Source: Georgenia sp. EYE_87
GTDB taxonomy: Bacteria > Actinomycetota > Actinomycetes > Actinomycetales > Actinomycetaceae
Assembly: GCF_023148685.1 (NCBI RefSeq)
Contig: NZ_JAHXNL010000003.1
Coordinates: forward strand, 288,379-352,378
Direction of reading: 5' to 3'
Length of the DNA: 64,000 bases
Shown: positions 1-64,000 of the stretch, one piece after another
How positions within the stretch are numbered: position 1 is the first letter of the stretch
Layout of the letters: each line of letters begins with the position of its first letter
Notes under the pieces: generated by a model
What the model was told of the DNA's origin: nothing
What the model saw: the letters and a program-made list of their open reading frames with translations, nothing else
The model's database searches: none
Made by a program: the position numbers and the translations under genes

Positions 1-461
1 CGGCGGAGCGCAGCGATGGCGGCGCGCACCGACGAGCCGGTGGCGAGCCCGTCGTCGACCACCAGCGCGATCTTGCCGCGCACCGGCAGCCGCGGGCGGT
101 CGCCGCGGTAGAGCTTCTCGCGGCGGCGGAGCTCGGCCGTCTCGGCGTCGAGGACACGCCGGAAGGCCTCCTCGCCGACGCGGGTGTGCGCGAGCACGGT
201 CTCGTTGCGCACCACCACGAGCGAATCCCCGACCCCGGTGATCGCCCCCATCGCGAGCTCGGGCTGCCCCGGCACGCCGAGCTTGCGCACCACGACCACG
301 TCGAGCGGCGCACCGAGCGCCCGGGCGACGATCGCGGCCACGGGGACGCCGCCGCGGGGCAGGCCGAGCACGACGACGTCGTCCCGCCCGGCGTACTCCC
401 TCAGCTCGTCGGCGAGCACCCATCCCGCCTCGCGGCGGTCCGCGTACGGCTCTCGGGTCAT
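1..461 (-). CDS. Phosphoribosyltransferase, C-terminally truncated by window edge
   Basis: This gene runs off the left edge. It begins at the ATG at 459-461 and 153 codons are visible. The hallmark PRPP-binding stretch (VVDDGLATGSSV) lies near residues 138-149, preceded by a conserved LGLPRGGVPVAA segment near residue 36. This pattern is typical of the stand-alone actinobacterial phosphoribosyltransferase family, often found with dienelactone-hydrolase-like or erythromycin-esterase domains. The substrate base cannot be told from the sequence. It is separated by a short gap from the VOC gene on the same strand. Confidence 0.85.
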   Translation of the reverse strand, partial: MTREPYADRREAGWVLADELREYAGRDDVVVLGLPRGGVPVAAIVARALGAPLDVVVVRKLGVPGQPELAMGAITGVGDSLVVVRNETVLAHTRVGEEAFRRVLDAETAELRRREKLYRGDRPRLPVRGKIALVVDDGLATGSSVRAAIAALR

Positions 462-486
462 TGGCCCCGTCCCCTTCCCCGGGTGA

Positions 487-849
487 CTAGCCCGCCGGTT
501 CCTGGTACAGCCCGAAGGGTGAGCCCTGGTCGTCCCGGCACAGCACGAAGCGGCCGTAGGTGGCCTGCACCTCCTCGTCGCCCTCGACGTCGGTGCCGTC
601 CACCGACCCGCCCAGCAGGCGGACCCTGGCGACGGCGTCGTCGATGTCGTCCACCCGGAAGAACAGGTAGGGCGAGGCGCCCGCGTCGCCGCCGTGGATG
701 CCGCCCGGCACGTTCGGCGTGGTGATCATGCCGCCGTCACCACCGGAGGGGCCGGGCGAGAAGCTCCAGCCGAACAGCGACTCGTAGAACTTCCGGCCGC
801 GGGCGGCGTCCCCGACGCCGAGCTCGAAGAAGGCCAGCTCACCGGACAT
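487..849 (-). CDS. VOC family (glyoxalase/bleomycin-resistance fold) protein
   Basis: A 120-residue single VOC domain protein starting at the ATG at 847-849. It opens with SGELAFFELGVGDAARGRKFYESLFGW, split here only as the usual VOC start of beta strand, helix and paired FYESLFGW signature, and ends with a SPFGLYQE metal-site strand containing the expected glutamate. Members are cytosolic metal-dependent lyases, dioxygenases or antibiotic-binding proteins; this one resembles the uncharacterised actinobacterial group and its substrate is unknown. The gene is divergent from the downstream SDR, so the 260 bp between them should hold both promoters. Confidence 0.82.
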   Translation of the reverse strand: MSGELAFFELGVGDAARGRKFYESLFGWSFSPGPSGGDGGMITTPNVPGGIHGGDAGASPYLFFRVDDIDDAVARVRLLGGSVDGTDVEGDEEVQATYGRFVLCRDDQGSPFGLYQEPAG

Positions 850-1109
850 CGTCGTCCCTCCCGTCGTTCGGACCACGCTACGGAGGTCCGCCTGGCCCGG
901 CAAGGGCTCCGAGCGACGGCGCACCCACGGGCCGGGGCCGGCCGGGAACGTCGGAACATACCCATATCGGGCGTGGGCGGTCCCGGGTACGGTGGGAGCG
1001 GCGACGGGGCCAGGCCACGAACCGGGGACGACAGCTCCCGCCCCGACGCCGAGCCCGAACCGGCGTGCGGGGCGATCCCCCGGCACGTGATGCGAAGGAG
1101 CGTCCAGGG

Positions 1110-1868
1110 ATGGAACTGCAGGGTTGTGCCGCCGTCGTGACCGGCGGCGCCTCAGGGATGGGGGCCGCCACCGTCGCGGCCCTGGCGGACGGCGGGGCCG
1201 CCGTCTTCGCCGTCGACCTGCCCGCCGCGCTCGAGCGGGCCACGCTGCGCGACGGCGTCGAGTACCTGACGGCCGACGTGACCGACCTCGAGGAGCTGGG
1301 CTCCGCCGTCGCCACGGCCGCGGACGGTCCGGCGCCGCTGCGGATCGCGGTGAGCTGCGCCGGGATCGCCCCGGCCGCACGGCTGCTCGGGAAGCAGGGG
1401 GTTCACGACCCGGCGCTCTTCGCCAGGGTCGTCGGCGTCAACCTCGTGGGGACGTTCCACCTGCTCGCCCTCGCGGCGGAGCGGATCGCCGCCACGGAGC
1501 CCGACGGCGCGGGGCAGCGCGGCGTCATCGTCAACACCGCGTCGGTGGCGGCGTTCGAGGGGCAGGTGGGCCAGGTGGCGTACGCGGCCTCCAAGGGCGG
1601 TGTCGTCGGCCTCACCCTGCCCGCGGCGCGCGACCTCGCCCAGCACGGCATCCGCGTCTGCACCATCGCACCGGGCCTCGTGGACACCCCGATGATGGGG
1701 CAGATCGACGAGGAGTTCCGCGCCCGGCTGGCCGCCGGCGTGCCTTTCCCGCAGCGGCTCGCGCGGCCCGAGGAGTACGCGAAGCTCGTGCTCGCGATCG
1801 TCGACCACGACTACCTCAACGGCGAGACCGTCCGCATGGACGGCGCCCTGCGCATGGCGCCGCGCTGA
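1110..1868 (+). CDS. Short-chain dehydrogenase, 3-hydroxyacyl-CoA dehydrogenase-like
   Basis: A 252-residue classical SDR. The start at 1110 is chosen because an AAGGAG lies nine bases upstream and the product begins directly with the Rossmann strand. The NAD(P) motif TGGASGMG is at residues 11-18, Asp36 ends the second strand and suggests NAD preference, and the catalytic Ser145, Tyr158 and Lys162 are all present. The overall pattern is close to the HSD10 / 3-hydroxy-2-methylbutyryl-CoA dehydrogenase type. An acyl-CoA dehydrogenase follows after 10 bp, so the two probably act together in beta-oxidation-like catabolism. The exact acyl chain is not determined. Confidence 0.88.
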   Translation: MELQGCAAVVTGGASGMGAATVAALADGGAAVFAVDLPAALERATLRDGVEYLTADVTDLEELGSAVATAADGPAPLRIAVSCAGIAPAARLLGKQGVHDPALFARVVGVNLVGTFHLLALAAERIAATEPDGAGQRGVIVNTASVAAFEGQVGQVAYAASKGGVVGLTLPAARDLAQHGIRVCTIAPGLVDTPMMGQIDEEFRARLAAGVPFPQRLARPEEYAKLVLAIVDHDYLNGETVRMDGALRMAPR

Positions 1869-1878
1869 GGGGGCCGGG

Positions 1879-3129
1879 ATGACCGACACCCTGCCCCGCG
1901 CCGCGTCCGCCGCCGGGCCCGCCGCCGGGCCCGCCGACCCTGCCGTCCCCACGCCGCCCGCGCGGCCGACCTCCGCCTTCACGGACCTCGACCTGCTCGG
2001 CGTCGCCGAGCTGCTGCCGGCCGCCGAGCGCGCCCGGCTGGGCGTCCTGCACGACCTGCTGCAGGCGCAGGTGCGGCGGCCGTCGATCGCCTACTGGAAC
2101 CGCGAGGAGTTCGCCGCCGACCTGCTGCCCGTCCTGGCCGGGGCGGGCCTCGGCGGCCTGCAGCTCGAGCCCGTGAGCGCGCTGTTCCGCGGCCTCGCCC
2201 ACGCCGAGGTCGCGCGCGCCGACCTCTCGCTGTCCACCGTGATCGGCGTGCACAACGAGCTGGTCGTCGGCCTCGTCGACGCGCTCGGCTCGCCGGAGCA
2301 GCGCCGCGAGCTCCTGCCGCGCCTCGCCACCATGGAGCTGCTCGGCGCCTTCGCGCTCACCGAGCCGGAGCACGGCTCCGACGTCGCCGGCGGCCTGGCC
2401 ACGACCGCGCGACGCGACGGCTCGCACTGGGTGCTCGACGGCGCCAAGCGCTGGATCGGGCTCGCCACCGTCGCCGACTTCGCCGTGGTGTGGGCGCGCG
2501 ACGTCGCCGACGCCCAGGTCAGGGCGTTCCTCGTCGAGACCGGCCGCCCGGGCTTCCGCGCGGAGCTGATCCGCAACAAGATCGGCCTGCGGATCATGCC
2601 CAACGCCGACGTGACCCTCGACGGCGTGCGTTTGCCCGAGCGCAACCGGCTGCCCGGGGCGGTGGGGTTCGCCGCCGTCAACACCGTCCTGCGACACTCC
2701 CGCGCCTGGGTGGGTTGGCAGGCGGTCGGGCTTCAGCTCGCCGCCCTCGACGTCGCCCGCGCCTACGCGCTGGACCGGCGGCAGTTCGACCGGCCGCTCG
2801 CCGGGTTCCAGCTGGTGCAGCACTCGCTCGCCCGGATGGCCGGCAACACCGCGTCGTCCCTGGGCCTGATGGTGCAGGTGGCGCGGCTGCAGGACGCCGG
2901 GTCGCTGGAGATGGCGCACGCCGCGCTGGTCAAGGCCACGTGCACCGCGCACGCCCGCGAGACGGTGGCGCTGGGGCGCAGCCTGCTCGGCGGGAACGGC
3001 ATGACCACCGACTACGAGATGGCCAAGCTGTTCGGCGACGCCGAGGCCATGTTCACCTACGAGGGCACCCAGGAGGTCAACCAGCTCATCGTCGGGCGGG
3101 AGCTGACGGGGGTATCGGCGTTCGTCTGA
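1879..3129 (+). CDS. Acyl-CoA dehydrogenase (glutaryl-CoA dehydrogenase-like)
   Basis: A 416-residue FAD-dependent acyl-CoA dehydrogenase. An Ala/Pro-rich N-terminal tail of about 35 residues precedes the fold. The middle domain has the FAD-binding ALTEPEHGSDVAG block. The C-terminal helical domain ends with FTYEGTQEVNQ, where Glu395 is placed like the catalytic base of the glutaryl-CoA dehydrogenase subgroup. It probably forms an operon with the SDR just upstream (10-bp gap, with AGGGGG before the ATG). Electrons would go to ETF. The 3' end overlaps the convergent gene at 3086-3802 by 44 bp. Confidence 0.88.
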   Translation: MTDTLPRAASAAGPAAGPADPAVPTPPARPTSAFTDLDLLGVAELLPAAERARLGVLHDLLQAQVRRPSIAYWNREEFAADLLPVLAGAGLGGLQLEPVSALFRGLAHAEVARADLSLSTVIGVHNELVVGLVDALGSPEQRRELLPRLATMELLGAFALTEPEHGSDVAGGLATTARRDGSHWVLDGAKRWIGLATVADFAVVWARDVADAQVRAFLVETGRPGFRAELIRNKIGLRIMPNADVTLDGVRLPERNRLPGAVGFAAVNTVLRHSRAWVGWQAVGLQLAALDVARAYALDRRQFDRPLAGFQLVQHSLARMAGNTASSLGLMVQVARLQDAGSLEMAHAALVKATCTAHARETVALGRSLLGGNGMTTDYEMAKLFGDAEAMFTYEGTQEVNQLIVGRELTGVSAFV

Positions 3130-3802
3130 CGATCAGCGTCCGGCTGCCCGCGCTGGCCGAGCCCGGCTGCGCCCCTGGGGTCTCCACGGTGCTCACCACG
3201 GTGACGTGGCTGGGCCCGGCGGGGGTGGAGCTGAACCCGAACCGAGCCGGCGGGTCGACCGGGCGCAAGTCGCCGAGGTCGGCGCCGTCCCAGCGGAGCC
3301 GGGCGGCGTCGACCCGCCGGAGGTCGCGGGCGGCGTACCACTCCCGCCGCCCGCCACCGGCGGTCCCGAGGGTGCGGACGCCGGGCAGCACGACGCCGGC
3401 GACCCGGTCCGTCAGCCGTGCCCAGTCGGGGCTCTCCGCCAGCGGGGCGGGCACCGCCCGGAGCAGGTGGCCGAGCCCGGTACGCCGGCCGACGACGAAC
3501 CACGCGTCCAGCGGCCCGGCCCGGACGGCGTAGCGGTCGCCGTCGACGGAGACGCTCACCGGTGCGGTGAGGACCTCGTCGAAGACGTAGGTGGAGGCGA
3601 CGAACTCCGCCACACGGTCGTCCGGGGCGAGCAGGACGCGGTGGCCGTCCGCGCGCTCGACCATCACGTCGGCGAAGGAACCGAACGGCGAGACCGGCCA
3701 GTGCCCGACGACGGCCCGCGTGCCCTCGCGCGTGCCGAGGCCGGTGATGCTGCCGGCGAAGCGCCAGCGCGTCCCGCGGTGACGGGTCCGTCCGGTGCGC
3801 AT
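3086..3802 (-). CDS. Conserved actinobacterial protein of unknown function
   Basis: A 238-residue soluble protein starting at the ATG at 3800-3802. It is not assigned to a characterised family. It opens with a basic segment rich in Gly and Trp (GTRWRFAGSITGLGT), continues with VVGHWPVSPFG and ADVMVERADGHRVLLAP, and has no membrane segment or signal peptide. Similar proteins are recalled as hypothetical proteins in actinobacteria. Its 3' end overlaps the acyl-CoA dehydrogenase on the other strand by 44 bp, and it is divergent from the RibD-type reductase at 3854. The 51-bp gap between the two starts must hold both promoters. Confidence 0.72.
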   Translation of the reverse strand: MRTGRTRHRGTRWRFAGSITGLGTREGTRAVVGHWPVSPFGSFADVMVERADGHRVLLAPDDRVAEFVASTYVFDEVLTAPVSVSVDGDRYAVRAGPLDAWFVVGRRTGLGHLLRAVPAPLAESPDWARLTDRVAGVVLPGVRTLGTAGGGRREWYAARDLRRVDAARLRWDGADLGDLRPVDPPARFGFSSTPAGPSHVTVVSTVETPGAQPGSASAGSRTLIVRRTPIPPSAPARR

Positions 3803-3853
3803 CCGCCCACGGTAACGATCGCCCCGTACGAGCGCCCGGCGCACCATGGGGCC

Positions 3854-4660
3854 ATGAGGCCGAGGGTCGTGACGCACAACGTCGTCTCGGTCGACGGCCG
3901 CCTGACGATCGCCCCCGGCGTGAGCCTGCTCGCCGGAGACGACCGCTGGGCCGCGATCACCGCCGGCCTCGGGGACCCGTACGCCTGGGTGCGACAGACC
4001 CACGACCCCGAGGTGATCCTCGAGGGCAGCGGCTCCTTTCTCCCGCACGCGGGCGAGGGCGTTCAGCCGGGGCACGTGGAGGCGCCGAGCGGCGGCGAGC
4101 GCGCCGGCGACGCGGACCAGGTCTCCCTTCCCGACGGCGACGCGGACCGGGTCTTTCTCCCCGACGCGGTGGTGAGCTCATCGGGGCGGCGCTGGTTCAC
4201 CGTCGTCGACGGACGCGGCCGGGTGAACCTCGAGTATGCCGAGCCGCCCGATCCGGGCTGGGCGGGCTGGCACGCCCTCGTGCTGACCAGCGGCGCGGCC
4301 CCGGCCGCGCATCTGGCGCAGTTGCGTGCCCGGACCATCCCCTACCTCGTCGTGGGCGCACGTCGGGTGGACCTCGCCCGGGCGCTGGACGAGCTCGCCC
4401 GCCTCCTGGGCGTCGCGACCGTCATCTGCACGGGTGGCGGCCGCCTCGGCGGCGCCCTCCTGCGTGCCGGACTGGTCGACGAGATCGATCTGGAGGTGCT
4501 GCCCGCCGCGATCGGCGGCCGGGGCACGCCGGCGCTCTTCGACGCCCCGCCGCTCGGTCGCAACGAGTGGCCGGTCCGGCTGGAGCTGCGCTCGGTGGAA
4601 CGGGCCGGCGGAGGACGGCTCCGGCTGCGCTACGACGTCCTCGGCCCGGCCGGTCCGTGA
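3854..4660 (+). CDS. RibD C-terminal / dihydrofolate-reductase-like protein
   Basis: A 268-residue protein with the RibD-type pyrimidine reductase fold. It opens with VVTHNVVSVDGRLTI, the typical first strand and SxDGR loop, and ends with a CTGGGRLGGALLRAGLVDEIDLEVLP block that gives the NADPH-binding glycine loop. Such proteins reduce the ribosyl group of flavin precursors or act as uncharacterised NADPH reductases; no riboflavin genes are nearby, so the substrate is open. An unusual 30-bp in-frame tandem duplication (4106-4165) repeats ten residues in the middle of the domain, in what is probably a surface loop. Confidence 0.8.
   Translation: MRPRVVTHNVVSVDGRLTIAPGVSLLAGDDRWAAITAGLGDPYAWVRQTHDPEVILEGSGSFLPHAGEGVQPGHVEAPSGGERAGDADQVSLPDGDADRVFLPDAVVSSSGRRWFTVVDGRGRVNLEYAEPPDPGWAGWHALVLTSGAAPAAHLAQLRARTIPYLVVGARRVDLARALDELARLLGVATVICTGGGRLGGALLRAGLVDEIDLEVLPAAIGGRGTPALFDAPPLGRNEWPVRLELRSVERAGGGRLRLRYDVLGPAGP
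4106..4165 (+). repeat. 30-bp in-frame tandem duplication inside RibD-like gene
   Basis: Two adjacent 30-bp copies (4106-4135 and 4136-4165) encode GDADQVSLPD and GDADRVFLPD. They differ by a few substitutions, so the duplication is not brand new, and the frame is kept. Confidence 0.85.
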
Positions 4661-4707
4661 ACCGGTGCGCCGCCCGGCGCGCACCGGGGACGGGCCCGGC
4701 CGGCACG

Positions 4708-5646
4708 TCACTCCACCGTGAACGTCCGCGTGTCCGTCATGGGCGTCCCGCCCTCGCCGCCGGACGGGTCGTCCTCGGAGATCTCGACGACGTAGGTCCC
4801 CGGCTCGAGCTCGACCTCGAAGGAGAACGGCGCGAACTCCTGCCCCGCGGTGGTCATCGTGAAGCCGTCGGTCACCTCGGTGCCGTCGGGCCGCAGGACC
4901 CGCCACGGCACGTTGGCCTCGAACGCGTTCGCCTCACCGCTGACTGTCACTGGTGACGTGACCTCGGCACCCTCGACCGGTCGGTCGATCTGGACCAGGA
5001 CGCGCACGTCCACCGGGTTCTCGGGCGCCACGGGCTCGTCCCAGGTCAGGACGCCCCAGAGCTCGCCGGCCGGCTCGCCGTCGATGAGCAGCTGGACGGA
5101 CGCGTCCTCCCCCGCCGCCTCGACGACCGTGTGCACGAGCTGCTGGACCATCAGCGCCGCGGCCTCCGAGCCGGCATTCGCGGTGCGCGCGTCCTCGGAG
5201 AGGTCGACGGTGATCGTGCCCGGTCCCTGCTCGACCGAGAGGACCTCGGTGTCGGAGTTCCAGGTCGTGGCGTAGTCGGGGTCGGTGGGACCCTCGATCA
5301 TCGCCTCGACGGCGCCGACGAGCGGGTCACCGGTGACCTCCCGCAGCTCGCGCGCGAGCCGGAACCCGGCCCGTGTGTCGACGAGGTAGTACACCGCCAC
5401 CTCGGAGGGGGTCGGCGCCTCCGAGGTCGCCGTCGGCGCGGGAGTCGCCGTCGGGGCGGCGGTCGGCGCCGGCTCGGTGGTGGGCGGCGCCGTCGTCCCC
5501 GGGTCCGGGGCCGGCGTGGGGCCGTCCCCGCACCCCGTCACCAGGACGAGCGCGGCGACGGCGGAGACGGACGAGGTCCGCCAGCCAGAGCCAGGCCGGT
5601 GGGGGTGGCCGGGCCCGGGCAGGGCCCGCGTTGGCAGCAGTGTCAT
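4708..5646 (-). CDS. Lipoprotein with GerMN and Gmad2 domains
   Basis: A 312-residue secreted lipoprotein. A signal peptide ends in LVTGC with the lipidated Cys at residue 39. A Thr/Pro/Ala-rich linker (about 45-85) leads to a GerMN domain (about 88-205, with the characteristic LVGAVEAMIEGP segment). A C-terminal Gmad2 Ig-like domain begins near DVRVLVQIDRPVEGAEV. In sporulating bacteria GerM domains are built into spore or envelope complexes. In actinobacteria the GerMN-Gmad2 pair is usually an uncharacterised surface lipoprotein. It stands alone, divergent from the sugar porter. Confidence 0.85.
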   Translation of the reverse strand: MTLLPTRALPGPGHPHRPGSGWRTSSVSAVAALVLVTGCGDGPTPAPDPGTTAPPTTEPAPTAAPTATPAPTATSEAPTPSEVAVYYLVDTRAGFRLARELREVTGDPLVGAVEAMIEGPTDPDYATTWNSDTEVLSVEQGPGTITVDLSEDARTANAGSEAAALMVQQLVHTVVEAAGEDASVQLLIDGEPAGELWGVLTWDEPVAPENPVDVRVLVQIDRPVEGAEVTSPVTVSGEANAFEANVPWRVLRPDGTEVTDGFTMTTAGQEFAPFSFEVELEPGTYVVEISEDDPSGGEGGTPMTDTRTFTVE

Positions 5647-5842
5647 GACCGCCTCCTCCGAGCGTGCGGCGCACCGTCGCGCCGCCTGCCTGAGTGTCTC
5701 ACCGGTGCCGTCGCCCCGGGGTCTCGATCGGATCACAGCACGGCTCGTGCTCCGCCGTCGGGCCCGGCGGGGCCCTCGCCGCGCGGGCGGGCCACGTACG
5801 TGATAGACCACTGCATCGCCCCGTGCAGCGAGGAGGCTGACC

Positions 5843-7258
5843 ATGGCCGACGAGACGATCGGCGTCCGCGAGGAGTTCAACACCGGCAGGGTGGTGCTGC
5901 TGGCCGCCGTCGCAGCCCTGGGCGGGTTCCTCTTCGGCTTCGACACCGCGGTCATCAACGGCACGGTCGTCGCGGTCCGCGAGCAGTTCGGGATGGGCGC
6001 GGGGCTGACCGGCTTCGTCGTCTCCTCCGCCCTGCTCGGGTGCATCGTCGGCGCCTACCTCGCCGGCCGGCTGGCCGACCGGTGGGGACGCATCCGCGTC
6101 ATGGTCCTCGCTGCCGTCCTCTTCAGCATCAGCGCGCTCGGGTCCGGGATCGCCTTCGGACCCTGGGACCTCCTCGTCTGGCGGCTCGTCGGCGGTCTCG
6201 GCGTCGGCGCCGCCTCGGTCATCGCGCCCGCGTACATCGCGGAGATCTCGCCGGCGGCGGTCCGGGGCCGCCTCGGGTCGCTCCAGCAGCTGGCGATCGT
6301 CACCGGCATCTTCGTCGCCCTGCTCTCCGACGCGTTCCTCGCGGGGGTCGCCGGCGGCGCCGCCGAGGAGCTGTGGCTCGGCCGGGAGGCGTGGCGGTGG
6401 ATGTTCTGGGCCGAGCTGGTGCCGGCGGTCGCCTACGGGGTGCTCTCCCTGCAGATCCCGGAGTCGCCCCGCTACCTCGTGGCCCAGGGCGAGCACGAGA
6501 AGGCGCACGCCGTGCTGAGCCAGGTGCTCACCACCGGCGTCCGCGAGCGCATCGCCGAGATCCGCCGGACCCTCCAGGAGGAGCGCCGGACCTCCTTCGC
6601 CGACCTGCGCAAACCCGGCGGGGGGCTGCTGCCCATCGTCTGGATCGGCATCGCGCTGTCCGTGTTCCAGCAGTTCGTGGGCATCAACGTGATCTTCTAC
6701 TACTCCTCCACCCTGTGGCAGTCGGTGGGGTTCACGGAGGCGGACGCGCTCACCCAGACGGTCATCACGTCGGTGACGAACATCGTCGTGACGGTGGTCG
6801 CCATCTCCCTCATCGACCGGATCGGGCGCCGCAAGCTGCTGCTCATCGGGTCCGCGGGCATGTTCGTCACGCTGGGCGTGCTCGCGTTCGTGTTCAGCAC
6901 GGCCGAGCTCGTCGAGAACGCCGAGGGAGTGCTCGAGCCGATGCTCGGCGACACCCAGGGCGTGATAGCCCTGATCGCCGCCAACGGCTTCGTCGTCTTC
7001 TTCGGGATGTCGTGGGGCCCGGCGGTGTGGGTGCTGCTGGGCGAGATGTTCAACAACCGCATCCGGGGCACGGCGCTGGGCCTGGCCGCGGCCGCGCAGT
7101 GGCTCGCGAACTTCGCGATCTCCACCTCGTTCCCCAAGATGGCCGAGATCGGGCTGTCGTTCGCGTACGGCTTCTACACGGCCTGCGCGCTGCTCTCCTT
7201 CTTCTTCGTCCTCAGGTTTGTGCCCGAGACGAAGGGCCGCCAGCTGGAGGACATGTAG
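5843..7258 (+). CDS. Sugar porter family MFS transporter
   Basis: A 471-residue, twelve-helix transporter of the sugar porter subfamily (XylE/GlcP type). It shows GFLFGFDTAVINGT in helix 1, DRWGR and DRIGRR loop motifs after helices 2 and 8, PESPRYL after helix 6 and a C-terminal VPETKGR, all diagnostic of proton-coupled sugar uptake. The start is supported by AGGAGG at 5831-5836. No sugar kinase or regulator is adjacent, so the substrate is unknown. Confidence 0.92.
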   Translation: MADETIGVREEFNTGRVVLLAAVAALGGFLFGFDTAVINGTVVAVREQFGMGAGLTGFVVSSALLGCIVGAYLAGRLADRWGRIRVMVLAAVLFSISALGSGIAFGPWDLLVWRLVGGLGVGAASVIAPAYIAEISPAAVRGRLGSLQQLAIVTGIFVALLSDAFLAGVAGGAAEELWLGREAWRWMFWAELVPAVAYGVLSLQIPESPRYLVAQGEHEKAHAVLSQVLTTGVRERIAEIRRTLQEERRTSFADLRKPGGGLLPIVWIGIALSVFQQFVGINVIFYYSSTLWQSVGFTEADALTQTVITSVTNIVVTVVAISLIDRIGRRKLLLIGSAGMFVTLGVLAFVFSTAELVENAEGVLEPMLGDTQGVIALIAANGFVVFFGMSWGPAVWVLLGEMFNNRIRGTALGLAAAAQWLANFAISTSFPKMAEIGLSFAYGFYTACALLSFFFVLRFVPETKGRQLEDM

Positions 7259-7337
7259 GCAGCCCTGCGTCGCCGCGCCACGCCCTGCCAGCTCTCCCGG
7301 GGCTGTCGCGGCGGCCTGGTCGGGCCCCGGGGGTCAC

Positions 7338-8027
7338 TCAGTGCCCCGGGGACCAGTCGCGCTGACGGAGCCGCTCGAACCCGTCGAGCATGAGGTCGAG
7401 GGTGAACTCGAACTCGAACTGGTCGTCGCAGCCCTGGCCGACCACGGAGTCGTCGTCGTGGGCCCGCGCGCCGGCGATCTCGACGATGTGCGGCCAGCGC
7501 GCGGCGACCTGGCGGAACATGGCCTCTCGCTGCTCGGGGTCGTCCGGCGGGGGCGGGCTGGGGAACACCTCCTGGGTGAAGCCCCACATGCGGCTGCCGA
7601 GGGCGTGCATCACGTGGTGGGTCAGCACGGCCGAGAAGCCGCCCGCGCGGAACGTCGCGACGAGCGCGTCCATGTGGTCCAGCACCACGGGCGACGCCCC
7701 GGTGCGCGACTCGATGACCGGGCGCGCCCACGGGTGCCGCAGCAGCGCCCGCCGCGCGGAGAGGATCCGCTCGCGGACGGCGGTGCGCCAGTCGGCCTCC
7801 TCGGGGGGCGGCTCGATCTCGCCGAGGACGACGTCGACCATGCCGTCGAGGAGCTCCTCCTTGTTCGCGACGTGCTTGTACAGGGCCATCGGGACGACGC
7901 CCAGCCGCTCGGCGAGGCGACGCATGCTCAGCGCCTCGATGCCGTCCGCGTCCGCGAGCGCGACGGCCGCCCGGAGCACCCGTTCCCGGCTGAGGGGAGC
8001 GCGGCGCGGCGTCGCGACCTGAGACAT
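7338..8027 (-). CDS. TetR family transcriptional regulator
   Basis: A 229-residue regulator. The N-terminal TetR helix-turn-helix spans about residues 14-60 (ALSMRRLAERLGVVPMALYKHV), followed by a TetR_C_1-type ligand domain with DHMDALVATFRAGG and a very acidic tail. The start at the ATG at 8025-8027 has GGAGG six bases upstream. It is divergent from the DUF4386 membrane gene. Two perfect 17-bp palindromes (8076-8092 and 8102-8118) lie between them, so it most likely represses its neighbour and itself. The ligand is unknown. Confidence 0.9.
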   Translation of the reverse strand: MSQVATPRRAPLSRERVLRAAVALADADGIEALSMRRLAERLGVVPMALYKHVANKEELLDGMVDVVLGEIEPPPEEADWRTAVRERILSARRALLRHPWARPVIESRTGASPVVLDHMDALVATFRAGGFSAVLTHHVMHALGSRMWGFTQEVFPSPPPPDDPEQREAMFRQVAARWPHIVEIAGARAHDDDSVVGQGCDDQFEFEFTLDLMLDGFERLRQRDWSPGH

Positions 8028-8069
8028 CTCGCCCTCCGCCCTCACCCGGTTGGCCGCCGAGTTTACCCC

Positions 8070-8098
8070 TTGACGGGTGTACCGCGTACACCTACATT
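8070..8098 (+). promoter_or_regulatory. Promoter of DUF4386 gene with operator in the spacer
   Basis: TTGACG (8070-8075) and TACATT (8093-8098) are separated by exactly 17 bp, and that spacer is operator 1. The predicted transcription start near 8105 is covered by operator 2. Binding at either site would block RNA polymerase. Confidence 0.7.
8076..8092. promoter_or_regulatory. TetR operator 1, perfect palindrome
   Basis: GGTGTAC-CGC-GTACACC is a perfect 7-3-7 palindrome between the divergent TetR and DUF4386 genes. It also covers the region where a promoter for the tetR gene itself would place its -35 element, if TAAACT on the minus strand (8065-8060) is its -10. Confidence 0.85.
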
Positions 8099-8101
8099 CC
8101 G

Positions 8102-8118
8102 GGTGTACGCAGTACACC
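8102..8118. promoter_or_regulatory. TetR operator 2, perfect palindrome
   Basis: GGTGTAC-GCA-GTACACC has the same half-sites as operator 1. The centres are 26 bp apart (2.5 helical turns), so two dimers would sit on nearly opposite faces of the DNA. Confidence 0.85.
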
Positions 8119-8182
8119 TCGGCAGCGCCCCGGACCACCGCCCCGCAGCGCCACTCCCTCCCACCCACCACCAAGGACAGCC

Positions 8183-8905
8183 ATGACCTCCCCCCGAAGG
8201 ACCGCCGCCGTCGCCGGCGCCCTCTACCTCGTCACCCACGTCACCTCGATCGCCACGGTCGCGTACGGGCCGGTGCTGGCCGACCCCGGCTACATCACGG
8301 GCGCCGGCCCGGACACCCAGCTGCTCGTGGGCTCGCTCCTCGAGATGGTGCTCGCGATGGCCGTCGTCGGCACCGCCGTCGCCCTCTTCCCCGTCCTGAG
8401 GCGTCAGAGCGAGGGAGTCGCGCTCGGCTACGTGGGGCTGCGTGTCCTGGAGGGCGCCGTCATCGCCGTCGGCGTGGTCCCGCTGCTCGCCGTCGCGACG
8501 CTCCGCCAGGACCTGGCCGGCGCCACCGGGACGGACAGCGCCACGCTCGTCACCGTCGGCCGGTCGCTCGTGGCGCTGCACGAGGGCGCCTTCGTGGTGG
8601 GCCAGGGCTTCGTGATCGGGGTGAGCACGATCCTGACCGCGTACCTGATGTACCGGTCGCACCTCGTGCCGCGGCTCATCCCCGTGCTCGGGCTCGTCGG
8701 CGCCCCGCTCATCCTCGCCGGCCGGACCGCCATGCTCTTCGGGTACGAGCCGAGCCCCGCGCTGACGGCCGCCGTCGTCCTCCCGATCTTCGCCTGGGAG
8801 ATCGGCCTGGCCCTCTACCTGGTCCTCAGGGGCTTCCGGCCCGCGGCCCTGGGACGGCTCGGCCTCGCCCAGAGCGACCCCGGCCGCACGCCGGTGTCCG
8901 CCTAG
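8183..8905 (+). CDS. DUF4386 family integral membrane protein
   Basis: A 240-residue protein with about six to seven hydrophobic helices and the DUF4386 pattern: an N-terminal GALYLVTHVTSI segment, a GLRVLEG motif in the middle, and a conserved YEPSP loop before the last helices. The family is uncharacterised. The gene starts at the ATG at 8183 with AAGGA upstream and follows a promoter filled by TetR operators, so it is the likely target of the divergent regulator. An inducible membrane function such as solute tolerance is a guess. Confidence 0.85.
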   Translation: MTSPRRTAAVAGALYLVTHVTSIATVAYGPVLADPGYITGAGPDTQLLVGSLLEMVLAMAVVGTAVALFPVLRRQSEGVALGYVGLRVLEGAVIAVGVVPLLAVATLRQDLAGATGTDSATLVTVGRSLVALHEGAFVVGQGFVIGVSTILTAYLMYRSHLVPRLIPVLGLVGAPLILAGRTAMLFGYEPSPALTAAVVLPIFAWEIGLALYLVLRGFRPAALGRLGLAQSDPGRTPVSA

Positions 8906-8911
8906 CAGCAG

Positions 8912-8931
8912 GGGTCTTCATCGAAACTTGA
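8912..8931 (-). promoter_or_regulatory. CopR-box-like direct repeat (site 1)
   Basis: On the minus strand this reads TCAAGTTTC-GA-TGAAGACCC, two imperfect copies spaced 11 bp apart. It resembles the TGAAGATTT-NN-TGAAGATTT motif known for CopR of Corynebacterium glutamicum (recalled). It lies 70 bp before the small membrane protein gene at 9001. Confidence 0.5.
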
Positions 8932-9000
8932 CCGCCCCTGCGGCAGATGTCCGGCCGCCCCCACCATGCTGGCTGCATCGACCGGAAAGGCGGCGCGACC

Positions 9001-9141
9001 ATGGCGGAAGCCCTGTGGCTCATCCCCGCGGTGGTGGTCGCCCTGGGTCTCGGCCTCTGGGTGGTCAGCAGGCTGATCCCGGGGCCGCGCGCCAGCACCC
9101 GGGACGGCGAGGGCGACGGGGCGGCTCAGTCGCGCCGGTGA
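9001..9141 (+). CDS. Small single-pass membrane protein (46 aa)
   Basis: A 46-residue product with one transmembrane helix (about residues 3-23) and a charged tail. The ATG at 9001 is preferred over one at 8947 because GAAAGG lies about ten bases upstream and the product then starts right before the helix. It overlaps the 3' end of the convergent sensor kinase by 16 bp. A CopR-like box lies upstream, which suggests, without proving, that it belongs to the copper regulon. No family was recognised. Confidence 0.5.
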   Translation: MAEALWLIPAVVVALGLGLWVVSRLIPGPRASTRDGEGDGAAQSRR

Positions 9142-10259
9142 GGGGCGGGCGCCCGGTCCAGGACGGGCAGCTCCACCGTGAAGACCGCCCCGCGGCCGAC
9201 GCCGTCGCTTCCGACCGTCACCCGCCCGCCGTGGGCGCGGGCGATGGACCGCACGATCGCGAGCCCCACGCCGGAGCCCCCGTGCGCGCGGTCGCGGGCG
9301 GAGTCCGCCCGGTAGAACCGCTCGAACACGTGGGACAGGTGCTCGGCGGCGATACCTGACCCGGTGTCGGCGACGCGCAGCCGGACGACGTCGCCCACGC
9401 GCTCCGCGGCGACCTCCACGCGGCCCCCGGCGGGGGTGTGGCGCAGGGCGTTGTCGAGGAGGTTCGTCAGGAGCTGGCCCAGCCGGTCGGCGTCGGCCAT
9501 CAGGACCGTGCGTCGGGCGTCGTCGGGCGCCCGCACCGCGAGGTCCACCCCCTCGGCGCCGTACCGCCCACTCGCCTGGGTGACGGCCGCGCTGACGAGC
9601 CGCCCCACGTCGACGGGTTCGCGGCGCATGCTCAGCCGGCCCTCCTCCGCCGTCGTGACCAGGCTGATGTCCTCCGCCAGGCGGGCGAGCCGGCCGACCT
9701 GCTCGCGCATCATGAGCAGCGTGTCCGTGTCGGCCTGCTCGAACCCGTCCTGGATCGCCTCGAGGTAGGCGTCCAGGGTCGCCACGGGTGTGCGCATCTC
9801 GTGGGCGAGGTCGCCCAGCAGCTGGGTGCGGGTCTGCTCGATCCGTCCCAGGTCCGTGGCCATGGTGTTGAAGGCGCGAGCGAGGTCGTCGAACTCCTCC
9901 CCCATGCCGACCTCGGGGACCCGGACCGCGTAGTCGCCGTCGGCCACGCGGCCGGCTGCCTGCCGGACGCTCCGCAGGGACCGCGTGATGCGCCGGGTCA
10001 GGAAGACGCTCACGACGACGGACGTGGCGAGGCCCGCGAGGAGGGCGAGGGAGAGCGAGATCGCGGAGGCGTCGTCGAACGCCCGCTCCGCGTGCTCGAC
10101 GACGTTGTCCTCGCCGCCGGCCAGGAGAAGGTGGTCGTGGAACAGCACCGGGCCGATGACGACGGCGACCGCGAGCGCGGTCGAGGCCGCGACCAGGACG
10201 ACCGCGATGATCGCCGCGAGCAGCCGCGCCCCGAGCCCCCAGCGGCGCAGCGGTCTCAC
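9126..10259 (-). CDS. CopS-like membrane sensor histidine kinase
   Basis: A 377-residue kinase starting at a GTG that overlaps the stop of the response regulator by 4 bp. Transmembrane helices at about 10-36 and 66-88 flank a short external loop with a His-Asp-His at 41-43 and His56, suitable metal ligands. HAMP covers about 87-140; the H-box has His153 (LAHEMRTP); N, G1, F and G2 boxes (LLDNALRHT, DTGSGI, FERFYRAD, GGSGVGLAI) follow. The short His-containing loop and the copper-related neighbours suggest copper sensing as in CopS (inference). Confidence 0.88.
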   Translation of the reverse strand: MRPLRRWGLGARLLAAIIAVVLVAASTALAVAVVIGPVLFHDHLLLAGGEDNVVEHAERAFDDASAISLSLALLAGLATSVVVSVFLTRRITRSLRSVRQAAGRVADGDYAVRVPEVGMGEEFDDLARAFNTMATDLGRIEQTRTQLLGDLAHEMRTPVATLDAYLEAIQDGFEQADTDTLLMMREQVGRLARLAEDISLVTTAEEGRLSMRREPVDVGRLVSAAVTQASGRYGAEGVDLAVRAPDDARRTVLMADADRLGQLLTNLLDNALRHTPAGGRVEVAAERVGDVVRLRVADTGSGIAAEHLSHVFERFYRADSARDRAHGGSGVGLAIVRSIARAHGGRVTVGSDGVGRGAVFTVELPVLDRAPAPHRRD

Positions 10260-10981
10260 TCGCCCGTGCCCATCCGGTAGCCGACGCCCCGCACCGTCCT
10301 GATGAACCGGGGCTCGGCGGGCGGATCGCCGAGCTTGCGGCGCACGTGCCCGATGTGGACGTCGACGAGGTGCTCGTCGCCGACCCATCCCGGCCCCCAG
10401 ACGGCCTCCACGAGCTGGTGGCGGCTGAAGACCACGCGGGGGTTGGCCGCCAGGGCCGCGAGGACGTCGAACTCGGTGCGGGTCAGCTCCACCGGCGAGC
10501 CGTCGACGTGCACCTCCCGGCCGCCGACGTCGACGGTGAGGCTGCCGAAGGACAGCGGCTCCGGGACGTCGCGGCCGGCGTCGACCGGTCCCCTCGGACG
10601 GCGCAGCATCGCCCGCACCCGCGCCATCAGCTCGCGGGGGCTGAAGGGCTTGGTGACGTAGTCGTCCGCCCCGACGGACAGCCCGACCAGCTTGTCGACC
10701 TCCTCGGTACGGGCGGTCAGCATCACGATGTAGCAGTCCGAGAAGGTGCGGACGGCTCGGCAGACCTCGATGCCGTCCGTGCCGGGCAGCCCGAGGTCCA
10801 GCACGATCACGCCCGGTTCCCACTCGCGGGCGAGCTCGATCGCCGCGCGACCGTCGCCCGTGACGCGGACGTCGAAGCCGTCACGCCGGAGGTAGCTGGC
10901 CACCACCTGGGCCAGCGGCGTCTCGTCGTCCACGACGAGGACGCGGGTCGCGACCCGCGGGTCGGACGAGGTGTTCGTCAT
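10256..10981 (-). CDS. CopR-like OmpR-family response regulator
   Basis: A 241-residue regulator. The receiver domain has the acidic pair at 18-19, phosphoacceptor Asp62 and Lys111; the C-terminal winged helix ends in RTVRGVGYRMG, typical of OmpR/PhoB DNA-binding domains that bind direct repeats. It is translationally coupled to the kinase gene through a 4-bp GTGA overlap. Six direct-repeat sites of 11-bp period in 8.9-20.1 kb match the corynebacterial CopR motif, so these genes are its probable regulon. The start at the ATG at 10979-10981 has only a close GGAGAG upstream. Confidence 0.9.
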   Translation of the reverse strand: MTNTSSDPRVATRVLVVDDETPLAQVVASYLRRDGFDVRVTGDGRAAIELAREWEPGVIVLDLGLPGTDGIEVCRAVRTFSDCYIVMLTARTEEVDKLVGLSVGADDYVTKPFSPRELMARVRAMLRRPRGPVDAGRDVPEPLSFGSLTVDVGGREVHVDGSPVELTRTEFDVLAALAANPRVVFSRHQLVEAVWGPGWVGDEHLVDVHIGHVRRKLGDPPAEPRFIRTVRGVGYRMGTGE

Positions 10982-11013
10982 CTCTCCATCTTCGTCCGCA
11001 ACGCCGTCCGGTG

Positions 11014-11667
11014 TCAGAGGCTCTCCAACATCTGCTCCATCTCGGCGATCTCGGCCTCCTGGTCGTCGATGATCTTCTCCGCCAGCTCGAGGGCCTGCGG
11101 GTTCTCGCCGTCGGAGAGCTCGGTCTCCGACATCTCGACCGCGCCCTGGTGGTGGGCGATCATCAGCTCGAGGAACCGCCGGTCGAACTCTGCGCCGGAG
11201 AGACCCTCGAGCTCCCCCATCGCCTCCTCCTGGCTCATGCCCTCCATGTCCATGCCGCCGTGCTCCATGTGGCCCGTCCCGCCGGCGGTGGCGGCGTCCT
11301 CCCCCCAGGCCTCGAGCCAGGACGTCATCTGCTCGATCTCGGGACCCTGCGCCGCGGAGATGCCCTCGGCGAGGGTCCGGACCTCCTCGGAGCCGGCGTT
11401 CTCGACCGCGATGTCCGCCATCTCGACGGCGCCGTCGTGATGGACGATCATCATCTGCGCGAACATCGTGTCGGCGTCGTTGTGCGCGGCGTCGACCTCG
11501 CCGTCGGCCGAGGATCCCGGTGACGCGGCGGCGGTCGACTCCCCCGTGGTGGCCGTCGGCTCCGCGGCCGGGCCGGCGGGCTCCTCGGTGCCGCCGCCGC
11601 AGGCGGCGAGGGTCAGGGCCAGGGCCACGGCGCCGGTTGCGGTCCACACACGGTTCTTGAGAGTCAT
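11014..11667 (-). CDS. DUF305 family copper-associated lipoprotein
   Basis: A 217-residue lipoprotein; the lipobox ends in LAAC with Cys23. The DUF305 domain is a four-helix ferritin-like repeat and has its two diagnostic sequences, MIVHHDGAVEMA (His76-His77) and MIAHHQGAVEMS (His172-His173). A Met/His-rich linker (about 132-150) could bind Cu(I). DUF305 proteins are exported and often sit next to copper-handling genes. Here it is directly upstream of the two-component system, with a CopR-like box 130 bp before its start, so outer-face copper binding is the likely role. Confidence 0.9.
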   Translation of the reverse strand: MTLKNRVWTATGAVALALTLAACGGGTEEPAGPAAEPTATTGESTAAASPGSSADGEVDAAHNDADTMFAQMMIVHHDGAVEMADIAVENAGSEEVRTLAEGISAAQGPEIEQMTSWLEAWGEDAATAGGTGHMEHGGMDMEGMSQEEAMGELEGLSGAEFDRRFLELMIAHHQGAVEMSETELSDGENPQALELAEKIIDDQEAEIAEMEQMLESL

Positions 11668-11797
11668 AGGTCCTTCTCGATCGAGATCCCACCCGCGGTG
11701 CCGGTGAGATCGGGGTTCTCCGGGGCGCGGCAGAGCGTCACCTCGTGCCACGCCCTCGAGTCAACAAGGTGGCTGCGGGCGTCGCCAGCCACGAGCC

Positions 11798-11817
11798 CGA
11801 ACTTCATCGAGTCTTCA
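11798..11817 (-). promoter_or_regulatory. CopR-box-like direct repeat (site 2)
   Basis: Minus strand TGAAGACTC-GA-TGAAGTTCG: two TGAAG cores exactly 11 bp apart, oriented towards the DUF305 gene that starts at 11667. Confidence 0.6.
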
Positions 11818-11830
11818 CAGAAGGGACCCG

Positions 11831-13029
11831 TCAGCCGCCGCCGGCCGCCCTCACCGCGTCGACGTACTCCTCCGGCACGGGCGGCTTGCCCGAGGCGGAG
11901 GCCCCCCACTCGTGCTCCTCCGTGTACAGCCAGACGTACTCGTCCGTCTCCGCCAGCGCGTCCCGCACGAGCTCGCCGACGGTCTCCGGCGCCAGCACCT
12001 CGTAGCCAGACAGCTGGTCGCGGTCGTACACCGCCAGGGCCGAGGAGACGGCGGCGTCATAGTCCTCCGGCGTGAGGCCGGGCGCCAGGAACCCGCCGTC
12101 CCCCTCCAGGAAGGCCCCGTCCTGCCAGACCCGGAAGGCCCGGTAGTCGGCGGCGCTGCGCGCGTCGTAGAACTCGCCGCCGTCGATCACCCGGGCCCGG
12201 TCGTCGGCGGCGTCGACTCCGCGACCCAGGCCAGGTCGTTCCAGTGCAGCCCCGCCTCGGCAGGCCCGGGCGACGACGCCGGCGCGGAGAACCACGGGCC
12301 GAAGAGCACCATGACCTCCAGTCCCGGCCAGGCGTCGGCCATCGCGGCCATCACCTGGGCGCCGCGCCGGCGGACGAGGTCCCGCGCCTCCTCGGGCTGC
12401 AGCCCGGGCGTGGCACCGTCGGTGGCGGAGAAGGTCCAGGGGTCGTGGCCCTCCCCGTAGTTCCACGGGGACGAGCCCTCGCCGTAGAACTCGTTGTCGA
12501 ACCAGACCCCGACGTAGGGGTCGCCGCTCTCGCGCATCGCCTCGGCGAGCGCGGCGCTGTTCGCGGCGATCCCGTCCCACAGGGCGTCGTCGGACCAGTC
12601 GAGCTCGTCGAGCATGGCGATCCTGACCCAGTTGCGCTCGAGGTCGCCGAGGTCGGCCGGCAGCTCCGAGACGTCGCGGAGCAGCGCGGACCCGTCGACG
12701 GCGCGGGGCGAGAAGATGTCGACGGACGCCGGGACGCGCAGGACGATGCCGTCGAAGGGGAGCCGGGTGTACGCCGCCGGGTCGGCCGCCACCTCCTGGG
12801 GGTACGGGATGTCCTGGCCGTACTTGATCAGGTGGCGCTCCACGGCCCCGGGGCCCGGGCGGACCTGGTCCGACGACGGCCGGTCGCCCGGGGACGACGG
12901 CTGGCCCCCCGGGGGCGACGGCTGGCACGCAGCCACCGTCACGGCGAGGCCGCCCGCGAGGGCCGCCAGTCGCGCGCGGCGGCGGCGCGCCGCCGAGCCG
13001 CCCTGGTCCGCCGGCGGTCCACCGGTCAC
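11831..13029 (-). pseudogene. Frameshifted lipoprotein of unknown function
   Basis: Two overlapping frames together make one protein of about 399 residues. The first frame (13029 to 12187) starts at a GTG overlapping the previous stop (GTGA), has a signal peptide ending in VAAC, a Pro/Ser-rich linker and a globular domain (LPFDGIVLRVPASVDIF, GVWFDNEFYGEG, EVMVLFGPWFSAP) reminiscent of TIM-barrel glycoside-hydrolase-like proteins. At about 12225 the frame switches; the second frame (RVIDGGEFYDARS to the end at 11831) clearly continues the protein. The shift is a real mutation or an assembly error. Function is unknown; it is coupled to the CapK-like gene. Confidence 0.7.
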
Positions 13030-14330
13030 GGCGGGGGCTGCCACTGGCTGACGACGATCTGCCGCTTGCCGGACGCGAGGAGCGGGACCTCGTCGACGTA
13101 CTCGACCACGACGTCGGCGTCGCGCCCGAGCACCCTGAGGAACTCCTCCCGGATGCGCCCGTCGCGGCGGGCGTCCCGGTCCGCGTTGAGCCGGAGCGTG
13201 TACGCCCCCGGGCCCGTCTGGACGAGCTGGTACTGCCTGAGGTCGTGGTCGGTGAGCTCGGGGACGGCCATGGGGTTGATGCTGCGACCGGCGGTGTCGA
13301 AGAGGCTGTCGAGCGTGCGTCCGGCGACGGTGGCGAGCACGGTGTCGTCGACCTCGCCGTGCGCGTCCACCGCGAAGCTGCCCACGTCGCCGGTGTCGTA
13401 CCGGATGAAGGGCATGGCCCGGTTGTGCAGGTCGGTCACCACGATGCGCCCCTCGTGGCCGGGTGGCGCGGGCAGGTCCGCGTCGTGCTGGAGGATCTCG
13501 ACGGCGTAGCCGGCGACGTTGACCCGGTAGCCCGGGCTCCCCGGTCGCTCCTGCGCCAGGATGCCGTTCTCGGTGTTGGAGTACCGCGCGACGACCGGGC
13601 GGCCGAACGTCGCGGACGCGCCGGCCCGCAGGAGCTCGGTGGGCGCCTCGCCGACGGCGACGACGGCGTCCACGTGCCCGGTCACGCTCGTGCCGTCGCG
13701 GGCCGCCGCACGGCACAGCGACTCCAGGGCCGAGGCGTAGCCGAGGAGGGCGACCGGGCTCCGCCGTCGCCGGATCGCCTCGAGGAGCTCTCGCGCGCGG
13801 TCCTCGTCGAGACCTCGCACCTCGACCGGGACGATGCCCTCCAGGAGCTGCCGGAGGCGTCCTTTGCGGTACTGCCCGTCCCAGATCCGGAGGTAGTACA
13901 TCGGTCCACCGAGGCGGTACCCGGCCAGCTGGGCGTGGGCGATGGTGTCGGCCCGGTTGCGCATCACCTTGTGGTCGTCCCACAGCGCCGTGAACGGGGT
14001 GCCGGTCGAGCCCGAGGTGCGGTGCGGGTGGAGCCTCTCGCGGTCGTACCCGGAGGCGAGCATCGCCGGGCCGTTCTCGCGGAACGTCGACTTGTCCACC
14101 ACCGGGAACGACTCGAGCGTGTCCCCGTCGTGGGCGGCGTAGAACGGCGTGGTGGCGCGGGTGTGCCGGAGGATGCGGGCCAGCCGGGCCCGACGCGTCG
14201 CGACGGCGGCCGGGCTCCCGGGGTCGTGGTGGAGCGCGGTGATCCCGGCGACGGCGCTCGCCACCGGTCGCCCGCGCAGCCGGTCCAGCGTCCAGAACGC
14301 TGTTCGCCGGGCGAGGGCGAGGGGGTCCAT
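13026..14330 (-). CDS. CapK/PaaK-like adenylate-forming enzyme
   Basis: A 434-residue member of the phenylacetate-CoA ligase / CapK branch of the acyl-adenylating superfamily. It has the phosphate loop TSGSTGTPFTA, the YSNTENG segment and the FIRYDTGD motif. The start at the ATG at 14328-14330 follows GGAGC. It probably activates a carboxylic acid through an adenylate; the family includes proteins for cell-surface polysaccharide or aromatic-acid metabolism, so the substrate is open. Its stop overlaps the start of the lipoprotein gene (GTGA), so the two are co-translated. A CopR-like box lies 83 bp upstream. Confidence 0.85.
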   Translation of the reverse strand: MDPLALARRTAFWTLDRLRGRPVASAVAGITALHHDPGSPAAVATRRARLARILRHTRATTPFYAAHDGDTLESFPVVDKSTFRENGPAMLASGYDRERLHPHRTSGSTGTPFTALWDDHKVMRNRADTIAHAQLAGYRLGGPMYYLRIWDGQYRKGRLRQLLEGIVPVEVRGLDEDRARELLEAIRRRRSPVALLGYASALESLCRAAARDGTSVTGHVDAVVAVGEAPTELLRAGASATFGRPVVARYSNTENGILAQERPGSPGYRVNVAGYAVEILQHDADLPAPPGHEGRIVVTDLHNRAMPFIRYDTGDVGSFAVDAHGEVDDTVLATVAGRTLDSLFDTAGRSINPMAVPELTDHDLRQYQLVQTGPGAYTLRLNADRDARRDGRIREEFLRVLGRDADVVVEYVDEVPLLASGKRQIVVSQWQPPP

Positions 14331-14412
14331 GGGTGCTCCAGCCGGCAGGACGGTCGGGGGGAGTTCACACCGACCGTATCCGCGGGGCACCGCGCCGATC
14401 CCGGTTTGCCGG

Positions 14413-14432
14413 TGAAGATTTCATGAAGCCCC
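14413..14432 (+). promoter_or_regulatory. CopR-box-like direct repeat (site 3), best match
   Basis: TGAAGATTT-CA-TGAAGCCCC has a perfect first half and TGAAG at the same 11-bp spacing. It lies between the redoxin and CapK-like genes, on the strand opposite to both. Confidence 0.6.
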
Positions 14433-14439
14433 GCCGGGG

Positions 14440-15075
14440 TCAGAGACGGGAGACGACCTCCTCGAGCAGCTGGGCCGGCTCGAGCCACATCGAGGGGTAC
14501 TCCCCCTGCCACAGCTGGTTGCCCTCGGCGTCGATCAGGACGAACCCGTGCCCGGGGAGACCCTCGTGCATGCCGGTGCCGAGCGTGCCGTAGGCCTCGG
14601 AGACGGTGCCGTCGTCGAGGAGGTACGGCGTGGTCGCGCCGTAGCGCTGCATGTCTGCCAGCATCTGCTCGGCCGTGTTCATCACGATCGGCAGCACGGT
14701 GATGCCGGCCTCGGCGAACCCGGGCTCCTTCTCGATCTCCACCATCTGGACCGTGCAGGACGCGCAGCCGGCGCCCTCGTTGAAGTACAGCACCACGGGC
14801 GAACCACGAAGGTCGGAAAGGCTGACGGTTCCGCCGTCGGTGGTCGGCAGCGTGAAGTCGGGCGCGACCCGTGTGCCCTCGGAGGACACCTGGCGGGAGC
14901 TGGCCAGCCCGAACGCGACGACGGCGACCACGACGAGCAGACCGACCACCCAGGCGATGCGCCGGGTGCGGGCACGCCGCGCGGCCGCTGCGGTCTCGGC
15001 CCGGGCCCGGGCGGCCCGGGCCTCCATCTTCCGCTCCTTGGCGGTCGGGCGGGGCGTGGTGGCGGCGGAGGTCAT
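14440..15075 (-). CDS. Membrane-anchored redoxin (TlpA/AhpC-TSA type)
   Basis: A 211-residue thiol-disulfide protein. A basic coiled-coil-like cytosolic segment (1-38) is followed by a transmembrane helix (about 40-59) and an extracytoplasmic redoxin domain. The active-site Cys104-Ala-Ser-Cys107 lies in YFNEGAGCASC. The start overlaps the stop of the CcdA gene by 4 bp (ATGA). CcdA passes electrons across the membrane to such proteins, so the pair makes a reducing relay at the outer face of the membrane, as used for cytochrome c or copper-site maturation and repair of exported thiols. Confidence 0.88.
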   Translation of the reverse strand: MTSAATTPRPTAKERKMEARAARARAETAAAARRARTRRIAWVVGLLVVVAVVAFGLASSRQVSSEGTRVAPDFTLPTTDGGTVSLSDLRGSPVVLYFNEGAGCASCTVQMVEIEKEPGFAEAGITVLPIVMNTAEQMLADMQRYGATTPYLLDDGTVSEAYGTLGTGMHEGLPGHGFVLIDAEGNQLWQGEYPSMWLEPAQLLEEVVSRL

Positions 15076-16034
15076 CGGGGCAGTCCTTCCTGGCGGTGCT
15101 CGTCGTGCTGGTCGCTCGCAGTGGCCGGCTCGTGGTCGTGGGGCTCGTGGCAGGAGGCACCGCGAGCGTCGTCCCGGCGGCGGTCGCGCAGGGTGACGAC
15201 GACGAAGGCGCCGGCCAGGGCCATCAGCGCCAGGCCGAGGACCGGCTCGGGGACCGGGGCGACCAGCACCTGGAACCGGCCGAGGACGTCGGCGAGCCAC
15301 TCGCCGACCGCGGTCTGCATCGCCGTGCCGCCGGTCATGGTCCCGCTGCCGGCGAGCGTGATGACCCAGACACCCATGACCGTGAACCCGATCGCGACGG
15401 CGAGGTTCACCGTGCTGGTGACCAGCACCCGCGAGCCGAGGCGAAGCTTGACCAGCCTGGCGCGGAAAAGCGTGCGCTCACCGAGGCGGGTCCTGTCCCA
15501 CACCAGCGCCATGACGAAGAGGGGGAACACCATGCCGAAGACGTACGCCAGTCCCAGCACCACGCCGCCGGCCGCCGATCCCGAGAGCGCGGAGAGAGCC
15601 ATGACGCCGGCGAGGACGGGGGCGCAGCAGCTCGAGGCGATCCCGGAGAAGACCCCGAGGGCGAAGAAGCTGGCGGTGTCCCCGCGGGAGGTGTCCGGCG
15701 CCCGCAGGAAGCTGGGCAGCGACCACATCCTCCCGGAGAGGGAGAGCACGGCCAGGGCGATCATGAGCAGGCCGCCGGCCCAGTACAGCTGGGCGTGGTA
15801 CTGGTTGATGGCCCCGGCGATCATGCTGACGCCCAGGGTGATCGGGACGAGCACGAGCGCGAGGCCTGCGGCGAACACGAACGTCAGTGGCAGCAGCCGC
15901 CACAGCCGGTTCTTCACCGCCCCCGCGAGGTAGCTCGGCGCCAGGAACACGATGCAGCACGGGGCGAACAGCGCAACGCCGCCGGCGAAGAAGGCGGCCA
16001 GGACGCTGCCGGTCGCCAGGAGCTCGGTACCCAC
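15072..16034 (-). CDS. CcdA-type cytochrome c biogenesis / thiol transporter
   Basis: A 320-residue membrane protein with about six to seven helices and the paired membrane cysteines expected of CcdA/DsbD-like electron transporters: Cys26-Cys27 in FAPCCIVF and SSCCAPV near residue 155. The long soluble C-terminal tail is His-rich (SCHEPHDHEPATASDQHDEH), which may bind metal and is unusual for the family. It is translationally coupled to the redoxin and lies 6 bp after the glutaredoxin-like gene, so the three probably form one redox operon. Confidence 0.9.
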   Translation of the reverse strand: MGTELLATGSVLAAFFAGGVALFAPCCIVFLAPSYLAGAVKNRLWRLLPLTFVFAAGLALVLVPITLGVSMIAGAINQYHAQLYWAGGLLMIALAVLSLSGRMWSLPSFLRAPDTSRGDTASFFALGVFSGIASSCCAPVLAGVMALSALSGSAAGGVVLGLAYVFGMVFPLFVMALVWDRTRLGERTLFRARLVKLRLGSRVLVTSTVNLAVAIGFTVMGVWVITLAGSGTMTGGTAMQTAVGEWLADVLGRFQVLVAPVPEPVLGLALMALAGAFVVVTLRDRRRDDARGASCHEPHDHEPATASDQHDEHRQEGLPR

Positions 16035-16040
16035 GGTCGC

Positions 16041-16346
16041 CTACTCCCTGACCGCTGCCGGAGCCGTGAGCTCCCGGGCCCGTCCGGAGGTGAGGAGCTT
16101 CTCGAGCTTGCGGCGCGGCAGCCGCCCCGAGCTGAAGAAGCTGCCGCCCACGAGCACCAGCGGATACATCGCCGGGCGGTGCACCGCGAGGAGCTCGCGC
16201 CCCTCGGCGGAGTCGACGTCGACCGTGCAGACCGCGAGCCTGAACCGCTCGGCGAGGGTGCTCAGCGCCCGCTCGGCGTCGTCGCAGAGGTGACAGGCGG
16301 GTGCGTGCACCACCGTCACCTCGGCCCCACGGTCGTCCTGGTCCAC
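16041..16346 (-). CDS. Glutaredoxin-like protein (DUF836 type)
   Basis: A 101-residue thioredoxin-fold protein with the active site Cys18-His-Leu-Cys21 (APACHLCDDAE) and the cis-proline YPLVLVGG. The GTG at 16344-16346 is preferred since GAGGGGG lies five bases upstream; an in-frame ATG near 16406 would add 20 residues. It has no signal peptide and so probably works in the cytosol, as the thiol donor or regulator for the CcdA-redoxin relay downstream. Confidence 0.8.
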   Translation of the reverse strand: MDQDDRGAEVTVVHAPACHLCDDAERALSTLAERFRLAVCTVDVDSAEGRELLAVHRPAMYPLVLVGGSFFSSGRLPRRKLEKLLTSGRARELTAPAAVRE

Positions 16347-16441
16347 GTCGGCCCCCTCGGTCAGCCCCTGCCACGCTCCGCGGGGTCGTCCCCGCCCGAG
16401 AAGCATCGGGCCCCAGTGCCGGTCGGACGATGGCCGTTCCG

Positions 16442-16461
16442 TCAAGAAATGGTGAAGGCGC
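16442..16461 (+). promoter_or_regulatory. CopR-box-like direct repeat (site 4)
   Basis: TCAAGAAAT-GG-TGAAGGCGC keeps the 11-bp period. It lies about 95 bp upstream of the glutaredoxin-like gene, on the opposite strand. Confidence 0.45.
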
Positions 16462-16507
16462 CTTCCGAAAAGGGACGAGTCGGGCACGGCGGTGCCCACG
16501 CACGCGG

Positions 16508-16537
16508 CGGCCCTCCACCGTCGACGGTGGAGGGCCG
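16508..16537. terminator. 30-bp perfect palindrome after copB
   Basis: Positions 16508-16522 and 16523-16537 are perfectly complementary, with TCGA at the centre. It lies 18 bp beyond the stop of the P-type ATPase gene and before the next transcription unit, so a terminator or insulator without a T-run is likely. Confidence 0.65.
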
Positions 16538-16554
16538 GCACGCCGGAGACCCGG

Positions 16555-18879
16555 TCAGCGCCGCACGAGCTCTGCCTCGTCCCGGCGGGACGCCTGGGGG
16601 CTCGGGACCTGCGCCGCACCGTGCGCGGCGGCGGTCGAGGCCTCGGGGCTGAGATCGAGCCGCCGCAGGAGCTGGGCGTTGGCGGCGACGACGATGGTCG
16701 AGGCGGACATGAGCAGCGCGCCGATCTCCATGGGCAGGACGAACCCCACGGGGGCGAGGATGCCGGCGGCCAGCGGGACCGCGGCGATGTTGTAGCCGGC
16801 CGCCCACCACAGGTTCTGCTTCATCTTCCGGTACCCGGCCCGGGAGAGCTGGATGACGGAGAGCACCGAGCGCGGGTCGTCGGAGGCGAGGATGACGCCG
16901 GCCGAGGCGATCGCGACGTCCGTGCCGGCGCCGATGGCGATGCCGACGTCGGCCTGGGCGAGGGCGGGCGCGTCGTTCACGCCGTCGCCGACCATGGCGA
17001 CGGTGCGGCCCTGCCGCTGCAGCTCGAGAACCTTCTCGCTCTTGTTCTCGGGCCGGACGCCGGCGAAGACCTGGTCGATGCCGAGCTCGGCCGCGACGGC
17101 CCGGGCGACCGGTTCGGCGTCGCCGGTGATCATCACGACGTGGAGGCCGAGCGCGTGCAGGGCGTCGACCGCCTCGCGGGACTCCTGGCGCACCTCGTCC
17201 TCCAGGGCCAGCGCGCCGGCGACCTGCCCGTCGACGAGCACGTGCAGGACGATGGCGCCCCGGTCGGACCACGCCGCCGTCTGCGGCAGCGGCTCCAGGC
17301 CGTGCTCGGCGAGCAGGTTGGGTCCGCCGACGGCGACCCGGCGCCCGCCCGCGGTGGCGGTGACGCCGACGGCGGTCGAGGCGGAGAAGTCGCTCGCGCG
17401 GGGCACGTCCAGGCCCCGGTCCCTCGCCGCGCCGGTAATCGCCCGGGCCAGCGGGTGCTCGCTGTCGGACTCGGCGGCCGCGGCGAGCGCGAGGAGCTCG
17501 TCCTGGCCCAGGCCCGTGGTCTCGATGTCGTGCAGCGCGGGCTCGCCCTTGGTGAGGGTGCCGGTCTTGTCGAAGAGGACGGCGTCGACGGTGCGCATGC
17601 GTTCCAGCGCCGCGCGGTCCTTGACCAGAACGCCACCGCGGGCAGCGCGCTCGGTCGAGATCGACACCACGAGGGGGATCGCGAGGCCGAGGGCGTGGGG
17701 GCAGGCGATGACCAGGACGGTGATCGCCCGGACGATCGCGAAGTCGGGGCTGCCGACGGCGGACCACACCGCGACCGTGATGATCGCCGCGATCAGCGCG
17801 AACCAGAACAGCCAGCCGGCGGCCCGGTCGGCGAGGAGCTGGGCGCGGGTGGTGGAGGACTGCGCCTCGGCGACCAGCCGCTGGATGCCGGCGAGGGCGG
17901 TGTCGTCGCCGACGGCGTCGACCTGCACCCGCAGCGCGTTGTCGGTGGCCACGGTGCCGGCGACGACGTGCGCGCCGACCTCGCGACGCACCGGGCGGGA
18001 CTCGCCGGTGATCATGGACTCGTCGACGTCCGCGGCGCCGTCGACCACCGTCCCGTCGGCGGGGATGCGCCCACCCGGGCGGACGATGACGACGTCGCCG
18101 AGCCGCAGGTCCGCGGGGGAGACGGTGACGACGCGGTCGCCGTCGACCTTCTCCGCCTCGTCCGGCAGGAGGGCGGCGAGGGCGTCCAGGGCCGAGGAGG
18201 TCTTGGCGAGCGAGCGCATCTCGAGCCAGTGGCCGAGCAGCATGATGACGACCAGGAGCGCGAGCTCCCACCAGAAGTCGAGGTCGTGCGCCAGCACGCC
18301 GAGCGTGGCGCCCCACGAGGCGACGAAGGCGACGGTGATCGCCATGCCGATCAGGAGCATCATCCCGGGCTTGCGGGCGCGGACCTCCGCGACGGCGCCG
18401 GTGAGGAACGGCCGGCCGCCCCAGGCGAAGATGACCGTGCCCAGGACCGGCGCGACGTACTCGAGGCCGGGGATCTCGGGCAGGGAGTACCCGAGCAGGT
18501 CCGCGAACATGCCGCTGAGCAGCACCGTGGGGACCGCGAGGATGAGGTTGATCCAGAAGAGGCGGCGGAACATCCCGACGTGGTCGCCGTGGCCGGCGTG
18601 CCCGCCGTGGGCGTCGTCGCCGACATGGCCGGCGTGCCCGCCGTGCCCCGCGTGGGCGTCGTGCCCGCCGTGGGCGTCGTCGCCGACATGGCCGGCGTGA
18701 TCGTCGTCGCCGTCGCCGTGGTGGCCGGTTCTCACCGCGGCCGGCGTGTGATGCCCGGCCTGGGCCAGCTGCTCGGCGTCGTGGCCGCCGTGGCGGTCGT
18801 GCGCCGGCGACACCTCGCCGGCATCGCCGTGGTCGCCGTGGTCGCCGTGGTGACCGTGCCTGTGCTCGGTGCCGTTCAT
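16555..18879 (-). CDS. copB: CopB-type copper P-ATPase with His-rich N-terminus
   Basis: A 774-residue P1B ATPase. The first 100 residues contain 25 histidines instead of a CxxC heavy-metal domain. Catalytic elements are TGES (291-294), the transmembrane CPH motif (393-395) that defines the CopB/P1B-3 copper branch, Asp437 in DKTGTLT, SEHP in the nucleotide domain and the hinge GDGVNDAPAL. The ATG at 18877-18879 has AGGAGG seven bases upstream. Predicted role is copper export. A CsoR-like operator and a CopR-like box lie in its promoter region. Confidence 0.93.
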   Translation of the reverse strand: MNGTEHRHGHHGDHGDHGDAGEVSPAHDRHGGHDAEQLAQAGHHTPAAVRTGHHGDGDDDHAGHVGDDAHGGHDAHAGHGGHAGHVGDDAHGGHAGHGDHVGMFRRLFWINLILAVPTVLLSGMFADLLGYSLPEIPGLEYVAPVLGTVIFAWGGRPFLTGAVAEVRARKPGMMLLIGMAITVAFVASWGATLGVLAHDLDFWWELALLVVIMLLGHWLEMRSLAKTSSALDALAALLPDEAEKVDGDRVVTVSPADLRLGDVVIVRPGGRIPADGTVVDGAADVDESMITGESRPVRREVGAHVVAGTVATDNALRVQVDAVGDDTALAGIQRLVAEAQSSTTRAQLLADRAAGWLFWFALIAAIITVAVWSAVGSPDFAIVRAITVLVIACPHALGLAIPLVVSISTERAARGGVLVKDRAALERMRTVDAVLFDKTGTLTKGEPALHDIETTGLGQDELLALAAAAESDSEHPLARAITGAARDRGLDVPRASDFSASTAVGVTATAGGRRVAVGGPNLLAEHGLEPLPQTAAWSDRGAIVLHVLVDGQVAGALALEDEVRQESREAVDALHALGLHVVMITGDAEPVARAVAAELGIDQVFAGVRPENKSEKVLELQRQGRTVAMVGDGVNDAPALAQADVGIAIGAGTDVAIASAGVILASDDPRSVLSVIQLSRAGYRKMKQNLWWAAGYNIAAVPLAAGILAPVGFVLPMEIGALLMSASTIVVAANAQLLRRLDLSPEASTAAAHGAAQVPSPQASRRDEAELVRR

Positions 18880-18905
18880 CGCGTAGGCCTCCTGCCTTCC
18901 CCTCA

Positions 18906-18934
18906 TTGATACCCCCATGGGGTATGCGGCACAA
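18906..18934 (-). promoter_or_regulatory. copB promoter enclosing a CsoR-like operator
   Basis: On the minus strand TTGTGC (18934-18929) and TATCAA (18911-18906) are 17 bp apart. The palindrome at 18909-18925 covers most of the spacer and enters the -10 hexamer, so a bound repressor would exclude polymerase. Confidence 0.6.
18909..18925. promoter_or_regulatory. CsoR-like copper operator
   Basis: ATACCCC-CAT-GGGGTAT is a perfect 7-3-7 palindrome of the G-tract type bound by the CsoR copper repressor family. No csoR gene is in this window. It ends 30 bp before the copB start. Confidence 0.72.
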
Positions 18935-18966
18935 CCCCCCGCCGCCCCGGCGTGTTCCCGATTCAC

Positions 18967-18986
18967 CAGAATTCGTCATTTCTTCA
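18967..18986 (-). promoter_or_regulatory. CopR-box-like direct repeat (site 5)
   Basis: Minus strand TGAAGAAAT-GA-CGAATTCTG, oriented towards copB and placed just upstream of its predicted -35. The rest of the 414 bp between copB and the superoxide dismutase gene shows nothing else I can name. Confidence 0.5.
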
Positions 18987-19293
18987 TACATCCCACCCCG
19001 CGGACGCTGCCCGCAGCGGGTCGCTCCGGGGCGACGGCGAGGAGGGGCCTGCGGGCGCTTGAGCGCAGTGCGCCGTCGTCGGGGCGGGACCTGCCGTTGG
19101 ACGAAGGCTTCGGGCGATCAGCAGCCTGCAACGCGTCGGTGACACCCCGATGACGATCGGGTCATAGCCGCCAGGACAGAATGTGGGCGCCGAGGACCGG
19201 CGCGACATCGGGGTCGCGCACCGGGACGACCGCCGGGCGGGCGCTCCCCGTCCTGGGCGGAGCCGCCTCGGCTGACCACCGAAGGAGGAAGTC

Positions 19294-19905
19294 ATGCGGA
19301 GAGCAGTGATGGCCAGCGCCGCATCTGTCGGCATGCTGCTGGCGGCGGGCGGGATGCTGAGCTTCGGCCAGGACCACGGCCGGGGGGACGGTCACGGTCA
19401 GCGCCACGGCGGCTGGGACCTGTCGGGGACCTTCCACGACGCCGACGGCGACTCGCTCGGCAGGGTCCGGATCGACACCGACGATGACGAGAGCCGCGTC
19501 TCGGTACGGGTGCGCGACCTCGAGCCGGGCTTCCACGCCTTCCACGTGCACGCGATCGGGAAGTGCGAGCCGGACAGCGCGAACCCGTCCGACCCGAAGC
19601 AGGTGGGCGACTTCCTCTCGGCCGGCGGCCACCTCGGGGCCGGCGAGGCGGACCACGGCGAGCACATCGGGGACCTGCCGTCGCTGTTCGTCGGCGAGGA
19701 CGGGCGGGCGACGCTGACGTTCGTGACGGACGCCTTCGACGAGGACGACCTGCTCGACGACGACGGCAGCGCCGTCATGATCCACGCGGGCCGGGACAAC
19801 TTCGCCAACATCCCGGAGCGCTACGCACCCGACGGCCCGGACGCGACCACCCGCGCCACCGGGGACGCCGGTGGGCGGGTGGCCTGCGCCGTCGTCGACG
19901 ACTAG
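19294..19905 (+). CDS. sodC: Secreted Cu/Zn superoxide dismutase
   Basis: A 203-residue exported enzyme with an N-terminal signal peptide (about 1-25) and a short His/Gly-rich segment. Metal ligands are all in place: His84 and His86 (FHVHAIG), His113, His121 or His124 with Asp127 (HIGDLP) and His164 (MIHAGRDN). Cys91 and Cys198 can form the conserved disulfide. It dismutates superoxide outside the cytoplasm using copper. An AAGGAGG sits about seven bases upstream of the ATG. A location next to copper export and thiol-relay genes fits protection of the envelope during copper or oxidative stress. Confidence 0.92.
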   Translation: MRRAVMASAASVGMLLAAGGMLSFGQDHGRGDGHGQRHGGWDLSGTFHDADGDSLGRVRIDTDDDESRVSVRVRDLEPGFHAFHVHAIGKCEPDSANPSDPKQVGDFLSAGGHLGAGEADHGEHIGDLPSLFVGEDGRATLTFVTDAFDEDDLLDDDGSAVMIHAGRDNFANIPERYAPDGPDATTRATGDAGGRVACAVVDD

Positions 19906-19925
19906 GCCCGTCCGCCGTACGACCT

Positions 19926-19988
19926 CGCCCCACCGGGGGCCACGAGGATCCTCACCGCCGAAGGAGTTGCGGTGCTCCCGGTGGGGCG
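19926..19988 (+). terminator. Compound hairpin after sodC
   Basis: A perfect 12-bp outer stem (19926-19937 with 19977-19988) encloses a perfect 6-bp inner stem (19953-19958 with 19969-19974). It lies 20 bp after the sodC stop and has no T-run. It is a terminator or another structured RNA; an AAGGAG is exposed in the inner loop. Confidence 0.55.
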
Positions 19989-20108
19989 GTCGCGCCCGGC
20001 GCACCGAGCCACGGTCCTGCCCACACTCCCGCTCCCCCACCCGCAGACATGCAGACGCCGCCGGCCACTTCCTCTCGCGGACGTCCTGAACCCTCGACCA
20101 CGGTTCTA

Positions 20109-20128
20109 TGAAGGTTTGACGAAGAGCG
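20109..20128 (+). promoter_or_regulatory. CopR-box-like direct repeat (site 6)
   Basis: TGAAGGTTT-GA-CGAAGAGCG, on the same strand as the NlpC/P60 gene and about 10 bp upstream of its possible -35 element. Confidence 0.5.
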
Positions 20129-20138
20129 TTATTGAACC

Positions 20139-20167
20139 GTGACATCGCACGGCCTGGTTTGTAGCGT
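20139..20167 (+). promoter_or_regulatory. Possible promoter of the riboswitch-NlpC/P60 unit
   Basis: GTGACA (20139-20144) and TAGCGT (20162-20167) are 17 bp apart, and the leader starting about 20174 would contain the complete riboswitch. Confidence 0.4.
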
Positions 20168-20204
20168 GACGATGCTTCTAGGGCAGCCCGTCCGGAAGTC
20201 CTTG

Positions 20205-20366
20205 GACGCAGTCCGAACCCTGCCGGCGTCCAGGTCTCATCTGTGCACCGACGAGCGGCAGGGGCGGGGGAACCAGTGCCTGTGGCCCACCGGGGCCTTG
20301 GGGTGAAGTGCCGTGCGCGGCACAGGGGAATCTCTGCCCTGACCCGACAGCTCACCCCGCAGGAGC
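20205..20366 (+). promoter_or_regulatory. Cyclic di-AMP (ydaO/yuaA-type) riboswitch
   Basis: The leader carries the conserved stretches of actinobacterial ydaO riboswitches in order: a GAACCCTGCCGG start, GGGGGAACCA, GGGGTGAAG, and the 3' block CCCGACAGCTCACCCCGCAG (20343-20362). It ends shortly before the ribosome-binding site of a secreted NlpC/P60 hydrolase, the gene class most often controlled by this element in actinobacteria. High c-di-AMP normally turns expression off. The exact 5' boundary is approximate. Confidence 0.82.
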
Positions 20367-20380
20367 CAGAGAGGTAGTCC

Positions 20381-21178
20381 GTGAGCTCCCGCAACGCCCC
20401 CGCGCGCCATCGCGCGGAAGTCCGTCCCTCAACCCCACTCTCTCTTCTCGCCGACAACATCACTCCGAGCACCCGGCGCGGCTTCGCCGCTGTAGCGTCC
20501 TCCGGCCTCGTGCTCACTATGGCGGCGACCAGCGCTACCGCGGCTGGGACTGCCGATGCGGCACTGCCGGCGGTGGACTCGACCGCCTCCGTGGCGGAAG
20601 CAGCCACGGCCATGCTGACCACGCCGGCTGTCTCGGTCCCGGCGGACGTCGAGTGGAAGGTCGACACCGTCACCGCTGAGGCGGCTCCGCCCCCGGAGCC
20701 TGGGCCGGTGCTCGAGCCCGAACCGTCCGTCGATCCGGAACCTGTCGCGACGCGGGCGGGCGCTGCCTCACGTGCCGGGGAGCGCGGCGCGCCGGCCAGC
20801 ACCGCTCCATACACCTCTGCCGAGGTCGCACCGGCTCCGGCCACGTCGGGAAGCGCGATCGTCGACTACGCCCGCCAGTTCCTGGGCACGCCGTACGTGT
20901 GGGGTGGAACCACACCGGCCGGTTTCGACTGCTCCGGCTTCACCCTGTACGTGTTCTCGCAGTTCGGCATCAGCCTGCCTCGGACCTCCGGCGCGCAGGC
21001 GACGGCCGGGACCCGGGTCTCAGCCGCGGAGGCACGGCCGGGCGACCTGGTCACGTGGCCGGGACACGTGGGGATCTACACGGGTAACGGGAACAACATC
21101 GCGGCACGTCAGCCGGGCACCCCGCTGACCGAAGGACCCATCTACCACTCGAGTCCGACGTTCATCCGCGTCAGCTGA
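20381..21178 (+). CDS. Secreted NlpC/P60 peptidoglycan endopeptidase
   Basis: A 265-residue protein starting at a GTG with GAGAGG upstream. A late signal peptide (about 34-57, ending AATSATA) is followed by a Pro/Glu-rich linker and a C-terminal NlpC/P60 domain with catalytic Cys184 (GFDCSGFT) and His229 (PGHVGIY). It would cut stem peptides of the wall (gamma-D-Glu to diamino-acid bond), as in Rpf-interacting hydrolases. Expression is predicted to respond to c-di-AMP through its leader, tying wall remodelling to turgor or wall stress. Confidence 0.9.
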   Translation: MSSRNAPARHRAEVRPSTPLSLLADNITPSTRRGFAAVASSGLVLTMAATSATAAGTADAALPAVDSTASVAEAATAMLTTPAVSVPADVEWKVDTVTAEAAPPPEPGPVLEPEPSVDPEPVATRAGAASRAGERGAPASTAPYTSAEVAPAPATSGSAIVDYARQFLGTPYVWGGTTPAGFDCSGFTLYVFSQFGISLPRTSGAQATAGTRVSAAEARPGDLVTWPGHVGIYTGNGNNIAARQPGTPLTEGPIYHSSPTFIRVS

Positions 21179-21203
21179 GCGGCACTGACGTCCCACCGGT
21201 GAC

Positions 21204-21232
21204 GGCGGTCCGCCCCGAGGGGGCGGGCCGCC
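21204..21232. terminator. Bidirectional hairpin between NlpC/P60 gene and nrdF
   Basis: A 13-bp stem with one G-T pair and a 3-base loop (21204-21216 with 21220-21232) lies between these convergent genes. Confidence 0.7.
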
Positions 21233-21340
21233 ACCGCCGCAACGCTCCTGGACGCCCCTACCGGCGGGCAGGCGCCCCACTCGCGTGCGGCGCGATCCGC
21301 CGCCGCAGGCCGGCCGGCCGCCGCCGCCCGCCCGTCGCCC

Positions 21341-22468
<1,128 letters not shown>

Positions 22469-24625
22469 TCAGAGCATGCAGCTGACGCAGCCCTCCACCT
22501 CGGTGCCCTCGAGGGCGAGCTGGCGCACGCGGATGTAGTAGAGCGTCTTGATGCCCTTGCGCCAGGCGTAGATCTGGGCCCTGTTCACGTCACGCGTGGT
22601 GGCGGTGTCCTTGAAGAAGAGCGTCAGCGACAGCCCCTGGTCCACGTGCTGCGTGGCCTCGGCGTAGGTGTCGATGATCTTCTCGGGGCCGATCTCGTAG
22701 GCGTCCTCGTAGTACTCCACGTTGTCGTTCGTCATGTACGGCGCCGGGTAGTACACGCGGCCGATCTTGCCCTCCTTGCGAATCTCCACCTTGGACACGA
22801 TCGGGTGGATGGAGGACGTGGAGTTGTTGATGTAGGAGATCGAGCCGGTGGGCGGCACGGCCTGGAGGTTCTGGTTGTAGATGCCGTGCTGCTTCACGGA
22901 CTCGGCCAGCGCGCGCCAGTCCTCCTGGGTGGGGATGTGCACGCCGGCGTCGGCGAAGAGCTGACGCACCCGCTCGGTGCGGGGCTCCCAGGTGCCGTTG
23001 ACGTACTTCTCGAAGTACTCGCCGCTGGCGTACTTGGAGTCCTCGAAGCCCTTGAAGGTCTGACCCTTCTCGATGGCGATCTTGTTGGACTCCGCGATGG
23101 CGTGGAACGCCACCGTGTAGAAGTACATGTTCGTGAAGTCCAGGCCCTCGTCGGAGCCGTAGAAGATCCGCTCGCGCGCCAGGTAGCCGTGCAGGTTCAT
23201 CTGGCCCAGGCCGATGGCGTGGGAGTCGTTGTTGCCCTGCTCGACCGAGGGCACGGACCAGATGTGGGTCTGGTCGGCGACGGCGGTCAGCGCGCGGATC
23301 GCGGTGCCGACCGTCCTCCCGAGGTCCGGGGAGTCCATGGCCTTGGCGATGTTCAGCGAGCCGAGGTTGCAGGAGATGTCCTTGCCGACCTGGGCGTAGC
23401 TGAGGTCCTCGTTGAACGTGGACGGCGTGGAGACCTGGAGGATCTCCGAGCACAGGTTCGACATGGTGATCTTGCCCTTGATCGGGTTGGCCCGGTTCAC
23501 CGTGTCCTCGAACACGATGTAGGGGTAGCCCGACTCGAACTGCAGCTCGGCGAGGGTCTGGAAGAAGTTGCGCGCGTTGAGCTTGGTCTTCTTGATGCGG
23601 CCGTCGTCGACCATCTCGTGGTACTTCTCCGAGACGTTCACCTCGGAGAACGGCACCCCGTAGACGCGCTCGACGTCGTAGGGCGAGAACAGGTACATGT
23701 CCTCGTTCTTCTTGGCCAGCTCGAAGGTGATGTCCGGGATGACCACGCCGAGCGAGAGGGTCTTGATGCGGATCTTCTCGTCCGCGTTCTCCCGCTTCGT
23801 GTCGAGGAACTTCATGATGTCGGGGTGGTGGGCGTTGAGGTACACCGCACCGGCGCCCTGACGGGCCCCGAGCTGGTTGGCGTAGGAGAAGGAGTCCTCG
23901 AGAAGCTTCATCACGGGGATGACGCCCGAGGACTGGTTCTGGATCTTCTTGATCGGGGCGCCGGCCTCGCGGATGTTGGTCAGGGACAGCGCCACGCCCC
24001 CGCCGCGCTTGGAGAGCTGGAGCGCGGAGTTGATGCCGCGGGCGATCGACTCCATGTTGTCCTCGACGCGCAGCAGGAAGCAGCTGACGAGCTCGCCGCG
24101 CTGGGCCTTGCCGGCGTTGAGGAACGTGGGGGTGGCGGGCTGGAAGCGGCCGGCGAGGATCTCCTCGACCATGTTCGTCGCCAACGTCTCGTCGCCGTCG
24201 GCCAGGGCGAGGGAGACCATGACCACGCGGTCCTCGAACCGCTCGAGGTAACGCTTCCCGTCGAACGTCTTGAGCGTGTACGACGTGTAGTACTTGAACG
24301 CGCCGAGGAAGGTGTCGAACCGGAACTTCTTCGACCAGGCGCGGTCCCAGAGCTTCGTGAGGAACTCGAAGGAGTACCTGGCGAGCACCTCACCCTCGTA
24401 GTAGCCCTCCTCGACCAGATAGTCGAGCTTCTCCTTGAGGGTGTGGAAGAAGACGGTGTTCTGGTTGACGTGCTGGAGGAAGTACTGGCGTGCCGCCTCG
24501 CGGTCGGCGTCGAACTGGATCTTGCCGTCCGCGTCGTACAGGTTGAGCATCGCGTTCAGCGCGTGGTAGTCGAGCTCCGGTGCGCTGGCGACCTCTACGC
24601 CGGTATCTGTGAGCGTTGCTGCCAA
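22469..24625 (-). CDS. nrdE: Class Ib ribonucleotide reductase alpha subunit
   Basis: A 718-residue NrdE. The start is a TTG overlapping the end of nrdI by 31 bp; no in-frame ATG or GTG lies before the conserved [14 protein letters not shown] segment, and GGGG precedes it. It has the substrate-site cysteine in [15 protein letters not shown], the NLCSEI active-site block, the paired tyrosines of the radical path (TLYYIRVRQ) and the C-terminal shuttle CVSC. It reduces ribonucleoside diphosphates with electrons from NrdH. Confidence 0.97.
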
Positions 24626-25011
24626 AACTGCCCCAATCCCTCGCGGACGCGCGTGACGTCCTCAGTCGTTCCCAGTAGTTCGAATCGGTACAGGTACGGC
24701 ACCTCGCACTTCGCGGCGACGATGTCGCCCGCGATGCAGTAGGCCGTACCGAAGTTGAGGTTGCCGGCGGCGATGACGCCCCGGATGAGTGAACGGTTGT
24801 GCTCGTCGTTGAGGAACCGGATGACCTGCTTGGGCACCGCGCCGCGGCCGTTCCCGCCGCCGTAGGTGGGGACGAGGAGCACGTACTCCTCCTCCGCACG
24901 CAGCGGCGGGTCGGTCGCCCGCAGCGGGATGCGGTGAGCGGGCAGCCCAAGCTTCTCCACGAACCGGTGGGTGTTGTTCGTGGCGGAGGAGAAGTAGACG
25001 ATGCTGCCCAT
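24595..25011 (-). CDS. nrdI: Flavodoxin-like NrdI
   Basis: A 138-residue flavodoxin-fold protein. The start is the ATG at 25009-25011. It begins [20 protein letters not shown] with the phosphate-binding loop, and has the [21 protein letters not shown] and [14 protein letters not shown] segments that hold FMN. It supplies the oxidant that assembles the Mn-tyrosyl radical in NrdF. It lies between nrdH and nrdE as usual. Confidence 0.95.
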
Positions 25012-25118
25012 TCCTGCCCTCCTCGTGCCGGTGCTGACCGCGCCGCCGCGGGTGGTGCCGTTGGTGTTCGGCCGGGCCACCGGGTCGCGATGGCCCGGCC
25101 GAAGTTCGGTGGCGAACC

Positions 25119-25367
25119 TCAGGCGCTCACCGCGGCGGCCTGCTGGGCCGCCAGCGCCTTGATCTTGTCGGGACGGAAGCCGGACCAGTGGTCGCCGTCG
25201 GCGAAGACCACCGGCGCCTGCTGGTAGCCGAGCGCCTTGACGCTCTCCAGCGCCTCGGCGTCGACCGTGATGTCCACGACCTCGTACTCGAGACCCTGCT
25301 TGTTCAGCGCGCGGTAGGTGGCGTCGCACTGGACGCAGGACGGCTTGCTGTAGACGGTGATGCTCAT
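25119..25367 (-). CDS. nrdH: Glutaredoxin-like electron donor NrdH
   Basis: An 82-residue NrdH-redoxin with active site Cys-Val-Gln-Cys near residues 11-14 ([10 protein letters not shown]) and the APVV cis-proline and [15 protein letters not shown] signature. It is reduced by thioredoxin reductase and feeds electrons to NrdE. It is the first gene of the nrd unit, with AAGGAG about ten bases before the ATG. Confidence 0.96.
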
Positions 25368-25878
25368 CTGAGCCGATCTCCTTGCCTCGGTGCGTCGTCA
25401 CAGGCCAGAGAGAGTCTGACACGGTTGTAACAACAAGAATGTGGTTCGTGCCGGGCTGTAGTTCATCCCGGGTTCAAACACTACACCTGGGGGTGGTCCG
25501 CGAGAGGGACCCCAAGATGATGGGGAAGGGCGTGTCGGTGCCTCCCGTGCGTCCACACCCCTCACCACCTCTCTGTGGAGCCGCGCCGCCTTCGTGGGGA
25601 CGGCCTGTGGACGAGGCCTGGTCCCACCTGTGACGGGTGCCTCGCCCGTGTCCGACACTCCCACGCACCACTGACATCGACCCCCGTGCCCACCGGGCGG
25701 CCTGCCTGTGGACAGCGCCGGGCGCCCGTCGTCCACACGCTGTGCACCCACGCCGTCGAACCGGCCCGGCACGCGTCCTGGAGCGGTCCGATATTCCGGC
25801 GTGTCGCCGCCGTCCCGGCGTGTCGTGACATCTCGCCAGGGAGATCGCGTGGCAGCGGGTCGTGAGAAGGTGACGGGC
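25368..25878. other. nrdH upstream region with scattered DnaA-box-like motifs
   Basis: This 511-bp gap holds no gene. Near nrdH there is a perfect 11-bp palindrome GTTGT-A-ACAAC (25424-25434), in the place of the core promoter. Farther up, within 190 bp, five TGTGGA/TCCACA motifs resemble DnaA boxes: 25549-25557, 25574-25582, 25606-25614, 25707-25715 (TGTGGACAG) and 25729-25737 (TCGTCCACA). No convincing NrdR box pair was found. Confidence 0.4.
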
Positions 25879-26916
25879 ATGACGGTGCGGTCGTGGACGG
25901 AAGGGGAGGTCGGCCGGCTCGAGCTGGACCGGCCCCAGGCTCTCAACGCGCTGGACCTGGGCATGATCCGGGCCCTGCGCGAGGTGCTCGAGCGCTGGCG
26001 GTCGGACGACGCGGTGGCCGAGGTGCTCATCACCGGCGCCGGCGGGCGCGCCTTCTGCTCGGGCGGCGACGTGCGCGCCGCCCGCGAGGCCATCCTCGCC
26101 GGGCGCCCCGAGCTCGCGGAGACGTTCTTCGCCGAGGAGTACGCCCTCAACCGGGCGATCGCCGAGTACCCCAAGCCGTACGTCGCGGTGATCGACGGGG
26201 TCGCGATGGGCGGCGGGCTGGGCGTGAGCATCCACGGCAGCGCGCGCGTGGTCAGCGAGCGGGCACTGCTCGCCATGCCCGAGACGGCGCTCGGCTTCAC
26301 CCCCGACGTGGGCGCCACGCACTTCCTCTCCCACCTCGCCGGGGACCCCACGGGCGCCGTCGGCCGCTACCTCGCCCTGACCGGTGCCCGCATCGGTGCT
26401 GCCGACGCCCTCGCCCTGGGCCTGGCGACCCACTTCGTCCCGGCCGGGTCCGTCGTCGCCCTCCTGGACGACGTCGGAGCCGACGGCGCCGCGGCGTCCC
26501 TCGCCCGCCACGCCGGGGACCCGGCGGACGCCGGTGCACCAGGCCTCGCGCCGCACCGCGACGCGATCGACGCCGTCTTCTCCGCCGGCACGGTGCCGGA
26601 GATCCTCGACCGCCTGGACGCCGCCGGCGACGAGTGGGCGGCCGGCACCGCCGCGACCCTGCGCGCGATGAGCCCGACCTCCCTGGTCGTGGCGCTGGAG
26701 CTGCTCAAAGCGGCCGCGACGTCGTCCCTCGCCCGGTCCCTGGAGAACGAGCTGCGGGCCGCCGTGTTTCTTACCGGGCGCCCGGACTTCGCCGAGGGCG
26801 TGCGCGCGGTGCTCGTCGACAAGGACCGCGACGCCGCCTGGTCGCCGCCCGCGGTCCGGGACGTCGACGCTGACGAGATCCGTCAGCTGCTCGTCACGGC
26901 GCCGGCTGCGGGATGA
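25879..26916 (+). CDS. Enoyl-CoA hydratase/isomerase, 3-hydroxyisobutyryl-CoA hydrolase type
   Basis: A 345-residue crotonase-fold protein. The oxyanion-hole segments are [13 protein letters not shown] and [12 protein letters not shown], and [19 protein letters not shown] contains the catalytic Glu and Asp used by HIBCH enzymes. The length (345, longer than a plain hydratase at about 260) and the C-terminal helical part support the hydrolase of valine catabolism. The ATG at 25879 is preceded by AGAAGG. luxS follows after 32 bp. Confidence 0.85.
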
Positions 26917-26948
26917 TGGCGGCGCAGACCTCACCGAAGGAGCCCCGC

Positions 26949-27407
26949 ATGCCCATGAACGTCGAGAGCTTCAACCTCGACCACCGCACCGTCGCCGCGC
27001 CGTACGTCCGGGTGGCCGACACCAAGCGCCTGCCCGGCGGGGACGTGCTGACCAAGTACGACGTGCGCTTCTGCCAGCCCAACGTCGACCACCTCGAGAT
27101 GCCGGTGGTGCACTCCCTCGAGCACACCTTCGCCGAGCACGTGCGCAACCACTCGGGCGACGTCGTGGACTTCTCCCCCATGGGCTGCCAGACCGGCTTC
27201 TACCTGCTGCTGGTCGGCGAGCACCCGTACGAGGAGGTGATCGACCTCGTCGCCACCACCCTGCAGGACGTCGTCGATGCCACCGAGGTCCCCGCCGCCA
27301 ACGAGACGCAGTGCGGGTGGGCCGCCAGCCACACCCTCCCCGGGGCGCAGGAGGCCGCACGGGCGATGCTCGCGCGCCGCGACGAGTGGACGCAGGTGAC
27401 CGCGTGA
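26949..27407 (+). CDS. luxS: S-ribosylhomocysteine lyase LuxS
   Basis: A 152-residue LuxS. The metal site is His55, His59 ([10 protein letters not shown]) and Cys122 (TQCGWA), and the catalytic Cys80 lies in [10 protein letters not shown]. It splits S-ribosylhomocysteine into homocysteine and DPD, the AI-2 precursor. GAAGGAG lies about six bases before the chosen ATG. It overlaps the nucleosidase gene by 4 bp, so the two steps of S-adenosylhomocysteine recycling are translationally coupled. Confidence 0.96.
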
Positions 27408-28156
27408 GCACCCACCACACCACCGCCGCGGACGCCTCGGGCATCGCGACGCCGCCCGGCCGCGGGCCGGTGGTGGACGCCGTCGTCGTCGGGGCGATGG
27501 ACGAAGAGATCCGCCCCTACTCACGCCGCGCCACCGACGCCGGCCCGGTGGTCGAGCGCGGCCGCGCCCGGGGCCAGGTCGTGACGATCGGCGGCGCGAC
27601 GCTGCTGATCGTGCGCAGCGGGATCGGGCTGGTCAACGCGGCCGCGGCGGCGGTGGCCGCCCTCTCCACCTCCCGGCCACGCGCCATCATCTCCACCGGC
27701 TCGGCCGGCGGTCTCGCGAAGGGCGTGAAGGTGGGCGACGTCGTCGTCGGCGACTCCTACACGTACGCCGGTGCCGACGCGACGGCGTTCGACTACGTCC
27801 GCGGGCAGGTCCCCGGCATGCCGGCGTCCTACGAGGCGGACGCGGAGCTGCTCGCGGCGGCCTCCCGGACGGCCCCGCCCGCCGGTGCGCTCCGGGTGGG
27901 CCAGATGGTCTCGGACGACTCCTTCATCACCGAGGTCAACCTCGCCGAGGTCCGCGGCCACTTCCCCGACGCGCTGAGCACGGACATGGAGACCACCGCC
28001 CTGGCGCAGGTGGCCCACTCCTACTCCCTGCCCTTCCTCTCGGTTCGCGGCATCTCCGACCTGTGCGGGCCGGACGCCGACGAGGACTTCCACCTCGGCG
28101 TGGACGAGGCCGCCGAGCGGGCCGCCGTCGTCGTCCTGGCGGCGCTCGGGGCGTAG
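27404..28156 (+). CDS. mtnN: 5'-methylthioadenosine/S-adenosylhomocysteine nucleosidase
   Basis: A 250-residue nucleosidase beginning at a GTG that overlaps the luxS stop. After an extra N-terminal tail of about 25 residues, VVGAMDEEI gives the catalytic loop, STGSAGGL the phosphate-like site and [15 protein letters not shown] the purine-site Met-Glu pair. It removes adenine from SAH and MTA and delivers S-ribosylhomocysteine to LuxS. The extra tail is longer than in enteric Pfs. Confidence 0.93.
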
Positions 28157-28160
28157 CGCG

Positions 28161-28916
28161 ATGGGCGCGACGGTCCGGCTGCTCGTCGCGCCTGAGCTGC
28201 GCGCCTTCCTCCCGCCACGGTCCCGGGGCGACGGCGGCCTCGACGTCCCGCTCGACCCCGGCACGCCCCTCGTCCACCTCGTCCCGGCGGCGGGCGTCCC
28301 GCTCACCGAGGTGGGCGCCCTGCGGGTCGTCGACGACGACGCCCAGGTCACCCCGGAGCACCGCCCCTCCCCCGGCGCGATGGTGGAGGTCGGCGCGGTC
28401 GGTCGTCCCCAGCCGGCGGTCTCCGCCCGCTTCGTGCTCGACGTCCACCTCGGCGCGCTGGCCCGCCGGCTGCGTCTCCTCGGGCTCGACGTGGCCTACG
28501 GCAACGACGCGGGCGACGCCGAGCTGGTGGCCCGCGCGCTCGGCGAGGCCCGGGTGCTGCTCACCCAGGACCACGCGCTGCTGCGCCGGCGCGCGCTGGC
28601 GCCCGTCCCGGCGGCCGACGGCTGCCCGCGGCTCGCGCGGGCGGCGCACGTGCGCGGGAGCGCGGTCGCGGACCAGCTCGACGACGTCCTGAACCGCTTC
28701 GCGCCCCTGCTTGCTCCGTACACGCGCTGCGTCGCCTGCGGCGGGGAGCTGGTGCCGGCGAGCGTCGACGAGGTGGCACACCTGCTCGAGCCCGGCACGC
28801 TGCGCACCTATGAGGTGTTCGTCCGCTGCGCTGGGTGCGGGCGGCCTTACTGGCACGGCGCCCACGGGCGCCGGCTCGACGCCCTCGTGCAGCAGGCGCT
28901 GCGCAGGCACGCGTGA
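28161..28916 (+). CDS. Mut7-C ubiquitin and Mut7-C RNase domain protein
   Basis: A 251-residue two-domain protein. Residues 1-85 resemble the Mut7-C ubiquitin-like domain. Residues 90-250 are the Mut7-C PIN-type RNase domain with VLDVHLGALARRLRLLGLDVAY, LLTQDHALLRR and a zinc ribbon made of CVACGG and CAGCGRPYW. The family is predicted to cut RNA with acidic residues; no substrate is known for bacterial members. It follows mtnN by 4 bp and is likely co-transcribed with it. Confidence 0.88.
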   Translation: MGATVRLLVAPELRAFLPPRSRGDGGLDVPLDPGTPLVHLVPAAGVPLTEVGALRVVDDDAQVTPEHRPSPGAMVEVGAVGRPQPAVSARFVLDVHLGALARRLRLLGLDVAYGNDAGDAELVARALGEARVLLTQDHALLRRRALAPVPAADGCPRLARAAHVRGSAVADQLDDVLNRFAPLLAPYTRCVACGGELVPASVDEVAHLLEPGTLRTYEVFVRCAGCGRPYWHGAHGRRLDALVQQALRRHA

Positions 28917-29022
28917 GCGGACAGGGCATCAGCGCAGGTGAGCGGGCCTCTCCGGTGGCCGGAACGCTCTACCTCCGGTTCCATGAGACCAGGCATTACC
29001 GAACCTAAGGAGGCACGTCCTC

Positions 29023-29646
29023 ATGGAACCGTGGATCTGGATCGTCATCGCGGTCGTCGTCGTGGCGCTGATCATCATCCTGGCCATCGCCGCGAGCAGG
29101 AAGAAGAAGGAACGGGAGCTGGTCGCGCAGCAGGAGCGCCGTGCCCAGGCCCGGGACCTCCGCGCGAAGGGCGAGGAGCGGGACCTGGCCGCCCGCGAGC
29201 GTGCCGCCGAGGCGGCGGCGGCCGACGCCCAGGCCCAGCGGGCCCGGGTCGACGCCGACAAGCTCGAGCACGAGGCACGGCAGCGTGCCGAGGAGGCTGA
29301 GAAGGTTCGTCTCGAGGCCGAGCGGCACCAGCGCGACGCCTCGGCGCTCGACCCGGACGCGGACGACTTCACCTCGCGCGAGGGCACGCACGGCCGCCAC
29401 ACGACCGACACGTACGCCGACGACGCCGGAGCGACGGACTCTCGCCTCACCGACCGGGACCGGGACGGCTTCCCTGACCGGGACGCCGACCGGGACGGCT
29501 TCCCTGACCGGGACCGCCTCGCCGAGCGGGACCGCCTCGCCGACCGGGACCGCCTCGCCGACGAGGAGCGCCTCACCGACCGTGATCACGGTCGCCACGA
29601 GGGCGACGTCGATCCCAGGAGGACCGACGACCGACCGCTCACCTGA
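29023..29646 (+). CDS. Membrane-anchored coiled-coil protein with Asp/Arg repeats
   Basis: A 207-residue protein of unknown function. A transmembrane helix at about 4-23 is followed by a basic patch, a long Ala/Arg/Glu coiled coil (about 27-107) and a disordered C-terminal tail with DRDRDGFPDRDADRDG-type repeats. AAGGAGG before the ATG gives strong translation. It is a plausible envelope scaffold. The DNA encoding the tail consists of 30-bp and 18-bp tandem units. Confidence 0.75.
   Translation: MEPWIWIVIAVVVVALIIILAIAASRKKKERELVAQQERRAQARDLRAKGEERDLAARERAAEAAAADAQAQRARVDADKLEHEARQRAEEAEKVRLEAERHQRDASALDPDADDFTSREGTHGRHTTDTYADDAGATDSRLTDRDRDGFPDRDADRDGFPDRDRLAERDRLADRDRLADEERLTDRDHGRHEGDVDPRRTDDRPLT
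29461..29574 (+). repeat. 30-bp and 18-bp tandem repeats in coding region
   Basis: Two 30-bp units (29461-29490, 29491-29520) are followed by three 18-bp units (29521-29538, 29539-29556, 29557-29574). All lengths are multiples of three, so the frame is kept. Confidence 0.85.
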
Positions 29647-29676
29647 CCGGCTCACTGACCTGACCGGGGCCCAGCG

Positions 29677-30174
29677 GTGACCACCACCGCGCTCCTGCTC
29701 GCCGACACCCACTGGCCCAGGCGGGCCAGAGAGCTTCCCGCCGAGGTCTGGGCCGCGGCCGATCACGCCGACCTCGTGCTCCACGCCGGCGACTGGGTGG
29801 ACGTGCGGCTGGTCGACGACCTCGCCGCGCGGTCCCGGCGCCTGGTCGCGTGCTGGGGCAACAACGACGGGCCGGAGATCCGCAGCCGGCTCCCCGAGGT
29901 GGCCCGGGTGACGGTCGAGGGCACCCGCATCGCCGTGGTGCACGAGACCGGGGCCGCCTCGGGGCGCGAGCACCGGATGGACGCCCTCTTCCCCGACGCC
30001 GACGTCCTGGTCTTCGGCCACAGCCACATCCCCTGGGACACGGTGAGTCCGCGCGGGATGCGGCTGCTCAACCCGGGGTCGCCGACCGATCGCCGTCGTC
30101 AGCCTCACCGCACGTACATGACGGTGGTGCTCGACGGCGCAGCACCGCCCGAGGTCACCCTCCACCGCCTCTGA
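29677..30174 (+). CDS. YfcE/MJ0936-type metallophosphoesterase
   Basis: A 165-residue calcineurin-like phosphodiesterase. The metal-binding motifs appear in order: ADTHWP, HAGDWVD, GNNDG, VHETG and GHSHIP. The start is the GTG at 27 bp after the upstream stop. Such enzymes hydrolyse phosphodiesters with Mn or Ni; the physiological substrate is unknown. Confidence 0.88.
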   Translation: MTTTALLLADTHWPRRARELPAEVWAAADHADLVLHAGDWVDVRLVDDLAARSRRLVACWGNNDGPEIRSRLPEVARVTVEGTRIAVVHETGAASGREHRMDALFPDADVLVFGHSHIPWDTVSPRGMRLLNPGSPTDRRRQPHRTYMTVVLDGAAPPEVTLHRL

Positions 30175-30646
30175 GCTGCGGCGACGGCGGCCCGGACCAC
30201 CCGCCGCGCCCTGAGGTGCCGGCGGCCGTTGTGCCACCCGCCACGCCCTGCGCCGACGGCGGACCGGTGCACCACCCGCCGGGCCCGGGGAATGGCGACG
30301 GGATCGGGGGCTGCGACCAGCGGCGGAGAGGCGCGAGCGGCGGCGGCCCCGACATCGGGGACGTTTGCTGTCGCCAGGCGACACAAATCTTCCCCGGTCC
30401 CCGGTCCCGCGGTCGCCCGGTCCCCGGTCCCGCGGTCACCCAGCCCTCCGGGTCCCCGATCCCGCGGTCACCCGGACCTCCGGGTCCCCGGTCCCCAGCC
30501 CTCCGGTCCTCCGTCTGCGAGCGGGCGGCGGCGAGCAGGGACGGGGCGGGCCCCGCCACCCGAAGGTGACGGGGCCCGAGAGACACCGTGGTGCGGGGGC
30601 GCGCCCTCGCGGCCGAACGACGGGGCGGCCGGGCGGCGGGGGACGA
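30175..30646. other. Gene-free, repeat-rich gap between convergent genes
   Basis: This 472-bp gap between the phosphoesterase and MHS transporter genes holds no supported gene. It contains the 23-bp repeat set described at 30398-30475 and CCGG-rich near-repeats that continue to about 30510. Confidence 0.5.
30398..30475. repeat. Three 23-bp GC-rich repeats
   Basis: Units start at 30398, 30421 and 30453 and share TCCCCGGTCCCGCGGTC with one or two changes. The first two are adjacent and the third is 9 bp further on. Spacing is irregular and there are no spacers of CRISPR length. Confidence 0.75.
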
Positions 30647-32059
30647 TCAGGCGGCGACGCGCGCGTCGTCGTCCAGGGTGTCGAGGTCGAGGTCCCTGGT
30701 CTCCTTGGTCGTGAACAGCGCGAGGAGGGTCAGCAGGGCCATCGCGCTGAGGTAGACGCCCACCCAGCCGACCCCGTGGGAGCTGGCCAGCCAGGCCGCG
30801 ATGAACGGGGCGACGGCGGCACCCAGGATCGAGGAGACGTTGTAGGCGATCGCCGAGCCCGTGTAGCGCACGTTGGTCGGGAACAGCTCCGGCAGGATGG
30901 CGCTCTGCACGCCGAACGTCAGGCCCATCAGCGTCATGCCGATGACGAGGAAGACGAGCATGAGACCCATGTTCGCGCCCTCGCCGGTGCCCATCACGTC
31001 GGGGCTGAGGAAGGCGTTGAAGGTCAGGCCGAACACGAGGATGAGGGCGGTCACCACGATCAGGAACGGCTTGCGGCCGAAGCGGTCCGCCAGCGAGCCC
31101 GAGACCGGCACGAACGCGGCGAAGAAGAGGATCGCGAGCAGCTGCAGGACGAGGAAGTTCTGGTACCCGATGCCGAGGAAGCCGTCCTCGACCGCGCCGA
31201 TGGAGTAGCTGAGGATCCACGTGGTGAACAGGTAGAACAGCGTGTACGTCGCCAGCATGATGAACGTGCCCTGGATCAGCTGACGCCAGCTGGTGCGGAA
31301 GACCTCCTTCAGCGGCGTCTTGACCTTCTCGCCGCGGGCGACGGCGCGGGAGAAGACCGGGGTCTCCTCCAGCTTGACCCGGACGTAGACGCCGAGCGCG
31401 ACGATCACGGCCGAGGCCAGGAACGGCACGCGCCAGCCCCAGGTGAGGAAGGCGCCGTCGTGGGCGGGGTCGGTGCTGTCGTGCCCCATGACCACGGCCA
31501 GCAGCAGGAAGAACCCGTTGGCGAAGAGGAAGCCGATCGGCGCACCGAGCTGGGGCCACATCGCGGCCCGGGCTCGCTTGCCCTTCTCGGCGTACTCGGT
31601 GGCGAGCAGCGCGGCGCCGCTCCACTCGCCGCCGAGGCCGAGGCCCTGGCCGAAGCGCATGATCGCGAGCATCGCCGGGGCCCACAGGCCGATCTGGGAG
31701 TAGGTGGGCAGCAGGCCGATCAGCACGGTGGCGATGCCCATGGTCAGCAGCGAGCCGAGGAGCGTGGCCTTGCGGCCGATGCGGTCGCCGTAGTGCCCGA
31801 AGAGCACCGACCCGACCGGCCGGGCGACGAAGGCGACGCCGAACGTGGCGAGGGACGCCAGGAGCGCGCCGGTGGCGCTTGCGGAGGGGAAGAACAGCAG
31901 CGGGAAGACCGAGATGGCCGCCGTCGCGTAGATGTAGAAGTCGTAGAACTCGATCGACGTGCCGACGAGGCTCGCGAAGATGACGCGGCCGCGCGGGACC
32001 GGCGCGTGCTCGGGATCGGTCGGCCGGCGGTCGGCGGTGGTCGTGCTCAACGTGCTCAC
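30647..32059 (-). CDS. MHS family MFS transporter
   Basis: A 470-residue twelve-helix symporter of the metabolite:H+ symporter group (ShiA/ProP-like). It shows GTSIEFYDFYIYATAA in helix 1, DRIGRKATLLGS and DRFGRKP loops, and RFGQGLGLGGEWSGAALLATEYA in helix 4, all typical. The GTG start follows AGGAGA by five bases. The substrate (dicarboxylate, shikimate, osmolyte) cannot be read from context. Confidence 0.92.
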   Translation of the reverse strand: MSTLSTTTADRRPTDPEHAPVPRGRVIFASLVGTSIEFYDFYIYATAAISVFPLLFFPSASATGALLASLATFGVAFVARPVGSVLFGHYGDRIGRKATLLGSLLTMGIATVLIGLLPTYSQIGLWAPAMLAIMRFGQGLGLGGEWSGAALLATEYAEKGKRARAAMWPQLGAPIGFLFANGFFLLLAVVMGHDSTDPAHDGAFLTWGWRVPFLASAVIVALGVYVRVKLEETPVFSRAVARGEKVKTPLKEVFRTSWRQLIQGTFIMLATYTLFYLFTTWILSYSIGAVEDGFLGIGYQNFLVLQLLAILFFAAFVPVSGSLADRFGRKPFLIVVTALILVFGLTFNAFLSPDVMGTGEGANMGLMLVFLVIGMTLMGLTFGVQSAILPELFPTNVRYTGSAIAYNVSSILGAAVAPFIAAWLASSHGVGWVGVYLSAMALLTLLALFTTKETRDLDLDTLDDDARVAA

Positions 32060-32177
32060 GGGGTCTCCTGTTCGGGAAATCGACCGACTGACGATATGCC
32101 TCTGCCCACACTTCGGACAGGGGCAACCGCGATCTGAGATCGATTTCACCGACGACGCCGCCGCGTACCCTGCTGCC

Positions 32178-32663
32178 GTGCACATCCGCGACTACGCCGA
32201 AGCCGACTGGGAGCACGTCCTCCCGATCCTGCGGCAGGTCGTGCTCGCGGGGGAGACCTACGCCTACGACCCAGCCTGGACCGGCGAGCGGCTCCACGAG
32301 GTCTGGGTCGAACCGCCCCCCGCCCGGACCGTGGTCGCGGTCGACGCCGGCGAGATCCTCGGCACGGCGAAGATGGGCCCCAACCGGCCCGGCCGAGGGG
32401 CCCACGTCGCCACCGCGAGCTTCATGGTCGCGGGTGCGGCGCGCGGCCGTGGCGTCGGCCGCCTGCTCGGCGAGCACGTCCTCGATCGCGCCCGGGCCGA
32501 CGGTTACGCGGCCATGCAGTTCAACGCGGTGGTGGAGACCAACGCCGCGGCCGTGCACCTGTGGACCGAGCTGGGGTTCTCGATCGTCGGCACGGTGCCC
32601 GAGGCCTTCGAGCACCCCACGCTGGGGCGCGTCGGGCTGCACGTCATGCACCGCATGCTCTGA
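32178..32663 (+). CDS. GNAT family N-acetyltransferase
   Basis: A 161-residue acetyltransferase starting at a GTG. The acetyl-CoA binding motif A is MVAGAARGRGVGRLLGEHVL near residues 83-101, followed by the beta-bulge and QFNAVVETNAAAVHLWTELGF, a stretch close to the phosphinothricin acetyltransferase / L-amino-acid N-acetyltransferase group. It is divergent from the MHS transporter. Confidence 0.88.
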   Translation: MHIRDYAEADWEHVLPILRQVVLAGETYAYDPAWTGERLHEVWVEPPPARTVVAVDAGEILGTAKMGPNRPGRGAHVATASFMVAGAARGRGVGRLLGEHVLDRARADGYAAMQFNAVVETNAAAVHLWTELGFSIVGTVPEAFEHPTLGRVGLHVMHRML

Positions 32664-32681
32664 AGCCCGGCCATCCGCGCC

Positions 32682-33509
32682 TCAGCCGCGGCGGGCGGCC
32701 TCCGGGGCGAGCTCCCCTGCGAGCGCACAGTCCACGAACGAGGTCACGTCAGCCAGGACCTCCTCCTTCGTGGTCTCGTTGAAGATCTCGTGCCGCAGGC
32801 CCGGATACGTCCGGCGCTCCGTCCGCGAGCCGCGGATCGCGTCGAGTCCCTCCAGGCTCGGGCCGACCGGGACCAGCTGGTCTGCCTCGCCGTGGAGGTG
32901 GAGCAGCGGCAGGTCGACGGCGCCAGCGGCACGGATCGACTCGAGGGTCGCCTGGATCGCCTCGAGGGTGGGCCGCCTGAAGTCGCCGTGCCAGACGAGC
33001 GGGTCCTCGGCGTAGGCCCGGCCCACCTCCGGGTCGCGAGAGAGGGTGGCCGGGTCGATCGGGGTCGGCGGGATCGGGTCCTGGGCGAGCAGCTCGCGGA
33101 CGACGTCCCACCGGCCGAGGACAGGGCCGGACAGCACCACCGCGGCGAGCGTCTCGGGGTACCGCTGGGCGTAGCGGGCGGCGATCATCCCGCCCATCGA
33201 GTGCCCCACGAGGACGACGGGCACGCCGGTGTTCTCCCGCCGGGCGGCGAGCACGAGGATGTGCAGATCGTCGACCACCGGCTCGAAGTCCCGGATCAGG
33301 ACTCGCTCCCCGGCGCTCGCCCCGTGCCCGACGTGGTCGTGCCCGTAGACGGACGCGCCGTGCTCGTTGAGCGTCGCAGCCACCCACTCGTAGCGTCCGA
33401 CGTGCTCGCCGTAGCCGTGGCACAGGACCGCGATGTAGCGGGGGTCCGCCACCGGCCACGAGCGGGCGGCGACCTCGCCGCCGTGCCCCTGGAACGTCCA
33501 TCCACCCAT
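32682..33509 (-). CDS. Alpha/beta hydrolase, monoacylglycerol lipase-like
   Basis: A 275-residue serine hydrolase. LCHGYGEHVGRYEWVAATL is the usual oxyanion region of monoacylglycerol lipases and lysophospholipases. The nucleophile Ser104 is in VGHSMGG, the acid in HGEADQLVP and the histidine in GLRHEIFNE. It has no signal peptide, so cytosolic lipid ester turnover is likely. The gene is convergent with the GNAT. Confidence 0.9.
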   Translation of the reverse strand: MGGWTFQGHGGEVAARSWPVADPRYIAVLCHGYGEHVGRYEWVAATLNEHGASVYGHDHVGHGASAGERVLIRDFEPVVDDLHILVLAARRENTGVPVVLVGHSMGGMIAARYAQRYPETLAAVVLSGPVLGRWDVVRELLAQDPIPPTPIDPATLSRDPEVGRAYAEDPLVWHGDFRRPTLEAIQATLESIRAAGAVDLPLLHLHGEADQLVPVGPSLEGLDAIRGSRTERRTYPGLRHEIFNETTKEEVLADVTSFVDCALAGELAPEAARRG

Positions 33510-33647
33510 GTCGGCCTCCTCCGCGCATCGACCCGCCTTCGGTCGATCCTGGCACGGACGGGCACCGGTCGAAACCCCCTGACAGGCACCTCGGACCGGG
33601 TCCGAAGGTCCCTTCGTCCCGCCGGCGCAGCGGTGAAAGATCGGGGT

Positions 33648-33791
33648 GTGAGCAAGGCCGGCACCTACAACTCCCCCACCCCCGCCGTCGCCCGCGCCCG
33701 CCGCGCGTTCGAGCGCAGGCTGGAGGCCGAGCGCAGCCGTCGGGAGGCGGAGCGGCACGCGGACGCGCGGGACCGCTCTGCCCGTCCCTGA
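33648..33791 (+). CDS. Small basic hypothetical protein (47 aa)
   Basis: A GTG-started frame for a 47-residue, Arg/Ala/Glu-rich helical product (AVARARRAFERRLEAERSRR). It has GC3 like its neighbours and a purine-rich stretch just upstream but no clear ribosome-binding site. No family recognised; it may not be a gene. Confidence 0.35.
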   Translation: MSKAGTYNSPTPAVARARRAFERRLEAERSRREAERHADARDRSARP

Positions 33792-33821
33792 CCCTCCGGG
33801 AGAAATTCCCTCCCCACGAGC

Positions 33822-33848
33822 TGTCGATCCACGGCACGCTCGTTCGTA
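33822..33848 (+). promoter_or_regulatory. Predicted ECF42-type promoter
   Basis: TGTCGA (33822-33827) followed after 17 bp by CGTA (33845-33848). ECF42 sigma factors are known to use TGTCGA at -35 and CGA/TC at -10 in front of DGPF-protein genes. It is 55 bp upstream of the DGPF gene here. Confidence 0.6.
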
Positions 33849-33902
33849 GAGCGGGTGAAGGACGGGCACGGGGCCCGTCCACCGACGAGGGAGCTGACAA
33901 CC

Positions 33903-34256
33903 ATGACGCAGTACCTGATCTCCGTGTGGGGTACCGAGGAGGAGTCGTACGAGAACCCTGACCCCCAGGTGATGGAGAAGGCCTACGTGCAGGTCGACGC
34001 GTTCAACAAGCGGATGCAGGAGTCCGGCGCGTGGGTGTTCGCCGGCGGCCTGGAGGCCCCGAGCACGGCGACCACGGTCGATGCCAGGAACGGCGAGGCC
34101 GTCGTCACCGACGGCCCGTTCCTGGAGACCAAGGAGCAGCTCGGCGGGTTCTGGGTGCTCGAGGCGCCCGACCTCGACGCCGCCCTCGCGCTCGCCCGCG
34201 AGGCCTCCGCCGCCTGCATGGCCAAGGTGGAGGTCCGCCCGTTCCAGGCGGAGTGA
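33903..34256 (+). CDS. DGPF/YCII domain protein
   Basis: A 117-residue YCII-related protein with the [16 protein letters not shown] signature that gives the DGPF family its name. The function is unknown; the fold is a ferredoxin-like barrel with a conserved His or Asp. It overlaps the ECF42 sigma gene by 4 bp (GTGA). DGPF genes are the usual targets of ECF42 sigma factors, so the pair should be autoregulated. Confidence 0.92.
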
Positions 34257-35515
34257 CGACCGCGGTGCCGGACGCCGTCGGCCAAGTCTTCCGCGAGGAG
34301 TACGGCCGGTGCGTCTCCACCCTGACCCGCGTCCTCGGTGACCTCGCGCTCGCCGAGGACGCGGTCCAGGACGCCTTCACGACCGCCGTCGAGCGCTGGC
34401 CGGTAGAGGGCGTCCCACCCAGTCCGGGGGCCTGGATCGTGGTCACCGCGCGGCGCCGGGCGGTCGACCGCCTGCGCAGGGAGGCGAAACGCGATGACAA
34501 GCACGCCCAGGCCGCGCTGCTGCTGGCCCCCGAGGAGCCGGAGCCGGTGGGTCCCGTGAGCGACGACCAGCTGCGGATGCTGTTCATGTGCTGTCACCCC
34601 GCCCTGGCGCCCGCGACCCGGGTGGCGCTGACCCTGCGAACCCTGGGCGGGCTGACGACGGCGGAGATCGCCCGTGCCTTCCTCGTGCCCGAGCCGACGA
34701 TGGCGCAGCGCCTTGTCCGGGCGAAGCGGAAAATCGTGGCCGCCCGCATCCCGTACCGGGTGCCGGAGGAGCACGACCTGCCCGACCGGCTGAGGTCCGT
34801 GCTCGCGGTGATCTACCTGGTGTTCAACGAGGGCTACACCGGCTCGGCCGGCGCCGAGCTCACCCGCCCGGACCTCTCCGCCGAGGCGATCCGCCTGGGC
34901 CGGGTTCTCCTCGGCCTCATGCCCGACGAGCCCGAGGCCCGCGGGCTGCTCGCCCTGATGCTGCTGACGGAGTCGCGCCGGCCCGCCCGCACGGCGGCGG
35001 ACGGCGCCCTGGTGCCGCTCCCCGAGCAGGACCGGTCGCGGTGGGACGGAGCCCTGGTCTCCGAGGGGCAGGAGCTGGTGCGCCAGTGCCTGCGCCGCGG
35101 CGCGCCCGGCCCGTACCAGGTGCAGGCCGCCATCGCCGCGGTGCACAGCGACGCCGCGAGCGCCGCAGAGACCGACTGGGCGCAGGTCCTCGCGCTGTAC
35201 GACCAGCTGCTCGTCATGACGCCGACGCCGGTCGTCGCCCTGAACCGCGCCGTGGCCCTGGCGGAGATGTCCGGGCCCGGTCCCGCGCTGGAGGTGGTGG
35301 ACGGGCTGGACCTCGACGGCTACCACCTTTTCCACGTCACCCGGGCCGACCTCCTCGGCCGCCTCGGGCGCACCGACGAGGCGGTCCTGGCGCTCGAGAG
35401 GGCGCTCGAGCTGACGGCCAACGGGGCTGAGCGGGACCTGCTGCGCCGCCGCCTCGCGGAGCTCCGGCCCGGGACGCCGGACCTGCCGGCGGGCGAGACG
35501 ACGGGCACCGCATGA
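34253..35515 (+). CDS. ECF42-group RNA polymerase sigma factor with C-terminal TPR-like domain
   Basis: A 420-residue ECF sigma factor. Region 2 (about 15-80, [17 protein letters not shown]) and region 4 (about 125-175, [36 protein letters not shown]) are followed by a 240-residue helical tail (about 185-420, [26 protein letters not shown]) typical of ECF42. This group has no anti-sigma factor; the tail is thought to control activity. It starts at a GTG inside the DGPF stop and ends by overlapping the next gene (ATGA), so three genes are coupled. Confidence 0.93.
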
Positions 35516-36111
35516 CCGAGCGTTGGGAGAGCTTCCACGAGGCGGGCCGCAAGGTGGGGGCGCTGTGGCGCCGGTTCGAAGACGGCGTCCTCACCACCCG
35601 GATCGCCTTCCCCCTCGGCGACGGCGAGGACTACCGGGCGGAGTCAGTCATCGCCTTCGAGGGCGACGGCGTGACCTGGGCCGCGGCCCGCTACCGGCAG
35701 GATCCCGGTGGGGCCGCGGCCGACGTCACCCGCGCCGCGGCCGGACTGGGCGCGGACACCCTGCCCAGCTTCGGGGAGTTCAGGCTCGTCCTCGACCTGC
35801 TCGGGTCGGGCGCCGACTCCGTGACGTTCCGGCGCCTGGACGACGCCGACCCCGCCGGGGAACCGCGACGCGCCGTGCTGTCGCGGGCGGGGACCGAGAC
35901 GGTCGGGCTGGCCGCGGGGCCCCGGCAGTGCCTGCGCCTTGACCTGGTGGTGGACGGTGAGCGTGCCGGCTCGCACTGGGCGGACGCCGGTAGCGTCGTC
36001 AAGAGCGACTGGCTGGGCGCCGCGTCCTACCCCGAGGCCTCGGCCGGGGAGGCGCTGGCCGGGCTGCCCCCGCGGATCGTGGGGTTCCTCCGTGACGGGT
36101 TCGGCGACTGA
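35512..36111 (+). CDS. Conserved protein of unknown function coupled to ECF42
   Basis: A 199-residue cytosolic protein with no recognised domain. It opens [23 protein letters not shown] and contains several Gly/Asp-rich beta-like segments. Its ATG overlaps the sigma stop by 4 bp, which is a strong sign of a common function. It is not a usual ECF42 partner as far as I know. Confidence 0.72.
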
Positions 36112-36216
36112 CACCTCCGCCGCAGGCTGCTCCCGGCCGAGCCCTCCGACCACCGGGCGCGCGCGTTCTCCGATATGCCCTGGCCCCGATCCGCCGTCGT
36201 CCGTAGCGTCGGGACC

Positions 36217-36588
36217 ATGCCCGTGGAGACCGTGAACGGCACCGTCGTCCTGCACCTGACCGGGACCGGGTCGCCGATCGCCGTCGGCCAGGACGCCCTG
36301 GACGTCGTCGGCGAGGCATGGGCGGTGCAGGCCGAGGTCGTCGCCGTCCCGGTGAGCCGGTTCGCCCCGTCGTTCTTCGACCTGCGCTCGGGCCTGGCCG
36401 GCGAGTTCGTCCAGAAGCTCGTCAACTACCGGCTGAGGCTGGCTGTCCTCGGCGACATCTCCGAGCACGTCGGGGCCAGCGACGCGCTGCGCGACTACGT
36501 CCGCGAGTCCAACCGCGGCGGGCACGTGTGGTTCCTCGACGGTCCGGCCGACCTGGTGCGCCGCCTCGCACCGCCCGCACGGTCCTAG
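36217..36588 (+). CDS. DUF4180 protein
   Basis: A 123-residue protein matching DUF4180 along its whole length: FFDLRSGLAGEFVQKLVNYRLRLAVLGD and LRDYVRESNRG are the family's conserved blocks. The function is unknown. The stop overlaps that of the convergent flotillin gene by 2 bp. Confidence 0.88.
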   Translation: MPVETVNGTVVLHLTGTGSPIAVGQDALDVVGEAWAVQAEVVAVPVSRFAPSFFDLRSGLAGEFVQKLVNYRLRLAVLGDISEHVGASDALRDYVRESNRGGHVWFLDGPADLVRRLAPPARS

Positions 36589-38012
36589 TTGACGACCTCG
36601 GTCTCGGCGACGTCGGACCGGGCGGCGAAGCCGTTGAGGAGCGAGCCGAGGTCGATCCCGGACAGGCTGTGGACGACGGCCTGGCCCTCGCCCAGCACCT
36701 GGCCGGCGATCTTCGAGACCGCCCCGGCGCCGTCGGTGGAGACGACGGTGAGGTTGTCGATCTGCCCGACCGGCTCAGCGGCGGCGCGCATGATCTCGGG
36801 CAGGTTCGCGACCAGCTGCTGGACGATGACGGCCTGCCCCTGCTCGGCCAGCGCCTGGGCCTGCGCCTCGGTGGCCGCGGCGGCGGCGAGGCCCTCCGCC
36901 CTGGCGGCCTCCGCGCGGGCCCGGCCGAGCGTCTCGACGGCCTCCGCCTCGTTCTTCTGCGCCGCCAGCTCGGCCTCCGCGAGGGTGCGGCGCTGGAACG
37001 CCTCCGCCTCGGCCTCGGCCTTGCGGGCGTCGCGCTCGCCCTCGGCCTGCTTGGCCGCGGCGTAGGCGGCGGCGTCGGCCGGCTTGCGCACGTCGATGTC
37101 GAGCTGCTGCTCGGCCACCCGCGCCTTCTCCTGCAGCGCCTCACGCTCCTGGGCGGCGACCAGCCGGTCCTGCTCGGCGCGGGCGAGCTGGCCGGCCGCC
37201 TGGGCCTCGGCGCCGGCGCGGTCGGTCTGTGCCCGGATGGTGGCCTGCTTCAGGGCGAGGTCGCGCTGACGCTCCGCGATCTGCTCCTGGGCGTGGAGCT
37301 GCGCCGTCTCCGAGGCCAGGCGTGCCTCGGCCTCCTGCACCTCGGCGATCTGCCGCGCGCGTGCCGCCTGGGCACGACCCAGGTTGGCCAGGTAGTCCGA
37401 CCCCGGCGTGGAGATGTCGGAGAGGTTCACCAGGTCGATGTGGAAACCCTGCTGGTGAAGATCGGGGCGGATGGAGTCGAAGACCTGCTTCTGCAGTGCC
37501 TCGCGGTCGGAGATGATCTCCTCCACCGTCATCGAGCCGAGCACCGGCCGCAGCGCGCCCTCGAGGGCCTGCTGGAGCGGCTGCTCGAGGTTGGCCTGCT
37601 GGCTGGTGAAGCGCTGGGCGGCCCGGCGGACGCCGTCGGCGTCACCGCGCACCTTGAACAGGACGGACGCCTTCACGCCGACCGCGATGAAGTTCTTGTC
37701 GACGCCCTCCACGGTCAGCGACAGCTGGCGCTGCTCGAGGGAGATCTTCGTGACCGACTCGAAGAACGGCTTGACGAAGGCCCGGCCCCCGATGACGACC
37801 CGCGGACCACCCCTGCCCTCGGCGACCTCCGTGGAGCTGGGCAGGGCGTCGAGGCTGCCGGTGGGGCCGCCCCGGCCGTCGCTGCGGCCCACGATGACGA
37901 GGGCCTCGTTGAGGTCGACCGTGCGGATCGAGCGCCTGACCGCCACGAAGACGACGATCGCCACGACGAGCAGCGCCACGAGGAGCGGGAGGCTCCCGAG
38001 GATGAGTTCCAC
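36585..38012 (-). CDS. Flotillin-like SPFH domain protein
   Basis: A 475-residue flotillin. An N-terminal helix (about 5-28) anchors it, the SPFH/Band-7 domain spans about 40-215 and a long Ala/Glu/Gln/Arg coiled coil follows (about 220-390), ending in a Gly/Ser-rich tail. It would assemble large cytoplasmic-face rings that organise membrane microdomains. The GTG start has AAGGAA about six bases upstream. NfeD, the frequent partner of flotillins, is not adjacent. Confidence 0.92.
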   Translation of the reverse strand: MELILGSLPLLVALLVVAIVVFVAVRRSIRTVDLNEALVIVGRSDGRGGPTGSLDALPSSTEVAEGRGGPRVVIGGRAFVKPFFESVTKISLEQRQLSLTVEGVDKNFIAVGVKASVLFKVRGDADGVRRAAQRFTSQQANLEQPLQQALEGALRPVLGSMTVEEIISDREALQKQVFDSIRPDLHQQGFHIDLVNLSDISTPGSDYLANLGRAQAARARQIAEVQEAEARLASETAQLHAQEQIAERQRDLALKQATIRAQTDRAGAEAQAAGQLARAEQDRLVAAQEREALQEKARVAEQQLDIDVRKPADAAAYAAAKQAEGERDARKAEAEAEAFQRRTLAEAELAAQKNEAEAVETLGRARAEAARAEGLAAAAATEAQAQALAEQGQAVIVQQLVANLPEIMRAAAEPVGQIDNLTVVSTDGAGAVSKIAGQVLGEGQAVVHSLSGIDLGSLLNGFAARSDVAETEVVN

Positions 38013-38200
38013 GGACGTTCCTTCGTTCGCCGGGCGCGCCGACGACGTCAGGCGCGGGTTTCGGGACGATTCTGCCGGAAATAGGCCGGCCGTGTGCCCG
38101 CTTTCGTCGGGGCGACTGCGGTTGTCGCGACATCCGTCTCCAACGCCGGCCACCGTGGAGGGTGTGAAGCCGGAGGGCAGGCCGCCTCCGGGCGCGCCCG

Positions 38201-38716
38201 TCAGCCGGGCGGGACCTGCGTCAGGGACCAGGAGAGGGTTCCGGCGGACAGCGGACGGCCCTGCGCGCCGGTCAGGTCGGGCACCGTCACGGTGACGACG
38301 GCCTCGACGTCGTAGGGCCGCTCCCGGGCCGGCAGCAGCCAGGTGTCGTCCGTGCCCGCGACCGGGGTCAGCCCCTTCAGCTGCACGCGGGTGCCGGCCT
38401 CCAGGTCGTCGCGCAGCGGCTCGGGCGCGACGGCGAAGAGCTCGGCCGCGTCGAGCCGCAGGACGGCGCTCATTCCCTCGCCGCGCACGGTGGCCCGGGC
38501 CCTGGCCGTGAACGTCACGGTCTCTCCCGGGACGACGACGAGCTCGCCGGCGGCGCGCCCGGACGCCTCCGTCTCCACGCCGGTCGCCTCGATCTCCACC
38601 GTCCCGGCGCCGAGGGGCGCCCCGGAGTCGACGGACCCGAACGCGTGGGGGGCGCCGAGCAGCAGGGCCACGCCGGCGAGCGTGGAGGCTGCGGCGCTGA
38701 GCGTGGGCCTGGACAA
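38201..38716 (-). CDS. Secreted protein with alternate (SipW-like) signal sequence
   Basis: A 171-residue exported protein beginning at a TTG with GGGAG eight bases upstream; no ATG or GTG is available. The N-terminus (ASTLAGVALLLGAPHAFGSVDSGAPLGAGTVEIEA) resembles the alternate-signal-peptide exported proteins of actinobacteria that are cleaved by a SipW-type peptidase and can form surface fibres. No such peptidase gene is adjacent. The mature part is beta-rich. Confidence 0.68.
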   Translation of the reverse strand: MSRPTLSAAASTLAGVALLLGAPHAFGSVDSGAPLGAGTVEIEATGVETEASGRAAGELVVVPGETVTFTARARATVRGEGMSAVLRLDAAELFAVAPEPLRDDLEAGTRVQLKGLTPVAGTDDTWLLPARERPYDVEAVVTVTVPDLTGAQGRPLSAGTLSWSLTQVPPG

Positions 38717-39006
38717 CGTGCGACTCCCTGTGGCGGACGTCGGGCCACGACGACGACGGATCCTCCGCCGTGCTCAGCACCGACATCTCGACAGTGCCCC
38801 CAGATCACCCATGGAGCGTCCGAAATCCTGGCGCCACTTGCTGCCATGGCCCGTTCCTGCCACGCGGACGCCTCACCGGGCGAAGTTGACGACGAACGAC
38901 TTTCCTGACCAGTTCTGTCTCATAACTGGCCCCCGTGCCCCTACGCTTCGTGGACGTACGCTGGGCGAGGGCCCGCGTCGTGACCCCCACCAGCAGGAGA
39001 GCAACG

Positions 39007-39378
39007 ATGTCTGAGAACCCGTACCAGCCCACCCCGCAGCAGCACAGCCCCCAGGGCCAGTACGGCTCGTACGGCGCCGGCGCCGGGGGCTACGTCCCCG
39101 CCGCCCCGCCCGCCTACGGCTACGACGCCACCTCGCAGGAGGCCAACAGCGCGGCGACCCTGTCCCTGGTCTTCGGCATCCTCGCCGTCGTCCTCCTCCC
39201 GATCGTCTTCGGCCCGCTCGCCCTGTGGCAGGCCAAGAAGGCCGAGCGGCTCGGCAAGCCCGCCACCGCCGGCAAGGTGCTGGGGTGGATCGGCATCGTC
39301 ATGGTGATCCTCGGCGTGGTCGCCGCCATCGCCTTCTTCGTGCTGATGGCGGGCGCCTCGGTGACCTCCGGGATCTGA
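39007..39378 (+). CDS. DUF4190 membrane protein
   Basis: A 123-residue protein. A disordered Gln/Gly/Tyr/Pro-rich cytosolic segment (1-48) is followed by two transmembrane helices that flank the conserved QAKKAERLGKPATAGKVLGWIGI loop of DUF4190. AGGAGAG precedes the ATG. Function unknown. Confidence 0.85.
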   Translation: MSENPYQPTPQQHSPQGQYGSYGAGAGGYVPAAPPAYGYDATSQEANSAATLSLVFGILAVVLLPIVFGPLALWQAKKAERLGKPATAGKVLGWIGIVMVILGVVAAIAFFVLMAGASVTSGI

Positions 39379-39464
39379 GACCGGTCACCACCACCGCCGC
39401 CGGGCACCACGGACGGCGGCCGGCGCCGCGAGGGGACCGGCCGTCGTCGTGGGTGCGGTGCTCG

Positions 39465-40118
39465 TCAGCGGCTGTTCAGGCCCCGGACGGCGACGTCGAC
39501 CAGGTTCGTCACGTACCGCTCCAGGTCGGCCGCCAGCTCCTCGCGGGTGGCCCCGCGCGGCGCGATGAGCAGGTGGAAGATGAGCGCGCCCTCGAGCCCG
39601 TCGATGACCGCGCCGGTGTCCGTCCCGGGCGGCAGCTCCCCCTCGGCGACGGCCCGCTCCAGCCGACCGGTCAGCGGCAGGATGCCGTGACCGATGGACT
39701 CCTCACGGATCTCCTGGAACTCGACCGGGTTGGCGGCCGCCGCGGAGACGATGTTGAGCATGGTCTGCCCCTCTTCGCCGAGCAGCGCCTTCCCGCGGCC
39801 GACGGCGTAGGTGACGAGGTACTCCCGCAGCGGCAGGTTCTCGTCCGGGCTCAGGTCGTTCTTCGACTCGAAGTCGCGGATCGCCTCGATCAGCAGATCG
39901 TGCTTCGTGTCCCACCGCAGGTAGATGGACGACTTCCCGATGCCCGCGTGAGTGGCCACCGCGTCGAGGGTGAGCCCGGACCACCCGCGCTGCCCGAACA
40001 GCTCGATCACGGCCTTGTAGGCCCGCGGTTCCGTGTCGGCGTGCCGCGGACGCCCCGGACGGCGGCGCGGCTGCTGCTCGCCGGTCTCCGTGGGGGAGGT
40101 CGCTGTCAGCTGTGTCAT
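39465..40118 (-). CDS. TetR/AcrR family regulator
   Basis: A 217-residue regulator. After a basic tail (RRRPGRPRH, an AT-hook-like segment), the helix-turn-helix is in LTLDAVATHAGIGKSSIYLRWDTKHDLL. The C-terminal TetR_C ligand domain follows. The start is the ATG at 40116-40118 with AAGGGG upstream. No obvious target gene is adjacent except the DUF4190 gene, which is convergent. Confidence 0.9.
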   Translation of the reverse strand: MTQLTATSPTETGEQQPRRRPGRPRHADTEPRAYKAVIELFGQRGWSGLTLDAVATHAGIGKSSIYLRWDTKHDLLIEAIRDFESKNDLSPDENLPLREYLVTYAVGRGKALLGEEGQTMLNIVSAAAANPVEFQEIREESIGHGILPLTGRLERAVAEGELPPGTDTGAVIDGLEGALIFHLLIAPRGATREELAADLERYVTNLVDVAVRGLNSR

Positions 40119-40317
40119 GTCGAGCCCCTTTGATCTCGCTGTTCCCCCGAGCAGCGCCAAACGTGTGGACGGAGACTACATCGCGGCGGACGCCCACGGG
40201 CGGTAATAGGGTGAGCGGCACCCGGCAGCCCGCTCGGGTTCTCCGTAGGCCTTCGCAAGGCCGGGTGCGGCTGGCAGAATCTCGCCGCGCAGGCACCACC
40301 GCTCACGGGGAGGGACG

Positions 40318-40602
40318 ATGTCCGCCGAGCACTCGTACGACGACCTGGACGACGCCACGGAGCTGGACGACGACCTTTTCGAGACCTCCGACGACGACGA
40401 GCTGGACGACCTCGACGAGCTGAGCGAGGGCCGCGACATCATCCGCGCGAAGTGGTCCATGGACGGCGCCCGCACCCTGTCGGAGGCCGCCGCGAAGCTC
40501 GAGGCGTTCGCGCAGGAGCTGCGCGACCTCGAGGAGAGCGGCTGGCAGCTGACCGAGCCGGTGGCGGACGACGTCGGCATCATCGAGGACGGCTCCGGCT
40601 GA
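40318..40602 (+). CDS. Very acidic conserved actinobacterial protein (94 aa)
   Basis: A 94-residue protein. The first 40 residues are rich in Asp and Glu (DDLDDATELDDDLFETSDDD), followed by a helical segment RTLSEAAAKLEAFAQELRDLEESGWQLTEPV that looks like a folded domain. A GGGAGG ribosome-binding site precedes the ATG. Function unknown. Confidence 0.78.
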   Translation: MSAEHSYDDLDDATELDDDLFETSDDDELDDLDELSEGRDIIRAKWSMDGARTLSEAAAKLEAFAQELRDLEESGWQLTEPVADDVGIIEDGSG

Positions 40603-40799
40603 CCCCGCCGGCCGGACCGGTCGGCGAACGGCGTCCGGTCTCCTCCACGAGTACCTCCCTCGCCCCGGGAACCGGTGGCTGCCGGAACGCCCCTGATCCT
40701 CAGGTGGCAGCGATAAGCCCCGCCCTGATCGCCACTCTTGATCGGTCCTACGTGCACCGCCTACCGTGACGCTGTCGGATCAACGCCAAGGAGGGCGAG

Positions 40800-41159
40800 A
40801 TGGCCGATTCAGCGCTGTTCGTCGGTTGGGGCGAGATCGTCCGAGGCCGTGAGCGGAGCGGCCCAGAGCTTTTCAAGGAGGCCGTCGAGTACTTCGGCCA
40901 GCTGCAGCAGGACGGCCGCATCGAGGGCTTCGAGCCGTGGTTCATGGAGCGCCACGGCGGCGACCTCAACGGCTTCTTCCTGCTGCGGGGAGACAGGACC
41001 AAGCTCGACGAGGTCCGGCGTGATGCCGCCTTCGAGCGACTCCTCACCCGCGTCTCCATGGTCGTGGACAACGTCGGTGTCACCACCGCGTACACCGGCG
41101 CGGATCTGCAGCGTCAGCTCGAGATCTTCGGGGAGTCCGCCGGCGATCTCGCCCGGTAG
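40800..41159 (+). CDS. Conserved hypothetical protein (119 aa)
   Basis: A 119-residue soluble protein with AAGGAGG before the ATG. It starts ALFVGWGEIVRGRERSGPELF and contains GDLNGFFLLRGDRTKLDEVRRD, a pattern recalled from actinobacterial proteins of unknown function with a dimeric alpha/beta-barrel-like look. It stands alone. Confidence 0.78.
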   Translation: MADSALFVGWGEIVRGRERSGPELFKEAVEYFGQLQQDGRIEGFEPWFMERHGGDLNGFFLLRGDRTKLDEVRRDAAFERLLTRVSMVVDNVGVTTAYTGADLQRQLEIFGESAGDLAR

Positions 41160-41258
41160 CCGGGCCCGTCGAAGAATCGGGGACTCATGCCGGCCCCGGC
41201 CGACCCACGCCCGCCGGCGGATTCCGGGGCGGGCGCCTCACCGCGGTACCGTCACGTC

Positions 41259-41918
41259 ATGACGCTCGGGCCGGCCGCTGATCCCCAGCCCGGCCTCCGC
41301 ACCCTCGGTCGTCTCCTGGTCGCCGGCGCCGTCTCGGGCGCCGTGATCGGTGCCACCGTCGGCGCGCTGCTCCTCCTGGCCCCGGACGACCGGTCGGCGT
41401 TCTGGGTCGGCGGCCTGCTGATCGGCGCGTGCCTCGGGATGGTCGCCGGCCTGTCCCTGCAGAGCATCACCTGCGCGGCGGTGCTCCTCACCTCCCGGCA
41501 CGGAGGCAGCGCGGCGGCCGTGCGCGTCGTCGGCTCCGCTGTGCCCGCCGTCGCGGTCGCGGGACTCGCCTGGACCGTCGCGGTCGGCTCGGCCCTCCCC
41601 GCCAGGGCGGGGATCACCGCCCTGGCGCTGCTGGAGGCGGCGGTCCTGCTCAACGCCACCCTCGCCTGGTCGCTGGCACCGCTCGTCCCTGGCGCGCGGA
41701 CCGTCCCGATCGGTACAGCGGCGAGCGGTCGAACCCGACCGTGGCTGCACCCGCGACACCCTCGCCCACACCCGCGTGGCCGGCGGCCGCGGCACCACCC
41801 TCGCCGACGAGGCCGCACGGCGGATCGGCACCCCAGCGGTCCTCGTTCGTGCGCTCGTCAGCGACCTGCTCGCCGACGGCGGGCCGTCCGGCGCCACGAT
41901 CACCTTCGACGGCCGTAG
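41259..41918 (+). CDS. Small membrane protein, C-terminal part probably frameshifted
   Basis: Residues 1 to about 155 form a normal Ala/Val/Gly/Leu-rich protein with four transmembrane helices and strong GC3 bias. After GTAASG (about 41730) the frame turns into Arg/His/Pro-rich sequence with lost codon bias, while another frame (41732-41930) shows good bias and codes DTLAHTRVAGG, TTLADEAARRIGTPAVLVRALVSDLLADGG, TFDGRRASVT. The true protein is therefore longer or the locus is decaying. Function unknown. Confidence 0.5.
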   Translation: MTLGPAADPQPGLRTLGRLLVAGAVSGAVIGATVGALLLLAPDDRSAFWVGGLLIGACLGMVAGLSLQSITCAAVLLTSRHGGSAAAVRVVGSAVPAVAVAGLAWTVAVGSALPARAGITALALLEAAVLLNATLAWSLAPLVPGARTVPIGTAASGRTRPWLHPRHPRPHPRGRRPRHHPRRRGRTADRHPSGPRSCARQRPARRRRAVRRHDHLRRP

Positions 41919-42183
41919 GGCCTCCGTCACCGGTTCCGGTCACCGGGCGGGACGGCGACGTCCTCGCCGTCGACGACGGGCGGACCGATCCCCGCGACCG
42001 GCGAACCGCGCGCATGCGCCAGGGAACAGGCGGGGCCCCGGCGACCGCCGGGATCCCGAGCCGGCCGCCCTTTGTGAGTCGATGGACTCGCGGCTCAGCG
42101 GTTGCGGCGGTCGAGCTCCATTCGCCGGCGCGATCGCGCCGCTGCCGGGACCATGTGGGCACCTCCACCTGGAAGGAGCGGCG

Positions 42184-43033
42184 ATGGTCACCGAAGCTCC
42201 TGCACGCAGAAGGCGCGACCTTCGGGCCGCCGGCGTCGTGGTCGCAGCACTCGTACGAGTGGCCGGCGTGGCCCTGCTCGGGGCGTCGGTCGTGCTGGGA
42301 TGGCGGGCCTGGTACGCGCGGTTCGGGGTGTGCATCGGCGGCGCCCCACCGGTGGACCTGCCCGCGGACCAGCCGCTGTGGTGGTGCACCTACATGCAGG
42401 ACCACCTGTACGACCAGTACATGCCGTCGGTCCCGTGGGTGCCGATCGACGGCCCGGCCCGCCTGGAGGGGATGTCGCTGATCGCGTTGGGTGTGGGGGT
42501 GGCGGTGGTGGCCGTCTCCTTCGTGGGTGGCCGGTGGTTCGTCTGGCCGCTGAACGTGGCTGGCGGGATGGGGCTGGGCGCTGCCTGGGTGGGCATGGGC
42601 GTCCCCGGTGTGGCGCACCGCCCTGGCCGGTGGGGAGCGGGTCGGGTTCGACGACTACATGACAGCAAGCTTCTTCACGGTGCTCACGATCTTCGCGACG
42701 GCCGGGATGGCGGTCCTGTCCTGGCACCGGGGTGGCCGGGACGGCAAGGTCGTCGCGGCGTTCTGGGCGGCATTGACCCTGGCGCAGCCGTTCCCGGAGT
42801 ACTTCTTGAGCATGTTCCTGTGGGGGTCGCACGACACCTCCCCGGCGCTCGGGCTGCTTCGCTGCGTCCTGGTCGCTCTCGCAGGCCTGGTGGCGTTGGT
42901 GACGCTGCTGCCGCTGGGGTGGCGGGACCGGTTCCTGTTTCGTCCGATCAGGATGGCGGGTCGGGCTGCGCGCAGAGGACTGGCCCGGCTGCAGGCGGAG
43001 GACGAGCGGATGTCGCCAGGTCGACGGTGGTGA
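42184..43033 (+). pseudogene. Frameshifted integral membrane protein
   Basis: An ATG with GGAAGGAG upstream opens a membrane protein (GVALLGASVVLGWRAWYARFGV, a WWCTYMQDHLYDQY loop with Cys and Trp, two more helices) that breaks at about 42605-42620. The next frame (from 42608) continues with GFDDYMTASFFTVLTIFATAGMAVLSW and two to three further helices to the stop at 43033. Joined, they give about 282 residues and five or six helices. It is a frameshift or an assembly error. Function unknown. Confidence 0.65.
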
Positions 43034-43160
43034 GGACGCATCGTTGCAGGAGCGTCCGTGAAGCGACCATCTTCGCGTCGGAGCGGCGCACACGATCCGG
43101 TCAGAGTTCTTCGGCAGGCGGTGGGCTTGTCAGATGGGGGCGTGATGCTCCTATGGGTTG

Positions 43161-43349
43161 TCAAGCGGCGTTGAGCCATTGGCGGTAGCGGTGAGCGAGG
43201 TCGTCATCGTCGCGGCGTTTGCCGCGTTCGATGGTGGAGATGTGCATGGGCCAGACGCCGAAGTGGTCGGCAACGGTCTGCAGTGACAGACCTCGGGTCA
43301 GGCGTGCGGGTCTGAGGTCGGTGATGTCGGGCACCGGGGGGCGGTTCAC
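43161..43349 (-). CDS. Short XRE-type helix-turn-helix protein
   Basis: A 62-residue product from a GTG start, nearly all of it a Cro/CI-type helix-turn-helix (ARLTRGLSLQTVADHFGVWPMHISTIERGKRRDDDLAHRYRQWL, here shown in shortened form). This is about the minimal XRE domain length, so it is either a small regulator or a remnant of a mobile element regulator next to tRNA-Leu. Base composition here is lower in GC than around it. Confidence 0.6.
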   Translation of the reverse strand: MNRPPVPDITDLRPARLTRGLSLQTVADHFGVWPMHISTIERGKRRDDDDLAHRYRQWLNAA

Positions 43350-43470
43350 CGGAGTGGTTCACGCTACTGGTGTGGGCGGCTGGCATTCGGCTTCGTGTCG
43401 ATGTGGTCCATGACGCCTCTATGCCGCCGGCCGCGGTGTCAGCACACGCGGTCCGCCCGGCGCTCAGATT

Positions 43471-43494
43471 GGCACAACAGAAGGCACAACAGAA
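43471..43494. repeat. 12-bp tandem duplication downstream of tRNA-Leu
   Basis: GGCACAACAGAA occurs twice, at 43471-43482 and 43483-43494, in a locally AT-richer segment just past the tRNA terminator. Confidence 0.8.
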
Positions 43495-43508
43495 CGAAAA
43501 GGAGTGAC

Positions 43509-43534
43509 GGAACCCCACTCAATCGTTGGGGTCC
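43509..43534 (-). terminator. tRNA-Leu terminator
   Basis: A stem (43509-43517 with 43527-43534, one bulge) lies 16 bp after the tRNA 3' end on the minus strand and is followed by CTCCTTTTCG, a short T-run. Confidence 0.65.
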
Positions 43535-43549
43535 CGCCACTCTCTGCTG

Positions 43550-43633
43550 TGCGCGAGGGGGGAGTTGAACCCCCACGCCCTTTCGGGCACACGGACCTGA
43601 ACCGTGCGCGTCTGCCTATTCCGCCACTCGCGC
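43550..43633 (-). tRNA. tRNA-Leu (CAG)
   Basis: An 84-nt class II tRNA. Acceptor stem GCGCGAG/CTCGCGC, anticodon loop TTCAGGT (anticodon CAG) with stem CACGG/CCGTG, a variable arm around CCGAAAGG and T arm GGGGGTTCAACTCCCCC. CCA is not encoded. Confidence 0.97.
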
Positions 43634-43944
43634 GCGCTTGAACAGCGAAGGAAACGTTAGCACGCGGGCCGGTCCGCCTCCGAACCGGACGGGCGGCCGG
43701 ACGCCGTGATCCTGGCCACCTTCGTGGCGGGCCCCGGCGCACCGCCGGGGGCCAATACGGTTGTTCCCAGGCTTCGTCGTTACGATCTTCGTGCCGGACG
43801 TGTGCGCCGGTGCCGGGACGGACCCGGCGAGCGAACCCGGGCACCAGTCCGGGACGGACCGCCGAGCCTCACGGCCCGGCACAGGAGCCGGCGCGAGCCG
43901 GGCACGATCCGGGCCGCGACCCGCCCCGGGGAAGGAGGTGCGCG

Positions 43945-44661
43945 ATGGGCGTCCTCGACCGCTTCGAGAAGGGCGTGGAGCACGTCGTCTCCGCCGCATT
44001 CGCCAAGGCGTTCCGCAGCGAGGTCAAGCCCGTGGAGATCGCCTCCGCCGTGCGCCGGGAGATGGACGACCGCGCCGCGGCCGTCTCCCGCGGGCGCACC
44101 GTCGTGCCGAACGAGTTCGTGGTGGAGCTCTCGCCCACCGACCTCGAGCAGGTGGAGCAGTGGGGCTCGGAGGCCCTGGCCGACGAGATGGTCGGCGCCG
44201 CCACCGAGCACGCGTCCTCGCAGCGCTACTCCTTCGTCGGCCCCGTCGAGGTCTCCTTCGCCCAGGACGACGCGCTGACCACGGGCCGCTTCACCGTCCG
44301 CTCGGCCACCCGGCGCGGCGCCGTCGCCCCCGCCACCTCCGCCGTCGCCTCGTCGCGCCACCCGATCATCGACATCGACGGCCAGCGCTACCTGCTCACC
44401 GGTCCGGTCACGGTCATCGGCCGCGGCAGCGAGGCGGACATCGTGGTCGACGACTCCGGCGTCTCCCGCCGCCACCTCGAGATCCGCGTGACCCCGGCGG
44501 GCGTCATCGCCACCGACCTGGGCTCCACCAACGGCACGTTCGTCGAGGGGCACCGCATCGACGCCGCCACGCTGGTCGACGGCAACACCATCACGCTGGG
44601 ACGCACCCGCATCATGTTCTGGACCGGCGCGGACGAGCCCGACGACGACGGCGGACGGTGA
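43945..44661 (+). CDS. fhaA: FhaA, DUF3662 and FHA domain protein
   Basis: A 238-residue protein. The N-terminal DUF3662 domain (about 1-110, VLDRFEKGVEHVVSAAFAKAF) is followed by a linker and an FHA domain (about 140-225) with the phosphothreonine-binding GRGSEAD, SRRH and STNGTF residues. In mycobacteria FhaA binds phosphorylated MviN and regulates peptidoglycan synthesis at the septum and poles. GGAAGGAGG lies six bases before the ATG. It is the first gene of the kinase/wall operon. Confidence 0.95.
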   Translation: MGVLDRFEKGVEHVVSAAFAKAFRSEVKPVEIASAVRREMDDRAAAVSRGRTVVPNEFVVELSPTDLEQVEQWGSEALADEMVGAATEHASSQRYSFVGPVEVSFAQDDALTTGRFTVRSATRRGAVAPATSAVASSRHPIIDIDGQRYLLTGPVTVIGRGSEADIVVDDSGVSRRHLEIRVTPAGVIATDLGSTNGTFVEGHRIDAATLVDGNTITLGRTRIMFWTGADEPDDDGGR

Positions 44662-44665
44662 ACGC

Positions 44666-45145
44666 TTGAGCGAGCTCGTCGTCACCCTGCTGCGCGTCGG
44701 CTTCCTGATCCTCCTGTGGCTGTTCGTCCTCGCGGCGCTGAACGTCCTGCGCAAGGACGTCTTCGGGACGCGCGTCACCGCGCGCGGCCCCGGCCTGCGG
44801 CGTCCCGCCCGGCGGACGACGGCGGAGCCCCGCCCGGCCGGGGCCGCCCGCAACGCCCCCACCCGCCTCGTCGTGACGCAGGGCCCGCTCGCGGGCACCA
44901 CCATCCCGCTCGGCCCCTCCGCCGTGCTGGTGGGCCGCTCGCCCGGCTGCACCCTCGTGCTCGACGACGACTACTCCTCCAACCGGCACGCCCGGTTCTT
45001 CCCCAAGGACGGCACCTGGTGGGTGGAGGACCTCGGCTCGACCAACGGCACGGTCGTCGCGGGTGACCGCGTCACCCAGCCCGTGCAGGTCTCGCCCGGG
45101 ACCCCCGTGCGGATCGGCCAGACCCTGATCGAGCTGCGCCGGTGA
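44666..45145 (+). CDS. fhaB: FhaB/FipA-type membrane FHA protein
   Basis: A 159-residue protein beginning at a TTG. One transmembrane helix (about 8-28) is followed by an FHA domain with GRSPGC, SSNRHAR and STNGTVV. In mycobacteria the homologue FipA/FhaB links the PknA/PknB signal to FtsZ and the division site. It overlaps the phosphatase gene by 4 bp (GTGA). Confidence 0.93.
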   Translation: MSELVVTLLRVGFLILLWLFVLAALNVLRKDVFGTRVTARGPGLRRPARRTTAEPRPAGAARNAPTRLVVTQGPLAGTTIPLGPSAVLVGRSPGCTLVLDDDYSSNRHARFFPKDGTWWVEDLGSTNGTVVAGDRVTQPVQVSPGTPVRIGQTLIELRR

Positions 45146-46449
45146 GCCCGATGTCCGTCCAGCTCCGCTTCGCCGCCCGCTCCGACGTGGGGCTCGTCCG
45201 CGCCACCAACCAGGACTCGGGCTACGCCGGCCCGCACCTGCTCGTCCTCGCGGACGGCATGGGCGGCCCCGCCGGCGGGGACATCGCCTCCTCCGTGGCG
45301 GTCGCCCACCTGGCGGAGCTCGACGACGCCCACAGCGCCGACGACCTCCTGGACCTCCTGCGCTCCGCCGTCGGCGCGGCGCACGCCGAGCTCATGGAGC
45401 GCTCCGAGGCCGACCCGGACCTCGCCGGCCTCGGCACCACCTGCATCGCGGTCCTGCGGGCCGGCAACAAACTCGCCATGGTGCACATCGGCGACTCCCG
45501 CGCCTACCTGCTGCGCGACGGCGAGCTCACCCAGGTCACCACCGACCACACCTTCGTCCAGTACCTCGTCTCCACCGGCCGGCTCACGCCCGAGCAGGCC
45601 GAGCGCCACCCCCAGCGCAACGTGATCCTGCGGGCCCTGGGCGACAACGACGGCGAGGTCCAGCTCGACGAGTCCCTCCGCGAGGCCCTCCCCGGGGACC
45701 GCTGGCTGCTGGCCTCGGACGGCCTGTTCGGCGTCGTCTCCCACGAGACCATCGCCGAGACGCTCGCGAAGGTCGAGGACCCGGGCGCGTGCGCCGAGGA
45801 GCTCATCACCCTGGCCCTGCGCGCCGGCGGGCCGGACAACGTCACCTGCGTCGTGGCCGACGTCGTCGCGGACGGCTCCACGGACGACGACCCCCAGGTG
45901 GTCGGCGCGGCGGCCCGCGACCGGCTGCGCGCCACCCGCGGCGGGGGCGGCGCGGCCGCCCGCGCCGCGGCCCTGACCAGCGCCCGCTCACCGTCCCCGG
46001 CCAGCCCGGAGGACGACGCCGAGCCCGAGCCGTCCCGCGCCCGGCGGTGGGTGGGGCGCGTGGTGGCGACGGCGCTCGTCCTCGCGACCCTGGTGGGGCT
46101 CGGTTACGCGGGCTACTTGTGGACGCAGACCCAGTACTTCGTCTCGCCCTCCGGCGACTACGTCGCCATCTACCGCGGCATCCCGCAGGAGGTCGGCCCG
46201 ATCCGGCTCGCCAGCCTGCACGAGCGCACCGACCTGCGCGTCGACCAGCTCACGCCCGTGGCGCAGGACCGTCTCGAGAGCCCCATCACCCGCGCCTCGC
46301 TGGAGGAGGCGGAGGACGTCGTCGCCAACCTGCGCGAGTCCGTCGCCGAGCCCGAGCCGACCCCGGAGCCCGAGGCGACGACGGCGGAGCCCGGGCCGAC
46401 CGCGCCGACCTCGCCCAGCCCGTCCCCGGCGACCACGGAGCCGGGCTGA
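45142..46449 (+). CDS. pstP: PP2C-family Ser/Thr protein phosphatase
   Basis: A 435-residue PstP. The cytosolic PP2C domain (about 5-240) has the metal-binding RATNQDSGYAG, LADGMGGPAGGD and SDGLFG motifs, followed by a juxtamembrane linker, one transmembrane helix (about 305-325) and an extracytoplasmic part ending in a Pro/Glu/Thr tail. It dephosphorylates PknA, PknB and their targets. A second possible start is the ATG at 45151. It overlaps rodA by 1 bp. Confidence 0.95.
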   Translation: MSPMSVQLRFAARSDVGLVRATNQDSGYAGPHLLVLADGMGGPAGGDIASSVAVAHLAELDDAHSADDLLDLLRSAVGAAHAELMERSEADPDLAGLGTTCIAVLRAGNKLAMVHIGDSRAYLLRDGELTQVTTDHTFVQYLVSTGRLTPEQAERHPQRNVILRALGDNDGEVQLDESLREALPGDRWLLASDGLFGVVSHETIAETLAKVEDPGACAEELITLALRAGGPDNVTCVVADVVADGSTDDDPQVVGAAARDRLRATRGGGGAAARAAALTSARSPSPASPEDDAEPEPSRARRWVGRVVATALVLATLVGLGYAGYLWTQTQYFVSPSGDYVAIYRGIPQEVGPIRLASLHERTDLRVDQLTPVAQDRLESPITRASLEEAEDVVANLRESVAEPEPTPEPEATTAEPGPTAPTSPSPSPATTEPG

Positions 46450-47912
46450 TGGCGATCGTCTCCCAGCAGCGCGCGCGGACCGGCCGCGGCGCCGAGCTGG
46501 GCCTGCTCGCGCTCGCGCTCGTGCTCGTGGTGGGCGCGTACGCGCAGGTCTCCCTCGCCGTCACCGGCGAGCTGCCGGCCAACCTCGCCACCCGCGCCGG
46601 CGGGCTCGCGGTCCTGGCGCTGGGCGCGCACATGCTCGTGCGGTGGAAGGCGCCGTACGCGGACCCGGTGCTGCTGCCCATAGTGGTGGCGCTCAACGGC
46701 ATCGGGCTGACGATGATCTACCGCATCGACCTCGCCACCACGGCCCGCGGCGGCGACGGCGGGGACGCCGACCGCCAGCTGATGTGGACGCTCGTGGGGG
46801 TGGTGGCCGCCGTCGCGGTCCTGTGGTTCCTGCGCGACCACCGGATGCTGCGCCGGTACACCTACACCGCCATGGTCGCCGGCCTCGTCCTGCTCGTGCT
46901 GCCCCTGGTGCCCGGCCTCGGGGTGAGCATCAACGGCGCCCGCATCTGGATCCACCTCGGCTCGGCGCTGTCCTTCCAGCCTGGCGAGCTCGCCAAGATC
47001 GTGCTGGCCATCTTCTTCGCCGGGTACCTCGTGACCAACCGGGACACCCTGGCCCTCGCCGGGCCCAAGGTGCTGGGTCTGCAGCTGCCCCGCGCCCGCG
47101 ACCTCGGCCCCATCCTGCTCGCCTGGGGCGTGTCGCTCGCCGTCCTGGTCCTCGAGCGCGACCTGGGCACCTCGCTGCTGTTCTTCGGCCTGTTCGTCGC
47201 CATGCTCTACGTGGCCACGGAGCGCCTGAGCTGGGTCCTGATCGGCCTCGCGCTCTTCGCCGGCGGTGCGCTGACGGCCGCCGCGCTGTTCCCCCACGTG
47301 GGCGCCCGCTTCGACGTCTGGCTCAACGCCCTGGACCCGGAGGTCTACAACCGCAGCCCCGGTGGTTCCGGCCAGGTGGTCCAGGGCCTGTTCGGGATGG
47401 CCTCCGGCGGCCTGACGGGCACCGGGTGGGGCTACGGCTACCCGCAGCTCGTCCCGTACGCGAACTCCGACTTCATCGTCGCCTCGCTCGGCGAGGAGCT
47501 CGGCCTGACCGGCCTGCTCGCGATCCTGCTGCTCTACCTGACCCTCGCCCAGCGCGGGATGCGCGCCGCCATCGGCGTGCGGGACGGGTTCGGCAAGCTG
47601 CTCGCCTCCGGCCTGGCGTTCGTGCTGGCGTTCCAGGTCTTCGTGGTCGTCGGCGGGGTGACCCGCCTGATCCCGCTCACCGGCCTGACCACGCCGTTCC
47701 TCGCCCTCGGCGGGTCCTCCCTGGTCTCGAACTGGATCATCCTCGCCCTCCTGCTGCGCATCTCCGACGCCGCACGCCGCCCCGCCCCGCCCGCGCCGGA
47801 GCCCGCCCCCGAGGACGCCGCGCCGGCCGCCCCGGTCGAGGTCGGCGACGACGCCGCCCGCCGCCGGCCCGGTCCCGCTGACGGTCAGGCGACGGAGGTG
47901 GTGCAGCTGTGA
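46449..47912 (+). CDS. rodA: RodA/FtsW SEDS glycosyltransferase
   Basis: A 487-residue membrane protein with about ten helices. It has the SEDS conserved blocks GARIWIHLG, FQPGELAKI, LERDLGTSLLFFGLF, YPQLVPYANSDFIVASLGEELGL and GLTTPFLALGGSSL. It polymerises lipid II into glycan strands together with the class B PBP encoded next. A Pro/Ala/Glu-rich cytosolic tail follows the last helix. In this cluster it is usually the elongation protein RodA. Confidence 0.95.
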   Translation: MAIVSQQRARTGRGAELGLLALALVLVVGAYAQVSLAVTGELPANLATRAGGLAVLALGAHMLVRWKAPYADPVLLPIVVALNGIGLTMIYRIDLATTARGGDGGDADRQLMWTLVGVVAAVAVLWFLRDHRMLRRYTYTAMVAGLVLLVLPLVPGLGVSINGARIWIHLGSALSFQPGELAKIVLAIFFAGYLVTNRDTLALAGPKVLGLQLPRARDLGPILLAWGVSLAVLVLERDLGTSLLFFGLFVAMLYVATERLSWVLIGLALFAGGALTAAALFPHVGARFDVWLNALDPEVYNRSPGGSGQVVQGLFGMASGGLTGTGWGYGYPQLVPYANSDFIVASLGEELGLTGLLAILLLYLTLAQRGMRAAIGVRDGFGKLLASGLAFVLAFQVFVVVGGVTRLIPLTGLTTPFLALGGSSLVSNWIILALLLRISDAARRPAPPAPEPAPEDAAPAAPVEVGDDAARRRPGPADGQATEVVQL

Positions 47913-49348
47913 ACCAGCCGATCCGCCGCCTCGCCACCGTCGTCGCCCTGATGTTCCTCGCGCTCATGGTCTCCGCCACGTCCGTGCAGTTCTTCCAGGC
48001 CGGGGCGCTGAACACCGACGGACGCAACGTGCGCACCGTCTACCGCGAGTACGGCCGCGACCGGGGCCCGATCGTCGTGGCCGGGGAGTCCGTGGCGTCC
48101 TCGAGCCCGGTCGAGGACGTCTACGGCTACCAGCGCTCGTACTCCCAGGGACCCCTCTACGCGCACGCCACCGGGTACTTCTCGACGGCGTTCAACCGCC
48201 TCACCGGCCTGGAGCAGACCGAGAACGACGTGCTCAACGGCACCTCCAGCTCCCTGCTGCTCCAGCGCATCCAGACCCTCGTCACCGGCCAGCAGCCGCA
48301 GGGCGGCGCCGTCGAGCTGACCCTCGACCCCCAGGCCCAGGAGACGGCCGCGGCCGCGCTCGGGGACCGGGAGGGCGCGGTCGTCGCGCTCGACCCGGCC
48401 ACCGGGGCGATCCTGGCCATGGTCTCCAGCCCGAGCTACGACCCCAACTCCCTGGCCACCCACGACCGCGAGGACGCCGAGGCCGCCTGGACCACGCTGA
48501 ACGAGGACCCCGCCGAGCCCCTGGTGAACCGGGCGATCGCCGGCGACCAGTACGCGCCCGGCTCGGTCTTCAAGGTGGTCACCGCCGCGGCCGCCATCGA
48601 GGCCGACGGCCTCACCGCGGAGTCCGTCGTGCCGGGTCCCACCGAGCTCACGCTGCCGCAGACCAGCCACGTCATCCAGAACCCGCTGCAGCGGGCGTGC
48701 GGCGACGGCTCGGGCGAGGTCCTGCTCATCGAGGCGTTCCGCCAGTCGTGCAACACCACGTTCGCCCAGCTCGCCATGGACATGGGCGAGGACGCGCTGC
48801 GGGCGCAGTCGGAGGCGTTCGGCTTCGGCCAGCCGCTGGAGGTCCCCCTGCAGGTCACGCCGTCGCGCTTCCCGGCGGACCCGGCGCCCCCGGAGCTGGC
48901 GATGAGCGGCATCGGGCAGTCCGACGTGCGCGTGACCCCTCTGCAGATGGCCATGGTCGCCGCCGCGGTCGCGAACGACGGCGTGCAGATGCAGCCCTAC
49001 CTGGTGGCGCGCGAGCTCTCCCCGGACCTGGAGGTCGTCGGCACCACCGAGCCGAGCGAGCTGCGCGAGTCCGTCTCGCCGGAGACGGCGGCGGAGCTGA
49101 CGCAGATGATGGTCGAGGTGGTCGCGAACGGCACCGGCACCCCGGCCCAGATCCCGGGCGTGCAGGTGGCCGGGAAGACCGGCACCGCCGAGATCTCCTC
49201 CGACGTCGCCCCCCACTCGTGGTTCATCGGCTTCGCCGGGGCCGAGGCTCCGCAGGTCGCCGTCGCCGTGCTCGTCGAGAACGGCGGCGACGGCGGGACC
49301 ACGGCCGGGCCGGTGGCGCGCGAGGTCATGGAGGCGGTGCTTCGGTGA
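47909..49348 (+). CDS. pbpA: Class B penicillin-binding protein PbpA
   Basis: A 479-residue transpeptidase beginning at a GTG that overlaps the rodA stop. An N-terminal transmembrane helix (about 9-31) leads to the PBP dimerisation part and the transpeptidase domain with Ser219-Val-Phe-Lys222, Ser280-Cys-Asn282 and Lys423-Thr-Gly425. It cross-links the strands made by RodA. The next gene overlaps by 4 bp. Confidence 0.96.
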   Translation: MNQPIRRLATVVALMFLALMVSATSVQFFQAGALNTDGRNVRTVYREYGRDRGPIVVAGESVASSSPVEDVYGYQRSYSQGPLYAHATGYFSTAFNRLTGLEQTENDVLNGTSSSLLLQRIQTLVTGQQPQGGAVELTLDPQAQETAAAALGDREGAVVALDPATGAILAMVSSPSYDPNSLATHDREDAEAAWTTLNEDPAEPLVNRAIAGDQYAPGSVFKVVTAAAAIEADGLTAESVVPGPTELTLPQTSHVIQNPLQRACGDGSGEVLLIEAFRQSCNTTFAQLAMDMGEDALRAQSEAFGFGQPLEVPLQVTPSRFPADPAPPELAMSGIGQSDVRVTPLQMAMVAAAVANDGVQMQPYLVARELSPDLEVVGTTEPSELRESVSPETAAELTQMMVEVVANGTGTPAQIPGVQVAGKTGTAEISSDVAPHSWFIGFAGAEAPQVAVAVLVENGGDGGTTAGPVAREVMEAVLR

Positions 49349-50670
49349 CGCTCTCGACCCCCATGGCACCGCGGACCGGCCTCGTGCTCGGCGGCCGCTA
49401 CGAGCTGACCACCCGCATCGCCGTCGGCGGCATGGGGGAGGTCTGGGAGGCCCTCGACCGGCGGCTCGGGCGCACGGTGGCCGCGAAGGTGCTGCGCCCC
49501 GAGCTGGTGGGGGACGAGCTCTTCCTGGCCCGGCTGCGCACCGAGGCCCGCAACACCGCCGGCCTGCAGCACCAGAACGTGGCCATGCTCCTCGACCACG
49601 GCGAGCAGGAGGGCTCGGGCTACCTGGTGATGGAGCTGGTCCTCGGGGAGACGCTCGCCGACCGGCTCGACCGCGAGGGCACGCTCGCCGCGGACGACCT
49701 CGTGCCGCTGCTCGTGCAGGCCTGCCGGGGGCTGCACGCCGCCCACTCGGCCGGCGTCGTGCACCGGGACGTCAAGCCGGCGAACGTCATCATCACGCCC
49801 GAGGGCACCGTCAAGCTCACCGACTTCGGCATCTCCCTCGGCGCGAACCAGGCGCCCATGACGTCCGCCGGCATGGTGATGGGCACCGCCCAGTACCTGC
49901 CGCCCGAGCAGGCGATGGGCCGGGCGGCCACGCCCGCCGGCGACGTCTACGCCCTCGGCGTGATGGCCTACGAGTGCCTCGCCGGCCACCGCCCGTTCAC
50001 CGGCTCCACCCAGGTGGACATCGCGTTCGCCCACGTCAACCAGCCGGTGCCGCCGCTGCCGGCCAGCGTCCCCGCGCCGGTGGCCGCCGTCGTGGAGCGG
50101 ATGCTCGCCAAGGACCCGGCCAGGCGGCCCGCCAGCGCCCTGGCGTGCGCCTGCGAGCTCGAGGCCGCCCTGCACCGGACGACGCCGCGGCGCTCACGGC
50201 GGGCCCCGGCGGCCGCGGGCACCCGGCGGGCGCTCCGCGCCGAGCAGCGCGCCGACCGCCCGGACGGGCCGCGACCTCACGCGCAGAGCGGCGGCACCGC
50301 GGTCCCCACCCCCGCCGCGCAGAGCGGCGGCACCGCGGTGGCCACCCCCGCCGCGCCGGTCGCCGGGCCGCCCGCCGTCGTCCCCCCCGCCGGCCCGGCC
50401 GTGCGGTCCCGGCGGGAGCTGCGCACATCCGGCGGCGCCGCCTCCGCCCCGCTGCCGGTGGAAGTCGTGCCGCGGCGCGGCTCCCGGTGGCGGCTCCCCA
50501 CCTGGTCCGAGCTGGCGTCCGACCGGCTGTGGCTCGGGGCGATGGCCGTCGTCCTGCTCGTGCTCACGATCCTGCTCGCGGCCGCCCTCGGTAGTCTGGG
50601 CGGCGCCGACAGCTCCGCCGCCGGAGGACCGGCGGTTCCCTTTCCCCCGATCTCAGTGAAGGACGACTAG
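49345..50670 (+). CDS. pknA: Ser/Thr protein kinase PknA
   Basis: A 441-residue kinase from a GTG overlapping the pbpA stop. The kinase domain (about 15-275) has the glycine loop IAVGGMGEVWEA, catalytic HRDVKPANV, DFG and an activation loop with MTSAGMVMGTAQYLPPEQ. The linker holds a duplicated AQSGGTAV[PA]TPA, then one transmembrane helix (about 397-420) and a short outer tail without PASTA repeats. It phosphorylates division and wall proteins. Confidence 0.94.
   Translation: MTLSTPMAPRTGLVLGGRYELTTRIAVGGMGEVWEALDRRLGRTVAAKVLRPELVGDELFLARLRTEARNTAGLQHQNVAMLLDHGEQEGSGYLVMELVLGETLADRLDREGTLAADDLVPLLVQACRGLHAAHSAGVVHRDVKPANVIITPEGTVKLTDFGISLGANQAPMTSAGMVMGTAQYLPPEQAMGRAATPAGDVYALGVMAYECLAGHRPFTGSTQVDIAFAHVNQPVPPLPASVPAPVAAVVERMLAKDPARRPASALACACELEAALHRTTPRRSRRAPAAAGTRRALRAEQRADRPDGPRPHAQSGGTAVPTPAAQSGGTAVATPAAPVAGPPAVVPPAGPAVRSRRELRTSGGAASAPLPVEVVPRRGSRWRLPTWSELASDRLWLGAMAVVLLVLTILLAAALGSLGGADSSAAGGPAVPFPPISVKDD
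50281..50352 (+). repeat. 36-bp tandem duplication in pknA linker
   Basis: Units 50281-50316 and 50317-50352 differ at two bases and add twelve residues each to the disordered linker between kinase domain and membrane helix. Confidence 0.85.
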
Positions 50671-52517
50671 TGGTGGACGAGATCCCGCGCGTGCTTGCGG
50701 GGCGTTACGAGGTCGGCGAGCTGATCGGGCGCGGCGGCATGGCCGAGGTGCACATCGGTTATGACAACCGCCTCTCGCGCACCGTCGCGATCAAGGTGCT
50801 GCGCTCGGACCTCGCCCGGGACGCCACGTTCCAGGCCCGGTTCCGCCGAGAGGCACAGTCCTCCGCGGCGCTGAACCACCCCTCGATCGTGGCCGTCTAC
50901 GACACCGGCGAGGAGCAGGTGGCCACCCCGAGCGGCCAGCACATCACCGTGCCGTTCATCGTGATGGAGTACGTCGAGGGCCATACCGTCCGCAGCCTCA
51001 TCTCCGGCGGTGACCCGGTGCCGATCGAGGAGGCCGTCGAGATCGTCGTCGGCGTGCTCTCGGCGCTGGAGTACTCCCACCGCGAGGGGATCGTCCACCG
51101 GGACATCAAGCCCGGGAACATCATGCTGACCCCCACCGGCCAGGTGAAGGTCATGGACTTCGGCATCGCCCGCGCCATGACCGACTCCGCGGCCACGATG
51201 ACGCAGACCCACGCCGTCGTCGGCACCGCCCAGTACCTCTCCCCGGAGCAGGCCCGCGGCGAGGTCGTCGACGCGCGCTCGGACCTGTACTCCACCGGCT
51301 GCCTCCTGTACGAGCTCCTCACCGGCCAGCCGCCGTTCACCGGTGACTCGGCCCTCGCCGTCGCCTACCAGCACGTGGGGGAGACCCCGAAGACCCCGTC
51401 CAGCGTCGCCCCGGACATCCCCGAGGTCCTCGACCGCGTGGTGCTCAAGGCGCTCGCGAAGGACCGCAACGACCGCTACTCCGACGCCGCGCACATGCGC
51501 GCCGACCTGCTCGCCGCCGTGCGCGGGGGGCGCGTCGAGGCGCCGGCCACCGCGGTCTGGGGCGTCGCCGGGGCCGCCGCGGGCGCCACCGCCGTCACGG
51601 CCCCGCTCGCCGCCGCCGAGGCGACCCGGACGATGAGCCCCGCGACGACGGCGACGCGCACGGGCGCACCGGTCGGGGACGACGACGACGACGGGCCGCG
51701 CCGGTCCCGCTGGTGGGTGTGGCTCCTCGCGCTCCTGGGCGTTGCCGCCGCCGTCGGCATCGTCGCTCTCGTGCTCGACCAGAACGACGAGCCGCCGCCG
51801 CCCGAGATGGTCGCGGTCCCCGACCTGACGGGCCTGGACCAGGTCGGTGCCCGCGAGGAGCTCGAGGACGTGGGGCTCGTTCCCAGCATCGTCGACGACG
51901 TCCCGTCCGACACCGTCGAGGCCGGCGTGTTCGTCGAGTCGAACCCGCCCGTCGGCACCGAGGTCGAGGTGGGTGAGACCGTCGAGATCGCGTTCTCCTC
52001 CGGCCCGGAGGCCGTCGAGGTGCCGAACGTCGTCGGCATGACGCAGGAGCAGGCGGCGAGCGCCCTGGAGGACGTAGGCCTGGCGTCGGGCTCCGTGGAC
52101 GAGGTGAACGACCCGTCCGCCGGGCCCGGCGACGTCGTCGCGACCGATCCCGCCGCGGGGGCGTCGGCCGCGCCCGGCTCCCGGGTCAACCTCACGGTGG
52201 CCAGCAACCTCGCCGACCTGCCCGACCTGACCGGGCAGACGGAGGAGGAAGCCTCGGCCGCGCTGGCGGGGCTGGACCTGAACGCGCGCATCACCCAGGA
52301 GGAGTCGGCCGACGCGGCCCCGGGCACGGTGATCCGGCAGTCCCACCCCGCCGGCGTCGTGGAGCGCGGCACGACCGTCACGCTCACGATCGCCGTCGCG
52401 CCGGAGCCCACCCCGGAGCCGACGACGGCGGAGCCCACCCAGGAGCCGACGGACGAGCAGCCGACGGAGGAGCCGCCGACCGACGAGCAGCCGACCGACG
52501 GCGGCGGCAACGGCTGA
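50670..52517 (+). CDS. pknB: Ser/Thr protein kinase PknB with PASTA domains
   Basis: A 615-residue kinase from GTG (50670 or 50673). The kinase domain (about 12-275) has LIGRGGMAEVHIG, HRDIKPGNIM, MDFGIA and the TMTQTHAVVGT activation loop, then a transmembrane helix (about 347-369). Three PASTA domains follow on the outside (starting at AVPDLTGLDQ, EVPNVVGMTQ and LPDLTGQTEE), then a Thr/Pro/Glu tail. PASTA units bind muropeptides or lipid II, so the kinase senses wall synthesis. It ends the operon. Confidence 0.96.
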   Translation: MVDEIPRVLAGRYEVGELIGRGGMAEVHIGYDNRLSRTVAIKVLRSDLARDATFQARFRREAQSSAALNHPSIVAVYDTGEEQVATPSGQHITVPFIVMEYVEGHTVRSLISGGDPVPIEEAVEIVVGVLSALEYSHREGIVHRDIKPGNIMLTPTGQVKVMDFGIARAMTDSAATMTQTHAVVGTAQYLSPEQARGEVVDARSDLYSTGCLLYELLTGQPPFTGDSALAVAYQHVGETPKTPSSVAPDIPEVLDRVVLKALAKDRNDRYSDAAHMRADLLAAVRGGRVEAPATAVWGVAGAAAGATAVTAPLAAAEATRTMSPATTATRTGAPVGDDDDDGPRRSRWWVWLLALLGVAAAVGIVALVLDQNDEPPPPEMVAVPDLTGLDQVGAREELEDVGLVPSIVDDVPSDTVEAGVFVESNPPVGTEVEVGETVEIAFSSGPEAVEVPNVVGMTQEQAASALEDVGLASGSVDEVNDPSAGPGDVVATDPAAGASAAPGSRVNLTVASNLADLPDLTGQTEEEASAALAGLDLNARITQEESADAAPGTVIRQSHPAGVVERGTTVTLTIAVAPEPTPEPTTAEPTQEPTDEQPTEEPPTDEQPTDGGGNG

Positions 52518-52530
52518 GCGGCACCGCACC

Positions 52531-52602
52531 GGTGGGTAGCCCCGCCCGGGTGGGTAGCGCCGCCCCGGTGGGTAGCGCCGCCCCGGTGGGTAGCGCCGCC
52601 CC
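52531..52602. repeat. Four 18-bp tandem repeats between pknB and trpG
   Basis: Units of GGTGGGTAGCGCCGCCCC start at 52531, 52549, 52567 and 52585; the first carries two changes. They fill the gap between the convergent pknB and TrpG/PabA genes. Confidence 0.88.
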
Positions 52603-52612
52603 GGTGAGGGGC

Positions 52613-53233
52613 CTAGCGCCCGACGAGCGGGGCGAGTCCCTCTGCCCTGGCGACCGCGCCGTCGTCGCCGGTGACGGCCAGCCAGTTGGCGAGCAGCCGG
52701 TGCCCGCCCTCGGTGAGGACGGCCTCGGGATGGAACTGGACCCCGTGCAGCGGCAGGGTCCGGTGCTGCAGCCCCATGACGATGCCGTTCGCCGTCTCGG
52801 CGGTGATCTCGAGCTCCTCGGGCACGGTGTCGCGCACGACGGCCAGCGAGTGGTACCGGGTGGCCGTGAACGGGGTGGCGAGGCCGGCGAAGACGCCGGC
52901 CCCGGTGTGGGTGACCTCGGAGGTCTTGCCGTGCATGAGCTCCGGTGCGTGGCTGACGACGCCGCCGAAGACCTCGCCGAGTGCCTGGTGCCCCAGGCAC
53001 ACCCCGAGCATCGGCAGCGCCCGCGCGGCGCAGGCCTCGATAACCTCCATCGACGCGCCCGCCTCCTTGGGCGTCCCCGGCCCGGGCGAGACCAGCACGC
53101 CGTCGTAGCCGTCGAGGCTGCCGGGGAGGGCGTCGTTGCGCAGCACGGTCGTCTCCGCGCCCAGCTGCTGCAGGTAGCCGACGATCGTGTAGACGAAGCT
53201 GTCGTAGTTGTCGACGACGAGGATCCGGGACAT
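52613..53233 (-). CDS. Glutamine amidotransferase TrpG/PabA
   Basis: A 206-residue class I amidotransferase. The nucleophile Cys is in LGVCLGHQALGE, the His and Glu of the triad in GVQFHPEAVL and it begins with ILVVDNYDSFVYTIVGYLQQLG. It supplies ammonia to anthranilate or aminodeoxychorismate synthase. The ATG at 53231-53233 is favoured over the adjoining GTG because GGGAG is seven bases away. Its position between pknB and crgA matches the actinobacterial trpG/pabA. Confidence 0.93.
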   Translation of the reverse strand: MSRILVVDNYDSFVYTIVGYLQQLGAETTVLRNDALPGSLDGYDGVLVSPGPGTPKEAGASMEVIEACAARALPMLGVCLGHQALGEVFGGVVSHAPELMHGKTSEVTHTGAGVFAGLATPFTATRYHSLAVVRDTVPEELEITAETANGIVMGLQHRTLPLHGVQFHPEAVLTEGGHRLLANWLAVTGDDGAVARAEGLAPLVGR

Positions 53234-53351
53234 CACTGCGCTCCCACGGTGCTTGATGCTGAGTGGCGGCCCCGGGAGGGCCGCACCACAGGCCTACCAC
53301 GACCGGCTGGCCGGGTCACGCCCGGTCCGCCGCTGACACGTCCTCGCGGGC

Positions 53352-54134
53352 TCATACGTCCTCGAGCACGTCGGCGTGCTGGAGGGTCATCGTGCCGGAG
53401 TACGCCGGCAGCTCCAGCTCGGCCTGGGTGGTCATCGACCAGCCGAGGCCGACGGCGTCGACGTACTGCAGGTAGACGGAGACCCCGGGCGAGGACCCGA
53501 GCGAGGAGCTCAGCTCGTCAGGGTCACCGACGGCTTCGATGACGTAGGGCGGGGAGTACGTGCGTCCGGCGATGTGGAGCACGTTCCCCACGCACCGGAC
53601 CCCGGTGGTGGAGACGACACGATGGCCCTGGACGCTCATCGCCTCCGCGCCGCCGGCCCACAGGGCGTTCATCACGGCCTCGAGGTCCTGCTGGTGGACC
53701 ACCAGGTCGTCCGGGGCGAAGCCCTCCTGCGCGGCGCCCTGGGGCGCGTCCCAGAGCCGTACCTCGACCCCGGGCCCGCGCACCGCCTGGAGGGCGAGCG
53801 TGGACGGGTCCGCCTCGCCGTCCGCTCCCGCCCCGTCCGCGGGGGCGTCGTCGCCACCGTCCCCGAGGAAGGGGGCGATGTCCGCCCGCAGATCGGCGTT
53901 CTCCTTCTCCAGACGCTCCAGGCGCTCGGCCTCCGCCCGCGCCAGGCCCTGCAGATCCTGGGGCTGACGCGTCTCCTCGCCGGCGAAGACCGACGCGTTC
54001 GCCGCAAAGAGCAGCCCGGCCAGGAGACCGACGACGCCGGCGCCGACGGAGAGTCGCGAGACGCGACCGGGGCGGTCGTCCGCCTCTCCCGCACCGTCGG
54101 GGTCCGGCGCAGTGGCCGCGGGGGGACCGTTCAC
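53352..54134 (-). CDS. DUF881 membrane protein
   Basis: A 260-residue protein from a GTG start. A cytosolic Pro/Asp-rich segment leads to one transmembrane helix (about 28-50), a coiled coil (LQGLARAEAERLERLEKENADLRADI) and the DUF881 domain (about 115-255, QAVRGPGVEVRLWDAP, IEAVGDPDELSSSL). The mycobacterial gene at this place (Rv0012) has no known function. It is divergent from crgA. Confidence 0.9.
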   Translation of the reverse strand: MNGPPAATAPDPDGAGEADDRPGRVSRLSVGAGVVGLLAGLLFAANASVFAGEETRQPQDLQGLARAEAERLERLEKENADLRADIAPFLGDGGDDAPADGAGADGEADPSTLALQAVRGPGVEVRLWDAPQGAAQEGFAPDDLVVHQQDLEAVMNALWAGGAEAMSVQGHRVVSTTGVRCVGNVLHIAGRTYSPPYVIEAVGDPDELSSSLGSSPGVSVYLQYVDAVGLGWSMTTQAELELPAYSGTMTLQHADVLEDV

Positions 54135-54304
54135 CAGCTCCTCCTCCCCGGCCGACGCGCAGGCGTCGGTGAGCCGCGTCTTTCGCGTGCGAGACTACGG
54201 TAGGTGATCGGCACGGCCCGCGGGGTCGCGCCCCGACTTCGTGCCCGGCCGCGGGCACATGCACGTGGGCCTCCCGCCGGGGAGCGCTCGTGAGGAGTAG
54301 CAGG

Positions 54305-54556
54305 ATGCCCGAGTCCAAGAAGCGCAAGAAGCCCGACGAGAAGGGGCACGAGCCGCGCCCCGCGGCGGTTCCCGCCGTCAGCCCCCGTTGGTGGGCACCG
54401 ACGATGGTCACGCTCATGGTGATCGGTCTCGTCTGCGTCGTGCTGACCTACCTGACCAAGGGCAACCTGCCCGTCCCCGGTCTGGGGAACTGGAACCTGG
54501 CCATCGGCTTCTCGATCATGATCGTGGGCTTCTTCATGACCCTGCGCTGGCGCTGA
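54305..54556 (+). CDS. crgA: Cell division protein CrgA
   Basis: An 83-residue CrgA. A basic cytosolic segment (KKRKKPDEKG) is followed by two transmembrane helices joined by a short loop (TKGNLPVPGLGNWN). It recruits FtsI-type PBPs and other divisome proteins, and modulates FtsZ ring formation. GAGGAG lies nine bases before the ATG. Confidence 0.95.
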   Translation: MPESKKRKKPDEKGHEPRPAAVPAVSPRWWAPTMVTLMVIGLVCVVLTYLTKGNLPVPGLGNWNLAIGFSIMIVGFFMTLRWR

Positions 54557-54581
54557 CGCAGGTCTCACCGCTGCTCGGCCG

Positions 54582-54664
54582 CGGCTCGCCCCGGGCACGA
54601 CGCTGCCACGGCTCGCCCCGGGCACGACGCTGCCGCGGCTCGGCCCGGGCACAGCGCGCTGCCG
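54582..54664. repeat. Three 27-bp tandem repeats after crgA
   Basis: Units start at 54582, 54609 and 54636 and share CGGCTCGCCCCGGGCACGAC; the third is more diverged. Confidence 0.8.
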
Positions 54665-55064
54665 GTCCGGTGACAGCTCGGCCGACCGCGGGGCGCGCAC
54701 CGTTGCGCCACCCGGGCCGTCGCGCGCCGGGGCCGGTGCACGTGGGCCGCCGCTAGCGAGGCGCAACCTCGGTGGCGTGGCGTGGCGATGCTGACGCCTC
54801 CGGGCGTGGCACCGACAAACCTGACGCTCGGTGACATGCATGACCAGGCATCGCCGGCGCGTCGCCTGCACCGGCGCAACCCGGCCCTCGCTCACGACAA
54901 AGACGTCCAGGCACTTCGCCCAGCACCTCCCTCTCAACTCCTCTGAGTCCGCCGTCCCGTCCTTCTGAGTCCGCCGTCGGGGCGGGCGGAGCACACTCGC
55001 GGGCGCTCCGCCGGGCAACCGTGTCACGTGCACTGACTCGCGTCGAACGCGCGTACCCACAGAC

Positions 55065-55378
55065 TTATCCCCACCTGGGGATAATCACACGTGTGTAAGT
55101 TTCCACCGCTGTGTGTACAGCTGTGGATAACCGGGCCCGGTCGGTCCACAGGTGTGCAGAACGATGTGGAGAACTACACGGATGTAAGTTCCTCCGGCCC
55201 ACGTGGCCTTGGCGGGCGTGAGCCGCACGCTGGTGCCGCCCGGCCCGGTAGCTGGACGTCTCCGGCGGTTCGCGCGAGGCGCTGGGCGACCTCGCTGCAC
55301 CGTGTGGGTCCGCTGCGCACATGTCCACAGCCCCTCGTGTGGAAACCGCGGCCGACACGGAGCCGGGATTGTGGACAG
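55065..55378. promoter_or_regulatory. DnaA-box cluster
   Basis: At least seven boxes lie in 314 bp. TTATCCCCA and TGGGGATAA (55065-55073 and 55076-55084) are an exact inverted pair two bases apart; TGTGGATAA (55122-55130) is the perfect consensus TTATCCACA on the minus strand. One- or two-mismatch boxes are at 55142-55150, 55165-55173 (TTCTCCACA on the minus strand), 55321-55329, 55338-55346 and 55370-55378. It could be an origin part, a DnaA titration site or a regulatory region. Confidence 0.65.
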
Positions 55379-55596
55379 GCAATCACCTCGTCGGGGGAGA
55401 ACCTCGCGCACGGCCCGAACCCGCCGTCGCGGTCACGCCACGCCGGATGCTCAGAGATGGCTCGCTCAGCCGCGCGCACCACGGCGCGAGCGAGCGCCCG
55501 AGAGGGTGCACAGCGACACGGCGGTCCTCGGTGCGCGGGGGCGAACCTCGAGCGGGCGGTGCCGGGGGAAGGGACTCCGCGGCCCGGGCGGCGCCC

Positions 55597-56454
55597 TCAG
55601 CCCAGCAGGGGGGCGTAGCGCGCGACCACAAGCGCCACGAGGATGACGGCGACCCCCACCGTGGCGGCGACGCCGACGAGCGTGCGCCGGTCCCGCGGCG
55701 CGTGCGCGTACGCGAGGGCGAGCACGGCGCCGGTGATTGCCCCGCCGAGGTGCGACTGCCAGGAGATGCCGGCGAAGACGAAGCCGAGGAAGAAGTTCAG
55801 GGCGATGAGGATGAGGATCTGGGTCGCGTCGCGGCCGAACTTCCGCATGACGATGAAGATGGCCGAGAAGAGCCCGAACACAGCACCCGACGCACCGACG
55901 ACGGAGGTGCTCCAGGACGGGTCTGCCGGGCTGGCCAGCAGCAGCACTGCCACTGACCCGCCGAAGGCGGAGAGGAGGTACAGCGCCGTGAAACGCCATC
56001 GCCCCAGCGCCGGCTCGAGGACCGAGCCCACGATCCACAGGGCATACATGTTGAGTGCGAGGTGCAGGGTGCCGCCGTGGAGGAATGCGGAGGAGAGGAA
56101 CCGGTAGGGCTCCTGCACGCCCAGGGCCGGCATGAAGATGAAGCTGCCGGTGACCGTGAGACCCGGCACCCGCTGGGCGAGGTAGAGCACCACGCACAGC
56201 GCGATCAGAGTGATCGTGACGACCGGCCGTCCACCCCGTGCGCGTCCACCGAGCACGGTGCGCGTCACGGGCATCCTCGCCCGGGCCTCGTTGACGCAGT
56301 CGACGCACTGGATCCCGACGGGCGCGGGGCGCTGACACTCCGGGCACGCCGGGCGCGCGCAGCGCTGGCAGCGCACGTACGAGACGCGGTCGGGGTGACG
56401 GGGGCAGACCGGCACCTGCGGGGTGCCGATCTGCCCGTGTGCGTGCTCGGTCAT
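55597..56454 (-). CDS. Rhomboid family intramembrane serine protease
   Basis: A 285-residue rhomboid. The N-terminal cytosolic part has a zinc-finger-like set of cysteines and histidines (CPRHPDRVSYVRCQRC, CPECQRP, CVDC). Six membrane helices follow, with catalytic Ser in GASGAVFGL and His in SHLGG; the HxxxN oxyanion residues are in LHLALNMYAL. It cuts within transmembrane helices of unknown substrates. Confidence 0.93.
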   Translation of the reverse strand: MTEHAHGQIGTPQVPVCPRHPDRVSYVRCQRCARPACPECQRPAPVGIQCVDCVNEARARMPVTRTVLGGRARGGRPVVTITLIALCVVLYLAQRVPGLTVTGSFIFMPALGVQEPYRFLSSAFLHGGTLHLALNMYALWIVGSVLEPALGRWRFTALYLLSAFGGSVAVLLLASPADPSWSTSVVGASGAVFGLFSAIFIVMRKFGRDATQILILIALNFFLGFVFAGISWQSHLGGAITGAVLALAYAHAPRDRRTLVGVAATVGVAVILVALVVARYAPLLG

Positions 56455-56458
56455 GCGA

Positions 56459-56980
56459 CTACTCGGTGACGGTCACCGAGTTGATGGTGATGTCCTCCAC
56501 CGGACGGTCCATCGCCCCCGTGTCGGTGCTGCCGATCTTGTCGACGACGGCGCGGGAGGCCTGGTCCACGACCTTGCCGAAGATCGTGTGCTTGCCCTGC
56601 AGCCAGGTGGTCGGGGCCGTCGTGATGAAGAACTGGGAGCCGTTGGTGCCGCGGCCCATGCGCTTGCCGGCGTTCGCCATCGCGAGCACGTAGGGCTCGG
56701 TGAAGTTCAGCTCCGGGTGGATCTCGTCGTCGAACTGGTAGCCGGGGCCGCCGGTCCCGTTACCGAGGGGGTCGCCGCCCTGGATCATGAAGTTGGGGAT
56801 CACGCGGTGGAAGATCGAGCCGTCGTAGAGCGGACGCGTGGTCTCCTCGCCGGTGGCCGGGTCGGTCCACGTCCGAGCGCCCGTGGCCAGCTCGGTGAAG
56901 TTCTTGACCGTCTTCGGCGCGTGGTTCGGGTAGAGCTCGACGGTGATGTCGCCCGCCGAGGTGTGCAGAGTGGCTTCCAT
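56459..56980 (-). CDS. ppiA: Cyclophilin-type peptidyl-prolyl isomerase
   Basis: A 173-residue cytosolic cyclophilin. [15 protein letters not shown] and GSQFFITT contain the catalytic Arg, Phe, Met and Gln, and [12 protein letters not shown] closes the site. A Trp/Asp-rich insert after the second strand ([22 protein letters not shown]) is common in actinobacterial PpiA. It catalyses proline isomerisation in folding. It lies 4 bp from the rhomboid gene. Confidence 0.95.
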
Positions 56981-57030
56981 GCCCCGATCCTTGCACGGCC
57001 CGCCCCCTCGCGGCACGGCGGGTCCGTCCG

Positions 57031-57078
57031 CCGCCGTCGGGTCGGGACCTCCGGCCGCCGTCGGGTCGGGACCTCCGG
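57031..57078. repeat. 24-bp perfect tandem duplication upstream of ppiA
   Basis: Two identical units, 57031-57054 and 57055-57078, lie between the divergent ppiA gene and the gene at 57248, about 50 bp from the ppiA start. Confidence 0.85.
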
Positions 57079-57247
57079 CCCAGGAGCCGCCGCGCTCGCG
57101 CGCCCTCCTCGTCGCCAGACAGGATGGAACCGTGCGAGCCTGGGCGCGTTCGACCAAGAGAGTGCAAGATGGATCGCAGTGGAGCGCGTCACCAGACTGG
57201 TGCGCGCCGCCGCACGGATTTGTCCTCGAGACGACCAGGGAGAGCAC

Positions 57248-58063
57248 ATGTTGCGCAAGCGCAAGGCCATCGTGGTGGTAGAGCCGGAGCACAAGTTCGA
57301 CGCCGAACGGTTGCGCAAGCAGGCCGCGGCGCTCGGCGCGGTGGCCCAGGTGCAGGCCGCGCAGGCGGCCAAGCAGGCAGCCGTCGCCCGCGAGCAGGCG
57401 GCCCACCTCGCCGAGCTCAGCAAGGACTGGGCGACCCCGCGCGTGGAGGCCGCGGCCGCCTGGGCGGGGCCGAAGGTCGACAAGGCGTGGAGGGAGACCG
57501 TCAAGGCCACCGCGCCCAAGGTGGAGCACGCGACCGAGCGGGTCCGCCCCGCCGTCGACAACGCGTACGAGCGGATCGTGGACGACTACCTGCCCCGCGT
57601 GCAGAAGGCGATGCACGACGCCGCCGACGCCGCCGCTGGGGGCGAGGGCCTCTCGGGCAAGGCGAGCAAGGCCGGCCGCGCGGCGCGCAAGGCCCTCTCC
57701 GAGCCGCCGCAGAAGAGCCACGGCCTCGGCAAGACCCTCGGCTGGGTGCTGGTGGGCACCGCGGCGGCGGGCACGGGCTACCTGCTGTGGCGGCGTAGCC
57801 AGCCGGTCGACGACCCGTGGGCCGAGGAGTACTGGGAGGACACCACGGTGACCTCGCCGGCCGCCTCGACGGAGTCCGGGACCGCCGGCGGTACCGCCTC
57901 GACGGTGAAGGAGAAGGTCGGCGAGGCGAAGGAGAAGGTCGCCGGCGCGGCGGACTCCTCCGGCGCGAAGCCCGGCCAGACCTGGGAGGCGGACACGCCC
58001 CGCCCCGGCCAGGAGCACAAGGTCGAGGACCAGGGTCCGAGCGGGACCACGCCGGCCCCCTGA
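57248..58063 (+). CDS. Coiled-coil membrane protein in the CwsA position
   Basis: A 271-residue protein of unknown function. An Ala/Gln-rich helical region (about 15-160, with [21 protein letters not shown]) precedes one transmembrane helix (about 160-180, [20 protein letters not shown]) and an acidic, Ser/Thr/Gly-rich tail ([10 protein letters not shown]). In mycobacteria the slot between the tRNAs and ppiA holds cwsA, a small membrane protein of wall synthesis and cell shape, but that gene is shorter and on the other strand. A related role is a guess from position. Confidence 0.75.
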
Positions 58064-58106
58064 CGGCCGAGCCTGCCGGGTCCTGCACGGACCACCGATC
58101 ACCTGG

Positions 58107-58130
58107 ACGCGGCCCCTTCGGGGGCCGCGT
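58107..58130 (+). terminator. Terminator with UUCG tetraloop
   Basis: A perfect 10-bp stem (58107-58116 with 58121-58130) closed by TTCG, 44 bp after the stop of the preceding gene and followed by TCGTCGTC. Confidence 0.8.
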
Positions 58131-58220
58131 TCGTCGTCCCGTCAGGGATCCGGGAACCACCGGCGCGCTGTCGATCCTCAGCTTCGTCACGCGCGCCCGC
58201 CACCTGCCCGCGACACGACC

Positions 58221-58250
58221 GAGGCCCCTCCCTCGGGCGGGAGGGGCCTC
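58221..58250 (-). terminator. Hairpin after tRNA-Ala
   Basis: A perfect 12-bp stem with a 6-base loop (58221-58232 with 58239-58250) begins 11 bp beyond the tRNA-Ala 3' end on the minus strand. Confidence 0.7.
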
Positions 58251-58260
58251 TCGACTGCGG

Positions 58261-58333
58261 TGGAGCCAACGGGACTCGAACCCGTAACCCCCTGCTTGCA
58301 AAGCAGGTGCGCTACCAATTGCGCCATGGCCCC
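58261..58333 (-). tRNA. tRNA-Ala (TGC)
   Basis: A 73-nt tRNA. Acceptor GGGGCCA/TGGCTCC with discriminator A, anticodon loop TTTGCAA (TGC) with stem CCTGC/GCAGG, and T loop GTTCGAGTCC. CCA is not fully encoded. Confidence 0.97.
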
Positions 58334-58367
58334 GCGTGCCCCGTGGGGCGCGGTGGGAACTACCCGG

Positions 58368-58502
58368 TCACCTGGGGGGCTGCTCGCCGAAGCTGTCGGT
58401 GACCTCCGCCCACAGGTCCCGCTCCTCGCGGTCCTGACGGACCTTGATCCAGGCGACGTACCCCGCGATCGCGGCGGTGGTCAGCAGCAGTGCCTTCTTC
58501 AC
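58368..58502 (-). CDS. DLW-39 family small protein
   Basis: A 44-residue protein encoded between tRNA-Ala and tRNA-Ile. It starts at a GTG with AGGAGG six bases upstream: MKKALLLTTAAIAGYVAWIK gives a single membrane helix, then VRQDREERDLWAEVTDSFGE with the Asp-Leu-Trp motif (residues 29-31) that names the family. The same small gene sits between these two tRNAs in many actinobacteria. The function is unknown. Confidence 0.85.
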   Translation of the reverse strand: MKKALLLTTAAIAGYVAWIKVRQDREERDLWAEVTDSFGEQPPR

Positions 58503-58550
58503 GTCGAACCTCCTGTGATGCCCCTCGGGGCCCGCAGGGGCGGTGCGGGG

Positions 58551-58624
58551 TGGGCCTAGCTGGACTCGAACCAGCGACCTCTTCCTTATCAGGGAAGCGC
58601 TCTAACCGACTGAGCTATAGGCCC
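58551..58624 (-). tRNA. tRNA-Ile (GAT)
   Basis: A 74-nt tRNA. Acceptor GGGCCTA/TAGGCCC with discriminator A, anticodon loop CTGATAA (GAT) with stem CTTCC/GGAAG, T loop GTTCGAGTCC. Confidence 0.97.
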
Positions 58625-58681
58625 CCGCCTACCCGTCAGGACCGGTGAGGTCCTCGGGGGCGTGCGCTGTGCGCGCGTGCA

Positions 58682-58711
58682 AGACTATCCCAGGGCCCGC
58701 CCTCGTCCCAA
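58682..58711 (-). promoter_or_regulatory. Possible tRNA-Ile promoter
   Basis: On the minus strand TTGGGA (58711-58706) and TAGTCT (58687-58682) are 18 bp apart, about 60 bp upstream of the tRNA 5' end. Confidence 0.4.
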
Positions 58712-58750
58712 ACCGGTGGGCGGCCGGGTGATGAGACTCACGGGCGCCGG

Positions 58751-59344
58751 TCAGTCGTCCGTCAGGGTCATGTGTAGCCCGCCGACCAGCGCGGCCACGA
58801 TGTTGTACAGGAACGCACCGATCGTGCCGAGCGCGGTCAGCAGCAGGATGTCCACCACGCCGACGATCGTGGCGAAGGACATCACCCGGTCGAACTTCAC
58901 GTAGTCCATGAGCTGCAGGAAGCTCTCGGAGCCGATCGACACCAGCAGGTCCTCGATGTCGGCGAAGACGTGCATCGAGTCCAGCACGAACCACACCAGC
59001 GCGGCGGCGACGACGATCATGATGCCCAGCGCCACCGACAGCAGGAACGAGAGCTTCATCGCGGACCAGGGGTCGATGCGCGAGATCGACAGCCGCACCC
59101 GGCGGGGCCCGCCGGCCACCGGCCGGGCGGCCGCGCCGCCGGAGGCCGTGCGCGGGACCTCGCCCGGCGACGGCGCCGACGTGGGCGAGCCCGCGGAGCG
59201 GTCGGCCGGCCCCTCCCGGTCGGCCGGGCCGGCGAACCGGTCGGCCACGCTGCGCCGGAGCGTCTGCGTGCGCGAGAGGTCCTCGTCCGGCGACGGCGGG
59301 GGCGGCGGGGTCACGCCGTCCCGCCCCGGGGTGGTGGTGCTCAT
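58751..59344 (-). CDS. DUF3566 transmembrane protein
   Basis: A 197-residue protein. A disordered Pro/Ser/Ala-rich cytosolic half (1-80) is followed by the DUF3566 domain (about 82-195, [36 protein letters not shown]-type last helix) with two membrane helices. It occurs directly after gyrA in most actinobacteria. The start overlaps the gyrA stop (ATGA), so it is translationally coupled. Function unknown. Confidence 0.93.
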
Positions 59345-62019
59345 GCGTCTCCTCCGTCAGTGGCGCCGGCGGCTTCCTCAGGGGACGACGCTACCCCGTC
59401 GGCGTCCTCCGGCGTCGACCCCGTCACGGCGGTGTCGCCGGAGGCCGCGGTCGCCCCGGTGGCGGGCGTGCCCTCGACGCCGACCTCGGCGTCGACGTCG
59501 CGCTGGACGTTCCGGGCGACGGCGATGATGCGGTCACCCTTGTCGGGTCGGGCGAAGGTGACGCCCTGGGTGTTCCGGCCGGTGAGGTTGACCTCGCCGA
59601 CGGCGGAGCGGACGATCTTGCCACTCTCCATGATGACCATCACCTCGTCGTCGGGGGCGGTGAGGAGCGCCCCCACGAGGTCCCCGCGGGCCTCCACGAG
59701 GTTGGCGACCTTGATGCCCAGGCCGCCGCGGCCCTGGACGCGGTACTCGGACACCGAGGTGCGCTTGGCAAAGCCGCCCTCGGTGACCACGAAGAGCGCG
59801 GAGTTCTCGTACCAGTCGCGCAGGACGTCCATGGCGAGAAGCTCGTCGCCGTCGCGGAACTTCATGCCGGTCACGCCGGAGGTCGCGCGCCCCATCGGGC
59901 GCAGCGCCTCGTCGGTCGCGGTGAACCGCAGCGACTGGCCCTTGCGGGAGACCAGGAGGAGGTCGTCGTCGGGGTCGACGAGCCGCGCGGCGATCACACG
60001 GTCGGGGTTGCCGTCCTCGTCCTCGCGCAGGTTGATGCCGATGACACCGCCGGTGCGGTTGGTGTTGTACTCCTGCAGCCGGGTCTTCTTCACCAGGCCG
60101 CGCTGGGTGGCCAGGACGAGGTACTCGGCCTGGTCGTAGTCGCGCAGCGCCACCACCTGGGCGATGCTCTCGCCGGGCTGGAAGGCGAGCAGGTTGGCCA
60201 CGTGCTGGCCCTTGGAGTCGCGGCCGCCCTCGGGCAGCTCGTACCCCTTGGCCCGGTAGACGCGGCCGAGGTTGGTGAAGAAGAGCAGCCAGTGGTGCGT
60301 GGTGGTGACGCCGAAGTGCTCGACGAGGTCGTCCTCGCGCAGCTGCGCGCCCTTCACGCCCTTGCCGCCGCGGCGCTGGGAGCGGTAGCTGTCCGTCCGC
60401 GTGCGCTTGGCGTACCCGCCGCGGGTGATCGTCACGACGATCTCTTCCTCGGGGATGAGGTCCTCGATGGACATCTCCCCGTCGAAGGGCACGATCGTGG
60501 TGCGGCGCTCGTCGCCGTACTTCTCGACCGTCGCGGCCAGCTCCTCGCCGACGATCTCGCGCTGGCGCGCGGGTGAGGCGAGGATGGCCTTGAAGCTGCG
60601 GATCTTCGCCTCCTCCTCCTCGTACTGCTCCATGATCTTCTGGCGCTCGAGGGCGGCCAGGCGGCGCAGCTGCATCGTCAGGATGGCCTCGGCCTGGACC
60701 TCGTCGATCTCGAGGAGCTCCATCAGGCCGGTGCGGGCCTCGTCCACGGTCGGGGAGCGCCGGATGAGCGCGATGACCTCGTCGAGGGCGTCCAGCGCCT
60801 TGAGGAGCGCGCGCAGGATGTGGATGCGCTCCTCGGCCTTGCGCAGCAGGAACCGCGTGCGCCGGACGATGACCTCGATCTGGTGGTTGACCCAGTGCCG
60901 GACGAAGCCGTCCAGGCTCAGGGTGCGGGGCACGCCGTCGACCAGGGCGAGCATGTTCGCCGGGAAGTTGTCCTGCAGCTGGGTGTGCTTGTACAGGTTG
61001 TTCAGCACGACCTTGGCGACGGCGTCGCGCTTGAGGACGATGACCAGCTTCTGGCCGTTACGACCCGAGGACTCGTCACGGATGTCGGCGACGCCGGTGA
61101 TCCGCCCGTCCTTGACGCCGTCGACGATCTTCTGCGAGAGCCGGTCGGGGTTGACCTGGTACGGCAGCTCAGAGACCACGAGGCACTGACGGCCCTGGAT
61201 CTCCTCGACGGTGACCACGGCGCGCTGGGTGATCGACCCGCGACCGGTGCGGTACATCTCCTCGATGCCACGCCGGCCCAGGATGGTCGCGCCGGTCGGG
61301 AAGTCCGGGCCCTTGATCCGGAGCATGAGCTCGCCGAGGAGCTCCTCCTTGGTGGCCTCGGGGTGCTCGAGGAACCACTTCACGCCGTCGGCGACCTCGC
61401 GCAGGTTGTGCGGCGGGATGCGGGTGGCCATGCCGACGGCGATGCCCTCGGAACCGTTGACCAGGAGGTTGGGGAACCGGGCCGGCAGGACGACCGGCTC
61501 CTGGTTGCGGCCGTCGTAGTTGTCCTGGAAGTCGACGGTGTCGGAGTCGATGTCGCGCACCATCTCCAGGGCGAGCGGCGCCATCTTGCACTCGGTGTAC
61601 CGCGGGGCCGCGGCGCCCAGGTCTCCGGGTGAGCCGAAGTTGCCCTGGCCCGCGACGAGCGGGTAGCGCATCGACCAGGGCTGGACCAGCCGCACCAGGG
61701 CGTCGTAGATCGAGGTGTCGCCGTGGGGGTGGTACTGCCCCATGACCTCGCCGACCACGCGCGAGCACTTGGAGAAGCTGGAGTCGGGGCGGTAGCCGCC
61801 GTCGTACATCGCGTACAGCACGCGCCGGTGGACCGGCTTGAGGCCGTCGCGCACGTCCGGCAGGGCGCGGGAGACGATGACGGACATCGCGTAGTCCAGG
61901 TAGGAGCGCTGCATCTCCAGCTGCAGGTCCACCTGCTCGACGCGGTCGCGCACGGCGACCTGGTCCTCGGTGCCCTCCGGCTGCTCGGTGGGGCCCTGGT
62001 CCTCGGGTGGCTGGGTCAC
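59341..62019 (-). CDS. gyrA: DNA gyrase subunit A
   Basis: An 892-residue GyrA from a GTG start with AAGGAC upstream. The winged helix with [15 protein letters not shown] and the active-site Tyr in PRYTECKM lie in the first 140 residues, and the GyrA-box in RSQRRGGKG opens the C-terminal DNA-wrapping pinwheel. A Thr/Ala/Gly/Asp-rich tail ends the protein. With GyrB it introduces negative supercoils. The drug-contact Ser and Asp of the quinolone region are in the susceptible form. Confidence 0.98.
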
Positions 62020-62084
62020 TGGTGTCCTTCTCGTCCTCGTCGGTCACGTCCGGGCGGCGGGGCGCCCGGGTCAGGCTGTGGTGG

Positions 62085-64000
62085 CTAGATGTCCAGGAAG
62101 CGCACGTCGTGCGCGTTGCGCTGGATGAAGCCGCGGCGCGACTCGACGTCCTCACCCATGAGGATGGAGAACATCTCGTCGGCGGCGGCCGCGTCGTCGA
62201 TGGTGACCTGGCGCAGCGTCCGTGTGTCCGGGTTCATCGTGGTCTCCCACAGCTCCTGGTCGTTCATCTCGCCCAGGCCCTTGTAGCGCTGGATGCCGCT
62301 CTCCTTGGGCAGGCGCTTGCCGGCGCGCGCACCCTCCGCCAGGAACGCGTCCTTCTCCTTGTCGGTGTACACGTACTGGTGCGGCGCGTTGGACCACTTC
62401 AGCCGGTACAGCGGCGGCTGCGCCAGGTAGACGTGGCCGTTCTCCACCAGCGGGCGCATGTACCGGAACAGCAGCGTCAGCAGCAGCGTGGTGATGTGCT
62501 GGCCGTCGACGTCGGCGTCGGCCATGAGCACGATCTTCCAGTAGCGCAGCTTGTCGACGTCGAAGTCCTCGCCGATGCCGGTGCCGAAGGCGGTGATCAG
62601 GGCCTGGATCTCCTGGTTGCCCAGGGCCCGGTCGAGGCGGGCCTTCTCCACGTTGAGGATCTTCCCGCGCAGCGGGAGGATCGCCTGCGTCTCGGGGTCG
62701 CGGCCCTGCACGGCGGAGCCGCCGGCCGAGTCTCCCTCGACGATGAAGATCTCCGAGACCCTCGGGTCCCGGCTGGAGCAGTCCTTGAGCTTGCCGGGCA
62801 TCGAGTTGGACTCGAGCAGGCCCTTGCGGCGGGTCGCCTCGCGGGCCTTGCGGGCCGCCAGGCGGGCGGCCGCCGCCTGCTGGGACTTGCGGAAGATGTC
62901 CTTCGCCTCGTTCGGGTGGCTGTCGAGCCAGTCGCCGAGGTGGGAGTAGAGCTGGGTCTGGACGAAGGTGCGGGCCTCGGTGTTGCCGAGCTTGGTCTTC
63001 GTCTGGCCCTCGAACTGCGGCTCGCCGAGCTTGACGGAGACGACGGCGGTCAGGCCCTCGCGGATGTCGTCGCCCGTGAGGTTCTCGTCCTTCTCCTTGA
63101 GCATCCCCTTGTCGCGGGCGTACTTGTTCATCAGCGAGGTCAGCGCCGCGCGGAAGCCCTCCTCGTGGGTGCCGCCCTCGGTGGTGTTGATGGTGTTGGC
63201 GTAGGTGTGCACGGCCTCGGAGTACCCGGAGGTCCACTGCATCGCGATCTCCACGGAGATGCGCCGCTCGCGGTCCTCCGCCTCCAGGGAGATGACGTCG
63301 GGGTGGACCAGCTCGACCTTCTTCGTCGAGTTGAGGTGCTTGACGTAGTCGCGCAGCCCGCCCTCGTACATGTACGAGACCTCGCGGTGCCCGGTGCGGG
63401 CGTCGTCGCCGGGGCCGGCGGCGTCGCCCGTGATCTCGTCGCCCTCGTCGGTGACGCCGGAGCGCTCGTCGGTCAGCGTGATGCGCAGGCCCTTGTTCAG
63501 GAAGGCCATCTGCTGGAAGCGGGCGCGGAGCGTCTCGAAGCTGTAGTCGGTGGTCTCGAAGATGTCACCGTTGGCCCAGAAGGTGACGGCCGTGCCGGTC
63601 TCCTCGGTGGGGTCGCCCTTGGCGAGCGGGCCGGTGGGGACGCCGTCGACGAAGCCCATCCGCCAGGTGAAGCCCTGCCGCCGGACCTCGACCTGGAGCC
63701 GGTGGGACAGGGCGTTGACCACGGAGACGCCCACGCCGTGCAGACCGCCGGAGACGGCGTACCCGCCGCCGCCGAACTTGCCGCCGGCGTGCAGGATGGT
63801 GAGGACCACCTCGACCGCCGGCTTGCCCTCGGACTCGACGATGTCGACCGGGATGCCGCGGCCGTTGTCGACCACCTTCACCCCGCCGTCGGCGAGGAGG
63901 GTGACCTCGATGTGGTCGCAGTAGCCGGCCAGCGCCTCGTCTACCGAGTTGTCCACGACCTCGTAGACGAGGTGGTGCAGGCCGCGCTCGCCGGTGGAGC
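62085..64000 (-). CDS. gyrB: DNA gyrase subunit B, N-terminus beyond the window
   Basis: The C-terminal 638 residues of GyrB, extending past the right edge. The visible part begins inside the GHKL ATPase domain ([23 protein letters not shown], with the catalytic Glu before VVDN), then the transducer, the Toprim domain ([21 protein letters not shown]) and the C-terminal GyrB tail with [19 protein letters not shown] short insert ([22 protein letters not shown]) in the ATPase/transducer part is not universal. gyrA follows after 65 bp. Confidence 0.98.

Follow-up and report, generated by a model that had tools for sequence, protein, structure and literature searches.

A putative CopRS copper-stress regulon with CopR boxes upstream of several operons in Georgenia sp. 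EYE_87

Within 11.2 kb of the 64-kb stretch of Georgenia sp. EYE_87 DNA analysed here (the window), six short direct repeats lie around a two-component system, among genes for copper export, thiol repair and wall hydrolysis (Table 1). Do these repeats mark one regulon under a single copper sensor? On comparative sequence evidence, we think that the window very probably holds a CopRS copper-stress regulon with CopR boxes upstream of several operons. A preliminary description had reported six sites with two TGAAG-like cores and an 11-bp period, and all of them are present. Each 16-bp core is a direct repeat of the form TGAAG-N6-TGAAG; two fit it perfectly, three deviate at one position and one at two. 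The neighbour list given there missed the Cu/Zn superoxide dismutase gene and the c-di-AMP riboswitch.

Table 1. Features of the box region, with window coordinates
Feature	Position	Strand	Basis or remark
CopR box 1	8916-8931	-	core TCAAGTTTCGATGAAG; matrix 29.9 bits
Small one-helix membrane-protein ORF, 46 aa	9001-9141	+	sequence; without Pfam match
copS, sensor kinase	9126-10259	-	HAMP, HisKA, HATPase (Pfam)
copR, OmpR-type response regulator	10256-10981	-	Pfam
DUF305/CopM-like secreted protein	11014-11667	-	PF03713 and NCBIfam CopM
CopR box 2	11802-11817	-	core TGAAGACTCGATGAAG; 31.5 bits; upstream of DUF305
Lipoprotein-like gene, two frames	11831-13032 (11831-12928 + 12187-13032)	-	ORF list
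CapK/PaaK-like adenylate-forming enzyme	13026-14330	-	weak sub-cut-off matches
CopR box 3	14413-14428	+	core TGAAGATTTCATGAAG; 26.8 bits
Redoxin (AhpC/TSA)	14440-15075	-	Pfam; 72% over 153 aa to redoxin of plasmid p110066
CcdA-like membrane protein	15072-16034	-	69% over 323 columns to annotated p110066 CcdA
Glutaredoxin-like protein	16041-16349	-	PF05768; true start a few codons inside
CopR box 4	16442-16457	+	core TCAAGAAATGGTGAAG; 23.4 bits; upstream of glutaredoxin-CcdA-redoxin
copB, copper-translocating P-type ATPase	16555-18882	-	TIGR01511 and Pfam; start codon at about 18879
CsoR-operator-like palindrome ATACCCCCATGGGGTAT	18909-18925	no strand	between box 5 and copB, about 30 bp from the latter
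CopR box 5	18971-18986	-	core TGAAGAAATGACGAAT; 22.0 bits; upstream of copB
sodC, Cu/Zn superoxide dismutase	19294-19905	+	PF00080; divergent from copB
CopR box 6	20109-20124	+	core TGAAGGTTTGACGAAG; 30.6 bits; upstream of NlpC/P60 leader
MtrA-like repeat GTTATTGAACCGTGACA	20128-20144	+	overlaps proposed -35 GTGACA (20139-20144)
Proposed -10 element TAGCGT	20162-20167	+	17 bp past GTGACA
c-di-AMP riboswitch (ydaO/yuaA)	20236-20378	+	RF00379, 54.5 bits against gathering score 38
NlpC/P60 peptidoglycan hydrolase	20381-21178	+	PF00877, E 4.5e-24

Recurrence of the boxes in related loci

In related loci, boxes were found at DUF305, glutaredoxin-CcdA-redoxin, copB, NlpC/P60, copR and other genes, in differing gene orders. 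We tallied 37 loci, leaving aside near-copies or fragments (L053, L055, L056, L058, L185, L187, L200) as well as L059, L196 and L199. Three loci (L197, L198, L201) were fetched on account of their boxes; with these three set aside, boxes precede seven of eight four-helix genes, 8/12 NlpC/P60 genes and neither of two TlpA genes. All such counts have to be read with the kinship of the genomes and the sharing of islands in mind, which make the samples non-independent. Gene spacing suggests that DUF305, copR and copS likely form one operon, with DUF305 first. Box 2 precedes it, that is, the putative operon of copR has an upstream box, and first-in-operon DUF305 genes carry one in 15 of 21 cases (14 of 20 without the same three loci). 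No box stands at copR in L182, L183, L184, L186 and L188, nor was one found for the CopR relatives of L057, L077, L078, L193 and L194.

Box 4 is reversed relative to the glutaredoxin gene. Eight of the nine first-in-operon glutaredoxin genes of the tally have a box, reversed in all eight. The CcdA-like protein of this set gave no Pfam match at a threshold of 0.001. Window CopB matches CopB of plasmid pLEW279b at 65% over 654 aa, and first-in-operon P-type ATPase genes have a box in 9 of 23 cases. Box 5 lies near copB and about 300 bp from sodC, which has no box within 300 bp. The palindrome between box 5 and copB resembles a CsoR operator and may be one. It is the only one of its type in the window, and similar palindromes precede copB in L050, L183, L184, L186 and L192; a search with a looser form gave 5 matches against 6.3 expected, not above chance. 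Two CsoR-family genes are present in the genome.

Boxes 1 and 3 are perhaps upstream of further targets, the small membrane protein (about 70 bp from box 1) and the CapK-like gene (about 83 bp from box 3), candidates seen only in this window as searched. Relatives of the small protein, of SodC and of DUF4386 gave no tblastn match in 47 loci. The CapK-like protein was matched below cut-off by the NCBIfam DVU1553 family and by an AMP-binding model (E 0.005). Its relatives occur in 3 of 151 family genomes, our own counted, and the four other CapK-like copies have no box scoring above 10.7 bits. The adjoining lipoprotein-like gene had no Pfam match when its two pieces were searched separately, and its two-frame reading may reflect a frameshift or a sequencing error. 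The membership proposed in the preliminary description is backed for boxes 2, 4, 5 and 6, which recur at relatives' genes, and less so for boxes 1 and 3. Its central idea, a regulon of copper export, thiol repair and wall hydrolase, gains support from the related loci, where these genes again have boxes.

The NlpC/P60 leader

Box 6 is followed after 3 bp by the MtrA-like repeat over the proposed -35 element, then by the riboswitch, the only one for c-di-AMP found in this genome, and by the NlpC/P60 gene. A sigma-70 consensus scan of positions 8700-21300 found no promoter, so the -35 and -10 elements are drawn solely from comparison with sister leaders. Nothing further came from plain folding of the leader (z -0.57). 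The right half of GTTATTGAACCGTGACA fits the Streptomyces coelicolor MtrA consensus and the left half only in part, which makes the repeat a candidate MtrA site; all 23 riboswitch leaders of the genus match an expression for this repeat, written after inspection. The CopR box is present in 5 of these 23 leaders, all five in copper loci, and in none of the other 18, so that the arrangement around box 6 recurs in four other copper loci of the genus. From box to aptamer there are 98-111 nt in the five leaders of the genus, 89-109 in five from other genera and 197 in L071; box and MtrA-like repeat are 3-4 bp apart in the genus, and in four other leaders the gap is longer by about one helical turn. 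A strict pattern for the stacked promoter, narrow enough to miss known variants, was found in 3 of 396 genomes of the order, all of this family.

It could be argued that only the copper genes are controlled, and that rearrangement of the islands left behind, by inheritance or chance, the boxes at NlpC/P60 leaders, at the small membrane protein and at the CapK-like gene. Counterparts of boxes 1 and 3 were indeed not found in the searched relatives, and the island copies of NlpC/P60 in the genus may have a common ancestor. However, the NlpC/P60 boxes hold their strand and their distances to aptamer and MtrA-like repeat while the surrounding gene order differs, and we regard this explanation as unlikely.

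The regulator and the standing of the boxes

Sequence identity, a best-match test, the tree and the sensor loop all mark the window regulator as a CopR, in line with the CopRS-like system first proposed for the locus. It shares 59.7% identity over 226 aa with CopR of pLEW279b, our reference for orthology, which is a close copy of the C. glutamicum sequence and not C. glutamicum CopR itself. Among the 12 matches to that protein in the genome it is the best (59% against 48% for the next), and it falls inside a 32-row CopR clade that includes Corynebacterium CopR (support 98/93; long branches were flagged outside the clade). Window CopS matches its pLEW279b counterpart at 44.5% over 362 aa. It is a two-helix sensor whose short loop, LFHDH...HAE, has the same three histidines as the loop printed for C. 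glutamicum; the methionines of the latter are absent. The motif named in the preliminary description for CopR of C. glutamicum proved to be the published site TGAAGATTTnnTGAAGATTT (PMC3140484). Both TGAAG cores and the period are retained in the window boxes; the ATTT after its second half is not.

Five genomes of the genus that have CopS hold 35 exact matches to the pattern in total, and four that lack CopS hold 4. In the family, a tight motif is found in 11/14 genomes with CopS versus 22/186 without (Fisher p 1.3e-7); by hand count, 9 of the 26 tight-motif sites in the CopS-bearing genomes are more than 15 kb away from any CopS. Another OmpR-family regulator of the same specificity might bind the boxes, with CopR sharing or ignoring them. 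On contig C11 an exact box does lie with a CsoR-like gene on one side and a CopR-like regulator on the other, an arrangement repeated in relative G001 (L196), and direct repeats of 11 bp are frequent among OmpR-family sites (PMC3353115). Nevertheless, the C11 regulator has just 48% identity to CopR of pLEW279b and is placed outside the CopR clade, the boxes gather round copRS and not round C11, and the published box is that of CopR (PMC3140484), all of which makes such a regulator quite improbable.

A weight matrix was built from 76 sites with at most one mismatch, taken from 22 other loci (genomes and plasmids) and none from this genome. Its top six scores in the window are exactly the six boxes (22.0-31.5 bits), the seventh being 14.1; ten Markov-1 random sequences of 64 kb gave a best score of 14.6. 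Direct TGAAG pairs in these 22 loci (440 kb) occur 36 times at a spacing of 6 bp; none of the other spacings from 0 to 25 gives more than 4. The pattern with at most one mismatch is near background genome-wide (62 matches in 4.35 Mb, against 49 for the pattern read backwards), five of the 62 falling in the 11.2-kb box region (Poisson P about 5e-7). The exact pattern has four matches in the genome, two of them in that region. Pattern searches covered the genome, and the matrix was applied to 30 of the 62 matches and to 11 longer stretches; among these, the best score outside the island was 21.2 bits, for an exact match at C7:73759 with no clear target. It was followed by 20.0 (C11, beside the paralogous regulator pair), 19.8 and 19.1 (C23) and 18.3 (C37), the C23 and C37 matches sitting within open frames. 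Although the genome-wide count is close to that of the reversed-pattern control, clustering, ranking by the outside matrix and spacing specificity lead us to reject a chance origin of the six sites, which has next to no probability left.

Proposed control and comparison with known systems

Given that the boxes are genuine and that relatives have most of them at corresponding genes, copper export, sulfur-bond repair and a wall-cutting enzyme are probably switched on by one copper sensor. From the observed sequences, conservation and geometry we infer binding by CopR, the direction of control and the copper response. CopS would detect copper outside the membrane, probably via the histidines of its short loop, and phosphorylate CopR, which would bind the tandem repeats spaced one helical turn. 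Its targets would be DUF305-copR-copS, glutaredoxin-CcdA-redoxin, copB and NlpC/P60; the small membrane protein and the CapK-like gene may belong to them too. As copB carries a CsoR-like operator, cytoplasmic copper may act there as a second input. At the NlpC/P60 promoter, a CopR box at about -60 would allow copper activation, with the MtrA-like repeat over the -35 and the riboswitch in the leader; copper would thus give more wall hydrolase, and high c-di-AMP could still turn it off. It is tempting to propose, and we hold it to be somewhat the better bet, that a copper regulator has been wired onto a wall-homeostasis promoter, so that copper, envelope or osmotic state and c-di-AMP gate a lytic enzyme. 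If so, copper tolerance would have wall repair as an integral part, together with thiol repair and, in relatives, the maturation of lipoproteins (Lgt), and the regulon would link copper stress to the control of a peptidoglycan hydrolase by c-di-AMP. Natural controls exist in the 18 sister leaders that lack a box, so this link between copper damage, wall remodelling and second messenger is directly testable with reporters.

Parts of this arrangement are known elsewhere. The Synechocystis copMRS operon likewise joins a DUF305/CopM gene to copper copRS (PMC4335983); it is cyanobacterial and the likeness is one of operon content. Actinobacterial copper plasmids that carry CopRS (Cellulomonas p110066, Mycolicibacterium gilvum pMSPYR101, Cryobacterium pP27867_1) resemble the window in combining it with DUF305, a P-type ATPase and wall enzymes (C40, M15, M23, Rip-type), and p110066 additionally shares glutaredoxin-CcdA-redoxin and box-riboswitch-C40. 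Unlike the window, they carry a multicopper oxidase and have a different gene order. The three Rip genes of pMSPYR101 have no box within 300 bp. In C. glutamicum, nlpC also lies behind a c-di-AMP riboswitch and has an MtrA site (PMC9960051), compared with the MtrA-like repeat here; the window adds the upstream CopR box, and the word copper does not occur in the available text of that paper.

A close relative is CopRS of C. glutamicum (Schelder et al. 2011, PMC3140484; copy on pLEW279b, NC_009129), with orthologous CopR and CopS and the same box and period. The regulon known there (PMC3140484) and the putative one here both include copB and a thioredoxin-like protein. The C. glutamicum regulon includes a multicopper oxidase, a target gene and not a defining part of the regulator, for which nine reference oxidases gave no match between 5 and 25 kb of the window. 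Conversely, DUF305, CcdA and the wall hydrolase are not among the regulon members listed for C. glutamicum in the available text (PMC3140484). The earlier suggestion that some members had not been linked to copper is therefore partly right: DUF305 matches the CopM metallochaperone model and has its copMRS precedent, and tlpA already belongs to the C. glutamicum regulon (PMC3140484). One CopR site, located at copR, is reported for the C. glutamicum genome (PMC3140484), compared with six boxes in the window. As read from these sequences, the multi-operon CopR regulon thus extends the known one-site kind, turning a single copper switch into an envelope-repair regulon with a predictive box.

A CopRS system and its predicted sites

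The preliminary description had placed a CopRS-like system among six 20-bp sites. All six are present in the window, each with a TGAAG-like core repeated directly after a gap of six bases (11-bp period). As judged from sequence, the system is CopRS by regulator, sensor and site. Its response regulator shares 59.7% identity over 226 residues with CopR of the Corynebacterium plasmid pLEW279b, whose cop region is 97% similar to its C. glutamicum counterpart according to PMC3140484. Among 12 own-genome matches to this reference CopR the window regulator is the best (59% vs 48% for the next), and a clade of 32 CopR rows (98/93) contains both proteins and none of the other own-genome regulators. The window kinase loop retains FHDH and HAE, and the pLEW279b protein contains the C. 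glutamicum CopS loop printed in PMC3353115 without a single change. A second CopRS-like pair of this genome, beside a CsoR-like gene, carries an exact TGAAG-N6-TGAAG box, an arrangement also found at locus L196 of genome G001.

A weight matrix was trained on 76 sites taken from other genomes and plasmids (22 loci). Its top six hits in the window are exactly boxes 1-6 (22.0 to 31.5 bits); the seventh scores 14.1 bits, and the highest score in ten random sequences of 64 kb was 14.6. The exact pattern occurs four times in the 4.35-Mb genome, twice among the window sites, and the one-mismatch pattern 62 times, against 49 for the reversed-pattern control; five of the 62 fall inside the 11.2-kb box region (Poisson P about 5e-7). 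Six bases is the enriched spacing in CopR loci: 36 TGAAG pairs in 440 kb have it, and no other spacing between 0 and 25 exceeds four pairs. The loci of more distant regulators (n=73, 1.25 Mb) hold 5, 7 and 9 pairs at spacings 6, 5 and 7.

The motif also accompanies CopS across genomes. Out of 39 exact occurrences in nine genomes of the genus, 35 belong to the five with CopS (4, 10, 7, 10, 4) and four to those without (1, 2, 0, 1). CopS was found in 14 of 200 family genomes (E at most 1e-75), and the tight motif TGAAGNNTYGRTGAAG in 11 of these 14 vs 22 of 186 others (Fisher p 1.3e-7, the relatives not being independent). By hand count, a CopS is no more than 15 kb away for 17 of the 26 tight sites in CopS genomes. 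One own-genome exact match outside the island, on contig C7 (21.2 bits), is without a clear target gene and may be another member of the regulon.

Features of the window and of related sequences
Feature	Position	Strand	Remark
Box 1	8916-8931	-	near a small membrane-protein ORF (candidate target)
copR	10256-10981		response regulator
Box 2	11802-11817	-	DUF305-copR-copS
Lipoprotein-like gene	11831-13032		split across two frames near 12200
Box 3	14413-14428	+	near a CapK-like gene (candidate target)
Box 4	16442-16457	+	glutaredoxin-CcdA-redoxin
copB	16555-18882	-	
Palindrome ATACCCCCATGGGGTAT	18909-18925		between box 5 and copB
Box 5	18971-18986	-	copB
Cu/Zn superoxide dismutase gene	19294-19905		divergent from copB
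Box 6	20109-20124	+	NlpC/P60
MtrA-like repeat	20128-20144	+	
c-di-AMP riboswitch	20236-20378		RF00379, 54.5 bits; between box 6 and NlpC/P60
NlpC/P60 gene	20381-21178	+	
Second CopRS-like pair	G000:C11:24464-27023		locus L059
Exact match outside island	G000:C7:73759-73774		
Second box of pLEW279b	L175:6273-6288		

Target genes in related loci

For 37 loci including the window (34 having a match to CopR or CopS, three fetched for a box), we counted the first-in-operon genes with a box scoring 18 bits or more no further than 300 bp from their start. Because many loci trained the matrix and divergent-gene boxes count twice, the tally is a description, not a test: boxes accompany DUF305 (15/21), glutaredoxin (8/9), NlpC/P60 (10/14), four-helix copper protein (8/9), Lgt (5/6), TlpA (3/5, all three from box-fetched loci), CopR (15/31), P-ATPase (9/23), multicopper oxidase (4/13) and M23 genes (1/6), on a background of 26 in 3000 windows. 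By the same thresholds, no box was found at CopR of L057, L077, L078, L079, L177, L181, L182, L183, L184, L186, L188, L193 and L194.

Boxes 2, 4, 5 and 6 recur at the same gene in related loci. For boxes 1 and 3 no counterpart was found: CapK-like relatives are without a box, and the small membrane protein is without a relative in the 47 loci searched. Gene order varies from locus to locus. Glutaredoxin boxes are all reversed (8/8), like box 4, and NlpC/P60 boxes all forward (10/10), like box 6; forward too are 11 of 15 DUF305 boxes and 7 of 9 P-ATPase boxes, like boxes 2 and 5. The Lgt (prolipoprotein diacylglyceryl transferase) boxes, seen in L052, L071, L182, L184 and L195, hint that lipoprotein maturation belongs to the regulon in relatives. 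The split lipoprotein-like gene of the window reflects a frameshift or sequencing error.

About 30 bp upstream of copB lies a palindrome that we take to be a candidate CsoR operator. Similar ones precede copB in L050, L183, L184, L186 and L192, and in L182 one stands before an HMA-copB pair; under looser search criteria the count for the window was not above chance. The genome has two CsoR-family genes. For the superoxide dismutase gene, absent from the preliminary description, the 47 related loci yielded no relative.

The NlpC/P60 promoter

Nine genus genomes contain 23 RF00379 riboswitches, 22 of them exceeding the family cut-off. A CopR box precedes five, on the same strand, at 25.1 to 35.9 bits and 98-111 nt from the aptamer; two of these boxes had also helped to train the matrix. 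The five riboswitches, among them the single one below cut-off, all belong to copper loci (G000, G001, G003 and twice G005). No box was found within 450 nt of the other 18 (best 7.2 bits). The MtrA-like repeat matches in 23 of 23 leaders, using an expression written after inspection, with L219 having its match further upstream; the repeat follows the five boxes at 3 or 4 bp. An Rfam scan of 22 related loci gave a riboswitch above gathering score in eight (L050, L054, L071, L183, L186, L190, L197 and L198, the last two from stretches fetched for the box), with a box upstream in 8/8. The box-to-repeat gap is 14-15 bp in L183, L186, L197 and L198, an increase of roughly one helical turn; the repeat is missing from L071, and L189 combines box and repeat but gave no riboswitch match. 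According to PMC9960051, both MtrA and high c-di-AMP repress nlpC in C. glutamicum.

The window riboswitch is the only one found in this genome (38 contigs, 99% complete), where the next two NlpC/P60 relatives show 41-45% identity; the copper-box copy may therefore be without a housekeeping twin. Relative to the proposed start, the centre of box 6 falls near -56 to -60, a position that would fit an activator; a sigma-70 consensus scan of this region gave no promoter.

A proposed copper response and known CopRS systems

Copper-activated CopR would most likely switch on export via copB, copper binding via DUF305, the repair of extracytoplasmic thiols and a wall hydrolase under gated control. Copper damage to envelope enzymes could explain why wall and lipoprotein genes would be among the targets; work on E. 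coli NlpE reportedly concerns copper and lipoproteins (PMC6593411).

In the parts of the open-licence literature available to us, no description was found of CopR boxes at NlpC/P60 genes or of a promoter that stacks copper control with a c-di-AMP riboswitch. The published C. glutamicum CopR site, TGAAGATTTgaTGAAGATTT, is reported in PMC3140484 as the sole one in that genome, whereas pLEW279b has a second exact box, between its four-helix copper protein and YdhK genes. The annotated start of pLEW279b CopR precedes its box, and that of a 240-residue CopR would follow it. Relative to known CopRS, the predicted regulon size and the putative stacked promoter are new.
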